A stretch of DNA of 64,000 nucleotides, taken from Methyloversatilis sp. (GTDB taxonomy: Bacteria > Pseudomonadota > Gammaproteobacteria > Burkholderiales > Rhodocyclaceae). The translations under genes were made by a program, and so were the position numbers. Positions 1 through 64,000 of the stretch are shown here, in pieces. The stretch is taken from the NCBI GenBank assembly GCA_017984755.1, contig JAGNYW010000002.1:98251-162250 (forward strand). Direction: 5' to 3'. The notes below the pieces were generated by a model. The model was not told the DNA's origin. It did not search any database and saw only the letters and a list, made by a program, of their open reading frames with translations. Positions within the stretch are counted from its first letter, which is position 1, and every line of letters begins with the position of its first letter.

Positions 1-2241
1 TTCGGCGTGCTCGTCCACGGCGTCGTCCTGATCATCTTCAACTGGCTGCCCGCGGCCTTCGCAGCGCGCATCTACGACGAACTCGCGCTGACCTACGTGC
101 TGACGCTGGCGCCAGCCACTGCGCTGCTCGGCCTGCTGCTGCAGGATCTGGAACGTCGCACCGAAACCGAACGCGCCCTCGTGACGAGCGAAGCGCGCAT
201 GCATGCGATCACCGAAGCGATCCCCGATGTCCTGATGGTGCTCGACGAGGACGGTCGCTACCTCAAGGTCCGCGCCCCCGAAGCAGGGCTGCTGGCAGCG
301 GGCATCGACGAATTGAAGGGGCGCCTGATGGGCGATGTGCTGCCGGCGGACAAGGCAGCGCTGTTTCTCGACTTCATTCAGGCAACGCTCGCTTCGCAGA
401 CAGCGCAGGTGCTGGAGTACGAACTGGACACCATCACCGGCACCCGCACCTTCGAAGCACGCGCCCGCGCGCTCGACGCGCTGTACGACGGCCGACGCGC
501 CGTCGTGCTGCTGACACGCGACATCACGGAGCGGGTGCGACTGGAGCAGGAGCAGCGGATCGCAGCCATCGCCTTCGAGTCGCAGCAGGGCATGATGATC
601 ACCGATGCCCGCAGCGTCATTCTTCGCGTCAACAAGGCCTTCACCGAGATTACGGGTTATGCGCCGGAAGAGGCCATCGGGCACAAGACGAGCATGCTGT
701 CCTCAGGGCATCACGACGCAGCCTTCTACCAGGCGATGTGGGCGTCGCTGGCCAGAGACGGCGTGTGGGAGGGCGAAATCTGGAACCGGCGCCGCAACGG
801 TGAAGTTTTCCCCGAGCGCCTGTCGGTGAGCGCCGTACGCAGCACCCGCGGTGAAGTGACCCACTACGTTGCAGCCTTCATGGACATCACGCACAGCAAG
901 GCCGCGGAAGACGAAATCCGCCGCCTTGCCTTCTACGACGCGCTGACCGGACTGCCCAACCGGCGCCTGATGTCCGACCGCCTGAACCAGGCCATGGCAG
1001 CCAGCGCGCGCAGCGGTCAGCATGGCGCGCTCATGTTCATCGACCTCGATGACTTCAAGAACGTGAACGATCTGCTGGGTCATCACAACGGCGACCTGCT
1101 GCTGCAGAAGGCCGGCGCCCGGCTGCGCGACATCGTGCGCGAAACCGATACCGTGGCGCGCTTCGGCGGCGACGAATTCGTCGTGCTGCTCGCCTGCCTT
1201 TCCGAGACGGCGGACGAAGCTGCGCAACAGGCGGAACGCATCGCGGAAGCCATGCTGGCCGCGCTCAGCCGCCCCTACATGCTTGATGGTCACGTACGGC
1301 AGAACAGCGCCAGCATCGGCGTTGCGATGTTCAAGGGCACGGATCATTCGCTCGATGAAATGATGCGACGCGCCGATCTGTCGATGTATGAATCGAAGCA
1401 GCTGGGCAAGAACCGCGTGCGCTTCTTCGACCCGGTGATGCGGGAGACCGTGACCGCGCGCCTGCGCATGGAAGACGAAATCCGCAGTGCGCTGGCGGCG
1501 CGGCAGTTCGACGTGTTCTATCAGCCGCAGTGCGAAGAGGGCCATGGCATCGTGTCGGCGGAAGCGCTGCTGCGCTGGCGTCACCACACCAAAGGCTACA
1601 TTCCGCCGGTCGAATTCATCCCGGTGGCCGAACGTGCGGGGCTCATGCCAGCCCTTGGGCGCTATGTCATGCGCGAAGCGCTGGACGAACAGGCCCGCTG
1701 GGCGCGCGATCCTGTCACAGCCCACCTTACCGTCGCGATCAACATCAGCGCTGCCCAGCTCTATCAGCCCGACTTCACCGGCGAAGTACTGGAATCCATC
1801 ACTCGCAGCGGTGCCGATCCGCACCGGGTGGTGCTGGAACTGACCGAGTCCATCCTGCTCGACGACATGCATGGCGCGATCGCCATCCTGGAAAAGCTGC
1901 GCGAACACGGCATCCGCTTTTCGATCGACGACTTCGGCACCGGCTATTCCTCGCTCGGCTACCTGCAGAGCCTGCCGATCAACGAACTGAAGATCGATCG
2001 GTCCTTCGTGCGGGAGCTGCCGCAGAGCGCGAACAGTCTGGCCATCGTGAAGACCATCGTTGCACTGGCTTCGGCACTCGACATGAAGGTGATCGCGGAA
2101 GGCGTTGAGTCGGAAAGCCAGCGTGCCGTTCTGTTCGAAAACGGATGCCGCCATTTCCAGGGCTATCTGTTCGCACGGCCGCTGCCGGCCGACGAATTCA
2201 GCGCCCTGGTCCATCGCCGGCACCCTGCACAGGGCGAATGA
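1..2241 (+). CDS. PAS-PAS-GGDEF-EAL c-di-GMP turnover protein (5' partial)
   Basis: The reading frame is open through the left window edge, so the true start lies upstream; about 745 residues are visible. Visible order, numbering from the GTG at 7: a short hydrophobic N-terminal stretch, two PAS-like domains (about 60-175 and 185-300), a GGDEF domain with an intact RFGGDEF at about 384, and an EAL domain with EALLRW at about 519, an ELTES motif and DDFGTG. An RxxD inhibitory site (RETD) sits five residues before GGDEF. Both catalytic signatures look intact, so the protein could both make and hydrolyse c-di-GMP; which activity dominates cannot be read from sequence. The hydrophobic start suggests a membrane-anchored sensor whose full sensory part lies outside the window. 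It matters here because a c-di-GMP riboswitch occurs at about 52.4-52.5 kb. Confidence 0.93.
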   Translation, partial: FGVLVHGVVLIIFNWLPAAFAARIYDELALTYVLTLAPATALLGLLLQDLERRTETERALVTSEARMHAITEAIPDVLMVLDEDGRYLKVRAPEAGLLAAGIDELKGRLMGDVLPADKAALFLDFIQATLASQTAQVLEYELDTITGTRTFEARARALDALYDGRRAVVLLTRDITERVRLEQEQRIAAIAFESQQGMMITDARSVILRVNKAFTEITGYAPEEAIGHKTSMLSSGHHDAAFYQAMWASLARDGVWEGEIWNRRRNGEVFPERLSVSAVRSTRGEVTHYVAAFMDITHSKAAEDEIRRLAFYDALTGLPNRRLMSDRLNQAMAASARSGQHGALMFIDLDDFKNVNDLLGHHNGDLLLQKAGARLRDIVRETDTVARFGGDEFVVLLACLSETADEAAQQAERIAEAMLAALSRPYMLDGHVRQNSASIGVAMFKGTDHSLDEMMRRADLSMYESKQLGKNRVRFFDPVMRETVTARLRMEDEIRSALAARQFDVFYQPQCEEGHGIVSAEALLRWRHHTKGYIPPVEFIPVAERAGLMPALGRYVMREALDEQARWARDPVTAHLTVAINISAAQLYQPDFTGEVLESITRSGADPHRVVLELTESILLDDMHGAIAILEKLREHGIRFSIDDFGTGYSSLGYLQSLPINELKIDRSFVRELPQSANSLAIVKTIVALASALDMKVIAEGVESESQRAVLFENGCRHFQGYLFARPLPADEFSALVHRRHPAQGE

Positions 2242-2437
2242 TCCGCGGCTGTCCGCTTGTTCTGGTGGCAGATCGGTTCGCCGTCATCGTCCTTGCGGAA
2301 AATCAATGCCGACACGACCGGGACGGCGAACGCTGTCATGATCGAACCCGATATGTCCGGCGCGGTTCGCGGGGCGCCGTTCCGGATTGCCTGCGATGGC
2401 CGCATCACCGCCCGAAAACCTGAAACCGGAGTCCGAA

Positions 2438-3256
2438 ATGACTGAAACGCTGAGCTTTGACTTCAACCAGTTCCTGACCCACTACCTGATTCCACTGGGC
2501 TGGAAACTGGTCGGCGCCATCGTGCTGTGGATAGTCGGAGGCTGGGTGATCAACTTCATCGGCAACCTGTCGCACCGCGGCATGACCCGGTCGAAGGTCG
2601 AACCGACGCTGATCCGCTACATCGAGGCGACGTTGCGCATCGCCATGCGCATCGTTCTGGTGATCGTCATCCTCGGCGTGTGCGGCATCGAAACGACCAG
2701 CTTCGCCGCCCTGCTGGCCGCTGCAGGCATTGCCATCGGGGCTGCGTGGAGCGGCCTGCTCGCCAACTTCGCTGCGGGCGCCTTCCTGATCATCCTGCGA
2801 CCATTCAAGGTGGGCGACTTCGTATCGGGTGCCGGCATCACCGGCACCGTGAAGGAGATCGGCCTGTTCGCCACCACCATCGACCAGCCGGACAACGTGC
2901 GCACCACGGTCGGCAACAACAAGCTGTTCTCGGACAACATCGTCAATTACACGTCGAACCCGTTCCGCCGCGTCGACCTGCAGGCGCAGCTGGCGCACAG
3001 CGTCGACCCGCGGCAGGCGATGGATGCCATCCGCGCACGCGTCGCACAGGTTCCCAACGTGCTGGCCGATCCGGCGCCGGACGTGGAAATTCTCGAATTC
3101 AACGCAGCCGGCACCCGACTTGCGGTACGCCCTTACTGCAGCAACGACCACTACTGGCAGGTGTATTTCGACACCAACAAGGCGCTGGCCGAAGTCGGCG
3201 CCGCCAGCGGATGGCCGATTCCGGCGCCGCATCAGGTGCTGCGCCAGCCGGGCTGA
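2438..3256 (+). CDS. MscS-family small-conductance mechanosensitive channel
   Basis: A 272-residue inner-membrane protein with three hydrophobic segments in the first 130 residues, followed by the MscS pore/beta region (the GIAIGAAWSGLLANFAAG stretch corresponds to the Gly/Ala-rich pore helix TM3) and a soluble beta/alpha part. The family forms heptameric channels that open on membrane tension and release solutes on hypo-osmotic shock. The ATG at 2438 follows a GGAG at about 2428-2431; an in-frame ATG at 2387 would add 17 non-conserved residues. Length and architecture match short MscS homologues. It stands alone, 196 bp after the GGDEF-EAL gene. Confidence 0.93.
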   Translation: MTETLSFDFNQFLTHYLIPLGWKLVGAIVLWIVGGWVINFIGNLSHRGMTRSKVEPTLIRYIEATLRIAMRIVLVIVILGVCGIETTSFAALLAAAGIAIGAAWSGLLANFAAGAFLIILRPFKVGDFVSGAGITGTVKEIGLFATTIDQPDNVRTTVGNNKLFSDNIVNYTSNPFRRVDLQAQLAHSVDPRQAMDAIRARVAQVPNVLADPAPDVEILEFNAAGTRLAVRPYCSNDHYWQVYFDTNKALAEVGAASGWPIPAPHQVLRQPG

Positions 3257-3343
3257 CACGGGGCACCCTGCGCCACGGCGTACGAGCGGTCGCCAACGTG
3301 CAGCAGCCCGTCATCGTACTGATGGACGTCGACGCGCCGACGA

Positions 3344-5089
3344 TCACTCGTCGATGAACTGCAACCTCGCGAGCTTCGCATAGAGGCCGTCCCGGGCCAG
3401 CAGCGCTGCATGCGTGCCGGTCTCGACCGGACGCCCGTGGTCGAGCACGACGATGCGGTCGGCGCGCTGCACGGTGGCCAGACGGTGCGCGACCACCAGC
3501 GTGGTGCGGCTGGCCATCAGCGGCGCCAGCGCGGCCTGCACCATGCGTTCGCTCTCGGCGTCCAGCGCCGAAGTGGCCTCATCCAGCAGCAGGATGGGCC
3601 GGTCGGCCAGGATGGCGCGTGCGATGGCGATGCGCTGACGCTGGCCGCCCGAGAGGCGCACTCCGCGCTCGCCGAGCGGGCTGTCGTAGCCGCCGGGGAG
3701 TGCGCGGATGAAGGCGTCGGCAAAGGCCGCCTCGCAGGCTGCGCGCACTTGCTCATTGCTGGCCTCCGGGCGCGCGTAGCGCACGTTGTCGGCCACGCTG
3801 GCGGCGAAGATGACGGCCTCCTGCGGCACCAGCGCGATGCGCCCGCGCACGTCTGCCGGATCGGCCTCGGTCAGCGGCACGCCGTCGATCGCGACCACGC
3901 CGGACTGCGGATCGTAGAAGCGCAGCAGCAACTGGAACAGCGTCGACTTGCCTGCTCCCGACGGTCCCACCAGCGCAACCGTCTCGCCGGCGCGTACGTC
4001 GATGCTGAAACCGTCGAGCGCCGGAATGTCCGGCCGGCTCGGATAGCAGAAGCGCACATCGCGGAACGCGATGTCGCCGCGCGCCGGCTGCGGCAACGCA
4101 CGCGGCGACGGCGGCGCGGTGATGTCCGGCTGGGTGTCGAGCAGTTCGATCAGGCGCTCGGTGGCGCCGGCGGCGCGCTGCAGCTCACCCCACACCTCGG
4201 ACAGCGCTCCGACCGAACTGGCCACCATGGCGGCGTAGAACACGAAGGCAGACAACTCGCCGGCGGTCAGGCGACCTTGCAGCACGTCATGGCCGCCGAC
4301 CCACAGGATGACGGCAACCGAACCGAACACCAGCAGGATGACCATCACCACCATCAGCGCCGAATGACGGTAGCGCCTCACACCGGTGTCGAAGCTGCGC
4401 TCGACCAGCTCGGTGAAGTGATCGCGGTCGGCCGCCTCGTGACCGCAGGCCTGAACGATGCGGATGGCGTGCACGCTCTCGTCCACGTGAGTGCCCAGAT
4501 CGGCCACCCGGGCCTGCCGTTCGCGCGAAAGCGCGCGCACGCGGCGCCCGAAGATGACGATGGGCGCCACCACCAGCGGCACGCCGGCCAGTACCAGCAG
4601 GGTCAGCCGGCCGCTGGTCAGCGCCAGCATGACCAGCCCGCCGACCAGCAGCAGCGTGTTGCGCAGTGCGATCGACAGTGTCGAACCGACCACATTCTCG
4701 ATCTGCGCGGTGTCGTTGGTCAGCCGCGAAATGACCTCGCCGGTACGTCCGGCCTCGAAAAAGGACGGCGGCAGCGTGAGCAGGTGCGCGTACACCCGGG
4801 TGCGCAGGTCGGCCGAAACCCGCTCACCCAGCCATGACACATTGTAGAAACGCAGCCAGGTCGCACCGGCCAGCACCACCACCAGCGCCAGAGAACCGCC
4901 CAGCGCGCGGTCCAGCCACCGAGGGTCACCCGCCGCGAATCCCTGGTCGATGACGCTGCGCAAACCCTGTCCGAGCGCCAGTGCGGCACTGGCTGCAACG
5001 ACCAGCCCGATGGCCGCCAGCAGCAGCCGGCCACGGTGCGGCTTCACCATTTCGAACATCACTTGCCGTGCACGCTGAACTTCAGTCAC
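3344..5089 (-). CDS. MsbA-like ABC exporter (fused TMD-NBD)
   Basis: A 581-residue half-transporter: six-helix exporter transmembrane domain in the first ~310 residues, then an ATPase domain with Walker A GPSGAGKST, signature LSGGQRQR and Walker B LLLDEATSALD followed by the H-loop (VVAHRL). Such proteins homodimerise to export lipids, lipid A or drugs; the substrate cannot be told from sequence, so no symbol is given. The start chosen is the GTG at 5089 because AAGGAG lies about eight bases upstream; the longer ATG start at 5113 would include that Shine-Dalgarno inside the coding region. It runs divergently from tRNA-Leu, whose promoter must share the short intergenic interval. Confidence 0.9.
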   Translation of the reverse strand: MTEVQRARQVMFEMVKPHRGRLLLAAIGLVVAASAALALGQGLRSVIDQGFAAGDPRWLDRALGGSLALVVVLAGATWLRFYNVSWLGERVSADLRTRVYAHLLTLPPSFFEAGRTGEVISRLTNDTAQIENVVGSTLSIALRNTLLLVGGLVMLALTSGRLTLLVLAGVPLVVAPIVIFGRRVRALSRERQARVADLGTHVDESVHAIRIVQACGHEAADRDHFTELVERSFDTGVRRYRHSALMVVMVILLVFGSVAVILWVGGHDVLQGRLTAGELSAFVFYAAMVASSVGALSEVWGELQRAAGATERLIELLDTQPDITAPPSPRALPQPARGDIAFRDVRFCYPSRPDIPALDGFSIDVRAGETVALVGPSGAGKSTLFQLLLRFYDPQSGVVAIDGVPLTEADPADVRGRIALVPQEAVIFAASVADNVRYARPEASNEQVRAACEAAFADAFIRALPGGYDSPLGERGVRLSGGQRQRIAIARAILADRPILLLDEATSALDAESERMVQAALAPLMASRTTLVVAHRLATVQRADRIVVLDHGRPVETGTHAALLARDGLYAKLARLQFIDE

Positions 5090-5145
5090 ACAGATCACTC
5101 CTTGTTCCCGCAAATTTGTTGTATATTCCGGCCCCTATCCGAAGT

Positions 5146-5230
5146 GCGCGGGTGGCGAAATTGGTAGACGCGCTGTCTTGAGGGGGCAGTGCCGCAAGGC
5201 GTGAGAGTTCGAGTCTCTCTCCGCGCACCA
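5146..5230 (+). tRNA. tRNA-Leu(GAG)
   Basis: An 85-nt class II tRNA. The acceptor arm GCGCGGG pairs with TCCGCGC (closing G-T), the anticodon loop TTGAGGG gives GAG, a long variable arm is present (GGGGCAGTGCCGCAAGGCGT), the T loop is GTTCGAGTC-like, and CCA is encoded. A TATATT-like -10 lies at about 5122-5127. Confidence 0.95.
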
Positions 5231-5562
5231 CATCCTTCAGTATCCCGGGTGCAGCATCTCCCTCCGGCACCACCGGGATACGCAGAAGTTCCAGCTCGGA
5301 ATTTCCTTTCTCCATCGTCCCCGGCAGCCTGACCTGGGATTCTGCGTCACCCCTATCTGCATGCAGCAACCCGTCGAGCTTCGTCGCGGCTGCCAACCTC
5401 CTGTTCGGAACCGATCGGCCACGGCCGACGCATGTTGCAGCGCACCGAACGTATTGTGCGGCCTTTGCTACCATCCGCCTCGCGGTTCCAGGCACGTCAC
5501 AACACAATAAGAATTCCCGACCATGCTGCGGGAATCCGAACGGGTCGGATGAGGAGAGACAG
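5231..5562. other. Gene-free interval with a hairpin downstream of tRNA-Leu
   Basis: No convincing gene is seen in these 332 bases. Near the tRNA end there is an inverted repeat with 9-bp perfect arms, GTATCCCGG (5240-5248) and CCGGGATAC (5273-5281), with a 24-base loop and no T-run. The only other element recognised is the GAGGAGAG Shine-Dalgarno just before the gene at 5563. Confidence 0.6.
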
Positions 5563-6285
5563 ATGGCGTTGGACAAGGCCCTTCTGGGCCGCTTGCTGCA
5601 GCTCAACGAACCATGGACGGTACGCGACTTCCGGTTCGATCCGGATGCCCGCCGGCTGGACGCATGGATCGGCGTCGAAGCCCCGCGCGGCTGGTTCGGG
5701 CGCATGCGCCGCTTGCCCGCAGAAGGGCCGGAACGCGTGTGGCGACACATCGACCTGGCCGGCTGGCGTTGCCATGTTCACGTTCAGGCACCGCTGGGCG
5801 CCGATCTGAGCGCGCTGCCCTGGGCCGGCATGGCGGACATGCCCTTCTCGCAGGCGTTGTCCAAGCAGGTGTTCTCGCTGTTCAACGAAGGTGTGCCGCT
5901 GAACGGCATCTGCACCATCACGGGCATCCCGCTGCAGGAACTGTGGAAATTCAAGTTCTCGCTCGACCAGGGCAGGACGGCGATGGCCGATCCGGCCAGG
6001 CCGGCCATCGCGCCGGACGCAGGTGCGACCGACGCACCCGCGGAGGCCGACAGCGGAGATATTCCCGACGTGAGTGACCCGGTCTGGCTGAAACTGATCG
6101 AAGGGCAGGTCGATCTCGACATCCGGGCACTCAGCCTGAAGCTGCTGATGACGCGACTGCGCAGTCAGCTCGAGGTGATTACCGATGACGAAGTGCGCAT
6201 GCTGAAGCTGCGCGAACTGCATCGCTACTTCGTCAAGAACGCCCGCATGCTCGGACATGAACTGTCCCAGCTGCGTACGTACTGA
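5563..6285 (+). CDS. Conserved protein with ISL3-transposase-like N-terminal region
   Basis: A 240-residue protein with a strong Shine-Dalgarno (GAGGAG) before the ATG. I do not recognise a named function. Residues ~15-125 read like the N-terminus of ISL3-family transposases: WTVRDFRFDPDARRLDAWI, then ERVWRHIDLAGWRCHVHV, then a helix-turn-helix-like stretch (FNEGVPLNGICTITGI followed by LWKFKF). The cysteine pairs that form the zinc knuckle in active ISL3 proteins are missing, and the DDE catalytic domain is absent: instead there is a charged linker rich in Ala/Asp and a helical C-terminus. A domesticated DNA-binding remnant is my inference. The next gene follows after 16 bases, suggesting co-transcription. 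Confidence 0.6.
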   Translation: MALDKALLGRLLQLNEPWTVRDFRFDPDARRLDAWIGVEAPRGWFGRMRRLPAEGPERVWRHIDLAGWRCHVHVQAPLGADLSALPWAGMADMPFSQALSKQVFSLFNEGVPLNGICTITGIPLQELWKFKFSLDQGRTAMADPARPAIAPDAGATDAPAEADSGDIPDVSDPVWLKLIEGQVDLDIRALSLKLLMTRLRSQLEVITDDEVRMLKLRELHRYFVKNARMLGHELSQLRTY

Positions 6286-6301
6286 ACAGACCGCACACAC
6301 C

Positions 6302-7321
6302 ATGACAAGCCAGAGCAAGCCGGAACTGAGCGGAAAGATGATGGGGCTGTCGGAAGCGACGGCACTGATCCGCAGCGGTGGCTACTACAGCATCGCCGGC
6401 GACGAAGGGCTGCTGCGCGAACTTCCGCGCGGCCACTGGATCGGCGGCACCATCCCCTACTTCATGGGCCAGGATGGGGGCATCACGACCCGCAACCAGC
6501 TTTACGTATCGCAGATACCGGTCAGCAGCGGTGTACCGTCGATGCGCTTCTACGATCAGATCAGCCTGGAACGCGTATGCGCCGATGCGCCCGAGAACGG
6601 CTTTTCGATCATCGTCATTCCGGCCTTCTCGGCCGTGCATTCGCTGTTCGCGCGCAACGCGCCGGGCTACGAAGACATGTATCTCAAACCGCTGATCGGC
6701 TGGATCTCGGGCATCCACCTCGAGGATCTGGGGCGGGCCAGTCCGCTCGCGGTCAATGGCGAAACGCTGGAGTTCGAGCCTGATCGCGCGCTGGTCATGC
6801 ACGTGCCGCTGCCGGCCGACAAGTACGCCCACATCGACATCATCAATCTCTTCGTTCCGGGCCAGGGCGACCGCATACGCTTCCCGGCGAAGGGATTTTC
6901 GGTGAGCGAGTGCAGGATCAACGGTGAACCGACCAATTTCGCGCGCTACGTCATCTCGAACGCGATCGACACGCGGCTGCCGCTGGTGGCGGACTACAGC
7001 GGCGCCATGATCAACGTCAGCATCAAGGCCGTCGATCTGGGCAAGGGTGTCGTCGATTTCTACGCCCCGGTCTTCGATGACGTGGAGTACCGCTTCGCCG
7101 CACCGGTGACCGATTACGTGAGCGCCTTCCAGCAGGCGCTGCAGGCGCGCGACGGCACGCAGTCAGGGCCGGTCGGTTTCAGCTGCAACTGCGTGCTCAA
7201 CTATCTCTACAGCGAACTCGAAGGCAAGCACGTGCCGTCTCTGCTCGGGCCCATGACCTACGGCGAAGTGGCCTATCAGCTGCTGAATCAGACGCTGGTG
7301 TATCTGACGATCGAAGGCTGA
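6302..7321 (+). CDS. Conserved cytoplasmic protein, possibly FIST-related
   Basis: A 339-residue protein without signal peptide or membrane segments. I do not recognise it with certainty. The C-terminus (CNCVLNYLYSELEGK, then YGEVAYQLLNQTLVYL) loosely resembles the end of FIST_C domains, where a GEI...NQT pattern is common, so a ligand-binding sensor-like fold is possible. An N-terminal segment with GGYYSIAGDEGLLRELPRGHWIGG may correspond to a FIST_N-like part. The ATG at 6302 was preferred over 6257, which would overlap the preceding gene. It is followed by a stem-loop and probably forms a two-gene unit with the ISL3-like protein. Confidence 0.55.
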   Translation: MTSQSKPELSGKMMGLSEATALIRSGGYYSIAGDEGLLRELPRGHWIGGTIPYFMGQDGGITTRNQLYVSQIPVSSGVPSMRFYDQISLERVCADAPENGFSIIVIPAFSAVHSLFARNAPGYEDMYLKPLIGWISGIHLEDLGRASPLAVNGETLEFEPDRALVMHVPLPADKYAHIDIINLFVPGQGDRIRFPAKGFSVSECRINGEPTNFARYVISNAIDTRLPLVADYSGAMINVSIKAVDLGKGVVDFYAPVFDDVEYRFAAPVTDYVSAFQQALQARDGTQSGPVGFSCNCVLNYLYSELEGKHVPSLLGPMTYGEVAYQLLNQTLVYLTIEG

Positions 7322-7361
7322 TCCCCTCCTCCGGACACGGTTCCGGCGGAAGGGATCAGCC
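7316..7361 (+). terminator. Stem-loop at the end of the two-gene unit
   Basis: Perfect 10-bp arms GGCTGATCCC (7316-7325) and GGGATCAGCC (7352-7361) overlap the stop codon region of the preceding gene; the loop itself contains a smaller CCGGA/TTCCGG hairpin. No T-run follows, so it may be an mRNA 3' end stabiliser or a weak terminator. Confidence 0.45.
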
Positions 7362-7417
7362 TCCGGTTCCGCGCATGGCGTAGCATGAAGTCCTGCCCGC
7401 AGACCGAAAGATCCCGC

Positions 7418-8470
7418 ATGACCGATACCAATACCCAGACCCGCCGGCTCGCGCTGGTCATCGACGCGGACAATGCACAGCCTTCGCTGATCCAGCCGGT
7501 GCTGCTCGCTGCCGCCTCACGCGGGCGGGTCACCGTGCGCCGCATCTACGGCGACTGGACCTCGCCCAACATGGCCAGCTGGAAGGCGCACCTGCTCGAT
7601 CACTCGATCCGGCCGCTCCAGCAGTTCCGCATCGTCGGCGGCAAGAACGCCACCGACAGCGCCATGATCATCGATGCGATGGACCTGCTTCACTCCGGCC
7701 TGGTCGACGGCTTCTGCATCGTGTCGAGCGACTCCGACTTCACGTCGCTGGCGCGACGCATTCAGGAAAGCGGCCTGTTCGTGATGGGTGTCGGCCGTCG
7801 CACCACACCCCTGGCCTTCCAGCGCGCGTGCGAGGAATTCGTGTTCACCGACGACATGCACGCCACGCCGGCTTCGAAGCCGGCCGCAGCGCAGCGCCGG
7901 CGCCCTGCTGCGACCGCTGCCGCGGCTGCAGCGCCTGTACGGCCCCCGGAACCGCCGCGTCGCGCGCGCACCAGTCAGCCGGACGCACAGATACTCGAAC
8001 TGCTGGCGCAGGGCATCCGCTCGGCCACCGATGAGGAAACCGGCTGGGCCGGCATCGGCCGCGTCGGTCAGATCGTGCGCCAGTACGAACCCGGCTTCAG
8101 CAACAAGGACTACGGCCACGCCACGCTGTCCGGCCTGCTGGAAAGCCAGCCCGCCCTGTTCCGGCTGCGCAAGGGTGACACCGGGCAGGCACAGGTGCAG
8201 CTGATCGAAAGACCGGTCGACGCTGCGGCGGAAGCGCCATCCGGAAATGCCTCCGGCGCACCGGTCAAGCCGCGCCGCAGCAGGCAGCCACGCAAACAGC
8301 TGGTCGCCGACACCGCGGCTGCCGCACCGGCTGCGGAGACTGCCACGGCACAGCTCACACCGCCTCCCGCGAGTACGCCAGCCCAGGAAGGGGGCGACGG
8401 CAAGCCCGAAAAAACCCGGGCACCCCGCCGCAGTCGTGCCCGCAAACCGCAGATTCCGGCAGGAGAGTGA
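7418..8470 (+). CDS. NYN-domain (PIN-like) RNase with C-terminal OST-HTH/LOTUS domain
   Basis: A 350-residue protein. Residues ~8-140 form an NYN/LabA-like nuclease domain: VIDADNAQPS, GGKNATDSAMIIDAMDL and CIVSSDSDFTSLARRIQE supply the acidic residues typical of this PIN-like fold. After an Ala/Arg-rich linker, residues ~190-270 read as an OST-HTH/LOTUS domain, a presumed RNA-binding module. The C-terminal 80 residues are low-complexity, Ala/Pro/Arg-rich and basic. The combination suggests an RNA-processing or RNA-silencing enzyme; the substrate is unknown. The start at 7418 was chosen because the NYN strand begins just after it; the in-frame ATG at 7385 would add 11 residues. Confidence 0.88.
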   Translation: MTDTNTQTRRLALVIDADNAQPSLIQPVLLAAASRGRVTVRRIYGDWTSPNMASWKAHLLDHSIRPLQQFRIVGGKNATDSAMIIDAMDLLHSGLVDGFCIVSSDSDFTSLARRIQESGLFVMGVGRRTTPLAFQRACEEFVFTDDMHATPASKPAAAQRRRPAATAAAAAAPVRPPEPPRRARTSQPDAQILELLAQGIRSATDEETGWAGIGRVGQIVRQYEPGFSNKDYGHATLSGLLESQPALFRLRKGDTGQAQVQLIERPVDAAAEAPSGNASGAPVKPRRSRQPRKQLVADTAAAAPAAETATAQLTPPPASTPAQEGGDGKPEKTRAPRRSRARKPQIPAGE

Positions 8471-8605
8471 CGCCCTCGGGCGCGCCAGACTTTCAGGCGC
8501 GCACCGCTGATCACAAGGCGCTTCCTTGTGCGATCCGGCAGCATGCCGGGCTTCCGCTTCTCGATCAGTCGATCGCTCCCGCAGGAACCGCACGGGCGGT
8601 TTGGA

Positions 8606-8628
8606 CATCGCGCCGGAGGGGCGCGATG
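8606..8628 (-). terminator. Hairpin just after the SpecificRecomb gene
   Basis: CATCGCGCC (8606-8614) pairs with GGCGCGATG (8620-8628) across a 5-base loop, one base beyond the stop codon of the minus-strand gene. There is no T-run on the minus strand, so termination efficiency is uncertain. Confidence 0.4.
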
Positions 8629-8629
8629 T

Positions 8630-10639
8630 TCAGGGAGCTTCTCTCGGCGGCCAGAAGAAGTCACGCGGTTTCGACAGGAAACGCTGCGCGAGCTTCATCC
8701 ACAGCCCGCTCGTGTCTTCGCGCTGAATGCCGCGCGAGCGCAGCGCCACGCGCATGGCGAGACTGAAACTGACGATCAGATTGGTCAGGCCGATCAGGAT
8801 CACGCCGATGGCGCCGATGGTGATCGATTGCCAGACCAGATCGAACTCGAGCGCCTCCAGACCGTAGGCGAGGTTGGCCGACGCAAAGGCCACGTGCCGG
8901 ATATCCAGCGGCAGTCCGAGCAGCGAACCGATGATGGGCGTACTGCCGAGCATGCATCCGAAAAGGAAATTGCCGGCCAGCGCCCCCAGGTTCAGTTCGA
9001 TGTAGTCGGCAAAACGCGCGAGCCTCTGCTCGCCGAGCAGGCTGCGCAGCCACTTCACGCGACGCAGGCGTTCCGGCACGCGGTGATACAGCGACTGGTT
9101 GTCGTAGTAGCCGGAAATCAGTCCGCTGAGGAACAGGAAAACACCGGCGATGGCGGCATGGAAGAGCGCCAGGCTTTGCCACGGATGCAAGTCGTGCAGC
9201 AGGTGGGCGCCCTTGACCGGATCGACCGGCTGCCAGCCCAGGAACTGGCCCGCGGTCATCGCGATGGCGAGGGCGGTGATGAAACCGATGCTGACGTTGC
9301 CGGCGATGGATATCCACTGCGTGCGACTGACCTGAGCTGCCAGTTCGACCAGTACGTCCAGACGCGCATCGCGACTCTGCTGGCCGTCGAGGGTGGCAGC
9401 CAGCGTGGCGGCTGTCATCGCAGGCTGTTTGGTGGCGACGGTCAGATGCAGGATGTGGATCAGCACGAAGCCCAGACCGTAGTCGAGGCTGTACGCAACC
9501 GCTTCCCACACCGGCGGCAGACCGAGCTTCGAGATCAGTATCTTGATCAGCGCCATGGTGCCGATGATCACGCCGGCGCCGGCCGCCGCGCGGAACATGC
9601 CGACGAATTCACTGCGAGTACCTGTCACGTAGTGCTCGCCCGAACGGCTCGCCTGTTCGGTGACGCGCCGCGCCAGCAGCTGGGTGGTGCCGGCGAACAG
9701 GTCGCTCAGGCTGTGGCGACGATTCTCCTGCTGCACCAGACGCAGGAAGAAATCGATCACGCGCTCGCGCCGCGCCGGCGCGTCTTCGACCGGGTCGGGA
9801 ATGATCAGTGTGCGCAGCAGGCGCAGCCGCTCGACGATCTGCTCGATGCGGGCGAGCAGAAACACCAGATTGACGCCCACACCCGCTTCGCGCGACCGGC
9901 GCCGTATGGCGTCCACATAGCTGGTGCATTGATCGAGCAGCACCTCGAGATGCCCGTCATACGACTGCGCTTCGTCGGAACCGGCATGCCGTGCGATCAG
10001 CTCGCGAACTTCATCACTCTGCGCGAGGAAGGGCGATTCATGGCGTGCCAGCGCCGGCATGTAGCGCAGCAGCGCCGGTTCCATGCCGAGTGCGGCAAGG
10101 CGGTGCGAAGCCATGCGCATGGCTTCGCACAGCTCATGCCTGCACCGCTGGCGGGCGGGTGCGAAGGCATCGCCGCCGACATTGAGAAGCTCGAGCAGCT
10201 TGCGCCAGCTTTCGCGCGGAATGGCTGCCATCCACGCGCCATCATCGGCATCGTCGAACACTTCGCTGAACAGATCGCGCAGGAAGTCATCGTTGATGGC
10301 CGGCGGCAGCATGCGTCCGAGCAGGCGGCTGATCAGGCCGCTGAAGAACCCCTGATTGGCCAGCACACCCGACTCGGAGAAGAGCGTGCGGTGCATGCGC
10401 GACGTGAGGATGGTCTTCAGATAAACCGACAGCGCCTGGGCCAGTTCGGGGCGCGCTGCCAGCAATCGGAGCAGCGCATGAAAGCGCGATTCCGCTGCTT
10501 CGACGCCCTCGCGGCCGTGCGGGCGGATGAGCTCGACCAGGCGTGCGAGCCGTGCGCCCGACGCATCCGCGGGGGTTCGGGCAGCCTCCTCAAGCAGCAC
10601 CTGCAGATCACCGGTATGTGAAGGGCGGTTTGAAGTCAT
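8630..10639 (-). CDS. SpecificRecomb-family (Gcr-type) membrane protein
   Basis: A 669-residue protein of the family annotated as site-specific recombinase (SpecificRecomb). The N-terminal half is helical and soluble ([19 protein letters not shown], then [20 protein letters not shown]), and the C-terminal half carries several hydrophobic helices ([56 protein letters not shown]). No tyrosine- or serine-recombinase catalytic motif is visible, so the family name should not be read as a demonstrated activity; an integral membrane role is more plausible from sequence. The start is ambiguous between ATGs at 10639 and 10654. It lies 49 bases downstream of the LolD-like ATPase on the same strand. Confidence 0.85.
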
Positions 10640-10688
10640 GCGGGGTCCATGCAAAAACGACAGGGCAGAACGACTGCCCGGACTGCGG

Positions 10689-11411
10689 TCAGTCCGATGC
10701 GGTCAGCAGAGTGTCGGCGGCGACGCGGCCGTCCACCAGTTCGATATGCCGGTCACAGCGCGCAGCCAGTCGTGGATCATGCGTCACGATCAGACAGGCA
10801 CTGCCGCGCTCGCGGTTGAATTCCCGCATCAGCGCGAAAATTTCATCGGCGGTATGCGTATCGAGATTGCCGGTCGGCTCGTCGGCAAGTATCAGCCGCG
10901 GCGACAGCGACAGCGCGCGAGCAATCGCGACGCGCTGCTGCTGACCGCCCGACAGCTGGTTCGTCTTCTTGTGCTCGTGCCCGGTCAGTCCGACCCGGGC
11001 CAGCAGGTCACGCGCCACCGCTTCCGCTTCCGCCGTGGCCACACCGCTTTCGATGATCGACGGCATCATGACATTTTCGAGCGCCGAAAACGCCGGCAGC
11101 AGGTGATGGAACTGGAACACGAAACCGATGTTGCGTCCGCGCAGCCGGGTCAGCGCCTGTTCGTTCAGGCCGACGGTCGATTGACCGGCCACCGAAAGTT
11201 CGCCGGCGCTCGGCGCTTCCAGCAGGCCGATCAGGTTGAGCAGCGTGCTCTTGCCCGAGCCGCTGGGACCGATCAGCGCACAGAACTCCCCCTCGGCCAG
11301 TTCGGCATCGATGCCATGCAGCACTTCGGTTTCCACCGGCGTACCCACACCGTAGGACTTGCGCAGGCCGCGCATGGAAATGATCGGGGGTCGTGCGACC
11401 GCTGACTTCAT
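10689..11411 (-). CDS. LolD/MacB-type ABC transporter ATPase
   Basis: A 240-residue ATPase with Walker [10 protein letters not shown], signature [15 protein letters not shown], Walker [13 protein letters not shown] and H-loop TH in [10 protein letters not shown]. The ADEPTGNLD pattern is typical of the LolD/MacB/FtsE class that works with FtsX-type permeases. The ATG at 11411 overlaps the stop codon of the permease (ATGA), so the two are translationally coupled. The four-gene order on the minus strand is thioredoxin-like, adaptor, permease, ATPase. Substrate unknown. Confidence 0.93.
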
Positions 11412-12631
11412 GAGCGGATCGCCTGCACCGGGTCCATCTTCGCCGCACGACGCGCCGGAATCAGCGCGGCAAGCACGCCGACCACCAGTGCGATGCCGGC
11501 CGCCGACAGCGCGATGCCGGTATCGAGCTGCGGTTCGAAGATCGGAGCGCCGTCGCCGGTGCGATAGATGGTCGAGAATATCTGCAGCAGCGCCCACGCC
11601 AGCCCCACGCCCGACAGCGCACCGACGAAGCCGACCAGCGCACCCTGCAGCAGAAAGACACCCATGATGCGGTTGGAGCTGGTGCCCATGGCGCGCAGGA
11701 TGCCGATCTCCTTCTGCTTCTGCACCACGCTCACCACCAGCACGCTCGATATGCCGAGCGCAACGATGATGACCACGAAGCTGCGGATGAGGTTGTTCGA
11801 CACGGACTGGTTGCGCAGCGCCGCCAGCAGCTGCGAATTGGTCGTCATCCAGCTTTCGACCGTCATGCCGCTGCCTGCCTGCAATCTGGCAGCCACTTCG
11901 CTGGCATCGAAGATGTCGGCCACCGTGATGTCGATGTTCGACACGCCGCCGGGCAGATCGAGCAGCGACTGCGCCAGCTTCATCGTCGTGAATACCCAGC
12001 GCCGGTTCAGGTCCTTGTTGCCGATGTCGAACAGGCCGGTCACCTGCAGCAGTTCGTCACGCCCGCCGGCAGCGCGCAGGAACACCTTGTCGCCGACGGT
12101 CACGCCGAGATCCTTCGCCAGTTCAACGCCGATGATGGTGTTGGTGCCCTCGACCTGGAACTTGCCGCGCGTCATGTAGGTATCCATCTTCACGATGCGG
12201 CGGTAACGGTCGGGGTCGACGCCGACCAGCGCAACCGACTTGCTCGCACGGCCGCGCAGTGCAAACGCCGGGCCGCTGACCACCGGCGACACCGCCACCA
12301 CGCGCGGCTGTGCCTCGGCCAGCTCCATGATGGATTCCCACTGGTCGATCGAACGCAGGCGCTGCGCGCGCGGTTCGATGATGGTGGTACCCGTCAGGTC
12401 GGACCGGGCGCGCAGATTCACCTCTTCCAGCGGCCGCACGACGACATGCGCCTGACTGCCCAGCACGCGGTCGATGATGGTGGACTGCAGCTGCGCGATG
12501 AGCTGCGACAGGAACACGATGACCGCCACCCCGCCCGTCACGCCGAGCAGGATGAGCGCCGTCTGCATGCGCCCCTCGCGCAGGAAGCGCAGCGCGACGA
12601 GAAATTCGAAGGGCAGCCGGGGTCTGGACAT
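11408..12631 (-). CDS. FtsX/LolC-type ABC transporter permease
   Basis: A 407-residue permease with one transmembrane helix near residue 25-50, a large periplasmic domain (~50-270) and three C-terminal helices ([26 protein letters not shown] segment onward), the MacB_PCD + FtsX architecture. The motif [14 protein letters not shown] is characteristic of the FtsX family. The start at 12631 ([17 protein letters not shown]) was preferred over 12664, whose extra residues fall in an intergenic repeat. Works with the downstream ATPase and the upstream adaptor as a tripartite-like, MacAB/DevBCA-type exporter; what it moves is not evident. Confidence 0.92.
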
Positions 12632-12635
12632 GGTC

Positions 12636-12710
12636 AGATGCAAGATGCAAGACACAAGACGCAAGGAAAACCATCAGGGTTTCTACTTGCATCTTTCATC
12701 TTGAAGCTTT
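12636..12710. repeat. Intergenic heptad CAAGAC-type repeat with inverted arms
   Basis: Between adaptor and permease lies AGATGCAAGATGCAAG (about 12637-12652), continuing as ACACAAGACGCAAGGAAAAC to 12672, and then an inverted counterpart CTTGCATCTTTCATCT (about 12690-12705). The left part is built from near-heptameric CAAGAC/GCAAG units. A near-identical block (differing mainly in its first unit) occurs at 31960-31998 and a related palindrome at 15151-15193, so this is a dispersed repeat rather than operon-specific sequence. Confidence 0.7.
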
Positions 12711-13898
12711 CCTCTGCTTCACCCGGACCGCGTCGCCGTCGAGCGCGCCGCCGGCGGGCAGGATGGCGACCTCGCCCTCCGTCAGCCCCTCGGTGATCTC
12801 GATGCGCCCGACACCGCGCAGACCGACCTTGACCGGCGCCTTCACCGCCTCGCCGTCGCGCGCCAGCAGCACCCAGGGTTCCGGCGTTTCGACGTCGCGC
12901 ACGGCTTCGAGCGGCAATGCAAGCGCGGCGTCGTTGCGGCCGATCACCACTTCGACCGACACCGTCATGTCGGGCTTCAGGAAGGCCGGCGGCTCGGGCA
13001 CGCGCAGGCGCACCTCGACCGTGCCACGCTGCGCGTCGATGGCCGGTGCGATGTAGTAGACGACGGATTCGAAAGGCTGGCCGGGGAAGGCGTCGGCCAC
13101 GGCCAGCGCGCGCGCGTCGAGCTGCAGGTAGCGCAGGTTCTTTTCGTCCAGCGTGGCGTAGATGCGTGTCTCGCCAGACTGCGCCAGCGTCAGCAGTGCG
13201 CGGCCGGCTTGCGCCACATCACCCGGTTCGGCGTCGCGCGCCACCACCAGCGCGTCGACCGGCGCACGCAGCGTGAGCAGGTCGCGCCGCGCCTGCGCCG
13301 ACGCCAGCGCCGCTTCGGCCTGCGCCAGCCGCGCCGCGGCGCCCTGACGCTCCGCACCACGCGGCATGCTGGCATCGCGCTGCGCCTGCGCCGTGCGCAG
13401 TTGCGAACGCGCGTTGTCGAGCTGGCGTTGCGCCTCGTCGAGTTTCGATGGCGAAAAGAACTGCTGTTCGACCAGCGTCTGCGCGCGCTGGAACTCCGCC
13501 TCGGCCACGCGCAGATTCGACTGCGCCTGGCGTACCGACTGTTCGGCCACCGGCAGGGTCACCGAATCGGACTGATCGAGGCGCGCCCGTGCCTCCTCTA
13601 TCTGCGTGCGCGCCTGCTCGATGGCGGCGTCGGCATCGGCCGCGCGCAGCCTCACCAGCACGTCTCCCGCCTTCACCCGCGCACCTTCGCGCACACTCAC
13701 CCCGTCGATGATGGCGGTGATCTGGGTGCCGATCTCGATGCGCGCGGGCGTCGCGATGCGTCCCGTTGCCACGACGCTCTGGGTCAGTGGCGCACGCGTG
13801 ACAGTGGCGGTATCGACCGCGACGCCGCGCGGCCAGAAGAAGCCGGCGACGAGCACGGCGGCGGCGGCCAGCAGCGCGATCAGGTAGCGGGATTTCAT
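12696..13898 (-). CDS. Periplasmic membrane-fusion adaptor (MacA/HlyD type)
   Basis: A 400-residue protein with an N-terminal signal-anchor (LIALLAAAAVLVAGFFW), a lipoyl/biotinyl-like half (GRIATPARIEIGTQITAIID), a long Ala/Gln/Arg-rich coiled-coil hairpin (~90-215), the second lipoyl half (LLTLRAPVDALVVA) and beta-barrel/membrane-proximal domains ending with VRVKQR. This is the canonical order for adaptors that bridge an inner-membrane transporter to an outer-membrane duct. It is followed on the same strand by an FtsX permease and LolD-type ATPase, so the set is a complete inner part of a MacAB-like exporter; no TolC-type gene is in the window. Confidence 0.92.
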   Translation of the reverse strand: MKSRYLIALLAAAAVLVAGFFWPRGVAVDTATVTRAPLTQSVVATGRIATPARIEIGTQITAIIDGVSVREGARVKAGDVLVRLRAADADAAIEQARTQIEEARARLDQSDSVTLPVAEQSVRQAQSNLRVAEAEFQRAQTLVEQQFFSPSKLDEAQRQLDNARSQLRTAQAQRDASMPRGAERQGAAARLAQAEAALASAQARRDLLTLRAPVDALVVARDAEPGDVAQAGRALLTLAQSGETRIYATLDEKNLRYLQLDARALAVADAFPGQPFESVVYYIAPAIDAQRGTVEVRLRVPEPPAFLKPDMTVSVEVVIGRNDAALALPLEAVRDVETPEPWVLLARDGEAVKAPVKVGLRGVGRIEITEGLTEGEVAILPAGGALDGDAVRVKQRKASR

Positions 13899-13930
13899 CG
13901 GAAAGGAATCAGAAAGGGGTCACTGAAGCA

Positions 13931-14440
13931 TCAGGAAGCGGGTGTGAGCAGTCGTTCGATCATCGCGTCGAGCGCGACATGATCGGGCGTGCCGATGAAG
14001 CGTTTGACAATGCGACCGTCGCGATCGACCAGGTAGCTGGTCGGCGTGGCGTTAACCCCGCCGAAGCCGCGCGCCAGGTCGCCGACCGGATCGAAGCCTA
14101 CGCGAAACGGCAGCGCCTCGCGACGCGCGAAGGCCTGAACATGGCTGGGCGCATCGTAGCTCATGGCCACGGCGACCACGTCGAAGCCCCGCGCGTGATG
14201 GCGGCGATGCGTTTCGGCCAGCGCCGGCATGCCGCGGATGCACGGCGCGCACGAGGTCGACCAGAAGCTGACCAGCCGGACCCGGCCCTGCGGCTGCGCG
14301 AAGTCGATCCGGTCGCCGTCCAGGATGGCTACCGGCATGGCCGGCGCCTGTTCCGGAAAGCCGTCGCCGCGCATCATCCATACCAGCCCGAGCAATGCAA
14401 TCAGCACTATCGGCGACGTCCAGTTGCGGGACATAATCAT
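13931..14440 (-). CDS. TlpA/ResA-like thiol-disulfide protein
   Basis: A 169-residue protein with an N-terminal membrane anchor (PIVLIALLGLVWMM) and a thioredoxin-like domain whose active site reads WSTSCAPCIRGMPAL, a CxxC of the TlpA/ResA type, with the cis-Pro segment NATPTSYLVDRDG. It probably reduces or oxidises periplasmic thiols, for example in cytochrome c maturation. A GGAAAG lies six bases before the ATG at 14440 (a second ATG is at 14434). It is the first gene of the minus-strand exporter cluster, 32 bases before the adaptor, and is divergent from the DUF4197 gene with only 27 bases between. Confidence 0.88.
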   Translation of the reverse strand: MIMSRNWTSPIVLIALLGLVWMMRGDGFPEQAPAMPVAILDGDRIDFAQPQGRVRLVSFWSTSCAPCIRGMPALAETHRRHHARGFDVVAVAMSYDAPSHVQAFARREALPFRVGFDPVGDLARGFGGVNATPTSYLVDRDGRIVKRFIGTPDHVALDAMIERLLTPAS

Positions 14441-14467
14441 TTTCTTTCCATCAAAGGGATTCTGACC

Positions 14468-15151
14468 ATGCGCGCGATTGTCGGTTTTGTGGCCTGTCTT
14501 GTCATGTGCACCCAGGTCTGGGCGATATCGCTGGCCGACCTCACCAACAAGGACGCCGCCGGCGGGCTGAAGGAAGCGCTGACCCAGGGCGCCGCGAAGG
14601 CGGTCGACATGCTGGGCAAGAAAGATGGCTTCCTGAAGAACGGCAAGGTGAAGATTCCGATGCCGGAAGGCCTGCAGCAGGCCGAAAAGCTGATGCGCAC
14701 CTTCGGCATGAAGAAACAGGCCGATGAACTGGTCAATGCCATGAACCGTGCTGCCGAAGCCGCCGTGCCCGAAGCGAAGGAACTGCTGATCGGCGCGGTG
14801 AAGGACATGAGTGTGGAAGACGCGAAGAAGTTGCTGACCGGTGGCGACACGGCGGGTACCGAATATTTCAGGGGCAAGACCTCCGCCCAGCTGAAGGAAC
14901 GCTTCCTGCCCATCGTTCAGCAGGCCATGGAAAAGGTCGGTGTCGCCAAGACCTACGAAAAATTCGCTTCCAAGGGCGCGAAATACGGCGTGATCAGCGA
15001 AGAAGATGCGGATCTCGACAATTACGTGACACAGAAGGCGCTCGACGGCCTGTTCACAATGGTGGCAGAGGAAGAAAAGGCCATCCGCAAGAACCCGGTC
15101 GGCGCCGCCGGCAGCCTGGCAAAGAAGGTTTTCGGGTCGCTTGGCAAATAA
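14468..15151 (+). CDS. DUF4197-family exported protein
   Basis: A 227-residue protein with a short signal peptide (AIVGFVACLVMCTQVWA) and a helical body that matches the DUF4197 pattern: LKEALTQGAAKAVDMLG, then IPMPEGLQQAEKLMRTFG, then ALDGLFTMVAEEEKAIRKNP near the C-terminus. Function of the family is unknown; the protein should be periplasmic. AAAGGGA about ten bases before the ATG supports the start. The gene converges with tex. Confidence 0.88.
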   Translation: MRAIVGFVACLVMCTQVWAISLADLTNKDAAGGLKEALTQGAAKAVDMLGKKDGFLKNGKVKIPMPEGLQQAEKLMRTFGMKKQADELVNAMNRAAEAAVPEAKELLIGAVKDMSVEDAKKLLTGGDTAGTEYFRGKTSAQLKERFLPIVQQAMEKVGVAKTYEKFASKGAKYGVISEEDADLDNYVTQKALDGLFTMVAEEEKAIRKNPVGAAGSLAKKVFGSLGK

Positions 15152-15193
15152 GATGCAAGGTTCAAGGTTCAAGGAGCACCTTGAACCGCATCT
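15151..15193. terminator. Palindrome between converging DUF4197 gene and tex
   Basis: AGATGCAAGGTTCAAGG (from 15151) is followed by a near-complementary CCTTGAACCGCATCT ending at 15193; the arms differ by a two-base indel. There is no clear T-run, but its place between two converging stop codons suggests a bidirectional 3'-end structure. The unit TTCAAGG/GCAAGG resembles the dispersed repeat at 12.64 and 31.96 kb. Confidence 0.5.
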
Positions 15194-15238
15194 GAGCCTT
15201 TGCCATCGAACGCGGCACGCGCCGGCGGCCGGAGAGGT

Positions 15239-17596
15239 TCAGCGCTTCGTTGCCTTGGCGAACGCGGCGGCGAGGGCGTTGTTGGCGGCCGGCGCTTCCT
15301 GCCGACTGTCCGGGCTGCGCTGGCCCCTGCCCTGATTCCTCTCCTGATTCGGGTTCGCACCGCGCCCGGCAGGGCGCGCCTCGCCTGCCGGCGGCTTGCG
15401 CACGGCCTCGTCGCTCAGGCGCATGGTGAGCGCGATGCGCTTGCGGGCAACGTCCACCTCCAGCACCTTCACCTTCACGATGTCGCCGGCCTTCACGACG
15501 TCCGCCGGATCCTTCACGAAACGGTTGGCGATGGCCGACACGTGCACCAGACCGTCCTGATGCACGCCGATGTCGACGAACGCGCCGAAATTCGTCACGT
15601 TGGTCACGACGCCTTCGAGCAGCATGCCCGGCTCCAGGTCCTTGATCTGTTCGACGCCGTCGCGGAAGGTGGCCGCCCGGAATTCGGGGCGCGGATCGCG
15701 ACCGGGCTTTTCCAGCTCGCGCAGGATGTCGCGCACGGTCGGCAGGCCGAAGCGCTCGTCGGTGTATCGGTCGGCCGACAGCTGCTTCACCGTGGCGGCA
15801 TCGCCGATCACGTCGCGCGCCCTCTTCTTCAGATCGGCCAGGATGCGCTCGACCACCGGGTAGGCCTCCGGGTGCACAGCCGATGCATCGAGCGGGTTGT
15901 CGCCGTTCATCACGCGCAGAAAGCCGGCGCACTGTTCGAAGGTCTTGTCGCCGAGGCGCGGCACTCCGAGCAGTGACTTGCGCGACGTGAAGGCGCCATG
16001 GGCATCGCGATGCGCGACGATGTTCTGCGCCAGCGTCGCGTTCAGCCCGGAAATGCGCGCCAGCAGCGGTGCCGACGCGGTATTCACGTCGACGCCGACC
16101 GCATTCACGCAATCCTCGACCACCGCATCGAGCGAACGCGCCAGCCGCGTCTGGCTCACGTCGTGCTGGTACTGGCCGACGCCGATCGCCTTCGGATCGA
16201 TCTTCACCAGTTCGGCCAGCGGATCCTGCAGGCGGCGCGCGATCGACACCGCACCGCGCAGGCTCACGTCCAGCCCCGGGAATTCCTTCGCCGCCAGCTC
16301 GGACGCCGAATACACCGACGCACCGGCTTCCGACACGACGATCTTCGTCATGGCGAGTTCAGGCTTCAGCTTCATCAGATCAGCCGCCAGCCTGTCGGTT
16401 TCGCGGCTGGCCGTGCCGTTGCCGATGGCGATCAGCTGCACGCCATGCTTCGTCGCGAGCCCGGACAGCACATGCAGCGAACCGTCCCAGTCGCGGCGCG
16501 GCTCGTGCGGATAGATCGTTGCGGTATCGACCAGCTTGCCGGTGGCGTCCACCACCGCCACCTTCACGCCGGTGCGGATGCCGGGGTCCAGCCCCATGGT
16601 GACGCGCGGGCCGGCCGGAGCGGCCAGCAGCAGATCCTTCAGGTTCTTGGCGAACACGCGGATCGCTTCCAGCTCGGCACGACTGCGCAGTTCGTTCATC
16701 AGGTCGAGCTCGACGTGGACCGACAGCTTCACGTTCCAGGTCCAGCGCGCGGTCTCGACCAGCCAGCGGTCGGCCGCACGCCCCTGGTCGCGGATGCCGG
16801 CATGCACCATCACGCGCCGCTCGCACGGGTTGGGTTCGGCGCTGCGTGCGCCGTCTTCCGGATCGGTGTCGAGCGCCAGCTTCACCCGCAGCGCCTCTTC
16901 GTTGCGACCACGGAACAGTGCCAGCGCGCGATGCGACGGAATGTCGGCCAGCTTTTCGCGGTAGGAAAAGTAATCGCGGAATTTCGCCGCCTCGGCGTCG
17001 TTCTCTTTGCCGTCGGCGACCGTGGCCACGACGATGCCGTGTTCGGCGACATGGCTGCGCAGCGCGCCGACCAGTTCGGCGCTTTCGGCGAAACGCTCCA
17101 TCAGGATCTGCCGCGCGCCGTCGAGTACCGACTTCGTATCGGCGAACCCCGCTTCGACATTGAAATACTTGACGGCTTCGGCTTCGGGCGCCAGCGTCGG
17201 GTCGGCCAGCAACGCGTCGGCCAGCGGCTCGATGCCCGCCTCGCGTGCGATCTGCGCCTTGGTGCGGCGCTTCTGCTTGTACGGCAGATAGAGGTCTTCC
17301 AGCCGCTGCTTGGTGTCCGCGTTCTCGACTTCGCCGCGCAGCGCCGGCGTGAGCTTGCCCTGTTCGTCGATGCTGGCGATCACCGCCGCGCGGCGTTCTT
17401 CCAGCTCGCGCATGTAGCCGAGACGTTCTTCCAGCAGACGCAGCTGCGTGTCATCCAGACCGCCGGTCACTTCCTTGCGGTAGCGCGAAATGAAAGGCAC
17501 CGAGGCGCCCTCGTCCAGCAGGGCGACGGCGGCATTGACCTGTCGCGGGCGCGCGCCGAGTTCGGCGGCAAGACGGTGTTCGATCGAGGGGAGCAT
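15239..17596 (-). CDS. tex: Tex, S1-domain RNA-binding transcription accessory protein
   Basis: A 785-residue protein collinear with the Tex family: N-terminal helical region with [17 protein letters not shown], the YqgF-like domain with [20 protein letters not shown], helix-hairpin-helix region ([20 protein letters not shown]), and a C-terminal S1 RNA-binding domain ([20 protein letters not shown]). A basic, Asn/Gln/Arg-rich 50-residue tail follows the S1 domain. The family binds nucleic acid and affects transcription and toxin expression. The ATG at 17596 begins where homologues begin; the upstream open frame overlaps the divergent rep gene and its promoter region and was excluded. Confidence 0.96.
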
Positions 17597-17720
17597 GTGC
17601 GGCGGACAGGAACGACTGCGGAAGGCGCGAACCATACCCATGCGGGGCGGAGGCTGCAAGCCGGTAAAATGCAGCGTGTCCTTTCTCGGGCGTCGCCGTT
17701 CGCGCGACGCCGCAATCCCC

Positions 17721-19715
17721 ATGCTGTCCGACATGAACACGCCGCAGCGCGAAGCGGTGAAATACCTCGACGGCCCATTGCTGGTGCTGGCCGGTGCCGG
17801 CTCCGGCAAGACGCGGGTCATCACGCGCAAGATCGGCTATCTGGTGAACGAATGCGGCATCGATCCGCGCAACATCGCGGCCATCACCTTCACCAACAAG
17901 GCGGCGAAGGAAATGCAGGAGCGTGCCGCACACCTGCTAGAAGGGCGCGCCGGCAAGCAGCTCAACATTTCGACCTTCCACGCGCTGGGCGCGAAGATGC
18001 TGCGCATGGAAGCGAAGGCGGCCGGGCTGAAACCGGCGTTTTCGATACTGGATTCGTCGGACGCGCTGTCCATCGTGCAGGACATTTCCAGGGAGACGGA
18101 AAAGGCGCGGCTGCGTGCGCTGGTGTCGCGCATTTCCGGCTGGAAGAACGCGCTGGTGCCGCCCTCGGCCGCCGCGTCGCTCGCCGCCGACGAACTGGAA
18201 GCTGTCGCCGCGCGCGTCTATGAAGAGTACGAGCGCACGCTGCGCGCCTATCAGGCGGTCGATTTCGACGATCTGATCGGCCTGCCGGCCAGGCTGCTCG
18301 AAAGCGATCCCGATCTGCTGGCGCGCTGGCAGGGCAAGCTGCGCTACCTGCTGATCGACGAATATCAGGACACCAACCGCAGCCAGTACCAGATCGTGAA
18401 GCTGCTGGCGGGCGGGCGAGGTGCGTTCACGGCGGTCGGCGACGACGATCAGGCCATCTACGCCTGGCGCGGAGCCGACGTGGAAAACCTGCGCACGCTG
18501 CAGACCGACTATCCGGAGCTCAAGGTGATCAAGCTCGAACAGAACTACCGTTCGATGCAGCGCATCCTGTCTGCCGCCAACACGCTCATTTCACGCAACG
18601 AAAAACTGTTCGAAAAGAAGCTGTGGTCGGAAATGGGGCGCGGCGACCCGATCACGCTGATGGTCGCGCGCGACGCCGAGCACGAAGCCGAATGCGTGGC
18701 CATGCGCATCGCCGCGCACAAGTTCGAACATCGCGGCCACTTCGGCGATTACGCCGTGCTGTATCGCGGCAACCATCAGGCGCGGGTGATCGAAACCGCA
18801 CTGCGCGAGCAGAAGATTCCGTACCTCGTCAGCGGCGGCCAGTCCTTCTTCGACCGCGCCGAAATCAAGGACGTGATGGCCTATCTGCGTCTGGTCGCCA
18901 ACGGCGACGACGATCCGGCCTTCATCCGCGCGGTCACCACGCCACGCCGCGGCATCGGCGGCACCAGCCTCGAGGCGCTCGGCACCTACGCCGGCGAGCG
19001 TCACATCAGCCTGTTTGCGGCGATGTTCGAAACCGGCGTCGAGCAGGCACTGCCGGCGCGTGCGCTCACCCCGCTGCGCGAATTCGGCGAATTCATCAAC
19101 CGCATCGAATGGCGCGCCCGCAGCGAAGCGCCGCGCCTGCTGCTTGAGGACCTGCTGCGCGGCATCGGCTACGAAACCTGGCTGTTCGAACAGTTCGAGC
19201 CGCGCGAGGCGGAAACGCGCTGGAGCAATGTGCGCGATTTCGTCGACTGGATGGGGCGCAAGGGCGAAGAAGACGGCAAATCACTGCTCGAACTGACGCA
19301 GACAGTCGCGCTCATCACCATGCTGGACAAGCGCGACGACGACGACGCGCGCGATGCGGTCCAGCTGTCCACGCTGCACGCCTCCAAGGGCCTCGAATAC
19401 AGGCACGTGTTTCTGGTCGGTCTGGAGGAAGGCATCCTGCCGCACCGCGAATCGATCGACGGCGGCAAGATCGAGGAGGAGCGCCGGCTGATGTATGTCG
19501 GCATCACGCGCGCGCAGCACACGCTGACGCTGAGCTACTGCGAACGGCGCCGCAGCGGCCGTGAATCGCGCGACTGCGAGCCGTCGCGCTTCATCACGGA
19601 GATGGGAGAAGAGGTGCAGCGCCCGAACACCGACGGCGCCCCGAAGGCCGAGCAGCGCGCCGCCAACGTGGCACGGCTGGAGTCGCTCAAGGCACTGCTC
19701 GCCGGCAAGGGATGA
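17721..19715 (+). CDS. rep: ATP-dependent DNA helicase Rep (UvrD/PcrA superfamily)
   Basis: A 664-residue SF1 helicase. Visible motifs: Q-motif MNTPQREAV, Walker [18 protein letters not shown], motif Ia [10 protein letters not shown], Walker [11 protein letters not shown], motif [17 protein letters not shown], motif IV EQNYRS, motif [11 protein letters not shown] and motif [13 protein letters not shown]. It unwinds DNA 3' to 5' and helps forks pass obstacles. Length and the Q-motif favour Rep over UvrD. The start is either ATG 17721 or 17733, four residues apart. It is divergent from tex and ends in a bidirectional terminator shared with the cytochrome gene. Confidence 0.95.
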
Positions 19716-19750
19716 AAAAAAAGCCCCCCGCTTGCGCGAGGGGCTTTTTT
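19714..19750. terminator. Bidirectional rho-independent terminator
   Basis: AAAAAAAAGCCCC (ending 19727) is followed by a loop and GGGGCTTTTTT (19740-19750), giving a GC stem flanked by an A-run and a T-run. It serves rep on the plus strand and the converging cytochrome gene on the minus strand. Confidence 0.93.
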
Positions 19751-19770
19751 CCGCTGCGGCAGCCTGCTGC

Positions 19771-20649
19771 TTACTTCGCCGCTGCAACCATCATTTCGAC
19801 TGCTGCCTTGATCTCGGCATCCTTCAAGGTCACGTTGCCGCCTTTGGGTGGCATCGCGCCCTTGCCCTTGATCGCATTGCTGACCATGGAATCGAGACCG
19901 GTCGCAATGCGCGCCGACCACTGACCCTTGTCACCGAACTTCGGCGCACCGGCCACACCCGTCGCATGGCAGGCAGCGCAGGCCTTGTTGTAGATCGCCT
20001 TGCCGTCGATGCCCGCTGCGGCGGCAGGCGCTGCGGCAACCGGTGCGTCGTCATAGGCGGCAGCGGCGATTGCCGGCACCTCCATCGGCGCAGGCACAGC
20101 GGCCGGCGCCGGTTCGGCGGCAACCGGAGCAGCCGAACCGGCAGGCGCTGCAGCCTCTGCCTTGGGCTCGGCGAAGTTGGCGCCCGCCTCGTTCGCCATG
20201 TAGGCCACGGCACGGGTGATTTCAGCTTCGGTCAGCGCGCTGTTGCCGCCCTTGGCCGGCATCGCGCCCTTGCCATTCACGGCCGACGAAACCAGCGCTT
20301 CCAGGCCGGTTGCGATGCGGCTGCCCCAGGCTGCGTTGTCGCCCAGCTTCGGCGCACCGGCAGCGCCGGCGTCGTGACAGGCGGCACAGGCTGCCTTGTA
20401 GATCTGCGAACCGGTCTTCGGACCGGCCGAGGCAGATTCCGCTTCACCCAGTTCAACGCGTGCCACCGGCTGGATCGCCCTCGCGATGACTTCGGGGTTG
20501 GCCGAGTCCAGTCCCTTGAAGCCGGACAGTACGAACTGGGCGACCAGCACCGCGACACCGACAAACACTACGAACGACAGTACTACGATCACTATCAGTT
20601 GCTGCGGCGTCTTGATGAAAGACTCATGCTCTTCGTGCGCGTCCGACAT
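19771..20649 (-). CDS. Membrane-anchored tandem dihaem cytochrome c (c5-like)
   Basis: A 292-residue protein: cytoplasmic N-terminus, one transmembrane anchor (LIVIVVLSFVVFVGVAVLVA), then two homologous cytochrome c5-like domains, each with CAACH, joined by an Ala/Pro-rich linker. The domains repeat the same order (IYKAACAACH / IYNKACAACH, RIATGLEALVSSAVNGKGAM / RIATGLDSMVSNAIKGKGAM), so they arose by duplication. The GAMPxKGG segment supplies the distal Met ligand in each. It should carry electrons in the periplasm. AAAGGAA lies before the ATG at 20649; the longer open frame upstream lacks support. Confidence 0.93.
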   Translation of the reverse strand: MSDAHEEHESFIKTPQQLIVIVVLSFVVFVGVAVLVAQFVLSGFKGLDSANPEVIARAIQPVARVELGEAESASAGPKTGSQIYKAACAACHDAGAAGAPKLGDNAAWGSRIATGLEALVSSAVNGKGAMPAKGGNSALTEAEITRAVAYMANEAGANFAEPKAEAAAPAGSAAPVAAEPAPAAVPAPMEVPAIAAAAYDDAPVAAAPAAAAGIDGKAIYNKACAACHATGVAGAPKFGDKGQWSARIATGLDSMVSNAIKGKGAMPPKGGNVTLKDAEIKAAVEMMVAAAK

Positions 20650-20838
20650 GTTGTGCGTTCCTTTGATGACCTTGTGACGGGTGAAAACAAAACGCGCCAT
20701 TATAGCGGCAGCCGGCCGGAATCCACCCAGTCGATGAGGGTGCGGCATGGACTCGGTCGCACAAAGCGGCTATTCTTCGCGGCGTCCCGATCGAACATCC
20801 GTCGGGACCCGGGGCCGACCCGCCCCTGCTTCACCCAA

Positions 20839-20915
20839 GCGCCCGTAGCTCAGCTGGATAGAGTACTGCCCTCCGAAGGCAGGGGTCGTGCGTTCGAATC
20901 GCGCCGGGCGCGCCA
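20839..20915 (+). tRNA. tRNA-Arg(CCG)
   Basis: 77 nt. Acceptor GCGCCCG pairs with CGGGCGC; D arm AGCTCAGCTGGATAGAG; anticodon stem CTGCC/GGCAG around the loop CTCCGAA, giving CCG; T loop GTTCGAATC; encoded CCA at 20913-20915. Confidence 0.96.
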
Positions 20916-20922
20916 GATTTCA

Positions 20923-20962
20923 GGAAGGGCCGGATCATCGCGATTCGGCCCTTTCCGCTTTT
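20923..20962 (+). terminator. Terminator after tRNA-Arg
   Basis: AAGGGCCG and CGGCCCTT form a stem around a ~13-base loop, followed by a pyrimidine-rich CCGCTTTT. Confidence 0.8.
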
Positions 20963-21121
20963 CCGGGATGGTTTTTCGCTTGCTGAACGACGATCCTGCC
21001 GGGTTCATCCCGCGCTCGGCATCCGTACTCGACCTCTGTTCGAGCGGACATCCCCAATCATACCGTCGGTTTTTCCCCCGACACCCTGCAGCCTCGCGCT
21101 CGAGGCAGGACGAAGGCTTTC

Positions 21122-22267
21122 ATGAAATCAACGCTGCTCGCATCGGCTCTCGTACTGGCTTTCGCCACGCCACTCCCGGTTGCCGCCGCCGAACCGGCCC
21201 CGGGCGAATTCGCCTTCAGCGCGGACGCGCGGATGGGGTACTTCAGCCGCGAGCGCGAAGACCGCAATGGCAGTCGCAGTGACGAAAGTGACTGGCGCAT
21301 CCGCATCCGCCCCGGTGTCCTCTGGCAGGTCACCACTGAATTGAGCGCCAGGGCCCGCTTCGCCGGGCGCTACTCGACCGACGACAGCAACGACAACCAC
21401 TACGAATTCTTCACAGCGATCCCGCAGAGCGACGGCCTGGGTTTCGGCGACTCCACCATCGACGAGCTCTATCTGCGCTACAAGCCAGGCAACTGGGATG
21501 TGAAGGTGGGCCGCATGCAGACCAGCTTCGAACTGGAAGGCATCGCGAAGAAATCCCTGAGCCGCAACGACTCGCCCAACACCGACATCACCTGGACGGA
21601 CGGCATTCACGCCCGCCATGTCGACGCATCGGGCTGGAACTACCACATCATCCTGCAGCGCAGCGAGGACGACGGCCCCACCACCGTGCGGCGCAGTCCG
21701 CTGGCTTTCACCGAGTCGGCCAGCCACGCCACGTACTACTTCGGCATGGAAAGGAAGAACGAGAAAGGTCGCTTCCTGCAGCTCGGCTGGGATGTCACCT
21801 ACATACCGAGTGCGCTGCGCACGGACGGCACCGCCGCCGGCCGCATCGACGACTATCTGGGCGTCACCGGGCGTCTGGCGCTGCAGTGGGCCCTCGCGGG
21901 CGGAATGCGCTTCGTGTGGGCAGGCGAGGCAGGCTTCGCGCCCAACACGCCGACCGAGAGGGCGCTGCGCCTGTCGGGTTCCGGCGACGCGAAGGGGCTG
22001 GCTTTCCAGACTTCGGTCAATCTGGTCGATTTCACGCCGGGTCACGGCATCGGCCTGGTCTACGGTCAGGCGGGTGGAGGCTGGCTGCTTTCGCCCGATT
22101 TCGGCAACAACCAGGAACTGGTGGAATTGCGCTACCAGTGGAAGCTGTCCGCCACGCAGTCGATCGAAACGCGCGTGCGCCAGCGACGCGATCTGGAGCA
22201 GCGAACCGATGCCGCGCAGAAGCGCGTGGATGACGACTTCTACGTCCGGTTCACACAGCGCTTCTGA
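21122..22267 (+). CDS. Putative outer-membrane beta-barrel (porin-like/alginate-export-like)
   Basis: A 381-residue protein with a clear signal peptide (LLASALVLAFATPLPVAAAEP) and alternating aromatic/polar strands typical of a barrel: SDWRIRIRPGVLWQVTTEL, YLRYKPGNWDVKVGRMQTSF, and a terminal strand ending in VRFTQRF, the C-terminal Phe expected by the BAM complex. The phrase LYLRYKPGNWDVKVGRMQ is typical of porin-like families where a strand pair describes the barrel wall. No substrate can be inferred. Monocistronic, 160 bases after the tRNA-Arg terminator. Confidence 0.75.
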   Translation: MKSTLLASALVLAFATPLPVAAAEPAPGEFAFSADARMGYFSREREDRNGSRSDESDWRIRIRPGVLWQVTTELSARARFAGRYSTDDSNDNHYEFFTAIPQSDGLGFGDSTIDELYLRYKPGNWDVKVGRMQTSFELEGIAKKSLSRNDSPNTDITWTDGIHARHVDASGWNYHIILQRSEDDGPTTVRRSPLAFTESASHATYYFGMERKNEKGRFLQLGWDVTYIPSALRTDGTAAGRIDDYLGVTGRLALQWALAGGMRFVWAGEAGFAPNTPTERALRLSGSGDAKGLAFQTSVNLVDFTPGHGIGLVYGQAGGGWLLSPDFGNNQELVELRYQWKLSATQSIETRVRQRRDLEQRTDAAQKRVDDDFYVRFTQRF

Positions 22268-22397
22268 CACCGGCTTCAGGAGAAAGCCCGTCCTCATCCG
22301 GCCAGGCTTTCGCCCCGCGCCGGCAGGTGTGGGCTATGCTCGATGCACTGCACAACGCAGATCGGCCTGCGCAGCACTTTCCGGAAAGATCCGTCCC

Positions 22398-22874
22398 ATG
22401 AGCGCTACCCATTCTTCACAGAGCGACGAGCTCGGTTCAGGCCACGCTTTCCCGCTGCTGTACAACCTGGTCTATTGCAGCCGCGCAACGTCCCTCATGG
22501 ATGATGCGGAGGTGAAACGCATTCTCGATTCGGCGCACCGCCGGAATCCGGCGCAGGGAATCACCGGGTTGCTGGTATTCGGCAGTGGCATCTTCTTCCA
22601 GTGGCTGGAGGGCCCGCGCGACAACGTGACGCAGCTGATGGCCCTGCTGAGGACCGACCCGCGCCACGACACCATCGTCGAACTGACGGCGGACGAGGAG
22701 GTGCGCGAGCGTCTGTTTCCGAACTGGGACATGGAATTCGTGGCGGCCGGGGACATCCGCGATGTGCTGCTGGATGCGCTCGACGACACACCGGACGCGA
22801 AGAGCGCCGAGGCGCTCCGCTCGATGCTGGAAGAACTCGATTCGGGTCGGTTGAGCAGTCTGGGCGATGGCTGA
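22398..22874 (+). CDS. BLUF-domain blue-light photoreceptor (short)
   Basis: A 158-residue protein consisting almost only of a BLUF domain. LYNLVYCSRATSLMD supplies the conserved Tyr, RRNPAQGITGLLVFG the conserved Asn and GITG turn, and IFFQWLEGPRDNV the conserved Gln in the FxQxLEG motif, so the flavin hydrogen-bond network looks complete. The C-terminal ~35 residues form a short helical tail that in short BLUF proteins mediates oligomerisation and partner binding. There is no output domain; signalling must go through a partner. No EAL or regulator gene is adjacent. Confidence 0.93.
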   Translation: MSATHSSQSDELGSGHAFPLLYNLVYCSRATSLMDDAEVKRILDSAHRRNPAQGITGLLVFGSGIFFQWLEGPRDNVTQLMALLRTDPRHDTIVELTADEEVRERLFPNWDMEFVAAGDIRDVLLDALDDTPDAKSAEALRSMLEELDSGRLSSLGDG

Positions 22875-22951
22875 TTGCGCGAGGCGGGCGTGCGGCTGAA
22901 CTCCCGCCGCGTTGCCTTGTCTTCCCGACAGTTCTTCGTTGCGTCTGATGA

Positions 22952-23311
22952 ATGCGCCCTGACCGCAAGCTCTTCCTGCAGCGTCTGATCGCACTGCTCA
23001 TGCTGTGCGCGCTGTCGCTGCACGCGCTCGCGCTTCAGTGCGAGGCACAGCGGGGGCTGTCGCTGGCGATCGCGCAGATCGAGATGGCGCAGGAATCGAC
23101 GCAAGACACGGACATGGCAGGCAGTGACTGCCCCCATTGCCACGACGACTGCACCCGGTCTGCGCTATGTGCCTCTGCGCAACTGGTGGCGATCACTGCA
23201 TCGGTGCCACCGTTGCCGGTCGCCGGTGCGCACGCACATCCGCAGGCGCGCGCCACCGAGCGTATGTCGCACAATCATCCGCCACCCGAACGACCACCCA
23301 GACGCGCCTGA
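22952..23311 (+). CDS. Small exported Cys/His-rich protein (putative metal handling)
   Basis: A 119-residue protein with a signal-like N-terminal helix (RLIALLMLCALSLHALAL), a segment with CPHCHDDC, and a His/Pro-rich tail. The CxxCHxxC arrangement suggests metal binding, as in DUF2946-like proteins next to copper transport genes, but I do not recognise the family for certain. It is followed on the same strand by a barrel-like protein, an HMA protein and a MerT-like protein, which supports a metal-related role. Confidence 0.6.
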   Translation: MRPDRKLFLQRLIALLMLCALSLHALALQCEAQRGLSLAIAQIEMAQESTQDTDMAGSDCPHCHDDCTRSALCASAQLVAITASVPPLPVAGAHAHPQARATERMSHNHPPPERPPRRA

Positions 23312-23369
23312 ACGCACGTGCCACGGCGTACTGCGCCGCGTTCATCCACCGTTCGGGAGTCACCACATC

Positions 23370-24044
23370 ATGCAGCTCATCCATCGGCCAGTCTTGGCGC
23401 GCGCCGTTTCCGCGCTCGTGCTCGCCATGCTTTCGGCGGGCGCGTCGGCCGGCTTCTTCATTCCGCGCGACATCACGATGTTCATGTTCACGGCGTCTCC
23501 GGACAGCCAGATGGCCGAAGTGACGCACGGCGTGCGGGCCGACCTGTCGATCGCGGGCGGTCAGTCGCGCTACCTGTCGGACGACGAAGGCATCGAACGA
23601 CGCTTCACGACGCTGCAGGCCAACTGGCTGGTCCACCGCCGCTACGGCGCAGACGGCATCACCAATGCCTATCTGTACGGCGGACCGCTGCTGGCACGCG
23701 GCAGCGAGTTCGACGGCACGCACAGCGGCCTGCACGGCGGTTTCTGGGCCGACCACGAAACACGGCGCATCTACGGCCGGCTGTCGACGCACGCCTATCA
23801 CGCCGCCGGCCGTACCCAGCTGGTCACCACTGCGCAGGCACTGTGGGCGCCGTACGCGGCCGACTACGAAGACATCGCGACCTGGTTCGGCCTGCAGGCC
23901 GAGCGGCGCAGCGGCCTGAGCGACGCGACGCAGATCACACCGCTGCTGCGCATCTTCCAGCGCCGCTGGTGGGTCGATGTCGGCGTCAGCATGAACCGGG
24001 AACATCGCGGTGATGCCTTTGTAAATGTAATGCTTCTGTTCTGA
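23370..24044 (+). CDS. Exported protein of unknown function, probable outer-membrane barrel
   Basis: A 224-residue protein with a signal peptide (AVSALVLAMLSAGASAGFF) and amphipathic strands such as ITNAYLYGGPLLARG, GLHGGFWADHETRRIYGRLS and a final FVNVMLLF strand ending in Phe. The pattern suggests a small beta-barrel. No named family recognised. It lies 16 bases before the HMA gene, whose strong Shine-Dalgarno starts right after this stop codon, so the two are likely co-transcribed. Confidence 0.65.
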   Translation: MQLIHRPVLARAVSALVLAMLSAGASAGFFIPRDITMFMFTASPDSQMAEVTHGVRADLSIAGGQSRYLSDDEGIERRFTTLQANWLVHRRYGADGITNAYLYGGPLLARGSEFDGTHSGLHGGFWADHETRRIYGRLSTHAYHAAGRTQLVTTAQALWAPYAADYEDIATWFGLQAERRSGLSDATQITPLLRIFQRRWWVDVGVSMNREHRGDAFVNVMLLF

Positions 24045-24060
24045 ATTCAAGGAGATATCG

Positions 24061-24393
24061 ATGAGAACCCGTTCTGTCGCCACCTTTGCCGGCCTGCTGG
24101 CACTCACCCTCGCGCCCGCCTTTGCCGCCAGCACCATCAAGATGCAGGTCGACGGACTGGTCTGCGCCTTTTGCGGCTCTGCCATCGAAAAGAAGCTGCG
24201 CAGTCATGCCGCGACCGACGACGTGCTGGTCAGCCTGGAACACAAGATCGTCGCACTCAGCCTGAAGGACGGGCAGGACATCGCCGACGACACGCTGCGC
24301 ACGCAGATCACTGACGCCGGCTACCTGGTGAAGAAAATCGAGCGCGTGCCCGATTCGCTGGACAGCCTGCGTGCATCGCTGAAGGGACGCTGA
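24061..24393 (+). CDS. Secreted heavy-metal-associated (HMA) domain protein
   Basis: A 110-residue protein: signal peptide (VATFAGLLALTLAPAFAA) and one HMA ferredoxin-like domain. The metal site reads GLVCAFCGSAIEKKL, a CxxC as in MerP and CopZ, placed in the first loop as expected. AAGGAG precedes the ATG by seven bases. Similar to MerP in being periplasmic, but without mer genes beyond the MerT-like neighbour, so the metal (Hg, Cu or other) cannot be stated. Confidence 0.87.
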   Translation: MRTRSVATFAGLLALTLAPAFAASTIKMQVDGLVCAFCGSAIEKKLRSHAATDDVLVSLEHKIVALSLKDGQDIADDTLRTQITDAGYLVKKIERVPDSLDSLRASLKGR

Positions 24394-24394
24394 C

Positions 24395-24808
24395 GTGAGC
24401 GATCACATGAGCGGCGAAACAAGCCAACCGGTGGATCGCCTGCGCCCGGCGCTGGGCGCGAGCTTCGTGTCGCTGCTGGCCAGCAGTTCGACGCTGGTGT
24501 GCTGCGCGCTGCCGGCGCTGCTGGTGGCACTCGGCGCTGGCGCCACGCTGGTGACGCTGACCCGTCATGTGCCGCAGCTCATCTGGCTGTCGGAACACAA
24601 GGCCATGGTGTTCGGCTTCGCCGCGCTGGCGCTCACGCTGGCCGGCGTCTGGCAGTGGCGCGCCCGCTCGCTGCCGTGCCCAGCCGATCCGCGTGCGGCG
24701 CGGGCATGCGCGCAGGCGCGTCGGGTTTCATCGGCAGTGTATGCCGTGTCGGTGGTGACTTTCCTGATCGGCGGTTTCTTCGCTTTCGTCGCGCCCCTGC
24801 TGCTCTAG
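24395..24808 (+). CDS. MerT/MerC-like small membrane transport protein
   Basis: A 137-residue protein with about three to four hydrophobic segments (FVSLLASSSTLVCCALPALL, AMVFGFAALALTLAGVW, AVYAVSVVTFLIGGFFAF). The CC pair in the first helix is the feature seen in MerT-type mercury importers, where it receives metal from the periplasmic carrier. A further Cys pair lies in the loop (PCPADPRAARAC). It starts with GTG one base after the HMA stop, with AAGGGA upstream. Operon with the HMA gene; no merR or merA in sight. Confidence 0.72.
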   Translation: MSDHMSGETSQPVDRLRPALGASFVSLLASSSTLVCCALPALLVALGAGATLVTLTRHVPQLIWLSEHKAMVFGFAALALTLAGVWQWRARSLPCPADPRAARACAQARRVSSAVYAVSVVTFLIGGFFAFVAPLLL

Positions 24809-24827
24809 CAACCGGCACGCGCGGGAT

Positions 24828-25289
24828 TCACTCGGCAACCACCCCATCCACCAACCCCGACAAAGCATTGCGCAGGCCGTCAACCACCGGGCAGCTCTCT
24901 ACGCCGTGGCGGCGCGCAAGGTAGGCCGGATCGTTGTAGCCGATCCATACCTGCGCGGCGGCATCTTCCCAGACCAGCGCCTTCAGCGGCAGATCGATGC
25001 CCAGCTCCTGCGCGCACTGCATGAATGGGGTGCCGCCCTGCGGGTTGCCGAATATGAGCAATTGCGTCGGCCTGAGGCTTGCGCCGATGCGCGACGCACC
25101 GGCTGCGTGGTCGATGCGGGCGAACACGTTCAGACCGCGCAGTTTGACCAGCGCTTCCAGTCGGTCCATGGATTCATCGACGCCACGCGGACTTTTCACC
25201 GCGATCAGGCCGTCTGCCGCGCTGGCCACCGGTGTGAAGACAAGCGCGGCCAGGCACAGCACGCCTGCAATGGTGCGAAGAATCGTCAT
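24828..25289 (-). CDS. Exported DUF302 protein
   Basis: A 153-residue protein with a signal peptide (IAGVLCLAALVFTPVASAAD) and one DUF302 domain: SPRGVDESMDRLEALVKLRG, FARIDHAAGA, LLIFGNPQGGTPFMQ, LPLKALVWED and VWIGYNDPAYLARRHG follow the family's order. Function of DUF302 is unknown; periplasmic members are common in sulfur- and metal-related loci. It converges with the MerT-like gene with 19 bases between. Confidence 0.9.
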   Translation of the reverse strand: MTILRTIAGVLCLAALVFTPVASAADGLIAVKSPRGVDESMDRLEALVKLRGLNVFARIDHAAGASRIGASLRPTQLLIFGNPQGGTPFMQCAQELGIDLPLKALVWEDAAAQVWIGYNDPAYLARRHGVESCPVVDGLRNALSGLVDGVVAE

Positions 25290-25372
25290 GAGGGTTCTCC
25301 CTGGAGGGGTGATGCGAAAGCGGTGACTGCCCGCGGCAGGTCGAATGGTACGACGTTGCTCACGGCGCGTGC

Positions 25373-26431
25373 TCAGGTCCCGCGCTCACCCACGCGCAGC
25401 GCCGGCGCCTCGATCCAGCGATGGAACACCGCGCCGGCCGCGATGCTGAGCGCCCACGCGACGAACAGACCGGCGATACTGGATTCCGGGTTCGCGCCGA
25501 ACGACACATGCACTGCCGCATTGACCAGCATGGCCACCGGGTAGTGGATCAGGAACACCGAGAACGAAATGCGTCCGAGAAAGGCGAGCACGCGGATGTC
25601 AGGCCAGCGCCCGGTCAGATCGGTACTGCGCGCGACGCCGACACACAGCGCAATCACGGCCGCGACCGCCACGCGCTCGCGGAAATCGACGGCCAGCGCC
25701 AGCAGCACGACGAGCGCGACCGGCATCAGCCAGAACGGCGCGCGCCCGGGCGTCGAAGCCCAGAACGCCGCAGCGCCCAACGCATACACGCCGAAAAAGT
25801 AGGGCGCAACGATGTCCAGCGACGGGTCGCGGTTGATCACGAACAGCGACAGAGCCGCTGATACCGCCACCAGCGCGACCGCCGCGGCAGGCCGGTGACG
25901 GCGCGGCGCAGCACGGGCAAGCCACAGCAGCAAAACCATCATCGCAAACAGCTGAAAATCGATGGCTACGTACCAGACGCCGGCCGACAACGCCTCGTAG
26001 CCGAGCAAGTCCTGCAGCAGCAGTGCGTGGACGGCAAGTTGCAGGACAGTCGGCACGGCAGGCAGTGACGGATCGTTCATCACGCTGCGCGCGACTGCGG
26101 CGCAGGCGACGCTGATCAGCACCGCCGCGAAGCAGGGCAATGCCAGTCGTCGAAAACGCTTGAGGATCGGCAGCCGGGGGGATTGCACACGCAGCACGAA
26201 CCCGGGTGCCAGCGCGCGTGCGGCGAGGAAACCGGCCAGGACGAAGAAGGCCTGCACTGCCAGACGCGCATCGTGATAGAGCCACTCGACCACTCGCGGA
26301 AACAGGCGCTGTGCCACTTCGGACATCGGGCCGTAGGAAATCAGGTGATGCAGCACGATGAGCTGCGAGGCGACGGCCTTGATCGCATCGAACAGCGGCA
26401 TGCGCGCGGACGATGCGGGGTGGGTTGCCAT
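25373..26431 (-). CDS. Acyltransferase 3 (OafA/YrhL-type) membrane protein
   Basis: A 352-residue polytopic protein with about ten hydrophobic segments. The N-terminal helix AIKAVASQLIVLHHLISYGP carries the conserved His of the acyltransferase-3 family, and the segment FLGRISFSVFLIHYPVAMLV near the C-terminus is the typical ISF..YL.H motif. Members acetylate or acylate envelope sugars. The start at 26431 was chosen as the family N-terminus; the upstream open frame is compositionally odd and lacks conserved sequence. No polysaccharide genes are adjacent, so the acceptor is unknown. Confidence 0.87.
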   Translation of the reverse strand: MATHPASSARMPLFDAIKAVASQLIVLHHLISYGPMSEVAQRLFPRVVEWLYHDARLAVQAFFVLAGFLAARALAPGFVLRVQSPRLPILKRFRRLALPCFAAVLISVACAAVARSVMNDPSLPAVPTVLQLAVHALLLQDLLGYEALSAGVWYVAIDFQLFAMMVLLLWLARAAPRRHRPAAAVALVAVSAALSLFVINRDPSLDIVAPYFFGVYALGAAAFWASTPGRAPFWLMPVALVVLLALAVDFRERVAVAAVIALCVGVARSTDLTGRWPDIRVLAFLGRISFSVFLIHYPVAMLVNAAVHVSFGANPESSIAGLFVAWALSIAAGAVFHRWIEAPALRVGERGT

Positions 26432-26529
26432 GGCAGCGGACTTTCGTTGTGCGTCAGGCGCGCATTGTGCCGCGGGCCCGGCCGCTCCGGGGGCCGGGCC
26501 CGTGCACGGGGCGGGTTCCTGCCCCTGAA

Positions 26530-27183
26530 TCAACTGTCGCCGCGCGCGACCTTCGCTTCGTACTCCTCGAGCGAGATCAGGCCCTCCTTCTCGACGCGCG
26601 GCTTTTCGTGCTCGGGCAGCACGTCCTGCACCATGTCGAGGCGCTTCCACAGCGCAAGCGGCGTTTCGCACGCAGCCTTCGGCACGTATCTGGACTGATC
26701 CAGCTTCTTGTAGCGGTGGATGTAGCGCGGGCAGTTCACCCAGATCTTGCCGACGGTGACGCGCACCAGATACTTCGCTTCGGTGTAGTCGGCCAGCAGC
26801 GGATGGTCGCGCAGGAATTCGGCGGTGCCCTGCACGCGCACGCGGTGCGGCGTTTCGAAGTCGATGAACAGCATGCCCACCTTACCCTGGCCGACGATGT
26901 TGCCCATCGAATAGAACATGCCGTTGCCGTCGTAGCCGGGAAACACCAGCGTGCGGTCGTCGAGCACCTTCACGAAACCGGTCGGGCCGCCCTTGTACGA
27001 CACGGTCGGGTTGCCTTCCGGATCGACAGTGGACAGGAAAAACATGTCGCGCCCCTCGATGAAGGCCTTTTCGACATCGGTGATCTGGTCATGCAGCCAG
27101 TTCTCGTCGAGCATGGCAGCCAGCTTCGTGGTGCCGAATTCTTCCTGCAGCGCGCGGTGTTCGTCCGCATAGATCGATGCCAT
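26530..27183 (-). CDS. Pyridoxamine 5'-phosphate oxidase-family flavoprotein
   Basis: A 217-residue protein with the split-barrel FMN-binding fold: FIEGRDMFFLSTVDPEGNPTV is the first strand pair, YKGGPTGFVKVLDDRTLVFP and GMLFIDFETPHRVRVQGTAEF the following ones. It is not PdxH; this class covers many FMN/F420/haem-utilising proteins of uncharacterised activity. GGAGGAG lies five bases before the ATG, the strongest Shine-Dalgarno in this region. Divergent from the dienelactone hydrolase gene. Confidence 0.88.
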   Translation of the reverse strand: MASIYADEHRALQEEFGTTKLAAMLDENWLHDQITDVEKAFIEGRDMFFLSTVDPEGNPTVSYKGGPTGFVKVLDDRTLVFPGYDGNGMFYSMGNIVGQGKVGMLFIDFETPHRVRVQGTAEFLRDHPLLADYTEAKYLVRVTVGKIWVNCPRYIHRYKKLDQSRYVPKAACETPLALWKRLDMVQDVLPEHEKPRVEKEGLISLEEYEAKVARGDS

Positions 27184-27320
27184 GTCTCCTCCGTATTTAA
27201 ATTGTGTCGAACCCGGCGCAGCATACCGCAGGGCGCGGACCGGGAATTGTCGCCCGCCCGACGGGTCGACGTGCTGGCTTGCGGCGACATCCGCACCGAC
27301 CGATATGCGGGAGACGATGC

Positions 27321-28211
27321 ATGAAAAGAAGGACCATCAAGGATTTCGCGCCGGAAGTGCTGGCGCTGTTCGACCACTACGTGCATGGCGCAATAGACCG
27401 ACGCGGTTTTCTCGAGGGCGCAGCACGTTTTGCCGTCGGCGGCGTCACGGCCGGCATGCTGCTCGAGGCACTGAATCCGAAGTTCGCGCAGGCGCAGCAG
27501 GTGAAGCCGGATGAACCGCGGCTGAAGACCGAATACGTCGAATTCACGACGCGCGGCGGCTACGGAAAGATGCGTGGCTACCTGGCGCGGCCGGCCAAGG
27601 CCGGTGGCCCGCTGCCGGCGGTGATGGTGGTGCATGAAAACCGCGGTCTGAACCCGCACATCGAAGACATCGCGCGCCGGCTGGCGCTGGAGAACTACCT
27701 CGTGCTGGCGCCCGACGCGCTGCATCCGCTCGGCGGTTACCCGGGTGACGAGGACAGCGCGCGCGAGCTGTTCAAGCAGCTGGATCAGGGCAAGACGCGC
27801 GAAGACTTCGTTTCGGTGGCCCTCGCCTTCCGCGCACACGAACTGGGCAACGGCCGGCTCGGCGTGGTCGGCTTCTGCTACGGCGGCGCAATCGCCAACT
27901 TACTCGCAACGAAGCTGCCCGACCTGAACGCCGCGGTTCCGTTCTACGGCACCCAGCCGCCGAAGCAGGACGTGCCAGCCATCCGCTCATCGTTGCTCAT
28001 CCACTACGCCGATCAGGACGAACGGGTGAACGCCGGCGCCACGGCCTACGACGCCGCGCTCGTCGCAGCCGGCGTTCCCTACCGGAGCTTCGTGTACCCG
28101 GGCACGCTGCACGGCTTCAACAACGACACCACGCCGCGCTACGACGAAAAGGCCGCGAAGCTGGCCTGGCAGCGCACACTCGATTTCCTCGCGCAGCACC
28201 TGCGGACCTGA
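27321..28211 (+). CDS. Dienelactone hydrolase-family protein with an export-type N-terminus
   Basis: A 296-residue alpha/beta hydrolase. The catalytic set of the dienelactone hydrolase family is visible: Glu in VVHENRGLNPH, nucleophilic Cys in VVGFCYGG, Asp in YADQDERV and His in GTLHGFNND. The N-terminal ~60 residues precede the enzyme domain and contain DRRGFLEGAARFAVGG, which looks like a degenerate twin-arginine signal, followed by an Ala/Gln cleavage region. Periplasmic location is therefore likely. The ATG at 27321 has a weak upstream site; 27317 is out of frame. Confidence 0.9.
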   Translation: MKRRTIKDFAPEVLALFDHYVHGAIDRRGFLEGAARFAVGGVTAGMLLEALNPKFAQAQQVKPDEPRLKTEYVEFTTRGGYGKMRGYLARPAKAGGPLPAVMVVHENRGLNPHIEDIARRLALENYLVLAPDALHPLGGYPGDEDSARELFKQLDQGKTREDFVSVALAFRAHELGNGRLGVVGFCYGGAIANLLATKLPDLNAAVPFYGTQPPKQDVPAIRSSLLIHYADQDERVNAGATAYDAALVAAGVPYRSFVYPGTLHGFNNDTTPRYDEKAAKLAWQRTLDFLAQHLRT

Positions 28212-28447
28212 AGGCCCCGGGCCTCGTCCGGTGTCCCGACACCGTCACGGCATTCGTTCATGAAACACGTCGGCACGCCGACCCGGTCATGGCAAAGGGG
28301 TTTTGGTAGCGATCAATGGATCTCTACCATAATCGCGCAGCGTTCGGGCGTCATCACGGAATTCGGCAGTGCAATGAACCGCTGCACTGACTTCATGCAT
28401 GACGTGATGTCTTTCGGAGCGTGCGGTGCCCGCGATTCAGTGCCCCC
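28212..28447. other. Intergenic region with a 26-nt interrupted palindrome
   Basis: Between two converging genes there is TGGTAG-C-GATC-AATG-GATC-T-CTACCA (28304-28329), a perfect two-part inverted repeat around an AATG centre. It does not look like a terminator (no T-run, AT-rich centre). Nothing else recognisable is seen in these 236 bases. Confidence 0.6.
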
Positions 28448-31171
28448 TCAGTGCGCTTCATCCCAGTTGAGGCCGACGCCGGCGTCGACGCGCAGCGGCA
28501 CCGACAGGCTGGCGACGCCTTCCATCAGGGCCGGCACGCGTTCGCGTACGAGATCGATTTCGGCGTCGGGCACTTCGAGCACCAGTTCGTCATGTACCTG
28601 CAGGATGAGCCGCGTGCCGAGCCTTTCGGCCTTGAGCCAGCCCGCCACGGCAATCATCGCCAGCTTGATCAGGTCGGCGGCCGTGCCCTGCATGGGCGCG
28701 TTGATTGCGGCGCGCTCGGCACCCTGCCGGCGCGCCGCCTGAGCGGACCGGATTTCCGGCAGCTGCAGCCGGCGCCCGAACACGGTCTCCACATAGCCCT
28801 GCTCGCGCGCCTGCGCACGCGTCTCATCCATGTAGCGCAGCACACCCGGATAACGCGCGAAGTAGCGGTCGATCCAGCCCGCTGCTGCCGCCCGTTCGAT
28901 GCCGAGGTTCTTGGCCAGGCCGTGCGCGCTCATGCCGTAGATCAGGCCGAAGTTGATCACCTTGGCGTAGCGGCGCTGTTCGCTGCTGACATCCGCCGGC
29001 GGTACGCCGAACACCTCCGACGCGGTGGCACGGTGCACGTCCTCGCCTTCGGCGAAGGCCTGCAGCAGACGCTCGTCCTGCGACAGGTGAGCCATGATGC
29101 GCAGTTCGATCTGCGAGTAGTCGCAGCTGATCAGCACATGGTCCGGCGGCGCGATGAAGGCGGAACGGATGCGCCGGCCTTCGGCCGTGCGCACCGGTAT
29201 GTTCTGCAGGTTGGGGTCGCTGCTCGACAGCCGGCCGGTGACGGCGACTGCCTGTGAAAAACTGGTGTGCACACGCCCGGTGTCAGCGCGCACCATGCGC
29301 GGCAGTTTGTCGGTGTAGGTGCCCTTGAGCTTGGCCAGGCCGCGGTATTCGAGAATGAGCGCCGGCAGCGGATAATCGAGCGCCAGCTGCGAAAGCACTT
29401 CCTCGTCGGTTGACGGCGTGCCGCCCGGTGTCTTCTTGATCACCGGAAGCTTTTCGCGTTCGAACAGGATTTCCGCCAGCTGTTTCGGTGAATTGATGTT
29501 GAAGGGCTGCTTCGCCGCCGCATGCGCCCGGCTCTCCAGATCGATCATCTTCTGGCCGAGTTCGTTGCTCTGTGCCGCCAGCGACGAGCTGTCCAGCAAC
29601 ACGCCGGTGCGTTCCATGCCGAACAGGATTTCCGCCACCGGCAGTTCGATGTCCCTGTATATACAGGTGAGCTTCGGTTCGGCCGTCAGGCGCGGCGCCA
29701 GTACCTCGTGCACGCGAAGCGTCACGTCGGCGTCTTCGGCTGCGTAATCGGCGGCACGGTCGACCGCCACCTGATCGAAACCGATGCGCGATGCGCCCTT
29801 GCCGGTCACTTCGTCGTAACTGATCACCTTCAGGCCGAGGTGCCGGGTGACCAGCGCATCGAGGTTGTGGCTGCGGTCCGCGTCGAGCACATAGGACTCG
29901 AGCAACGTGTCGTCGACCACACCGGCCAGCCGGATGCCGTGGTTGGCGAACACGTGGCGGTCGTACTTCAGGTTCTGGCCCAGCTTGCCGTGCGCAGGCG
30001 ATTCGAGCCACGGCCGGAGCATCGCCAGCATCTCGTCGCGCGGCAGCTGTGCCGGCGCATCCGGATAGCAGTGGGCCAGCGGCAGATAGGCGGCGACGCC
30101 CGGCGTCAGCGCGAAGCTCATGCCAACCAGTTGCGCGTCCATTGGCTCCAGGCTGGTGGTTTCGGTATCGAGCGACACCACCTTCGCCGCCATGAGCAGA
30201 GCCAGCCAGCGGTCGAACGCCGCCCGGTCGAGGATGATTTCGTAGCGCGAACGATGGCTCCCTTCCGGGTCGGTCGAGGGCGCAGCATCGGCCGCGGGCG
30301 GCGGCGCGTTGACGGCCTTTTTCGGGCCTTTTGCCAATTCCTCCAGCAGACCGCGGAAACCATAGCGTTCGTAAAGCGGGCGCAGCGTCTCGGCGTTCTC
30401 GCTGCCGGAGGTCAGCGCCTCGAGCGGCTGCGGCAGCTCGACGTCGCATTTGACGGTGAGCAGACGGCGCGCCAGCGGCAGGAAGCCGAGGTGGGCACGC
30501 AGGTTTTCACCGACCTTGCCGCCTATCTCGTCGGCGTGCGCCACGATTTCATCGAGCGAGCCGTACTGCTGCAGCCACTTCACCGCGGTCTTCGGACCGC
30601 ATTTGTCCACGCCCGGCACGTTGTCGACGCTGTCGCCGATCAGCGCAAGGTAGTCGACGATGCCGGCCGGCGTGACGCCGAACTTGGCCAGCACGCCTGC
30701 TTCGTCCAGCTTTTCCTCGCTCATCGTGTTGACCAGCGACACGTGCTTGTTCACCAGCTGGGCGAGATCCTTGTCGCCGGTGGAAATGACGCAGTCGATG
30801 CCGCGCTCGGTGGCGTGGCGCGCCAGCGTGCCGATCACGTCATCGGCTTCCACGCCATCGAGCATGAGCAGCGGCCAGCCGAGCGCGCGCACCACATCGT
30901 GGATGGGTGCGATCTGTGCCGCCAGATCTTCCGGCATCGGCGGGCGGTGTCCCTTGTAGTCCGGATACCATTCGTCGCGGAAGGTCGGCCCCTTGGCATC
31001 GAACACGCAGGCGCGGTAGTCCGCCTTGTAGTCGGCAGCCAGCCGCCTTAGCATGTTGATGACGCCGCGCAACGCGCCGGTCGGCTCGCCCTGGGCATTG
31101 CGCAGGTCGGGCATGGCGTGGAAGGCGCGGTACAGGTAGGACGAACCATCGACAAGCAGCAGCGTGGGCAT
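28448..31171 (-). CDS. polA: DNA polymerase I
   Basis: A 907-residue enzyme with all three PolA parts. The 5'-3' exonuclease (1-~290) has LLLVDGSSYLYRAFHAMPDL and GVEADDVIGTLA; the 3'-5' proofreading domain has VSLDTETTSLEPM at about 335 with the DxE intact, so proofreading is expected; the polymerase domain has motif A DYSQIELR (about 682), the O-helix RRYAKVINFGLIYGMS and motif C VHDEL (about 858). It fills gaps in repair and Okazaki fragment processing. The ATG at 31171 begins the conserved N-terminus. Divergent from the LOG gene. Confidence 0.98.
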   Translation of the reverse strand: MPTLLLVDGSSYLYRAFHAMPDLRNAQGEPTGALRGVINMLRRLAADYKADYRACVFDAKGPTFRDEWYPDYKGHRPPMPEDLAAQIAPIHDVVRALGWPLLMLDGVEADDVIGTLARHATERGIDCVISTGDKDLAQLVNKHVSLVNTMSEEKLDEAGVLAKFGVTPAGIVDYLALIGDSVDNVPGVDKCGPKTAVKWLQQYGSLDEIVAHADEIGGKVGENLRAHLGFLPLARRLLTVKCDVELPQPLEALTSGSENAETLRPLYERYGFRGLLEELAKGPKKAVNAPPPAADAAPSTDPEGSHRSRYEIILDRAAFDRWLALLMAAKVVSLDTETTSLEPMDAQLVGMSFALTPGVAAYLPLAHCYPDAPAQLPRDEMLAMLRPWLESPAHGKLGQNLKYDRHVFANHGIRLAGVVDDTLLESYVLDADRSHNLDALVTRHLGLKVISYDEVTGKGASRIGFDQVAVDRAADYAAEDADVTLRVHEVLAPRLTAEPKLTCIYRDIELPVAEILFGMERTGVLLDSSSLAAQSNELGQKMIDLESRAHAAAKQPFNINSPKQLAEILFEREKLPVIKKTPGGTPSTDEEVLSQLALDYPLPALILEYRGLAKLKGTYTDKLPRMVRADTGRVHTSFSQAVAVTGRLSSSDPNLQNIPVRTAEGRRIRSAFIAPPDHVLISCDYSQIELRIMAHLSQDERLLQAFAEGEDVHRATASEVFGVPPADVSSEQRRYAKVINFGLIYGMSAHGLAKNLGIERAAAAGWIDRYFARYPGVLRYMDETRAQAREQGYVETVFGRRLQLPEIRSAQAARRQGAERAAINAPMQGTAADLIKLAMIAVAGWLKAERLGTRLILQVHDELVLEVPDAEIDLVRERVPALMEGVASLSVPLRVDAGVGLNWDEAH

Positions 31172-31232
31172 GGCGGATTCCGCTCAGGTGAACATTCGGT
31201 CAGCCCGACATTATCAACCCCGGACCTTCCCC

Positions 31233-31961
31233 ATGAGCGCCAAAGACAAACTTCCCGGCATGATCGACCCCGGTGACGCAGCCCGGGCCAGCAGCGCGCG
31301 CGAGGCGTGGCGTGTGTTCGGCATCATGGCCGAATTCGTCGAAGCGACCGAAAGACTGCAGGCGATCCGGCCGGCGGTGAGCATCTTCGGCAGCGCACGC
31401 ACGCCGCGCGACCATCCCTACTATGTGCTGACCGAACGCATCGCGCGCCAGCTGTCGGACGCCGGCTTTTCGGTCATTTCCGGCGGTGGCCCCGGCATCA
31501 TGGAGGCGGCGAACAAGGGCGCCTTCGACGGCAAGTCACCCAGTGTCGGCCTGAACATCCAGCTGCCGATGGAACAGATGGCGAACACCTATCAGGACAT
31601 TTCGCACTCGTTCGAGCATTTCTTCGCCCGCAAGTACATGTTCGTGCGCTTCGCCGCTGCTTATGTGGTCATGCCCGGCGGTTTCGGCACGCTGGACGAG
31701 CTGATGGAGGCGCTGACGCTGATCCAGACGCGCAAGAGCCGCAGCATTCCGATCATTCTGGTGCACTCGCCGTTCTGGAAGGGCCTGATCGACTGGTTCC
31801 GCGACACACTGGTCGCCGAGGGCATGATTTCGACTGCCGACATCGATCTGGTGCAGTTGATCGACGATCCGGCACAGATCGTCGAAGCGATATTCCGCCA
31901 TTACGAGAACCGCAGCTTCATGCCGCTGCCTGAAGAACATGAAGCCATGCTGAATCTCTAG
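31233..31961 (+). CDS. LOG-family protein (cytokinin riboside 5'-monophosphate phosphoribohydrolase-like)
   Basis: A 242-residue protein with the Rossmann-like LOG fold: SIFGSARTPRDHPYYVL, VISGGGPGIMEAANKGAF and the signature PGGFGTLDELMEALTLIQ. Members cleave nucleoside 5'-monophosphates at the N-glycosidic bond; the larger class resembling this one (TIGR00730-like) is widespread in bacteria. The start at 31233 is preferred over 31164, which would overlap polA. It is followed by a copy of the dispersed CAAGAC repeat. Confidence 0.93.
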   Translation: MSAKDKLPGMIDPGDAARASSAREAWRVFGIMAEFVEATERLQAIRPAVSIFGSARTPRDHPYYVLTERIARQLSDAGFSVISGGGPGIMEAANKGAFDGKSPSVGLNIQLPMEQMANTYQDISHSFEHFFARKYMFVRFAAAYVVMPGGFGTLDELMEALTLIQTRKSRSIPIILVHSPFWKGLIDWFRDTLVAEGMISTADIDLVQLIDDPAQIVEAIFRHYENRSFMPLPEEHEAMLNL

Positions 31962-31998
31962 ATTCAAGACGCAAGACACAAGAGGCAAGGAAAACCAT
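31960..31998. repeat. Second copy of the intergenic CAAGAC heptad repeat
   Basis: AGATTCAAGACGCAAGACAC (31960-31979) followed by AAGAGGCAAGGAAAACCAT (31980-31998) matches the block at 12640-12674 at almost every position after the first unit, including the shared ending GCAAGGAAAACCAT. It lies just past the LOG stop codon. Confidence 0.75.
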
Positions 31999-32068
31999 GG
32001 GGCGAGCTGCAGGCCACCGGGATGCGCGGGCGCCTCTGTTAAACTGCCGGACTCACAAAGGATTTTCG

Positions 32069-32431
32069 ATGCGACTGTTTTTTTCTGCTGCCCTGATCGC
32101 TGCCTCGCTGGCTGCCGCCGCGCCGCTGGTTCATGCCCAGGCAGACCGGCCGGCCGATCTGCAGCCCGTTCCGGAACCGCCGCCGCCGCCGCAACCGCTG
32201 GACGGCGGCGGTGACGTGACGACCGAACCGCAGGTCACCATCATCCAGAAGGCCGACGAGCGGGTGGAGGAATACCGCATGAACGGCAAGCTTTACATGG
32301 TCAAGGTGACGCCGTCGCACGGAGTGCCGTACTACCTCATGGACGAGAACGGCATGGGCGTGATGACCCGCCATGACGACCTCGACACGGGCGTGCGCGT
32401 CCCGAAGTGGGTGATCTTTTCGTTCGACTGA
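32069..32431 (+). CDS. DUF2782-family exported protein
   Basis: A 120-residue protein with a signal peptide (LIAASLAAAAPLVHAQ), a Pro-rich linker (PEPPPPPQPLDG) and a compact C-terminal domain with VEEYRMNGKLYMVKVTPSHG, YYLMDENG and VPKWVIFSF, the DUF2782 pattern. Function unknown. The order DUF2782 next to polA and before homoserine kinase is a conserved betaproteobacterial neighbourhood. The ATG at 32069 was chosen because the signal peptide begins there; the upstream frame runs into the intergenic repeat. Confidence 0.9.
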   Translation: MRLFFSAALIAASLAAAAPLVHAQADRPADLQPVPEPPPPPQPLDGGGDVTTEPQVTIIQKADERVEEYRMNGKLYMVKVTPSHGVPYYLMDENGMGVMTRHDDLDTGVRVPKWVIFSFD

Positions 32432-32475
32432 CCTGCGCGCGCCGCCGGCGCCCGCCTTACTTCCGAATCTGATAC

Positions 32476-33432
32476 GTGTCTGTCTTCACCACCGTCACCG
32501 CGGATGAAATGCGCGACTGGCTGAAGAATTACTCCATCGGCCATCTGCTGTCGCTGGAAGGAATTCCGGCCGGCATCGAAAACACGAACTACTTCGTCGA
32601 TACCTCGAACGGTCGCTACGTGCTGACCCTGTTCGAAAAGCTCACGCGGTCCGAACTGCCGTTCTACGTGCATCTGATGGCGCATCTGTCGCGCCACGGC
32701 ATCCCCTGTCCGGCGCCGATCGCCGACCGCGACAACGAATACCTCGGCACGCTGAACGGCAAGCCGGCCATGCTGGCGACCCGGCTCGCCGGCAAGTCGC
32801 AGATGGCGCCCGCGGCGGCTCACTGTGCCGCCATCGGCGGCATGCTGGCGACGATGCATGTCGCGGGGCAGAGCTATGGCCGCCGATTCCCGAATCCGCG
32901 CGGCTACGACTGGTGGCTGGGCACCGCACCCCAGCTGACAGGTTTTCTCGATGCGGAAGATCGCGTGCTGCTGGAATCGGAAATCGACTTCCAGCGCCAC
33001 GCGCGTGAAACGGGTCTGTGCGCCGCGCTGCCCTTCGGCGTGGTGCATGCCGACCTGTTCCGCGACAATTGCCTGATGGACGGCGAGCGCATCGGCGGCA
33101 TCATCGATTTCTACTTTGCCGGCGATGACTACCTGCTGTTCGATCTGGCCGTGACGATGAACGACTGGTGTTCGGACGACGCCGGCGAACTGGTGACCGA
33201 ACGGGCGCTCGCGATGCTGACCGCCTACCGGGCAGAGCGCACGCTGAACGAAGCAGAGCGTCTGGCGTGGCCGGTGATGCTGCGCGGTGCCGCGCTGCGT
33301 TTCTGGCTGTCGCGGCTTTACGATTTCCACCTGCCGCGCGGAGGCGAAATGGTGCACAAGCACGATCCGAAGCGGTTCCGCGACATCCTGGCCGCACGCG
33401 TGCGCGCCGGCGGCACGCTGCCGTGGCAGTAA
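32476..33432 (+). CDS. thrB: Homoserine kinase (type II, APH fold)
   Basis: A 318-residue kinase of the aminoglycoside-phosphotransferase-like homoserine kinase class. LEGIPAGIENTNYFVDT is the nucleotide/homoserine-binding N-lobe motif, GVVHADLFRDNCLMDG holds the catalytic Asp and IGGIIDFYFAGDDYLLFDLA the Mg-binding Asp. It phosphorylates homoserine on the way to threonine. The GTG at 32476 is used as the start: no in-frame ATG comes before the conserved region until MRDW, which would remove conserved N-terminal residues. Overlaps the next gene by ten bases. Confidence 0.95.
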   Translation: MSVFTTVTADEMRDWLKNYSIGHLLSLEGIPAGIENTNYFVDTSNGRYVLTLFEKLTRSELPFYVHLMAHLSRHGIPCPAPIADRDNEYLGTLNGKPAMLATRLAGKSQMAPAAAHCAAIGGMLATMHVAGQSYGRRFPNPRGYDWWLGTAPQLTGFLDAEDRVLLESEIDFQRHARETGLCAALPFGVVHADLFRDNCLMDGERIGGIIDFYFAGDDYLLFDLAVTMNDWCSDDAGELVTERALAMLTAYRAERTLNEAERLAWPVMLRGAALRFWLSRLYDFHLPRGGEMVHKHDPKRFRDILAARVRAGGTLPWQ

Positions 33433-34238
33433 ACCTGCAGGCCCGCAGATTGCCGGCGCTGGCCGGCTGGTTCTGGATCACCGGCGGCTTCGCGCTGTTC
33501 CGCCGCAACCCGCCGCTGATGACAGCACTCACCATGGGCTACCTGCTGGTCATGGTGTTCCTGAACATCGTGCCGCTGGTGGGCCCGGTGCTGGTCGCGG
33601 TGTGCCTGCCCATCATGTCGGTCATCGTGTTCAACGGTGCGCGCCTGCTCGACCGCAAGCTCGACGTGTCGACCGAAGTGCTGAAGACCGGACTGGCCAG
33701 CAACCTGCGTACGCTGGTGCAGCTCGGTTTCGTGCATCTCGCCGGTTCGCTGGTGGTGGTGCTGATCCATACGGTGGTGTTTTCGGCGCCCGATGTCGCC
33801 GCCGTCGCCGAAGCGGACGAAGAGCAATTCACCCGCACGCTGATGCAGCTGCTGCCGCTGGTGCTGCCGCTCATCCTCATCATGTGGTTTCCGCCCTACC
33901 TGATCGCGACGCAGGGCGTGCCGCTCGGCAAGTCGCTGTTCTTCGGCGTGGTCGGCGTGCTGCGCAACATCGGTGCCTTCCTCGTGTATTTCGCCGGCGC
34001 GGCGATGCTGGGTGTCGGTCTTCCGGTGCTGGTCATACAGCTGATCGGCAACGACGAAGGCATCGCCAGCCTGCTGCGCATCGCGGTGCGCATGGTGCTG
34101 CTGTTCGTGCTCGTACCCACTCTGGCGGCCAGCCTGTACGTGAGTTTCCAGCAGGTATTCGCGCAGCAGCCCGACCCGGTGCCGGAACCCGAGCCGGAGC
34201 CGGAGCCGCCGTCCGATTCCGGACCGCCCGATGAGTGA
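33423..34238 (+). CDS. BPSS1780-type integral membrane protein
   Basis: A 271-residue membrane protein with about six hydrophobic helices (ALTMGYLLVMVFLNIVPLVG, VLVAVCLPIMSVIVFNGARLL, LGFVHLAGSLVVVLIHTVVF, and others) and a Pro/Glu tail of repeated PEPE units. It resembles the BPSS1780 family found beside thrB in betaproteobacteria; function unknown. The GTG at 33423 sits inside the thrB end, suggesting translational coupling; the upstream open frame is the shadow of thrB. Its end overlaps nadD by eight bases. Confidence 0.8.
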   Translation: MAVNLQARRLPALAGWFWITGGFALFRRNPPLMTALTMGYLLVMVFLNIVPLVGPVLVAVCLPIMSVIVFNGARLLDRKLDVSTEVLKTGLASNLRTLVQLGFVHLAGSLVVVLIHTVVFSAPDVAAVAEADEEQFTRTLMQLLPLVLPLILIMWFPPYLIATQGVPLGKSLFFGVVGVLRNIGAFLVYFAGAAMLGVGLPVLVIQLIGNDEGIASLLRIAVRMVLLFVLVPTLAASLYVSFQQVFAQQPDPVPEPEPEPEPPSDSGPPDE

Positions 34239-34896
34239 GGGCGCGCCAGCCGGGCCGCTGGGCGTGTTCGGCGGCACGTTCGACCCGGTGCATTTCGGTC
34301 ACCTGCGGCTGGCCGAAGAGGCATGCGAAGCGCTGGCACTGGATGCAGTGTGCTGGATTCCTGCAGGACAGCCGTGGCACCGCACTGCGCCGCAGACGTC
34401 CGCTGAACACCGGCTCGGCATGGTGCGCTGCGCCACGGCGTCGAACCCGCTGTTCGACGTCGATGCGCGGGAAGTCGAATCGGGCCGCCCGAGCTACACC
34501 GTGGACACCGTGCTGTCGCTGCGCGCCGAGTTGGGCACGACGCGCCCGTTGGTGATCATACTGGGCGCCGACGCCTTCAGCCGGCTGCACACATGGCATC
34601 GCTGGCGCGAACTGTTCGAACTGGCCCACATCGGGCTGGCGACACGCGCCGGTCAGTCGGTGCAGGCGTCGGCGCTCGACCCGGCACTGGCCACCGAACT
34701 GACCGCACGCAGCCGCAGTGACGCACAGGCGCTGCGCTGCGCACCCGGCGGCGCCATCGTGCGCTTCGACATGACTGCACTGGCCATTTCGGCCACCGAC
34801 CTGCGGGCACGACTGGCGCGTGGCGCAAGCTGCCGCTATCTTGCACCGACAGCCGTACTCGACTACATCCGCCATCACAGGCTCTACCGGGATTGA
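34231..34896 (+). CDS. nadD: Nicotinate-nucleotide adenylyltransferase
   Basis: A 221-residue nucleotidyltransferase. [21 protein letters not shown] contains the GxFDPxHxGH signature, and [13 protein letters not shown] near the C-terminus is the second nucleotide-binding motif (ISxTxxR). It adenylates nicotinate mononucleotide in NAD synthesis. The ATG at 34231 overlaps the preceding gene. Its stop is followed two bases later by rsfS, the usual nadD-rsfS-rlmH arrangement. Confidence 0.97.
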
Positions 34897-34898
34897 AC

Positions 34899-35297
34899 AT
34901 GGACATCAAGAAACTGGAAGCCGTCGTCGTCGATGCGCTCGAAGACATCAAGGCCCGCGACATCGAAGTCATCAACACACAGGGACTGACTTCGCTGTTC
35001 GACCGGCTGGTGATCGCGAGCGGCGACTCGAACCGCCAGACGCGCGCGCTGGCACGCCACGTGCAGGACAAGGTGAAGGAAGCCGGCGGCCACGTGGTCA
35101 GCATCGAAGGCGAAGACACCGGCGAATGGGTGCTGGTCGATCTGGGCGACCTGGTGGTGCACGTCATGCAGCCGGCAGTGCGCGCCTATTACAACCTCGA
35201 AGAACTGTGGTCGGGTTCGGCCCGTCCGTCCGACCGTGCGACAGGCGCCCGCGAAACCGGCGTGCGGGGTCGCGGCCCCGGACCGGACGCACGTTGA
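34899..35297 (+). CDS. rsfS: Ribosome silencing factor
   Basis: A 132-residue RsfS/Iojap-family protein. [18 protein letters not shown] and [21 protein letters not shown] with AYYNLEELW match the family core; it binds uL14 and blocks subunit joining when nutrients are scarce. The ATG at 34899 comes two codons after a TTG that also opens the frame. The C-terminal 25 residues are Arg/Gly/Pro-rich and not part of the fold. Overlaps rlmH by four bases. Confidence 0.96.
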
Positions 35298-35764
35298 AAC
35301 TGCTGGTGATCTGCGTCGGGCATCGCATGCCCGGCTGGGTCGACGCGGGCGTGGAGGAATTCGCCCGCCGCATGCCGCGCGAGTCGCCGCTGGTCATTGT
35401 CGAAGTGAAGGCGGAACCGCGCACCCAGGGCAAGCCGGTCGAAGCGCTGCTGGACGCCGAGCGCGCGCGCATCGAACAGGCGCTGCCGGCGCGGGCGCGC
35501 ATCGTGGCGCTCGACGAGCGCGGTGATGATCTCACCACGGTGGCGCTGGCCGCCCGCCTGCGGCGCTGGCGCGATGGCGGCGACGACGTCGCCCTGCTGA
35601 TCGGCGGCCCGGACGGCCTGTCGCCGGCACTCAAGTCACGCGCCCACGAACTGATCCGCCTCTCGAGTCTCACCTTGCCGCATGCGCTCGCCCGCCTTTT
35701 GCTGGCCGAAGCGTTGTATCGTGCGGCGAGCCTGGAAGCCAACCACCCCTATCACCGCGAATGA
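35294..35764 (+). CDS. rlmH: 23S rRNA (pseudouridine-1915-N3) methyltransferase
   Basis: A 156-residue SPOUT methyltransferase: [17 protein letters not shown] at the N-terminus, [12 protein letters not shown] for the SAM-binding knot and the conserved C-terminus [10 protein letters not shown]. It starts with TTG inside the rsfS stop codon region, consistent with coupling; the N-terminus of the family (MKLLVICVG) begins exactly there. Ends with ATGA overlap with maf. Confidence 0.97.
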
Positions 35765-36387
35765 GTCTGTCGAGCACCGTCCCCCCCGCCCTGTACCTCG
35801 CGTCGCGCAGCCCGCGCCGGCGCGAACTGCTGACCCAGATCGGTGCGCCTTTCCTCGTGCTGCCTTTCCGCGGCCTGCCGCGCGAAGACATCGACGTGAC
35901 CGAAGATGTACGCGAAGGCGAAGACGCCGACACCTATGTGGTGCGCGTGGCCCGCGCCAAGGCGCTGGGCGGCGAGCAGCGGTTGTCGTGGCGGCGTCTG
36001 TCGGCCGGCCTGGTAGTGTCGGCCGACACCACGGTGGAAATCGACGGCGAAATACTGGGCAAGCCAGGCGACGCCGTCGACGCCACGCGCATGCTCAACC
36101 TGCTGTCCGGACGCAGCCACCGCGTGCTGACGGCCGTGGCGGTCAGCGACGGCCGGCGGCTGGAACATGTGCTGTCGATATCGACGGTGCGGTTCGCCCG
36201 GCTCGAGGCACGCGACATCGAACGCTACGTGTCGTCCGGCGAACCGATGGACAAAGCCGGTGCCTACGGCATACAGGGCCGCGCCGGCGTGTTCGTGGAA
36301 CACATCGAAGGTTCCTACACCGGCATCGTCGGTCTGCCCCTGAACGAAACCTGGCAACTGCTGCGCCGATTCGGTATGAATTTCTGA
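35761..36387 (+). CDS. maf: Maf-family nucleoside triphosphate pyrophosphatase
   Basis: A 208-residue Maf/YhdE-type NTP pyrophosphatase. [18 protein letters not shown] is the signature N-terminal substrate-binding motif, [19 protein letters not shown] the catalytic Asp region and [27 protein letters not shown] the C-terminal motif. It hydrolyses non-canonical or methylated NTPs; dTTP/UTP-type (YhdE) is the closest guess. The ATG overlaps the rlmH stop. Confidence 0.95.
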
Positions 36388-36431
36388 ACTCCACACTTTC
36401 CGCTGCGCGCAGTCCTGCACGCTACACAGCC

Positions 36432-37886
36432 ATGAACGATCAATTCCTCATCAATTTCACGCCGCAGGAAACCCGCGTCGCGCTGCTGCAGCAGGGCTCG
36501 GTTCAGGAACTGCACATCGAGCGCAGCGGCGCGCGCGGCATCGTCGGCAACATCTATCTCGGGCGCGTGGTGCGCGTGCTGCCGGGCATGCAGTCTGCCT
36601 TCATTGATGTCGGCCTCGAACGCACAGCCTTCCTGCACGTGGCCGACATATGGGAAGCGCGCCAGAACGGCGAGGCGCCGAAGCCGATCGAGCGGCTGCT
36701 GACCGAAGGCCAGAGCGTGCTGGTGCAGACCCTGAAAGATCCGATCGGCACCAAGGGCGCTCGAATGTCGACGCAGATCAGCATCGCCGGACGGCTGCTG
36801 GTGCATCTGCCGCAGGACCGCCACGTCGGCATTTCGCAGCGCATCGAATCGACGGAAGAGCGCGAAGCACTGCGTGCGCGCATCCATGCCCTGCTGCCGG
36901 AGGAAGATCCGGGCGGCTACATCGTGCGCACCATGGCCGAATGCGCCACCGACGAAGAACTGGCGGCAGACATCGCCTACCTGCGAAAGATGTGGCAGGA
37001 AATCCGCAACCGCGCGAAGACCGCCAAGCCGCCGTCGCTGGTGTTCGAAGACCTGACACTGGGCCAGCGCGTGCTGCGCGATCTGGTGTGCGCCGACACG
37101 CAGAGCATCCAGGTCGATTCGCGCGAAAACTTCGTCAAGCTGCGCGCCTTCGCCGAGGAGTACATGCCGCAGCTCACCAGGCTGCTGGAGCACTACACCG
37201 GCGAGCGGCCGCTGTTCGAACTGCACAGCGTGGAAGAGGAAATCGAAAAGGCGCTGGCGCGCCGCGTCGATCTGAAATCGGGCGGTTACCTGATTTTCGA
37301 CCAGACCGAAGCGATGACCACCATCGACGTGAACACCGGTGGTTTCGTCGGTTCGCGCAATTTCGACGAAACCATCTTCAAGACCAATCTCGAAGCGGCA
37401 CATCAGATCGCGCGCCACCTGCGGCTGCGCAACCTGGGCGGCATCATCCTGATCGATTTCATCGATATGGACAGCGACGAGCACCGCACGCAGGTGCTGG
37501 CCGAACTGAACAAGGCGCTGTCACGCGACCACACGAAGATTTCGGTCAGCGGCTTCACATCGCTCGGTCTGGTCGAGATGACCCGCAAGCGCACCCGCGA
37601 ATCCATCGCGCACGTGCTGTGCGAGCCCTGCCCGACCTGCGGCGGCCGCGGCGAAGTGAAGACGGCACAGACCATGAGCTTCGACATCCTGCGCGAACTG
37701 CTGCGCGAAGCGCGTCAGTTCAGCGCCCGCGAATTCCGCATCCTCGCCCACCCGAAGGTGGTCGACCTCTTCCTCGAGGAAGAATCGCAGGCGCTGGCCA
37801 TGCTGTCCGACTTCATCGGCAAGCCGATCTCGCTGCACGCCGAATCGAGTTACTCGCAGGAGCAGTTCGATATCGTGCTGCTGTGA
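36432..37886 (+). CDS. rng: Ribonuclease G
   Basis: A 484-residue RNase E/G-family enzyme of RNase G length (no C-terminal scaffold). S1 domain with GNIYLGRVVRVLPGMQSAFIDVG, DNase I-like catalytic domain with IDVNTGGFVG and IILIDFIDMDSDEHR (Mg-binding Asp residues), the zinc-link CEPCPTCGGRG and the C-terminal FREFRILAHP-like region. It processes 16S rRNA 5' ends and decays mRNAs. It follows maf by 44 bases and is the last gene of the nadD-rsfS-rlmH-maf-rng run. Confidence 0.97.
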   Translation: MNDQFLINFTPQETRVALLQQGSVQELHIERSGARGIVGNIYLGRVVRVLPGMQSAFIDVGLERTAFLHVADIWEARQNGEAPKPIERLLTEGQSVLVQTLKDPIGTKGARMSTQISIAGRLLVHLPQDRHVGISQRIESTEEREALRARIHALLPEEDPGGYIVRTMAECATDEELAADIAYLRKMWQEIRNRAKTAKPPSLVFEDLTLGQRVLRDLVCADTQSIQVDSRENFVKLRAFAEEYMPQLTRLLEHYTGERPLFELHSVEEEIEKALARRVDLKSGGYLIFDQTEAMTTIDVNTGGFVGSRNFDETIFKTNLEAAHQIARHLRLRNLGGIILIDFIDMDSDEHRTQVLAELNKALSRDHTKISVSGFTSLGLVEMTRKRTRESIAHVLCEPCPTCGGRGEVKTAQTMSFDILRELLREARQFSAREFRILAHPKVVDLFLEEESQALAMLSDFIGKPISLHAESSYSQEQFDIVLL

Positions 37887-38024
37887 TGGCAGCCGGGGCA
37901 GCGCCTCGTGACGCCGGCGCGAAACAGCTGCAGTGAATATTTTTCCGGTCTGGCGGCTGACGCGGCGCCGATTTTTGTGTTCTGATCCTGTCCGGGCTTC
38001 AAACAACGACAGAACACGGTTGCC

Positions 38025-38411
38025 ATGGGACTCAAGGAACGCATACAGGCCATCAAGCTTGAGCTGATGGCGCTCGTCATTGCAGCGCAGGACACGCGTA
38101 CGCCCCGCCGCGCGAAGATCCTGCTGCTTTTCCTGCTGGCTTACGCCGCAAGCCCGATCGACCTCATCCCCGATTTCATACCGGTGCTCGGCCTGCTCGA
38201 CGAAGTGGTGCTGCTGCCCATCGGCGTATGGCTGGCGGTACGCATGATTCCGCCGGACGTGATGGACGCGGCGCGGGCGCGGGCGCGCGAGGGCAAGCTG
38301 CCGGCAAACTGGATCGCCGGTGTGCTGATACTGCTGTTGTGGGCAGCATCGATCGCCGCCATCGTTTGGTGGCTGATGAATCGCAACGGAATGGCGCCAC
38401 CGGCAGGCTGA
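38025..38411 (+). CDS. YkvA-like DUF1232 membrane protein
   Basis: A 128-residue protein with a DUF1232 core, LLFLLAYAASPIDLIPDFIPVLGLLDEVVLLP, and a C-terminal transmembrane helix (VLILLLWAASIAAIVWWLM). The motif SPIDLIPDFIP is diagnostic of the family; function unknown. Stands alone. Confidence 0.92.
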   Translation: MGLKERIQAIKLELMALVIAAQDTRTPRRAKILLLFLLAYAASPIDLIPDFIPVLGLLDEVVLLPIGVWLAVRMIPPDVMDAARARAREGKLPANWIAGVLILLLWAASIAAIVWWLMNRNGMAPPAG

Positions 38412-38557
38412 TCACCCAGGCGCGACCGGCCGTCGCCCCCGACGCAGACAGCACACCGATACTTTCAGTATTATCAATGACCTGCAATCAGGCCCGACAT
38501 TGATCGATGGGGTCGCGCAGCAGTGTTGCACTCACGGGATCGAAAGGCTTCACGGAA

Positions 38558-39430
38558 ATGGGACTCAGACTCAAGTTCAACCTGGTGCTGATCGGCGTGT
38601 TCGCGATCGGTCTCGCCGCCTGCGCGGCGCTGTCGCATCGCCTGCTGCACGACAACGCGCGCGCCGAGGTCGAACGCAATGCGCGCCTGATGATGGAAAC
38701 CGCGCTGGCCATCCGCGCCTACACGGTCAGCCAGATCAAGCCGCACCTCGATCCGCTGCTGTCCCAACAGTTCCTGCCGCAGACGGTGCCGGCCTACGCG
38801 GCGACCGAAACGATCAACGAACTGCGCAAGAACCATCCGGAATACGCTTACAAGGAAGCGACGCTGAACCCCACCAACCCGCGCGATCGGGCTTCCGACT
38901 GGGAAGCGGACATCGTGACCGGCTTCCGGAACGCGGAAGGCACGAAAGAGCTGACCGGTGTGCGCGAAACGCCGACCGGTCAGCATATGTATATCGCGCG
39001 ACCGATCAAGATCACCAATCCAGCCTGTCTCGCCTGCCACAACACCGCCGCCACCGCGCCGCCGACGATGGTGAAGGTGTATCGCGAGGCGAACGGCTTC
39101 GGCTGGAAGATGAATGAAATCATCGGTGCGCAGGTGGTGTCGGTGCCGATGACGCTGCCGGTGAGCAACGCCGACCGCGCCTTCAACACCTTCATGCTGT
39201 CGCTGCTGGGCGTGTTCGCGTTCGTGATGCTGGCGCTCAACCTGATGCTCGAATGGCTGATCATCCGCCCGGTGGCGCGGCTGTCGGCCGCGGCTGACCA
39301 GATCAGCACCGGCGACTTCTCGGTGCCGGAGTTCATGGATTCGGGCAAGGACGAGGTGTCTGTGCTCGGAGCGTCCTTCAACCGCATGCGTCGCAGCCTC
39401 GAAACCGCGATGCGCATGATAGACAGCTGA
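38558..39430 (+). CDS. Tll0287-like (DUF3365) haem-c sensor with HAMP domain
   Basis: A 290-residue membrane sensor: N-terminal anchor (FNLVLIGVFAIGLAACAAL), a periplasmic Tll0287-like/DUF3365 domain (~30-205) with a single CLACH haem-binding motif, a second membrane helix (FMLSLLGVFAFVMLALNLML) and a HAMP-like linker (LIIRPVARLSAAADQISTGDFS). No output domain is attached; it stops right after HAMP. A Ser/Thr kinase gene follows after three bases, so sensor and kinase are probably made together and form one pathway. The redox state or a gas ligand of the haem is the likely signal (inference). Confidence 0.88.
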   Translation: MGLRLKFNLVLIGVFAIGLAACAALSHRLLHDNARAEVERNARLMMETALAIRAYTVSQIKPHLDPLLSQQFLPQTVPAYAATETINELRKNHPEYAYKEATLNPTNPRDRASDWEADIVTGFRNAEGTKELTGVRETPTGQHMYIARPIKITNPACLACHNTAATAPPTMVKVYREANGFGWKMNEIIGAQVVSVPMTLPVSNADRAFNTFMLSLLGVFAFVMLALNLMLEWLIIRPVARLSAAADQISTGDFSVPEFMDSGKDEVSVLGASFNRMRRSLETAMRMIDS

Positions 39431-39433
39431 GCG

Positions 39434-41581
39434 GTGGCGAACGGCCCTGACCTGCCGCCCGGCGTCGACCACGACGACAATGGCGACGAACCCTTCACGC
39501 AGGACAGCGTGAACGCCGAGGTGCTGGCGGGCAGCGGCTTCCTGCCGACCGCCAACGTCAGCCCGGGCGCCCTGCCAAGCGGCTGGCCGCTGAACGAATA
39601 CCGCATCGAATCACTGCTGGGCGGCGGCGGCTTCGGCTTGACCTATCTGGCGCACGACACCCTGCTCGACTGCAAGGTGGCCATCAAGGAATTCCTTCCG
39701 ACCGACATCGCTTTGCGGGGCGAGGGCCAGCGCGTGGTACCGCGCGCCGGTCCGGCGGTGGAAATGTTCGAGCAGGGGCTGCGTCGCTTTCTCGATGAAT
39801 CGCGCGCGCTGGCCAACTTCCGCCATCCGCACATCGTGCGCGTAAGCCGCTTCTTCGAAGCGAACGGCAGCGCCTACATGGTGATGGACTACGAACAGGG
39901 CCGGCCGCTCAACCAGTGGGTACGCGAACGCGGCGGTCGCGTCGACCGCGCCACGCTGCTGGCCATCGTGCGCCCGCTGCTCGAAGGCCTGCAGGTCATC
40001 CACGACGGCGGATTCCTGCATCGCGACATCAAGCCGCCCAACATCTGCATCCGCGACGACGGCGCACCGGTGCTGCTCGACTTCGGCGCGGCCCGCCGCT
40101 ATCACGATACCGAACACACGCTGACCGCCATCGTGACGCCGGGCTTCGCGCCCTTCGAGCAATATCACTCGCACGGCAATCAGGGGCCGTGGACCGACAT
40201 CTACTCGCTCGCGGCCGTGATGTACTGGCTGGTGACCGGCCAGCGTCCGATCGAATCCGCCGCGCGCGTGCAGAACGATCCGCTGATTCCCGCTTCGCGT
40301 CTGGCCGATGCGTCGGTGTATGGCGCGTCACTGCTGCGCGCCATCGACTGGGGCCTGGAGCCGCACGATTCGCGCCGCCCGCGCAGCGTTGCCGACTTCC
40401 GCCGCGTGTTCATGGCGGCACCCACCCCCGGTCGCGGCCCGCTCGCAGCCGGCAGTGTCTCGGTCCACCCGGCACCGACCGTGCGCGCCACCGGCGCATC
40501 CGAAGAGCGGCGCACCATCGTGTGCAGCGTACTGTACGCACAGATCGACCACAGCATGCAGCTCGACACGGCTCAGCGGCTGGCGTGCAAATCGGAACTG
40601 GACGACGCGCTGGCACGGGCCGCGCGCGCGGTCGACGCCGATAGCAGGCTCATTCTCGACACGCCCGACGGCACGGCGCTGTGCCTGCTCGGCCAGCCCG
40701 AAGACGCCTGCGTGGTCGCACAGCGACTGCGCCAGATCGATTTTCGCGACCTGGGTGGCGAAGCGGACGGTTCCCCCGACGGAAACGGAATCAAGCAGGG
40801 CATCAATCTCGGTCCGGTACGGGTGTCGCGTGCCGGAACCGGCGCGCTCGACCTGCACGGTGACGGGCTGGATGCGGCGCGCGCGCTGGCCGAACTGGCT
40901 CGCCCGGGTCAGGTGCTGGTATCGCGCGCCTACTACGAAACGGTATCCGCGCTCGGTACGGGCACACCCGACGGACTGCACATCACCGGTCAGCGGGTCG
41001 AAATTGCATCGCGCAGCCAGGAGGTGTTCGAGCTCGACGGTCGCAGCGGCATTACGCGACGCACCGAGCAGGCTCCGACACTCGAGGCCGGCGATTCGCT
41101 CACACCGGTACTCGAAGCCCTGCTGACCCGGCATATCGGGCCGATGGCGCGCGTGCTGGTGTCGCGCATCGCGCCGCAGGCGCGCGGCGCAGCTGAGTTG
41201 ATCGAACAATTGTCGCGACACATTCCGAACGATGCACAGCGTGCCGGCTTCCTGATCGAAGCACAGCGCCACGTGGCGAAATCGGCGTCGACGGCATCGC
41301 TGTCATCGCCCTCTGCGGCCGCGTCGCACTCGACGGCGCGCCGCAGCAGTGCGTCGCTGCCGACCACAACGGCACGACACGCGAGCCAGGGCGCCCGTCC
41401 GCTCGATGATCAGGTGATCGCCGACATCGAACACCGTCTGGCACGGCACATCGGGCCCATGGCACGCATCCTGATCGGCCGTGCGCTCAAGCGCACGGGC
41501 ACCGAACAGGCGCTGCTGGAAGAACTGGCGCGCGACATTCCCGATCCGGTGCAGCGCGCGGCCTTCCTCGCCGGCAAGTAA
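39434..41581 (+). CDS. Ser/Thr protein kinase with degenerate class III cyclase domain and tandem C-terminal repeats
   Basis: A 715-residue protein starting at GTG, three bases after the haem sensor. Kinase domain ~55-330 with glycine loop LLGGGGFGLTYLA, catalytic Lys in CKVAIKEF, HRDIKPPN loop and DFG, all intact. Residues ~365-520 look like a class III nucleotidyl cyclase (LYAQIDHSM in place of the usual LFADIxGxT, later DLHGDGLDAARALAELARPGQVLVS as in adenylate cyclases of this type). The first metal-binding Asp is Gln, so cyclase activity is unlikely and a regulatory role likely. The C-terminus has two copies of a ~50-residue repeat, RHIGPMARVLV...IPNDAQRAGFL (~565-615) and RHIGPMARILI...IPDPVQRAAFL (~668-712). 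No transmembrane segment is evident. Confidence 0.85.
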   Translation: MANGPDLPPGVDHDDNGDEPFTQDSVNAEVLAGSGFLPTANVSPGALPSGWPLNEYRIESLLGGGGFGLTYLAHDTLLDCKVAIKEFLPTDIALRGEGQRVVPRAGPAVEMFEQGLRRFLDESRALANFRHPHIVRVSRFFEANGSAYMVMDYEQGRPLNQWVRERGGRVDRATLLAIVRPLLEGLQVIHDGGFLHRDIKPPNICIRDDGAPVLLDFGAARRYHDTEHTLTAIVTPGFAPFEQYHSHGNQGPWTDIYSLAAVMYWLVTGQRPIESAARVQNDPLIPASRLADASVYGASLLRAIDWGLEPHDSRRPRSVADFRRVFMAAPTPGRGPLAAGSVSVHPAPTVRATGASEERRTIVCSVLYAQIDHSMQLDTAQRLACKSELDDALARAARAVDADSRLILDTPDGTALCLLGQPEDACVVAQRLRQIDFRDLGGEADGSPDGNGIKQGINLGPVRVSRAGTGALDLHGDGLDAARALAELARPGQVLVSRAYYETVSALGTGTPDGLHITGQRVEIASRSQEVFELDGRSGITRRTEQAPTLEAGDSLTPVLEALLTRHIGPMARVLVSRIAPQARGAAELIEQLSRHIPNDAQRAGFLIEAQRHVAKSASTASLSSPSAAASHSTARRSSASLPTTTARHASQGARPLDDQVIADIEHRLARHIGPMARILIGRALKRTGTEQALLEELARDIPDPVQRAAFLAGK

Positions 41582-41593
41582 TCGGAAACAACG

Positions 41594-41977
41594 GTGGCCA
41601 GGCTTTCACGCTGCCCGCACTGCGGGCAGGACACGATTCAGCGTCTGGTCAAACTCATGGCCCGGGCACGAGCGCCCGCCATCTGTCCCGCCTGTGGCGG
41701 TCGTTCGTGCACCGGCATCACGCCGCTGTCGCTGCTTTCCTACTTTGTCCTCATCCTCGTTTGCGGCACGCTGCTGCGCGCAGCCGGCCGACTGGGCAAT
41801 CGCTGGACGCTGCTGGGTGTGCTTGCGCTGTTCGCCGGCGGCTTTCTCTACATCAGTTTCAACACGCAACTGGTGAAACTGGAGCGCTATCCGCTGCAGC
41901 GCAACCTCGCGATCGGCGTCGTGGTCGTCCTCGCAGCTGGTTTTGGCTGGTGGTGGTTTCGCAGCGGCACGGCCTGA
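41594..41977 (+). CDS. Zinc-ribbon membrane protein of unknown function
   Basis: A 127-residue protein. The first ~37 residues hold two CxxC pairs (CPHCGQ and CPACGG), a zinc ribbon; then three hydrophobic helices (LLSYFVLILVCGTLLRAAG, TLLGVLALFAGGFLYISF, LAIGVVVVLAAGFGWWWF). GTG start 12 bases after the kinase stop, so it is probably the third gene of the sensor-kinase unit. No family recognised. Confidence 0.72.
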   Translation: MARLSRCPHCGQDTIQRLVKLMARARAPAICPACGGRSCTGITPLSLLSYFVLILVCGTLLRAAGRLGNRWTLLGVLALFAGGFLYISFNTQLVKLERYPLQRNLAIGVVVVLAAGFGWWWFRSGTA

Positions 41978-42302
41978 TCCACCGCTGCCTGAACGCTGCC
42001 GGCCCCGACCCGCTCAAGTTGCGACGGCAGCTGCCGTAAATCGCATCGGGAACAAACAGGTCGCCGCGTGCGTCTGTGCATGCGCAGTGGGTCTGGATCG
42101 ATCGATCCTGCACACTGCCGCTATACTCTGCATCCTTCCGAGGAGCGCTGCGAGGTGCCGCAAGGCCCCCAGGCTCGGACCCCGCCGGACCGTCACCGGT
42201 CGCGGGCACATTTGCAACGGCGCTCACCTGAACCCGCAGCACCGGAATAGGCCGGTGGCGGATGGCAGGTGAGCTCACCTGCCCTCGCAAAGGAGCCCGT
42301 AA
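41978..42302. other. Leader region of ahcY
   Basis: These 325 bases hold no gene. They contain a TATACT -10 candidate at 42122-42127, the SAH riboswitch (see separate entry), and a GGAG-type Shine-Dalgarno (AAAGGAG) nine bases before the ahcY ATG. An inverted repeat GGCAGGTGAGCTCACCTGCC lies between riboswitch and start codon at about 42264-42283, consistent with an expression-platform hairpin. Confidence 0.7.
42136..42230 (+). promoter_or_regulatory. SAH riboswitch controlling ahcY
   Basis: The conserved SAH riboswitch core is readable: CCGAGGAGCGCTGCGA at 42138, then CCCAGGCTCGGA closing the first helix at about 42168-42179, and AACGGCGCTCAC at 42216-42227, which pairs with GAGCGCTG in the pseudoknot. 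SAH-binding RNAs of this class turn on ahcY when S-adenosylhomocysteine accumulates. Position directly upstream of ahcY agrees. Confidence 0.93.
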
Positions 42303-43712
42303 ATGAATGCACCCAATGATCTGAAGGATTACGTGATTGCCGACCCGTCGCTGGCCGACTGGGGACACAAGGAAATCGCCATTGCCGAGACCGAAATGCC
42401 CGGCCTGATGTCGATCCGCGAAGAGTACGCCACACAGCAGCCGCTGCGCGGCGCGCGCATCACCGGCAGTCTGCACATGACGATCCAGACCGCCGTGCTT
42501 ATCCAGACGCTCGAAGCGCTGGGCGCCGAAGTGCGCTGGGCCTCGTGCAACATCTACTCGACGCAGGACCACGCCGCCGCCGCGATCGCTGCAGCCGGCA
42601 CGCCGGTGTTCGCCGTCAAGGGCGAGTCGCTGGTCGATTACTGGGATTACACCCACCGCATCTTCGAATGGCCGGACGGCGGTTTCAGCAACATGATCCT
42701 CGACGATGGCGGCGATGCCACGCTGCTGCTGCATCTGGGCACCAGGGCCGAAACCGATCCGACTGCGCTGCATCACCCGGCGAGTGAAGAGGAAGTCTGC
42801 CTGTTCAATTCGATCACCGAAACACTCAAGCGTGACCCGAACTGGTATTCGAAGCGTCTGAAGCACATCAAGGGTGTGACCGAAGAAACGACGACCGGCG
42901 TGCATCGCCTGTACCAGATGCACAAGGAAGGCCGCCTTGCCTTCCCCGCCATCAACGTGAATGACTCGGTCACCAAGTCGAAATTCGACAACCTGTATGG
43001 TTGCCGCGAGTCGCTGGTCGACGGCATCAAGCGCGCCACCGACGTGATGATCGCCGGCAAGGTTGCCGTCGTGGCCGGTTACGGCGACGTGGGCAAAGGT
43101 TCGGCACAGGCGCTGCGCGCGCTGTCGGCCCAGGTGTGGGTCACCGAAATCGACCCGATCTGCGCACTGCAGGCCGCGATGGAAGGCTACCGCGTCGTCA
43201 CGATGGATTACGCGGTCGAGCACGCCGACATCTTCGTGACCGCCACCGGCAACTACCACGTCATCACGCATGAACACATGCTGAAGATGAAGGATCAGGC
43301 CATCGTCTGCAACATCGGCCACTTCGACAACGAAATCGACGTCGCCTCGCTCGAAAAGTACGAGTGGGACGAAATCAAGCCGCAGGTCGATCACGTCATC
43401 TTCCCGTCGGGTCGCCGCATCATTCTGCTGGCCAAGGGTCGTCTGGTGAATCTGGGTTGCGGCACGGGTCATCCGTCGTACGTGATGTCCAGTTCGTTCG
43501 CGAACCAGACCATTGCGCAGATCGAACTGTTCACCGAAACGGAAAAGTACCCGGTCGGCGTCTACGTGCTGCCCAAGCACCTCGATGAGAAGGTCGCTCG
43601 CCTGCAGCTGAAGAAGCTGAATGCGCAACTGACCGAACTGAGCGATGCGCAGGCTCGCTACATCGGCGTGCACCGCGAAGGTCCTTACAAGCCGGAGCAT
43701 TACCGCTACTGA
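42303..43712 (+). CDS. ahcY: Adenosylhomocysteinase
   Basis: A 469-residue SAH hydrolase: [20 protein letters not shown], the substrate motif [20 protein letters not shown] with the catalytic Lys/Asp, the NAD-binding [20 protein letters not shown], and the C-terminus [11 protein letters not shown] that reaches the neighbouring subunit's NAD. It splits SAH into adenosine and homocysteine and removes the product inhibitor of methyltransferases, including the cytosine methyltransferase at 49.4-51.5 kb. Strong Shine-Dalgarno AAAGGAG. Confidence 0.98.
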
Positions 43713-43760
43713 TCGACGGCATGTCGGGGCGTCCTGCCCCGACTGATCCGGCTGCGAATC

Positions 43761-43803
43761 GCCTCCGGAATTGATCCATCGGATCCGTTCCGGAGGCTTT
43801 TTT
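43761..43803 (+). terminator. Terminator after ahcY
   Basis: GCCTCCGGAA (43761-43770) and TTCCGGAGGC (43788-43797) form a perfect 10-bp stem followed by TTTTTT. Confidence 0.95.
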
Positions 43804-43872
43804 CATGCAGTTCAATCTGTCGATCAAGGGCGTGCCGGACGCGCATCCGTCTCGCCCGGCGCTGACCGGGAT

Positions 43873-45435
43873 TCAGCGCGACTGCTTGATCAGCCGCGAA
43901 TTGGCAGACTGCACCGGCCGCGCATTGTTCTTGTACAGGTGGCCGAATACGCCGATCTGTTCAGCCGATACGGCAAGCGGCTGCTTGATCACGATCCACG
44001 TCACGCCTTCGGAACACGGCGGCGTGGTCAGCGAACCCATATATGTGAAGTAATCGCGCTTCGCGGGCAGCAGTTGTGCCAGATCGATGCTCACGTCAGG
44101 CGTGTTCTCCACGTTCTTCTGCAGCGGCAGGTGCGCCCACAGCGTATTGAAGACCGCGCTTTCGTCACCACGATCAAGCAGCACGGCAACGACGGCGAGC
44201 TTGTTGTCCACATCGCGATGCACCAGATGGGCAACCATTTCGAAGGACTTGCCGTTCACACGCTCTTCGGCCGGCTTGTGGAAATGGAACTGGACCAGAT
44301 CGTAGCGCTTGCCCGACACCGTGAAGCTGCTGCCCTCTCCAACGTTCACCTGCACGGTGTGCCCGTTGTCGATGACACTGAAGTAGGTCGTCTTGTAGTC
44401 GAAGGTGATGGCCGGCAGGTCGACCTTGATGCCTTCGCGGATGTCGATCGGCGACTGCGTGCGTCCCTCGGCGCATTGCGCCCATTCCGGCTTGAGCCGG
44501 CCCCAGTTCTGCGGACCGAATTCGCCCTCGTAGCTCCAGTGGATGTCCTTGTGCGCATGAACGGCTGGCGCGGCAACAGCCGGCTTCTCGGCCGGTGCCC
44601 TGGCAGACGCATGGACATGCGGCGACAGCGCAGCCATCTGCACGGGTTTCGGCTGCGCCCTCGGTGCCGGCGGCGGCAACGGTATTTCACTGTGCCTGGC
44701 CGGCGGCGGAGTGACCGCCGCGACCGGTGCCGGCGCAGCCGGTTTTCTGGTTGCCGGTTCGGCGGATTTCACAGCCGCGGGCTTTTCCGGCGAGTGTCTG
44801 TCGGCGGCATGCTTGTCCAGCGCCGTCTTTTCGGGTGCTGCTGCGGCGCCTGCCTTCGGGCCCTTCGACAATTCCTCGCGCGCCTGCGCGGCCGCCTCCC
44901 TCAGGTCCGGCTTGATGCTGAGCATTTCGGTCCGCTCGATGCGGCCACCCTGCGCGTCCATCCCCCCGGACGCATTGGCCGCGGTACGCGCGGCGCGCCC
45001 GGCCTGTTCGGCCACCTGACGCAGTTCTTCTGCACCGGGCGGCTGGCACACTTCGCGGAACAGCTTTTCGTCCAGCGTGCCCGGCAGCAGCGCGATTTCG
45101 GTGTCGGACCCGGCACGTTCCTCCCGCAGGATCTTCTGCTGGGCATCCAGATAAACCCGCTTGATGGTCGCGAACTTCAGGCTCTGGCAGTCGTAACGGT
45201 TCAGCGCCTGCACCATCGCGTAACCCGTTTTCTCTGCGTCGGGCCCGCTCAGCACCAGCCGCCCCCACGCAACTTTCTTGCCACTCTCCGCGCGCAGCAC
45301 GCTGTCGCGGTCGATTTCGATGGATTTGCCGCGGTCAGTCGAAATCACGTGCCAGTCGGCAGCATGCGTGGCACCGGTCACGCAGGCGAGCGCGACGGTC
45401 AAGAATGCGGGTGTCAGTACGTATCGGTTTTTCAT
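43873..45435 (-). CDS. Exported alpha-carbonic anhydrase with N-terminal SmpA/adhesin-E-like domain
   Basis: A 520-residue protein. After a signal peptide (VLTPAFLTVALACVTGATHA) comes a ~100-residue domain (WHVISTDRGKSIEIDRDSV ... MVQALNRYDCQSLKF) that resembles surface-adhesin-E-like modules, then a ~150-residue Ala/Pro/Lys-rich linker, and finally an alpha-carbonic anhydrase (~300-510). The zinc ligands are in QFHFHKPAEE and MVAHLVHRD around 378-400, and the core GRTQSPIDIREG, GHTVQVNV and GSLTTPPCSEGVTWIV are intact, so it should hydrate CO2 in the periplasm. Most alpha-CAs of bacteria are ~240 residues; the N-terminal module and linker are unusual. It converges with ahcY. Confidence 0.92.
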   Translation of the reverse strand: MKNRYVLTPAFLTVALACVTGATHAADWHVISTDRGKSIEIDRDSVLRAESGKKVAWGRLVLSGPDAEKTGYAMVQALNRYDCQSLKFATIKRVYLDAQQKILREERAGSDTEIALLPGTLDEKLFREVCQPPGAEELRQVAEQAGRAARTAANASGGMDAQGGRIERTEMLSIKPDLREAAAQAREELSKGPKAGAAAAPEKTALDKHAADRHSPEKPAAVKSAEPATRKPAAPAPVAAVTPPPARHSEIPLPPPAPRAQPKPVQMAALSPHVHASARAPAEKPAVAAPAVHAHKDIHWSYEGEFGPQNWGRLKPEWAQCAEGRTQSPIDIREGIKVDLPAITFDYKTTYFSVIDNGHTVQVNVGEGSSFTVSGKRYDLVQFHFHKPAEERVNGKSFEMVAHLVHRDVDNKLAVVAVLLDRGDESAVFNTLWAHLPLQKNVENTPDVSIDLAQLLPAKRDYFTYMGSLTTPPCSEGVTWIVIKQPLAVSAEQIGVFGHLYKNNARPVQSANSRLIKQSR

Positions 45436-45553
45436 GGCTGGTCTCGCGTTGGCCAGATCCCGTTCGGGACGATGACGTATTTACGGCAACGCGTGACCGG
45501 CGCTTGAACGATGCGTCTTGCGCTCGCGGGTCGGGCAGGGTAAGTTCCATTCG

Positions 45554-45645
45554 CACACGTTAGGGGTGCCGCACGCTTCACGGCGCACGGCTGAGACACA
45601 CCCTCAACACCTGATCCGGATCATGCCGGCGTAGGGAAACGGGCA
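45554..45645 (+). promoter_or_regulatory. TPP riboswitch (thi box) before thiC
   Basis: All hallmark segments are present: TTAGGGGTGCC, GGCTGAGACACACCC, then CAACACCTGATCCGGATCAT and GCCGGCGTAGGGAAACG. This RNA binds thiamine pyrophosphate and represses thiC expression. It ends about 70 bases before the thiC ATG. Confidence 0.97.
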
Positions 45646-45688
45646 GCTCCCGAATTTCGATGGCTGGCGTATTCCCTGCCCGGTGTGA

Positions 45689-47644
<1,956 letters not shown>

Positions 47645-47651
47645 GCAACGA

Positions 47652-47680
47652 TGCCCGCTGCCGCGTCGCGGCAGCGGGCA
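47652..47680 (+). terminator. GC-rich hairpin after thiC
   Basis: TGCCCGCTGCCGCG and CGCGGCAGCGGGCA form a near-perfect stem starting seven bases after the stop codon; no T-run follows. Confidence 0.6.
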
Positions 47681-47700
47681 GCCTTCGGATCGATTTAAAC

Positions 47701-47730
47701 ATTGAAAAATCAATGCAATACATCTAGCAT
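47701..47730 (+). promoter_or_regulatory. Putative promoter/operator of the vapBC45-like pair
   Basis: TTGAAA (47702-47707) and TAGCAT (47725-47730) are separated by 17 bases. The -35 overlaps a short palindrome ATTGA-AAAA-TCAAT (47701-47714), a candidate autoregulatory operator of the toxin-antitoxin pair. AT-rich compared with surroundings. Confidence 0.45.
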
Positions 47731-47811
47731 CCGCAGCGTTCAAATCACTTTTCATGCGACGGATTTCAATCGGGATCGCATGATCGGGCCATCGCAGGAG
47801 CGTTCAGTTTC

Positions 47812-48534
47812 ATGATTCATTCTCACGCCGCCTCTGACGGAAACACGCCGCCCGAACGGTCTGAACAACCTGCCTACAGTGCGAGTGAGTCGGCCAGCAT
47901 CCTCGGGCTGCCCACGGCTACGATCAAAGCGTGGTGCTTTGGCCAGACATACAAGAGTTCTGCCGGGGAAGAGAAGCGCTTCCAGCCCGTCATCAAGCCG
48001 GTTGATCCGGCTGCCCGTCTGTTGTCTTTCGCCAACCTGTGCGAGCTGCATGTGCTTTCGGCCATCCGCCGTCACCATCGGGTATCCCTGCCCAAGGTGC
48101 GTGCAAGCCTGCAATACCTGCGGGAGCAGCTCGGTTCAGTACGCCCGTTGCTGGACACGCAGTTTCAGACCAACGGCATCGATCTGTTCGTCGAGCACGC
48201 CTCGAAACTGCTGAATGTATCCCGCAGCGGGCAGCAGGCCCTGCGCGGCGATTTCGAACGCGCGCTGGCGCGTATCGAGCGCAACGATGCCGGCAAGCCG
48301 ATACGCCTGTTCCCCTTTACCCGTCCAAATCAGGAAGACGGTTCGCGTGTTGTCGCGGTCGACCCCAGCCTGTCTTTTGGCCGGCCGATATTGCTGGAAG
48401 CCGGCGTAAAGACCCACGTAATCCAGAGCCGCTTCGCCGCAGGCGACTCGATTCACGAGATGGCCGTGGATTACCGGGTGGCAATCGGAGACATCGAAGA
48501 AGCACTGCGTTTTGAACAACGCCTCGTCGCCTGA
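47812..48534 (+). CDS. VapB45-like DUF433 antitoxin
   Basis: A 240-residue protein: N-terminal MerR-like helix-turn-helix (YSASESASILGLPTATIKAW), a helical middle and a C-terminal DUF433 domain (VVAVDPSLSFGRPILLEAGV to IGDIEEALRFE). The layout matches the long DUF433 antitoxins of the VapBC45 type (Rv2018-Rv2019 in M. tuberculosis). It overlaps the PIN-like gene by 23 bases. Predicted to bind the toxin and the operator upstream. Confidence 0.83.
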   Translation: MIHSHAASDGNTPPERSEQPAYSASESASILGLPTATIKAWCFGQTYKSSAGEEKRFQPVIKPVDPAARLLSFANLCELHVLSAIRRHHRVSLPKVRASLQYLREQLGSVRPLLDTQFQTNGIDLFVEHASKLLNVSRSGQQALRGDFERALARIERNDAGKPIRLFPFTRPNQEDGSRVVAVDPSLSFGRPILLEAGVKTHVIQSRFAAGDSIHEMAVDYRVAIGDIEEALRFEQRLVA

Positions 48535-48919
48535 CACCTTCACCCTGTTCGTGGATCGCGACGCGTGGAGCGCAAAACTCGACACCGCACTGCGAGCCGC
48601 CGGAATCCCGTTCATCGCACACCGGGACGTCTTCGCCCACAACACACCGGACGAAGAATGGCTTGCGGAAGCAGGGCGCCGCGGCTGGCTGGTTTTCACG
48701 CGCGACCAGAACATCCGCCGACGGCCTGACGAACTCAAAGCCCTGCGCGACGCCGGGGTCATCCTGTTCGCACTCACATCGGGCAACCTGTCCGCTCAGG
48801 AAACGGCTGAACTGGCCGTCGCAAGCTGGCTAAAAATCACCCGCCTCGCCGCGAAAACAACGCCACCCGCGATCTTCTCGATCACGCGGGGTGGGGAGAT
48901 TCGACGCATCGAACGCTGA
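48512..48919 (+). CDS. PIN-like toxin, VapC45 type
   Basis: A 135-residue protein of the PIN-like VapC45 class: FTLFVDRDAWSAKLDTALRA, DVFAHNTPDEEWLAEAGRRG and WLVFTRDQNIRRRPDELKAL carry the acidic residues expected for an RNA-cleaving site. It starts with TTG inside the antitoxin gene; a later GTG (48551) would cut off the first core strand, so TTG is preferred. Partner of the DUF433 protein. Confidence 0.83.
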   Translation: MNNASSPDTFTLFVDRDAWSAKLDTALRAAGIPFIAHRDVFAHNTPDEEWLAEAGRRGWLVFTRDQNIRRRPDELKALRDAGVILFALTSGNLSAQETAELAVASWLKITRLAAKTTPPAIFSITRGGEIRRIER

Positions 48920-49014
48920 CGCAAATCCAGCGACAAGATACAAATCGTGGGCCCGCCGGCTGGTATGGAAGCGTCTTCAATCCTCTCACAGCAACAGCGG
49001 GGAATCCGACATCG

Positions 49015-49398
49015 TCACAACCACGTGTCTCCCCAGTTCTTAGAACAGACTTCATTCCACGTACGGACCTTCCGCACAGCCGTGACCAGATCGCTAGCCT
49101 TCCCCCACAACGGTAAGGACGCAACGTCTTCAGGTGTCGCTTCTCGAACGTCGCTGAATTCATGCCACACATGGTCAAGATCTGAACGACAGGAATGGCA
49201 TTCTTCCCACAGATTTTCAAACAACGTCGGAATACCGATCTGTTCCGCGATAAAATATCCGCCGCCCATAAAGCGTTCTCGAAGACATTCAACATCTGCG
49301 TCCGACAACGCACCCTGAAGCAATAATTCTCCCCATGCCTTGTAGTTCCCCGCATCGCGATACAAATACTCGAAGACGCAATAGCTATTCGCGGTCAT
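49015..49398 (-). CDS. Unknown 127-residue protein coupled to the methyltransferase-HNH gene
   Basis: A soluble 127-residue protein with an aromatic/acidic composition ([40 protein letters not shown]). No family recognised. Its ATG overlaps the stop of the upstream methyltransferase-HNH gene (ATGA), so it is made from the same mRNA. It and the HNH part have lower GC than the rest of the window. It could be an accessory, immunity-like or unrelated cargo protein; nothing in the sequence decides. Confidence 0.75.
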
Positions 49399-51473
49399 GA
49401 CTGAATCACCCGGTTATCGAGAAATATCTTTTCGCGGTGATGCCGAACGAAGTCGACTGACGGCATAAAGCGCTCAGGCATTTCGATACTATGCCCAGCG
49501 AGCGGCAAAAATATCTGCTGAACGAAGGCATCACCCTGCTTCGCAAGATCTTCTGATATCAGGATTCGGAAATCATTGGATAACGAAATCAAACCTTGAT
49601 CAAACGCCTTGTCGTGAAGCGCAGACAGGCACAGGCCGTTGCTTGGATTGAGTCGATTCGCCTTGTCCTTGCTCCACGGAACGATATGACTTGCCACGAG
49701 CAACCTCGGATCGGCCAAGCGCGACATGCAACAGCGACCTCGATAACTGCTCACAACTGCACGGCGAAAGAAATGCTGCTTGATTCGCTGCTGAGCCATG
49801 ACAACGCGGGTTTCTCCAGTGAAATCGTCGAGGATCACCGCATCGCCCGCATCGCAATCCGCAACAGTCTCTGCACTCTCAGATCCCAGCGCGGCGCGAA
49901 GATCCGCACATTCCAACGCCAAGCCTTCCCAATCTGAGTGAAACTCATCCCACACTTCTCGATCAAGCGCCGATGCGTTGCTCAACCCCTTCCGTCCCGT
50001 ACCGGTAATTGCTGGATCAAGGCTCGCAAGATTCACCAGCTTCATTGCCACGGCCCCCGCCGTTCGACCGATCAACTTCGCGAGTTCAATGATTTCCGGA
50101 TTTCTAGAATCCAGTTTTCCGAATGGCAATTGACAATACAAATGAAAGGCCAACTTGACTTGTGGTTTGGTCCAACGTCCGCTGTTCATGGCGTCCTCGG
50201 GTATTTGTACGCGCCGCGACGTTTCCACCGACGGCGTGACATTTAGATGCGGAGCCATGAGTTTAGCGGCGGCCGTGAGCATTGGCACAAGCGCCGCATT
50301 CGACAAGAGCAGATACGCCCGAGTATCTGAAACAGGAATCCTGAACGTATCCGGAAACCCCATCAGCCGGGCGCATTCGCGTGGTGTCAGCCGGCGGGGA
50401 TTCCGGTTTTCGCCCTGGTACACGAGTATTTCCGAGCCGTCCTTGTAATAGCGGGCGGACAGGGTGCGGGCCACGCTGTCCGGGTACACCAGCCCGAAAC
50501 CGAAGCCATTCCCCTTGGCACGATGCTTTTCGGCGTAACCCTGCAGGTAGGCCCAGAGCTTGGGCGTGAGCGTATATTTCCCTCGCACGCTGCGGGTCGC
50601 GTGATCAAAGAAGCGGTCGCCGTCGTGTTCGATGAACGGCTCGCTGCCGTCGGTGCGATGCAGGATGTCCTTCAAGGTGTGCGTGCCTTTCGGCGGCATC
50701 GGCAGCGCGTCCCAGTCGAAGGCCACCTGCAGGTCACGACGAAAGCCGACGATGAGGATGCGCTCACGATGCTGCGGCACGAAGCGGGCGCCATCGACCA
50801 CCTTGGGTGAAATGTCGTAACCGAGTTCAACCAGCGAGCGCTTGATCACGTCCCAGGTACGGCCCTTGTCGTGCGACATGAGGTTCTTGACGTTTTCGAG
50901 CAGGAAGGCGCGCGGCTGCTTCGCCTCGATGATGCGGCAGATGTCGAAGAACAGCGTGCCCTGCGTCTCGCAGGAAAAACCGTGGGCGCGGCCGAGTGCA
51001 TTCTTCTTCGATACGCCGGCGATCGAGAAAGGCTGGCAGGGGAAACCGGCCAGCAGCACATCATGGTCCGGGATGTCGGTCGCCTCGATCTGCGTGATGT
51101 CGCCATTCAGCGCGTGACCGTCGCGAAAGTTCTCGATGTAGGTCTTCTGGGCGTAACTGTCCCATTCGCTGGTAAACACACAGCGCCCGCCGATGCCTTC
51201 GAAGGCCGCCCGGATGCCGCCGATGCCTGCGAAAAGGTCAATGAAGCGGAATTCACCCTGACTGCTTGCCGGCTCGCCAAACGGCAGGAGTCGCTGCAGC
51301 ATGAAGGCGTATTGCGCCGGCACCGACTGCTCGGCCACCCAGCGTCGTACGGTGCGTACGTGCTTGCCGATACGCCGGCTGATTTCGACTTGTGAGTGTC
51401 GTTTAAGCGCTTCGACGAGATACGCATAAGCGTGCCGTTCGTCAGGTCCGGTGGTCAGCACGGTGGCACTCAT
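49395..51473 (-). CDS. Fused Dcm-type cytosine-C5 methyltransferase and HNH endonuclease
   Basis: A 692-residue single polypeptide. Residues ~20-45 hold a helix-turn-helix-like stretch ([19 protein letters not shown]). The methyltransferase (about 80-420) has motif [17 protein letters not shown], motif [10 protein letters not shown], motif VI ENVKNL, motif [16 protein letters not shown] and the [11 protein letters not shown] and [20 protein letters not shown] blocks very like Dcm/EcoRII enzymes (CCWGG). Motif X reads [11 protein letters not shown] where the usual Gly is Ser. From residue 429 ([10 protein letters not shown]) a typical HNH restriction-like protein begins ([20 protein letters not shown]), with its HNH core at [20 protein letters not shown]...[20 protein letters not shown] precedes the ATG at 51473; longer starts run through the palindrome. 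Confidence 0.9.
50178..50198 (-). promoter_or_regulatory. Possible internal translation start for a stand-alone HNH protein
   Basis: Within the fused gene, the ATG at 50189 (minus strand) that begins MNSGRW is preceded by CGAGGACGCC, a GAGG five bases upstream. A separate 264-residue HNH protein could thus be made besides the fusion. Seen: the site. Inferred: its use. Confidence 0.4.
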
Positions 51474-51483
51474 GACAACTCCT

Positions 51484-51524
51484 CTGGGTATGATTGCGGA
51501 CATTTTGGCCGCAATCATACCCAG
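51484..51524 (-). promoter_or_regulatory. 16-bp perfect palindromic operator of the methyltransferase-HNH gene
   Basis: CTGGGTATGATTGCGG (51484-51499) and CCGCAATCATACCCAG (51509-51524) are exact inverted copies around ACATTTTGG. On the minus strand the distal arm contains TATGAT, a -10-like hexamer at 51514-51519, and the proximal arm ends one base or so before the Shine-Dalgarno. Cytosine methyltransferases with N-terminal HTH regions often repress their own promoter; that role here is inferred. Confidence 0.75.
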
Positions 51525-51777
51525 ATAGGCCGCGAAGGCTTGATTAATTTGCGGTGCCTTCTCCCTTGCTGCGACCAGCGTGCACGCAAGCACCGAGATC
51601 ACAGCACTGGAAAAGGTCTGGCCTGCAACAGCGGCGGGTGTCCGTTTGCTTGCCTTACCCTCGCAGAGCTATTTCAACCGGGATGTTGCCGGAGCGTTTC
51701 TAGGGTTCGCGACCCGTGGATTGCGCCTGAGAAAGCTTGAGAGCCATACCCGCGTCTCGCGCGGTCACCCCTTGGCT
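51525..51777. other. Interval between the methyltransferase palindrome and the marR-type gene
   Basis: No gene is recognised in these 253 bases. They must hold the upstream promoter elements of the methyltransferase gene and the 3' end of the MarR-family transcript; no clear terminator is seen. Confidence 0.5.
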
Positions 51778-52254
51778 TCAGGTTTCGTCCTGATACTGCC
51801 TCAGCGAGGCTCGCAGGGCATGCAGCTCGGCGGACAGTGCTGCGCGTGCTTCCGCTGTGCATCCGGTCGCCGGGCCGACCTCGAGCGGCACGGCGCGGGC
51901 GCGTTGGCAAAGATCGCGGCCGGCTTCGGTGAGTGTCAGTTCGAGCTGCCGTTCGTCGACAGTCGAGCGACGGCGGCAAACCAGACCTGCAGTCGCCATG
52001 CGTTTGAGCAGCGGGGTCAGGGTGCCCGAATCGAGAAACAGGCGCTCGCCCAAAGCCGACACGGTCAGCGGACGCTCCGCATCGTCGAGTGCGAGCAGCA
52101 CGACGTATTGCGGATAGGTCAGCCCCAGGCTGGCAAGCAGCGGCTTGAACACCTTGGTCATGGTGAGCGACGTCGAATACAGCATGAAGCACAGCTGTGC
52201 CGTCACGGGCGTCGGATCGATGGCGCCGGGGACGAGTTCGGGTGATGGGCGCAT
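51778..52254 (-). CDS. OhrR-like MarR-family redox regulator
   Basis: A 158-residue MarR-type winged-helix repressor. The N-terminal LCFMLYSTSLTMTKVFKPLL has the reactive Cys at position 22 as in OhrR, followed by GLTYPQYVVLLAL, LGERLFLDSGTLTPLLKRM (recognition helix region) and the wing with RRRSTVDERQLELTLTEAG. OhrR proteins sense organic hydroperoxides through that Cys. No ohr gene lies next to it in the window, which is unusual. A CAATTAAATTG site lies just upstream. Confidence 0.9.
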   Translation of the reverse strand: MRPSPELVPGAIDPTPVTAQLCFMLYSTSLTMTKVFKPLLASLGLTYPQYVVLLALDDAERPLTVSALGERLFLDSGTLTPLLKRMATAGLVCRRRSTVDERQLELTLTEAGRDLCQRARAVPLEVGPATGCTAEARAALSAELHALRASLRQYQDET

Positions 52255-52270
52255 GGCGTTATCGTATCAG

Positions 52271-52281
52271 CAATTAAATTG
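52271..52281. promoter_or_regulatory. Putative OhrR box
   Basis: CAATTAAATTG is a perfect 11-bp palindrome (central A) 17 bases upstream of the regulator's start codon, of the AT-rich kind bound by OhrR. Autoregulation is inferred from position. Confidence 0.45.
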
Positions 52282-52436
52282 CATCCAATTCAACGACTCA
52301 ACGACTCAACGACTCGACAACCCCGGTACCCCGGATGACCCGCGTACGACAGCGGCAACCCGCGCGAACATGCCGTACGACACAGCTCGCCACCTTCGGA
52401 CGCTGAAGATCCGGGCAAGTCATGCCGATAAGACAA

Positions 52437-52531
52437 CCGAAGCTGAAAAACGGCAAACCCGTGCGAAAGCCGGGGGCGCAAAGTTACCGGTCTAAGACGC
52501 CCTCGGGCGGGATGACAGCGGGACCGCCAGA
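52437..52531 (+). promoter_or_regulatory. Cyclic-di-GMP-I (GEMM) riboswitch before the metzincin gene
   Basis: The conserved GEMM-I blocks are readable: CGGCAAACCCGTGCGAAAGC with the GNRA tetraloop, GGGCGCAAAG (tetraloop receptor side), TTACCGGTCTAAG and a second arm ending GATGACAGCGGGACCGCC. It lies about 80 bases before the protease ATG. No clear terminator/anti-terminator can be assigned by eye, so the sign of control is unknown. Confidence 0.88.
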
Positions 52532-52610
52532 ATGAAGGGCCCGCCGCCATGGCGAGGCTCGCGCGGACGCCGACCGGTATGACCCTGAATCCGGCCCGGA
52601 GTGTCGCTCG

Positions 52611-54632
52611 ATGAACGCCTGTCCCCCCTTTGTCATCACGTCGGTACGCACCGCCCTCGCCTGCGCGATCATCGCGTCCGCATTCCCGGTCGCGGTCAGC
52701 GCAGCACAAGCCGTGACGTCCGACGCTGCACGCACGGCTCCGGCCGTCATGCAGCCGCTCGCGCATCACGAGGCCGAAGGCGGCATGTGGCCGATCAGCC
52801 TTCGACTGACGCAACTGCACGCAGCACGACCGGGCGACACCCTGCATTTCGTGCTGCCCGACGGACGCACGCTGCAAGTCATCCACGATTCGAAACTGGC
52901 CCGCCCGGACGGCGAGCACTGGCTCGGACACCTGAAGGCCGGTCGCGAGTTCCCGGTACGGCTTCGACTGGACGACGCCTTGGCCGCCGGCGTGATCCGC
53001 ACGCCTGACGGTGGCTATGTGATCGGCCATGTGGATGGCGTGCAGCTGATCGGCAACGACCTTTCGGCGGCTGCCCGACCGGCGGCACTCGATACCCTCC
53101 CGTCGATGTTCGCTCCCGCCGCGGATGCCGAGACGGCCGCCGGTTCATCGTCCGGCGACAGGACGCCAGCCGGGAAACCGGCCGATGTGGCCCACCTGGT
53201 CGCACTCGATCTGGTTGCCATGTCGGCACTGGAGCCGGGCGCCGACATGGCGCTGTCCATTCCCGAACACGGCGACTATCGCGTCACCCATGACCGGACG
53301 GATGCCGGCGACACCGACAGCACAACCTGGATCGGCCACCTGAAGGATTACGGCCAGGAGTTCCGCGTCATCATCACTTCGGGCCCGAACGGCAGTGTCG
53401 GCAATATCCTGACGCCGTCGGGCGAATTGCTTCTGGTGGACAGCGGCGGCTCGCAGTGGCTGGTCGACCCCGTGCGCTCCGGGCTTTCGAATCCGGAACC
53501 CGACCACGCGGACGCGATCGGCGAAGACCTGCCGGCGGGTGCCATGGCCGGCGGCGGCACTGCGGAGGGCGGCACGAGCGCTGCAGCAGGCACCACCACG
53601 ACATCAGTCAGCACGACAACGGCGACATCGGGCACGTCGACGACGGCCACGCTGGTCGATGTGCTGGTGCTGTATACGCCGGGCTTCAAGGCCCGCAACG
53701 GCAGCGTATGGGCGACCCGCATTTCGCAACTGATCGCACTGTCGAACCAGGCCTACACGGACAGCGGTGTGCCCATGCGTCTGCGGCTGGTCGGCACCGA
53801 ACAGATCGGCGACAGCGACAAGACGGGCAATTCGACCACCCTGTCGTCGCTGGCCAAGGGCACGGGCGTCTACAAGACCGTACCCGCACTGCGCAAGAAG
53901 TACGGCGCCGACATGGTCACGCTGATCCGCCCGTTCTACATGAGCGCGCAGGGCGGCAACTGCGGTGTCGGCTACATCGGCGGCTACAACGGGTCGAACA
54001 TCGCAGGCTACGGCAGCTACGCCTATTCGGTGGTGAGCGATGGCAAGGACGCGGGCGGCAGCAATTACTACTGCACCGATTACACCTTCACCCACGAACT
54101 CGGCCACAACATGGGGCTGATGCATGACCGCGACACGGTGGCGCGCCAGGGCGGCGGCAAGGGCAGCTACGATTACGCCTTCGGCCATGGCCGCAGCGGC
54201 AGCTTCGGTACCATCATGAGTTACATCTCGCCGGTGATCGGCCGCTTCTCGAATCCGACGCAGACCACCTGCGGCGGCAGCTTTGCCTGCGGCGTGGTGC
54301 CGGGCAACCCGGCCAGCGCCCACAACGCGCTGGCCCTGACCAACAACCGCACGGCCGTCGCCGCATTCACCGGCACCACCCTTGCGACCACCTATCAGGT
54401 ATCCGGAACGATTTCGCGCGCCGGCAAGGCGCTGCCGAACGTTCCGGTCACCGCCAGCAACGGCGGCAGCTGCACACCCAGCGGCAAGACCGGCGCCTAC
54501 GCCTGCACGGTGGCGTCGGGCTGGAGCGGCGTCATTGCGCCGGTGGTCACCGGTCGCCCGGTGCTTCCGGGCAGTCTCAAGCTGAACAATGTGAAAGCCG
54601 CCCAGACGAAGCAGAACTTCATCGTGCGCTGA
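52611..54632 (+). CDS. Secreted metzincin-type zinc metalloprotease under c-di-GMP riboswitch
   Basis: A 673-residue protein: signal peptide (TALACAIIASAFPVAVSAAQ), two related N-terminal ~100-residue modules (HHEAEGGMWPISLRL... and ALDLVAMSALEPGADMALSI..., each ending with W(L/I)GHLK), a Thr/Ser/Gly-rich linker (TTTTSVSTTTATSGTSTT), the protease domain (~345-590) and a C-terminal CarboxypepD_reg/Ig-like module (VSGTISRAGKALPNVPVTAS). The zinc site HELGHNMGLMHD (about 495) is the full HExxHxxGxxHD consensus, and the Met-turn IMSY follows ~35 residues later, so it is a metzincin of reprolysin-like type. Likely extracellular. The repeated N-terminal modules may be an inhibitory propeptide. Confidence 0.9.
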   Translation: MNACPPFVITSVRTALACAIIASAFPVAVSAAQAVTSDAARTAPAVMQPLAHHEAEGGMWPISLRLTQLHAARPGDTLHFVLPDGRTLQVIHDSKLARPDGEHWLGHLKAGREFPVRLRLDDALAAGVIRTPDGGYVIGHVDGVQLIGNDLSAAARPAALDTLPSMFAPAADAETAAGSSSGDRTPAGKPADVAHLVALDLVAMSALEPGADMALSIPEHGDYRVTHDRTDAGDTDSTTWIGHLKDYGQEFRVIITSGPNGSVGNILTPSGELLLVDSGGSQWLVDPVRSGLSNPEPDHADAIGEDLPAGAMAGGGTAEGGTSAAAGTTTTSVSTTTATSGTSTTATLVDVLVLYTPGFKARNGSVWATRISQLIALSNQAYTDSGVPMRLRLVGTEQIGDSDKTGNSTTLSSLAKGTGVYKTVPALRKKYGADMVTLIRPFYMSAQGGNCGVGYIGGYNGSNIAGYGSYAYSVVSDGKDAGGSNYYCTDYTFTHELGHNMGLMHDRDTVARQGGGKGSYDYAFGHGRSGSFGTIMSYISPVIGRFSNPTQTTCGGSFACGVVPGNPASAHNALALTNNRTAVAAFTGTTLATTYQVSGTISRAGKALPNVPVTASNGGSCTPSGKTGAYACTVASGWSGVIAPVVTGRPVLPGSLKLNNVKAAQTKQNFIVR

Positions 54633-54736
54633 CCGAACACCGTCGTTTCGCCCGAACTGCCGGCGCGGTTACCATAGCGCCCTGCTGCCCGCGGCATGTG
54701 CCCAGCGGGCCGCACTTTTTACGGGGTGTTCCGTTC

Positions 54737-55549
54737 ATGCGCATCACATTCATCGGCGGCGGCAACATGGCGAGCGCGCTGATCGGCGGCTTGCTGAAGC
54801 AGGGCGGCAGCGCGGCAGACATCGCCGTGGTCGAACTGCAGCCGGAGGGGCGCGCCCGACTGAGCAGCGAATTCGGCGTACGCGCCGTCGAGGCACTGGA
54901 TGCCGGCGCCGCGGATTGCGACCTGATCGTACTGGCCGTGAAGCCGCAGCAGATGCGCGAAGCGTGTGCGGCGCTCGCGCCGCATCTGACGGCACAGACG
55001 GTATTGAGCATCGCCGCCGGACTGCGCGCGGCCGACCTGTCGCGCTGGCTGGGTGGCCATGCACGCATCGTGCGGGCCATGCCGAACACGCCGGCATTGA
55101 TCGGTCGGGGAGTGACAGGTCTGTATGCAGGCGCATCGGTCAGCGCGGTAGAGCGCGCGCAGGCCGAACAGGTGCTTGCGGCCGTCGGCAGCACCGTCTG
55201 GGTGGACGACGAAAAGCTGATCGATGCGGTGACGGCGCTGTCGGGCAGCGGCCCGGCCTACGTGTTCTATTTCATCGAAGCCCTGGTGCGCGGCGGCGAG
55301 GCGCTCGGCCTGACCGCCGAACAGGCGCGCGCACTGGCGATCGACACCTTCACCGGCGCCGCGGCACTGGCTGCCCAGAGCAGCGAATCCCCTGCAATAC
55401 TGCGCGAGCGCGTGACCTCGAAGGGCGGCACCACCGAAGCTGCACTGCGATCGATGGCGAACGATCAGGTCGCCGACGCCATCGGGCGCGCACTGGCCGC
55501 TGCCGCTGCCCGGGGAGCGGAACTGGGCGACCAGCTGGGCGCCGCCTGA
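54737..55549 (+). CDS. proC: Pyrroline-5-carboxylate reductase
   Basis: A 270-residue proline-biosynthesis enzyme: MRITFIGGGNMASALIGGLL (NADPH-binding), VLAVKPQQM, MPNTPALIGRG, and the C-terminal signature SGSGPAYVFYFIEALVRGGEALG with VTSKGGTTEAAL. It reduces pyrroline-5-carboxylate to proline. The ATG at 54737 begins the conserved nucleotide-binding strand; an upstream in-frame ATG at 54698 adds 13 non-conserved residues. Leads the proC-yggT pair. Confidence 0.98.
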   Translation: MRITFIGGGNMASALIGGLLKQGGSAADIAVVELQPEGRARLSSEFGVRAVEALDAGAADCDLIVLAVKPQQMREACAALAPHLTAQTVLSIAAGLRAADLSRWLGGHARIVRAMPNTPALIGRGVTGLYAGASVSAVERAQAEQVLAAVGSTVWVDDEKLIDAVTALSGSGPAYVFYFIEALVRGGEALGLTAEQARALAIDTFTGAAALAAQSSESPAILRERVTSKGGTTEAALRSMANDQVADAIGRALAAAAARGAELGDQLGAA

Positions 55550-55596
55550 CGCCGGATGGACGAACCGACACTGCCGAACAACCACGAAACGACCCC

Positions 55597-56163
55597 ATGC
55601 TGACCGATCTGACCCTGCTCGTACTCAACGCCGTCGCCAGTTTCATCACCACGCTGCTGCTCGCGCGCTTCTACATGCAGTGGGCCCGCGTGAGCTTCCG
55701 CAACCAGCTTGGACAGTTCGTCATCCAGACCACCGACTGGGCAGTCATGCCGGCGCGGCGCATCGTGCCGGCGATGTTCGGGCTCGACATGGCGACCTTC
55801 ACCGTCGCCTGGCTGATCCAGGTACTGCTGGTGCTCATTGCCGCCTTCCTGCATGGCAGCTTCGGAGCAGACAACCTGATCGTGCTGGCGCTGGCACGCG
55901 GTCTGATCGAGGTGGCCCGGCTTTCGGTGTGGTTCCTGATCATCGCGCTGCTCATTTCGGCGGTACTGAGCTGGGTGTCGCCGGGCAACCCGCTGGGCGG
56001 CATGCTGGGCGCGCTGACGCGACCCTTTCTGCAGCCGATCCAGCGCGTGATGCCGCCGATCGCCAACGTCGACCTGTCGCCGCTGGTGCTCATCGTGCTG
56101 CTGCAGATCGTGCTTTACCTGATCGACGCCGCCGCGCGCCAGTTGTTCAGCATCGTCTCCTGA
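55597..56163 (+). CDS. YggT-family membrane protein (two YggT repeats)
   Basis: A 188-residue protein with two YggT-type repeats, each with a hydrophobic helix pair around a conserved loop (FVIQTTDWAVMPARRIVPAM and LTRPFLQPIQRVMPPIANVD). The family is involved in membrane protein or osmotic functions that remain poorly defined. Typical neighbour of proC. Confidence 0.93.
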   Translation: MLTDLTLLVLNAVASFITTLLLARFYMQWARVSFRNQLGQFVIQTTDWAVMPARRIVPAMFGLDMATFTVAWLIQVLLVLIAAFLHGSFGADNLIVLALARGLIEVARLSVWFLIIALLISAVLSWVSPGNPLGGMLGALTRPFLQPIQRVMPPIANVDLSPLVLIVLLQIVLYLIDAAARQLFSIVS

Positions 56164-56276
56164 GCACCGCCCGGCGCAGCGTCAACGTGGCGGCCGGTGC
56201 GCCGTTACATGTGCTTTCAGAGCCTTTTTGCCGCCGTGCAGCAGGCGCGGCCGCCGGGTCGGGTAAAATCCGCGCC

Positions 56277-56723
56277 ATGAGTTCTCCCACGCAGCACGAT
56301 GCCGTCTTTTCATGGCCGGTACGCGTCTATTACGAAGACACCGACAGTTACGGCGTGGTTTATTACGCGAACTATTTCAGGTTCCTCGAACGCGCACGCA
56401 CGGAATGGCTGCGCGCCCTCGGCTTCGATCAGGTTGACATGACCGCCGGGGGCCACGGCTTCGTCGTGCGTTCGGTTCAGGGCGAATACCTCAAGCCGGC
56501 GCACTTCAACGACGCACTCGAAGTGCGCAGCCACGTCGCAGGCGTCAGCCGCGTCGCCATCGACTTCGCACAGCGCCTGTACCGCGGTGACACCCTGCTG
56601 TTCGACGGCGTGGTACGCGTGGTGTGCATCAACCCGGCGCTGGGTCGCCCGGTGTCGATTCCGCCCGCACTGCGCGACCGCCTCGCTCCATCACCCCTGC
56701 CCCCACTTCAGACCCGACCATGA
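56277..56723 (+). CDS. ybgC: YbgC-type acyl-CoA thioesterase of the Tol-Pal operon
   Basis: A 148-residue hot-dog thioesterase: [32 protein letters not shown] carries the catalytic Asp and the family consensus. In proteobacteria ybgC begins the tol-pal operon, as here; the TolQ ATG overlaps its stop. YbgC hydrolyses short acyl-CoA and interacts with phospholipid synthesis enzymes. Confidence 0.95.
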
Positions 56724-57397
56724 ATCTTTCAGAAGACCTCTCGATCATTTCGCTCATCATGAACGCCAGCCTGCTGGTGAAGCTGGTGATGGCGCTGCTG
56801 ATCGGCATCTCGTTCATGAGCTGGTACTGGATCTTCCGCAAATCGTTCGCCATCCGCGGCGCGCGCAGCCGCACCGACAAGTTCGAACTCGAATTCTGGT
56901 CCGGCGGCGACCTGAACTCGCTGTTTCAGAGCGCCGCCAACGACCGCCACAACGCGGGCGGCATGGAACGCATCTTCGAGGCGGGCTACCGCGAATTCAC
57001 CAAACTGCGGGCGCGGCAGAACATGGACACAGCCACTGTGGTCGATGGCGCGCGGCGCGCCATGCGCGCCACCTACCAGCGTGAAGTCGACGAACTCGAG
57101 TCGCATCTGGCGTTTCTGGCGTCGACCGGTTCGGTCAGCCCGTACATCGGGCTGTTCGGCACGGTGTGGGGCATCATGAACGCCTTCCGCGGGCTGTCGA
57201 ATGTCGGCCAGGCCACGCTCGCGCAGGTGGCGCCCGGCATCGCCGAAGCGCTGGTCGCGACCGCGATCGGCCTGTTCGCGGCCATCCCGGCCGTGGTCGC
57301 CTACAATCGTTTCGCCCACGACATCGACCGCATCTCGATCCGCTGGGAAAGCTTCATGGAGGAGTTTTCCAACATCCTGCAGCGCCAGGCACGGTAA
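56720..57397 (+). CDS. tolQ: TolQ, Tol-Pal proton channel subunit
   Basis: A 225-residue MotA/TolQ/ExbB-family inner-membrane protein: three helices ([60 protein letters not shown]). The conserved Thr/Pro-rich helices line the proton path. With TolR it energises TolA. Translation is coupled to ybgC by overlap. Confidence 0.97.
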
Positions 57398-57403
57398 GCG
57401 ACG

Positions 57404-57832
57404 ATGAGAAGACAGCGCCGCCTGATGAACCAGATCAACGTCGTGCCGTACATCGACGTGATGCTGGTGCTGCTCGTCATCTTCATGGTGGCACCGCAGG
57501 CCACGCCGACCGGCAGCATCGAACTGCCCAGCGTCGGGCAGGCATCGCAGACGCCGGCGCAGCCGATCGAAGTGATCGTGAAGCCCGACGGCAAGCTGGC
57601 GCTGCGCGACCGCGACAAGGGCGGCAGGGAAGAAGCCGTCAGCCGCGATGCGCTGGTCACGCGCATCCGCGACCTGCAGGGTGCCAAACCCGACCGCGCC
57701 GTGGTGGTCGCCGGTGACAAGGCGGCCCGCTACGAGGAAATCCTTAAGGTGATGGACACGCTGCAGGGCAACGGCATCACCCGGATCGGCCTGCTCGTGC
57801 AGACGGGCCAGACGGCGAAACCCGCACGCTGA
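57404..57832 (+). CDS. tolR: TolR, Tol-Pal channel subunit
   Basis: A 142-residue ExbD/TolR protein: N-terminal MNQINVVPYIDVMLVLLVIF with the protonated Asp in the membrane helix, followed by a periplasmic domain. Six bases after tolQ; its TGA overlaps the tolA ATG. Confidence 0.97.
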   Translation: MRRQRRLMNQINVVPYIDVMLVLLVIFMVAPQATPTGSIELPSVGQASQTPAQPIEVIVKPDGKLALRDRDKGGREEAVSRDALVTRIRDLQGAKPDRAVVVAGDKAARYEEILKVMDTLQGNGITRIGLLVQTGQTAKPAR

Positions 57833-58626
57833 TGCGCGACCTCGCACTCAAACGTCCGGAACCCGGCAAGTGGCAGTCGGCGGCACTCGCAGCCGGCATG
57901 CACCTGCTGCTCGGGCTGTTCCTTTTCTACAGCGTGCGCTGGCAGACCAGCAAGCCGGAAGCGGTGCAGGTCGAACTGGTGAGCAGCATGCCGGTGGTGC
58001 AGGCGCCGGCGCGCCCGCCGCCCGAACCGGAAGTCAGGAAGGCGCCGGAGCCCGTGGTGGAACCCCCGCCGCCGCCGCCCAGGCCGGACATCACCTTCAA
58101 GGAACCTCCGAAGCCGAAACCGGTTCCCAAACCGGAACCGAAGCCGGTCGAGAAGAAGCCCGAGCCGAAGATCGAAAAGAAGCTGGACCCGAAACCCGCA
58201 CCGCCGGACACGCTGCGTGAAATCGAGTCGCAGGAAAGAATGTTCAAGGAAGCGCTGGCGCGGGAAAGCGCGCAGCAGACGCAGCGCGAGGCATCGCGCG
58301 AGGCGGATCTGCTCGCCCAGGCTGCGGTGGAAGGCGCCAGACGGAACGCGACCAACAGCTGGACCGGCAAGATCAGCGCAAAGATACGCGGCAACATCGT
58401 GCTGCCGCCGGGGGCGAGCGGCAACCCGGAAGCGATGTTCGCGATTTCGCTGCTGCCGGACGGATCCGTGGTCGGTGAGCCGAAATTGAGACGGTCGACC
58501 GGCAATCCGGCGCTCGATGACGCCATACTGCGCGCCATCGTGAAATCGTCACCGCTGCCGAAACCGGACGACCCGTCGGTTTTCGTGCGCAATCTTGATC
58601 TGGTGTTCAGGCCGCTGGAGCAATGA
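57832..58626 (+). CDS. tolA: TolA, Tol-Pal energy-transducing protein
   Basis: A 264-residue TolA: N-terminal transmembrane anchor (ALAAGMHLLLGLFLFYSVRW), a long Pro/Lys/Glu-rich region (KPVPKPEPKPVEKKPEPK), a short helical domain (AQQTQREASREADLLAQAAV) and a globular C-terminal domain (VVGEPKLRRSTGNPALDDAI) that touches TolB and Pal. Shorter than the E. coli protein, mainly through a shorter helical middle domain. Confidence 0.95.
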   Translation: MRDLALKRPEPGKWQSAALAAGMHLLLGLFLFYSVRWQTSKPEAVQVELVSSMPVVQAPARPPPEPEVRKAPEPVVEPPPPPPRPDITFKEPPKPKPVPKPEPKPVEKKPEPKIEKKLDPKPAPPDTLREIESQERMFKEALARESAQQTQREASREADLLAQAAVEGARRNATNSWTGKISAKIRGNIVLPPGASGNPEAMFAISLLPDGSVVGEPKLRRSTGNPALDDAILRAIVKSSPLPKPDDPSVFVRNLDLVFRPLEQ

Positions 58627-58660
58627 GCGGCGCACCACCCACACTTTCGGAAAGGATGTG

Positions 58661-59935
58661 ATGTTCAAGATATTCAGATTGATGGCGGCATTGCTGCTGC
58701 TGGCAGCACCGTGCGCCCATGCCCAGCTCACCGTCGAAATCACCGGGGCCGGTGCCAATCGCATTCCGGTCGCCATCGCCAACTTCGCCGGTGACGGCCT
58801 GATTCCGCAGGCGCTGACCGGCGTCGTGCGCGCTGACCTGGAACGCAGCGGCCTGTTCAAGCTGGTGGATCCAGGCCCGTCGGCCGTACCGGAGAATGCC
58901 GCGATCGACCTGAACCAGTGGAAGGATAGGGGCGCCGATGCGCTGGCGCTGGCCAGCATCCTGCCCGCGCCGGGCGGGCGCTACGAAGTGCGCATGCGGC
59001 TGTACGACATCGCCCGGCAGAACAAGCCGGACGGCATGATCTTCCTGTTCGGCGCGGCCACCGTGCGCGAGACCGGCCACCGCATCGCCGACTTCATCCA
59101 CGAGAAGCTGACCGGCGAACGCGGCGTGTACTCGACCCGCATCGCCTACGTGGTCAAGAGCGGCAACCGTTTCGAACTGAAGGTGGATGACGCCGACGGC
59201 CAGAATCCGCGCACTGCGCTGCGCTCGACCGAACCGATCATTTCGCCGGCCTGGTCGCCGGACGGCACGCGTCTCGCGTATGTGTCGTTCCAGGCGAAGA
59301 AGCCGATCATCTACGTGCATTCGCTGGCCACCGGCGCGCAGACCGTGGTCGCCAACTTCAAGGGTTCGAATTCGGCGCCCGCCTGGTCACCCGATGGCAG
59401 GAAGCTGGCAGTCGTGCTGACCAAGGACGGCAGTTCGCAGATCTACACGATCAACCCCGACGGCAGCGGGCTGACGCGCATCGCGGGCTCAAGCACGATC
59501 GACACCGAACCGCAGTTCTCGCCCGACGGACAGCACATCTACTTCACGTCTGACCGCGGCGGCAGCCCGCAGATCTATCGCGTGCCGGCGACCGGCGGCA
59601 ATGCCGAGCGCGTCACCTTCGACGGCAGCTACAACGTGTCGCCGCGGCTCTCGCCGGACGGCAAAACGCTGGCCTACGTGTCGCGCAACAACGGTCGTTT
59701 CCAGATCACCGTGATGGATCTGGCCAGTCGCCAGATCCAGATACTGACTGACTCGTCACGCGACGAGTCACCGTCGTTCGCCCCCAACGGCCGCGTGATC
59801 CTCTATGCGTCCGAAGTCGGCGGACGTGGCGTGCTGTCCGCCGTATCGGCCGACGGTCGCGTGAAGCAGCGTTTGTCCGGGCAGGCTGGCGGAGATGTCC
59901 GCGAACCTGCCTGGGGTCCGTTCAACCAGCCCTGA
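58661..59935 (+). CDS. tolB: TolB, periplasmic Tol-Pal beta-propeller
   Basis: A 424-residue protein with signal peptide (LMAALLLLAAPCAHAQ), an N-terminal domain (IPVAIANFAGDGLIPQALTG) and a six-bladed propeller shown by repeated PAWSPDGRKLA / PQFSPDGQHIYF / PRLSPDGKTLAY segments. It binds Pal and TolA C-terminal domains. Confidence 0.97.
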   Translation: MFKIFRLMAALLLLAAPCAHAQLTVEITGAGANRIPVAIANFAGDGLIPQALTGVVRADLERSGLFKLVDPGPSAVPENAAIDLNQWKDRGADALALASILPAPGGRYEVRMRLYDIARQNKPDGMIFLFGAATVRETGHRIADFIHEKLTGERGVYSTRIAYVVKSGNRFELKVDDADGQNPRTALRSTEPIISPAWSPDGTRLAYVSFQAKKPIIYVHSLATGAQTVVANFKGSNSAPAWSPDGRKLAVVLTKDGSSQIYTINPDGSGLTRIAGSSTIDTEPQFSPDGQHIYFTSDRGGSPQIYRVPATGGNAERVTFDGSYNVSPRLSPDGKTLAYVSRNNGRFQITVMDLASRQIQILTDSSRDESPSFAPNGRVILYASEVGGRGVLSAVSADGRVKQRLSGQAGGDVREPAWGPFNQP

Positions 59936-59981
59936 AACTGATTTCGTCTCCCCCCCTCAGCCCACAAGAAAGGCAACCGCC

Positions 59982-60545
59982 ATGAAATCGTCCGCCGTGA
60001 AAGTCTCCATCGCAGCACTCACTCTCGCCCTGCTCGCCGGCTGCTCGTCGTCGGGCCCGGAACAGCCGGCCGCACCGACCGAAGACAAGACGCCGGTTGC
60101 ACCGTCGGGCCCAGCCGGCACGCCGGTTGCGCCGAGCCAGGTCGACGGCAAGAAAATGTCGCCGGAAGAGGCACTGATGGCGCAGCTGAAGGACCCGAAC
60201 AGCCCGCTGTCCAAGCGCATCATCTACTTCGACTACGACAGCTATTCGATCAAGGACAGCTACGCCAGCCTGATTTCGGCGCACGCCAAGATCCTCGTCG
60301 CCAACCCGAAGCTGAAGATGCTGATCCAGGGCCATGCCGACGAACGCGGTTCGCGCGAGTACAACCTTTCGCTCGGCCAGCGCCGTTCGGAAGCGGTGAA
60401 GCGCTCGCTCATGCTGCTCGGCGTGCAGGAAGCGCAGATCGAAGCCGTCAGCCTGGGCGAAGAAAAGCCGCGCATGGAAGGCAGCGACGAGGCCGCCTAC
60501 GCAGAGAACCGCCGCTCGGAAATGCTCTATTCGGGTGAGTTCTGA
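59982..60545 (+). CDS. pal: Pal, peptidoglycan-associated lipoprotein
   Basis: A 187-residue lipoprotein: lipobox LLAGCSSS, a Pro/Ala linker, and the OmpA-like domain (KRIIYFDYDSYSIKD, then GHADERGSREYNLSLGQRR) that binds diaminopimelate in peptidoglycan. Its stop overlaps the cpoB start (TGATG). Confidence 0.97.
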   Translation: MKSSAVKVSIAALTLALLAGCSSSGPEQPAAPTEDKTPVAPSGPAGTPVAPSQVDGKKMSPEEALMAQLKDPNSPLSKRIIYFDYDSYSIKDSYASLISAHAKILVANPKLKMLIQGHADERGSREYNLSLGQRRSEAVKRSLMLLGVQEAQIEAVSLGEEKPRMEGSDEAAYAENRRSEMLYSGEF

Positions 60546-61312
60546 TGCCGGCCCGTCGCGTTCTCGCGACGGTGCTGGCCACGCTGGCCATCGGCAGCGC
60601 CCCGGCGTGGGCGCTGTTCGATGACGACGTGGCGCGCCAGCGCATCGAACAACTGAAGACCGAAACCACCGGCCGCCTCGGCAAGCTCGAAACGCAGCTC
60701 GAACAGTCGCAGCGCGTGCAGCTCGATCTGAGCAACCAGATCGAAGCCCTGCGCAGCGAGATCGCCAAGCTGCGAGGTCAGAACGAAGTGCTGACCTACG
60801 AACTGGAAGCAGTCACGAAGCGGCAGAAGGACTTCTATCTCGACCTGGACAACCGTCTGCGCGCCATCGAAACGGCCGCTGAAACGGCAAAGCAGCCGGC
60901 CACGCCTGCCGTCGATCCGGCCGCCGAGGCACGCGACTACGACGCGGCGCTGAATCTGCTCAAGGGCGGCAAGTTCGCCGATGCGCAGATCGCGTTCGAA
61001 ACCTTCATCGCCGTGTGGCCGCAGAGCAGCTTCCTGCCGGCAGCGCACTACTGGGCGGCGAGCGCCGGCTTCCAGGCGAAGAACTACGTACGTGCGGCCG
61101 AACTGTTCCAGACGGTGCACAAGCAGTGGCCGGCAGACGTACGCGCGCCGGAAGCACTGATCGGTCTGGCCAACACGCAGCAGGTGCAGGGCGATGCAAA
61201 AGGCGCGAAGAAATCACTGGAAACAGTGATGGCCGAGTACCCGGGCACGCCATCGGCCGACGTGGCACGTCAGCGCCTGAAGCAGCAACAGCCGCCACCG
61301 AAGAAGAAGTAA
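60545..61312 (+). CDS. cpoB: CpoB (YbgF), Tol-Pal-associated coiled-coil TPR protein
   Basis: A 255-residue periplasmic protein: signal peptide (VLATVLATLAIGSAPAWA), trimeric coiled coil (~35-105: GRLGKLETQLEQSQRVQLDL) and a C-terminal TPR domain (YDAALNLLKGGKFADAQIAF, AHYWAASAGFQAKNYVRAAE). It coordinates peptidoglycan synthesis with outer-membrane constriction. Last gene of the tol-pal part, three bases before queC. Confidence 0.95.
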   Translation: MPARRVLATVLATLAIGSAPAWALFDDDVARQRIEQLKTETTGRLGKLETQLEQSQRVQLDLSNQIEALRSEIAKLRGQNEVLTYELEAVTKRQKDFYLDLDNRLRAIETAAETAKQPATPAVDPAAEARDYDAALNLLKGGKFADAQIAFETFIAVWPQSSFLPAAHYWAASAGFQAKNYVRAAELFQTVHKQWPADVRAPEALIGLANTQQVQGDAKGAKKSLETVMAEYPGTPSADVARQRLKQQQPPPKKK

Positions 61313-61315
61313 GCG

Positions 61316-62005
61316 ATGAACGGCAGGGCAACTCCGCGGCGCGCGGTCGTGCTGCTGTCCGGCGGGCTCGATTCGGCCACCGTGCTGGCGATGGCGCGCG
61401 CAAAGGGGCACGAGTGCCACTGTCTGTCCCTGGACTACGGCCAGCGGCATCGCGCCGAACTGGTTGCGGCGGCCCGCGTGGCCACTGCGCTCGGTGCCGC
61501 CAGCCACCGCACGCTGACGCTCGACCTGCGCGGCTTCGGCGGTTCCGCACTGACCGACAGTGCGATCGACGTGCCGACCGACGGCGTGGCACCGGGCATC
61601 CCGGTGACTTACGTGCCGGCACGCAACACCATCATGCTGTCGCTCGCCCTGGCCTGGGCTGAAGTGCTCGGCGCGCAGGACATCCACTGCGGCGTCAACG
61701 CGGTCGACTATTCCGGCTACCCCGACTGCCGCCCCGAGTACATCGCCGCCTTCGAAGCCATGGCCAATCTCGCCACCAGAGCGGCGGTAGAAGGCGCCCG
61801 GCTGACCGTGCATGCACCGCTGATCGCGCTGACCAAGGCGGGTATCATTCGCGCTGGCGCGCAGCTGGGCGTGGATTACGCGCTCACCGTGTCGTGCTAT
61901 CAGGCTGACGACAATGGCCGCGCCTGCGGCGTGTGCGACTCGTGCCGTCTGCGACGCGAGGGTTTCGCCGCGGCAGGCATCGCCGACCCGACGCTCTACC
62001 GATAA
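61316..62005 (+). CDS. queC: 7-cyano-7-deazaguanine synthase
   Basis: A 229-residue preQ0 synthase of the PP-loop ATPase family: [20 protein letters not shown] is the PP-loop, [14 protein letters not shown] and the C-terminal zinc site [14 protein letters not shown] are family blocks. It converts CDG to preQ0 on the way to queuosine. The tol-pal-cpoB-queC order is common in betaproteobacteria. Confidence 0.97.
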
Positions 62006-62052
62006 GCGCCTCCGTTCAGCGGGGCGCGACCGCTCAACCCGACCCATATCCG

Positions 62053-63168
62053 ATGGACCTGAACATCCACACCGAAACGCTGGCAGCCGTTCTCGCGCTG
62101 TCGATCGCACTGGGCGCGCTGACTGCGCGCACCGGCTTCTGCACCATGGGCGCGGTATCCGACTGGGTCAACATCGGCGACCTCGGACGCATGCGGTCCT
62201 GGATGCTGGCCGTGGCGACCGCGATGGCCGGCGTGGCGGGCATGGAAGCCGCCGGCATCATCGACCTCGGCCAGACCTTTCCGTCCTACCGCACACCGCA
62301 GCTCGCCTGGCTGCGCAACATGGCGGGCGGCCTGCTGTTCGGCATCGGCATGACGCTGGCCAGCGGCTGCGGCAACAAGACGCTGGTGCGCATCGGCGGC
62401 GGCAACCTGAAGTCGCTGCTGGTGCTGGCGGTCGGTGCGCTGTTCGCCTATCTGATGATTTTCACCGACGTCTACATGGCCACCTTCGGCTGGATGAACG
62501 ACTACACGCTGGCACTCGACGCACGCGCCATGACTTCGCAGACGCTCGGTTCCATCGTCGCGGGCACCCTCGGCGGCGATGCCCGCGCGCTCGACCGCAC
62601 GCTGGCCTGGATCATCGCCGGCGCACTCGTGATCTGGGCCTTCGCCTCAGCCGAATTCCGGCGCGACGTCGACAACGTCGCCGGCGGCATCGGCTTCGGT
62701 CTCGCCGTGCTCGCCGGCTGGTGGCTCACTGCAGGCCCGCGCGCCGCCGCGTGGAAGGAATGGGCCGAATTCGCCGAAGTCGTGCCCAGCCGCGTCGAAG
62801 CACAGTCCTACACCTTCGTCAGCCCGATGGCGGACAGCGCGCGCTATCTGCTCGACCCCACCAACACCGCGCGGCTCAACTTCGGTGTGATGGCGCTGGC
62901 CGGCGTCATAATCGGCGCCTTCGCCTACGCGGTCATCGCCGGCAAGTTCCGCGTCGAGTGGTTCAACAGCAAGGCTGACCTCGCACGCCACACCATCGGC
63001 GGCGCACTGATGGCGATCGGCGGCGTACTCGCCTCCGGCTGCAGTGTCGGTCAGGGCATCACCGGCGTATCGACCCTCGCCCTCGGCTCCTTCATCACGC
63101 TGCTCGCCCTGATCGCCGGCTCCGCACTGACCATGAAGGCAACCCTGTGGTGGCTGATGCGCGACTGA
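62053..63168 (+). CDS. YeeE/YedE-family (thiosulfate/sulfur) transporter
   Basis: A 371-residue membrane protein with about nine helices and two internal halves. The conserved Cys-containing motifs of the family are visible: ARTGFCTMGAV near the N-terminus, TLASGCGNKTLVRIGGGNLK and, in the second half, VLASGCSVGQGITGVS. YeeE takes up thiosulfate in E. coli; the substrate here is inferred from family only. The ATG at 62053 is 47 bases after queC. Confidence 0.92.
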   Translation: MDLNIHTETLAAVLALSIALGALTARTGFCTMGAVSDWVNIGDLGRMRSWMLAVATAMAGVAGMEAAGIIDLGQTFPSYRTPQLAWLRNMAGGLLFGIGMTLASGCGNKTLVRIGGGNLKSLLVLAVGALFAYLMIFTDVYMATFGWMNDYTLALDARAMTSQTLGSIVAGTLGGDARALDRTLAWIIAGALVIWAFASAEFRRDVDNVAGGIGFGLAVLAGWWLTAGPRAAAWKEWAEFAEVVPSRVEAQSYTFVSPMADSARYLLDPTNTARLNFGVMALAGVIIGAFAYAVIAGKFRVEWFNSKADLARHTIGGALMAIGGVLASGCSVGQGITGVSTLALGSFITLLALIAGSALTMKATLWWLMRD

Positions 63169-63182
63169 ACAAGCGGAAAGCC

Positions 63183-63211
63183 TTGACGGCAGAAAAGTGG
63201 CTTCCTATAAT
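63183..63211 (+). promoter_or_regulatory. Consensus sigma-70 promoter of the tRNA-Lys pair
   Basis: TTGACG (63183-63188) and TATAAT (63206-63211) with a 17-base spacer, the best promoter match seen in the window; tRNA-Lys(TTT) begins 20 bases downstream. Confidence 0.88.
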
Positions 63212-63231
63212 CCGCGCTCTTCGCAAGGCGA

Positions 63232-63307
63232 GGGTCGGTAGCTCAGTCGGTAGAGCAGCGGACTTTTAATCCGTTGGTCGCGAGTTCGAGTCTCGCCCGA
63301 CCCACCA
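63232..63307 (+). tRNA. tRNA-Lys(TTT)
   Basis: 76 nt. Acceptor GGGTCGG pairs with CCGACCC, anticodon stem GCGGA/TCCGT around CTTTTAA gives TTT, T loop GTTCGAGTC, CCA encoded. Confidence 0.97.
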
Positions 63308-63347
63308 TCCCGGTGGGCCGCAAGGTTTTCAAGCGAAACAGTTTTTC

Positions 63348-63423
63348 GGGTTGTTAGCTCAGTTGGTAGAGCAGCGGACTCTTAATCCGTAGGTCGAGTG
63401 TTCGAGCCACTCACAACCCACCA
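63348..63423 (+). tRNA. tRNA-Lys(CTT)
   Basis: 76 nt. Acceptor GGGTTGT pairs with ACAACCC, anticodon stem GCGGA/TCCGT around CTCTTAA gives CTT, T loop GTTCGAGCC, CCA encoded at 63421-63423. Co-transcribed with the TTT isoacceptor 40 bases upstream. Confidence 0.95.
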
Positions 63424-63439
63424 ACAAATCAAGCACTTA

Positions 63440-63466
63440 GGCCAGTTCTTCGGAACTGGCCTTTTT
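63440..63466 (+). terminator. Terminator of the tRNA-Lys operon
   Basis: GGCCAGTTC (63440-63448), tetraloop TTCG, GAACTGGCC (63453-63461), then TTTTT. Confidence 0.96.
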
Positions 63467-63476
63467 GTTTTCTGGG

Positions 63477-63498
63477 CTGTGTAGCCACTGTGTAGCCA
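63477..63498. repeat. 11-bp tandem direct repeat downstream of tRNA-Lys
   Basis: CTGTGTAGCCA occurs twice head-to-tail (63477-63487 and 63488-63498), directly after the tRNA terminator. Such short repeats beside a tRNA 3' end may mark a recombination site; this is inference. Confidence 0.55.
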
Positions 63499-63546
63499 AA
63501 AATGGCACGTCGAGTGGCTTGAACTCTTGCACCCCAGTTCTCATCC

Positions 63547-63773
63547 GGCGACCAGTTTCCTAAGTGGCCGCTCGATAGCTCGACATTGCCGTATGCACCC
63601 ATCCAAGGTGCCATCGACCTTTCGCCATTCGATTTCTGACATATCGACGGTAAGCCTCGGGTGGCAACGGCTTCTTCGTGATGTGTCGAATGCGATTGCA
63701 CCTGAGGCATGCGGCTACGACGTTTCCCCTTGTTCGAGAGGCGGAGGGGAAGTCGGGCGAGGTGGCCACCGAA
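63547..63773 (-). pseudogene. Possible HNH-endonuclease remnant
   Basis: On the minus strand the translation RGNVVAACLRCNRIRH followed by EAYRRYVRNRMAKGRWHLGW reads like the second half of a small HNH nuclease (RGNVVxACxxCN is the usual form). The preceding part, where the DH of the HNH core is expected, reads ATSPDFPSASR and lacks the catalytic His, and no start or upstream half is seen because another frame (the partial gene at 63774) occupies it. Most likely a truncated gene; low certainty. Confidence 0.35.
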
Positions 63774-64000
63774 TCAACAGCGCCACAGTTCTGGCTGATC
63801 CAGCTCCGGCGCCATGCGCAACAGGGCTTTTTGTCCCTGCTGCGCGCGTGCGGCCCAGCCCTGACCGCGACCAAGGGCGTCACGCCACGCTGCATTGAAG
63901 ACATCGGCCATGCCCTGGCTCTGGAAGTACTCGATCAAACCGGCGGCCTGCAGCACGTCCTTCTTTGCCTTGGTCTGCTCAGCGACCGGGCGCTCGCCGT
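63774..64000 (-). CDS. Partial gene at the right edge, unknown function
   Basis: The frame is open through the right window edge on the minus strand, so only the C-terminal ~75 residues are visible (VAEQTKAKKDVLQAAGLIEY, then FNAAWRDALGRGQGWAARAQ, then ALLRMAPELDQPELWRC). A GTG at 63956 is in frame but the frame continues upstream. Helical, Ala/Gln-rich; no family recognised. Its position beyond the tRNA-Lys terminator fits accessory DNA. Confidence 0.5.
   Translation of the reverse strand, partial: GERPVAEQTKAKKDVLQAAGLIEYFQSQGMADVFNAAWRDALGRGQGWAARAQQGQKALLRMAPELDQPELWRC

Follow-up and report, generated by a model that had tools for sequence, protein, structure and literature searches.

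How does a cytosine methyltransferase of the Dcm type come to share one polypeptide with an HNH nuclease, and what would such a protein do? The question is raised by a gene in the window analyzed here, a stretch of 64,000 nt from Methyloversatilis sp. (assembly GCA_017984755.1, contig JAGNYW010000002.1, positions 98,251–162,250). The features of the locus, in coordinates of the window, are:

49015–49398, minus strand: small downstream gene (127 aa), the start of which overlaps the stop of the fusion gene (ATGA)
49395–51473, minus strand: fusion gene (692 aa), ATG at 51473, stop codon at 49395–49397
49398–50189, minus strand: HNH half, residues 429–692 (264 residues; PADLOC HNH model PDLC04132 over 413–689, E 1.5e-116)
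49581–49733, minus strand: HNH catalytic core, residues 581–631 (SHIVPW, NGLCL, HDKAFD; Pfam PF13391 HNH_2, E 6e-12)
50025–50168, minus strand: N-terminal three-helix bundle of the HNH half, putative DNA binding (structure model)
50190–50237, minus strand: linker, residues 413–428 (comparison with relatives)
50262–51251, minus strand: Dcm-type C5 methyltransferase domain, residues 75–404 (Pfam PF00145 DNA_methylase, E 2.7e-79; PADLOC MTase_II)
50280–50324, minus strand: altered motif X, residues 384–398 (comparison with relatives; QFGN(S/A)V in the separate ones)

The open reading frame runs unbroken for 692 codons on the minus strand, from 51473 to 49395, and the Pfam domains confirm the original prediction of one uninterrupted frame with both sets of motifs; plus-strand frame 1 across the same coordinates is interrupted by stops. 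Both domains sit in one frame; a Type IIC enzyme would need both activities in that chain, and those of the two halves are predicted. Ahead of the ATG at 51473 lies a good Shine-Dalgarno sequence (duplex -9.2 kcal/mol), and this start matches that of the relatives; an alternative upstream GTG would give a product of 735 aa. The PADLOC models also divide the protein between the two domains (MTase_II 22–412, HNH 413–689). The predicted junction near 50190 holds, and the start MNSGRW of the HNH half was found at residue 429 (nt 50189), as predicted. Among PDB chains, the methyltransferase half is matched best by 3lx6 and 3me5, both Dcm-like (E ~1e-107), bearing out a Dcm-type enzyme with CCWGG-type recognition blocks; the nuclease assignment likewise agrees with PF13391 and the PADLOC HNH matches, the best solved sequence relative being VcaM4I (6yex, E 4.8e-7).

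Within the methyltransferase half of the window, motifs I, IV (PCQ), VI (ENV), VIII (QxRxR) and IX and the Dcm-type recognition domain are intact. The closest known methyltransferases are those of the Dcm / M.EcoRII / M.SsoII type. The half shares with such enzymes all motifs but X, the recognition domain and an N-terminal extension, but differs from them in lacking the Gly-Asn (GN) of motif X and in having an HNH nuclease appended.

In a first set of 101 genomes, including that of the window, the full fusion was present in three: its own, G006 (87% identity) and G055 (72% identity). The same fusion thus occurs full-length and in frame in 2 of the 100 other genomes. Scanning bacterial genomes with an HNH alignment gave 498 loci, the best 80 of which, with fetched genome stretches, yielded at least 21 distinct intact fusions, window included. 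Two more raise the total to at least 23; L287 is complete, and L289 is cut by a contig end but has the junction of L080. Genera with fusions include Gallionella, Thiobacillus, Zoogloea, Rugosibacter, Dechloromonas, Sulfuriferula and Parachitinimonas, and two fusions come from records of named isolates rather than metagenome bins, Dechloromonas denitrificans ATCC BAA-841 (L046) and Parachitinimonas caeni DQS-5 (L081). As at least 23 distinct fusions exist across genomes, two of them in named isolates, the fusion is no sequencing slip, and the frameshift error at the junction that the original prediction had considered is not the case; the many relatives with an in-frame fusion rule out both sequencing error and chance. 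Two genes with a stop between them, also considered at the outset, were found once, in L058 (the place of L163), where a stop codon lies in the linker between the halves, against more than 20 unbroken fusions.

In three pairs of fusions (L095/L099, L051/L057 and L048/L056) the methyltransferase halves are 90–92% identical and the HNH halves merely 67–80%, which suggests that HNH halves may have been swapped between fusions.

What sets the fused methyltransferases apart is motif X. Its Gly-Asn is lost in 21/21 fusions and kept in 33 of the 35 separate relatives; one of the remaining two is unreadable, and the other, L163, is the exception and lies one stop codon upstream of an HNH gene. All of a further 13 separate methyltransferases (L290–L302) have the GN, and the 2 further fusions lack it. 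In its place the fusions have S or A and then one of Q, D, E, N, H and G; the motif reads SNAA in the window, which like L021 retains the Asn without the Gly. Near-identical duplicates (L038, L118 and L119) were left out of these motif-column counts; L041, L078, L082, L087, L103 and L136 were also left out of the start-energy, upstream-remnant and downstream-fragment counts given below.

The change coincides with a sharp loss of similarity. The separate genes L153 and L160 share 81–93% nucleotide identity with the fused L057 and L067 and the split L163 over codons 250–360, and only 30–50% beyond codon 390. The identity between separate methyltransferases and fusions drops at approximately codon 385 (90-nt windows, except those of the L160 pair that run past the end of the L160 stretch and are filled with gaps). 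Between the two fusions L057 and L067, identity remains at 83–91% across codons 370–488 and declines only later, within the HNH half. A like drop at the junction, from 76–86%, is seen between the separate L023 and the fused L044. The fusions do not form a single clade in the methyltransferase tree: on starred branches, the separate L023 is sister to the fused L044, and the separate L153 and L160 are nested among Gallionella-type fusions. This is a quick tree with SH-aLRT supports only, from which the direction of exchange is not readable. Judged from the alignments, the junction is a recombination breakpoint, and, because of the breakpoint in the compared pairs and the non-monophyletic fusions, the 3' part of the methyltransferase gene was exchanged as a cassette.

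Most fetched HNH loci are non-fused. The genomes of 50 of the best 80 HNH loci were searched for the methyltransferase half; three held fusions, and in 46 of the 47 others, all with a non-fused HNH, a complete Dcm-type methyltransferase was absent (E 1e-15). The remaining genome, G476, a fragmented metagenome bin, combines an intact HNH with complete Dcm-type methyltransferases of canonical motif X, and counts against the explanation favored below. C5 methyltransferases of other kinds are present in G484, G494, G499 and G476. In five genomes of the 101-genome set (G002, G003, G011, G012 and G087) the HNH is the sole match to either half at E 0.001. A screen of 399 genomes of the order covered 22 that have a non-fused HNH, and a complete Dcm-type methyltransferase showed up in none of these (G062 has a fragment); with approximately one expected and only two candidates scored per genome, this is no significant depletion.

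The HNH stays intact without its partner. The strict HNH core pattern is present in 85 of 94 HNH open frames, duplicates included, and stops within the HNH occur in 2 of the 94. Non-fused HNH pairs have dN/dS values of 0.016–0.107 (20 finite of 25 pairs listed, some with saturated dS). Mapped onto the HNH tree, the fused label needs 18 switches, no fewer than 8 of them on starred branches; it is weakly clustered, 59 of 500 shuffles being as low, which also counts against the favored explanation. Labels were assigned by hand, and L054, L064 and L074, labeled solitary, were later found with methyltransferase remnants. The tree includes L041, omits L034 and L061, and carries L102 and L108, the two with stops in the HNH, with those stops as gaps; the alignment used for the structure model does without both. 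All 22 of the 22 fusions examined have a start codon at the HNH start, with a mean duplex energy there of -2.88 (n = 22) versus -3.65 for 163 other in-frame ATGs, so that an internal ribosome site is not enriched there.

Its survival without the methyltransferase marks the HNH half as a predicted autonomous nuclease that does not need it. This renders doubtful the original reading of the fusion as a self-contained restriction-modification protein: the HNH persists intact where the methyltransferase is gone or wrecked, the motif X GN is lost in all 23 fusions read, and a conventional CCWGG restriction enzyme would be expected to kill cells that lack the methyltransferase. In the HNH family the nuclease does not depend on a fused methyltransferase for its function or safety, as intact HNH genes occur without one in many genomes; the window protein itself may be a type IIC enzyme, because its methyltransferase half is well conserved.

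The structure model of the HNH half (mean pLDDT 81.9, 66 sequences) consists of an N-terminal three-helix bundle (helices at 8–20, 31–40 and 44–55 of the half) and a C-terminal HNH. A PDB fold search matched only VcaM4I (6yex) and TagI (6ghs) at probability 1.00, over the HNH part. In the accessible text of its report, PcaRCII of Pectobacterium carotovorum is a solitary, 5mC-dependent HNH endonuclease that resembles VcaM4I and TagI, has a three-helix N-terminus, restricts plasmids and phages whose CCNGG sites carry methylation, and is in conflict with a Dcm-like methyltransferase that silences its promoter (PMC8989522). The three-helix N-terminus, C-terminal HNH and resemblance to VcaM4I and TagI are common to PcaRCII and the HNH half; no methyltransferase lies beside PcaRCII, as in many HNH relatives here, and its conflict with a Dcm-like enzyme has a parallel in the position of the HNH in or beside broken Dcm-type loci. 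PcaRCII differs in being non-fused and silenced by promoter methylation (PMC8989522), and the similarity to hTRF1 named for it there was not seen in our model of the HNH half. From architecture and fold matches we infer that the HNH half may be kin to PcaRCII.

Part of the HNH loci hold remnants of restriction-modification genes. The separate methyltransferase genes of L023, L024 and L025 stand ahead of vsr and a restriction gene of the MvaI/BcnI or EcoRII type. Downstream of the HNH, fragments of MvaI/EcoRII-type genes with the 5' part gone were found in 15 of 85 loci; out of 416–480 residues, the matches begin at residue 259 or further on. Their open frames measure 55–328 aa (13 of the 15 at most 221 aa), and the two longer ones are perhaps more than fragments. 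There is no such fragment downstream of the window fusion, which counts against the favored explanation. Upstream of non-fused HNH genes, a profile of the fused methyltransferase detected remnants in 14 of 63 searched loci, compared with 0/63 for the reverse complement, 0/63 for a codon shuffle and 1/59 for downstream DNA, where the one match, in L036, is to a methyltransferase gene that is separate and distant; for L061 there was no upstream sequence to search. Weak in-register matches in the same-genus genomes L029 (E 0.019) and L030 (E 0.39) are not significant alone.

In Neisseria gonorrhoeae (NZ_CP119142.1, L147:2977–4744) a vsr-like frame and then a shortened C5 methyltransferase frame precede an intact, distant HNH homolog of 42% identity, much as in these loci; the vsr label is a reading of the letters, and PLSDB lists the 2.17-Mb record among plasmids.

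Relatives of the 127-aa protein downstream of the fusion follow 20 of 86 distinct HNH loci, L041 being retained in the counts of small downstream proteins; the protein has no Pfam or PHROG match and no PDB fold match below E 0.18. A second family, of approximately 120-aa proteins (e.g., L040:6187–6555), follows 28 of the 86 loci, and the one member tested against each of Pfam and PHROG has no match. Beyond the 127-aa gene, on the same side of the fusion, lies thiC (45689–47644, plus strand), which is also present in the fetched flank at 16 other distinct loci; these hold an HNH, a fusion or, in L025, an EcoRII-type gene, and L052 and L053 show merely short thiC similarity. In G024 (L025) a methyltransferase-vsr-EcoRII system adjoins thiC as the fusion does in the window, and the thiC neighborhood is a possible integration hotspot. 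Between thiC and the fusion (47812–48919, plus strand) an HTH_66/DUF433 protein and an overlapping PIN-like protein form a toxin-antitoxin-like pair, which also adjoins thiC in L048.

The explanation that we favor, with about an even chance of being correct, is that the fusion arose when an autonomous, probably 5-methylcytosine-dependent nuclease recombined into a former CCWGG restriction-modification locus; the HNH looks like a self-sufficient defense nuclease inserted into what was left of an earlier restriction system, not like one half of a functioning system. A cassette of the altered motif X segment, the linker and the HNH gene would have taken over the 3'-terminal part of a gene for a Dcm-type methyltransferase, as the breakpoint in the compared pairs indicates, and some lineages, though the window shows no sign of it, would also have lost the 5' part of an MvaI-/EcoRII-type restriction gene, leaving the fragments described above. 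The HNH would most likely cut foreign DNA with modified cytosine, and the model for this is the architecturally equivalent PcaRCII, which acts at methylated CCWGG/CCNGG (PMC8989522, accessible text). The methyltransferase half would be a captured partner with its cofactor motif rewritten at the junction, probably inactive or weakened, and could as such coexist with a methylation-dependent nuclease; this is the weakest step. In part of the lineages it has then decayed, with the HNH kept. Methylation conflict would explain the place of the cassette in Dcm-type loci.

On a further reading, which we advance tentatively, the fusion would be the trace left by an epigenetic conflict. A nuclease lethal to cells with CCWGG methylation could enter a methylating host only by recombining into the cofactor motif of the methyltransferase, with the cognate restriction gene also lost, and a type II locus would thereby become a type IV defense. 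With its cofactor pocket rewritten, the methyltransferase half would serve as a reader of CCWGG or use another cofactor, and so stay under selection.

The catalytic Cys of the methyltransferase half is kept in 20 of 21 fusions; the exception, L099, has Trp in an otherwise open frame of 697 codons. At 103 invariant positions the mean number of deviations is 0.19 in fusions versus 0.88 in separate enzymes (0–2 in the seven nearest). Fused pairs give dN/dS values of 0.045–0.147 for this half (11 pairs) and a median of 0.143 over 113 pairs, versus 0.08 for separate ones, of which only 3 pairs were comparable. Between the window and L021 (G006), which have the fusion in common, dS is 0.74 and dN/dS 0.133, with no deviation at the invariant positions, which argues that this half is doing something. 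The sequences thus point to strong purifying selection without relaxation, and the half may be active; this conservation is the hardest fact against an inert methyltransferase. The motif X Asn of M.MpeI is N374. The variant N374K of that enzyme uses carboxy-AdoMet (PMC12783734). Replacing the motif X Asn of M.HhaI (together with Q82A) lowers methylation only modestly, and Dnmt1 N1580A retains part of its activity (PMC10666283). By analogy, as far as the accessible text of both papers goes, the methyltransferase half may be active, altered, or a reader. Depletion of CCWGG, an indirect measure of its methylation, did not set the fused genomes apart, which gives the favored explanation no support: observed/expected CCWGG was 0.643, 0.684 and 0.757 in three fused genomes, 0.685 and 0.805 in two with a solitary HNH, and 0.726 in one with a canonical system, and there was no clear excess of CTWGG (0.926–1.036).

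This evidence also speaks for a type IIC-like enzyme, in which the methyltransferase, its motif X being non-canonical, would mark CCWGG, and the recognition domain of the methyltransferase would aim the HNH at unmodified CCWGG for cutting; the HNH would have replaced the MvaI/EcoRII enzyme and be harmless when unaimed. All catalytic and recognition motifs but X are intact and under purifying selection, enzymes with a replaced motif X Asn keep methylation activity (PMC10666283), and the HNH occupies the place that the cognate restriction gene has in relatives, fragments of which persist in 15/85 loci. We nevertheless consider it unlikely: the lone HNH remains under purifying selection where a lineage lacks the methyltransferase, the HNH half is modeled with a putative DNA-binding bundle of its own, and the frame of L099 is open although its catalytic Cys has been replaced by Trp.

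Quite unlikely, too, is that both halves are active on unrelated targets, the methyltransferase marking CCWGG, the HNH restricting another modification (e.g., hydroxymethylcytosine), and the fusion serving co-expression. The conservation of both halves, the tolerance of the HNH with and without the methyltransferase, and the VcaM4I- and TagI-type fold matches would fit, but the rewritten motif X in each fusion read is left unexplained.

We regard as very improbable a selfish, homing-like HNH gene that spreads by recombining at the motif X codons of genes for Dcm-type methyltransferases. It would account for the rewriting of motif X in each fusion read, the sharp breakpoint there in the compared pairs and the non-monophyletic host genes, but most fetched HNH loci are non-fused, and queries with the methyltransferase tail (E 0.01) found no displaced 3' tail downstream of the HNH, unlike a clean homing insertion. 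Least probable is that the HNH took over the job of Vsr, the repair of deaminated 5-methylcytosine mismatches: it does occupy the vsr position of L023, L024 and L025, but it is kept in the five genomes where it is the sole match to either half, and vsr-like sequences still follow some HNH loci.

The protein differs from known single-chain enzymes. Natural methyltransferase-HNH fusions of this kind were not found in the open-licence PMC papers searched. The methyltransferase of Eco29kI belongs to the C5 class. The nearest fusion in print, within that literature and the accessible text of the report, is the engineered Eco29kI protein, which likewise joins the nuclease and methyltransferase of a two-gene system in one chain but is laboratory-made, has the nuclease first, and had both activities tested (PMC3039593). 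Type IIC/IIG enzymes also combine methyltransferase and nuclease in one chain; in the part of the source available, the majority have an N-terminal PD-(D/E)XK domain and a gamma-class methyltransferase, and BtgZI has an alpha-class methyltransferase first (PMC4081073). Here, a C5 methyltransferase precedes an HNH that also survives alone.

The fusions represent natural C5 methyltransferases in which motif X is replaced and the rest conserved, altered in the very pocket that, as the accessible text describes, chemists change to modify cofactor use (PMC10666283). They also provide a natural set of restriction-modification loci overwritten by a nuclease that lives alone as well, through which it would become testable whether methylating systems are in conflict with nucleases that depend on methylation, as proposed.
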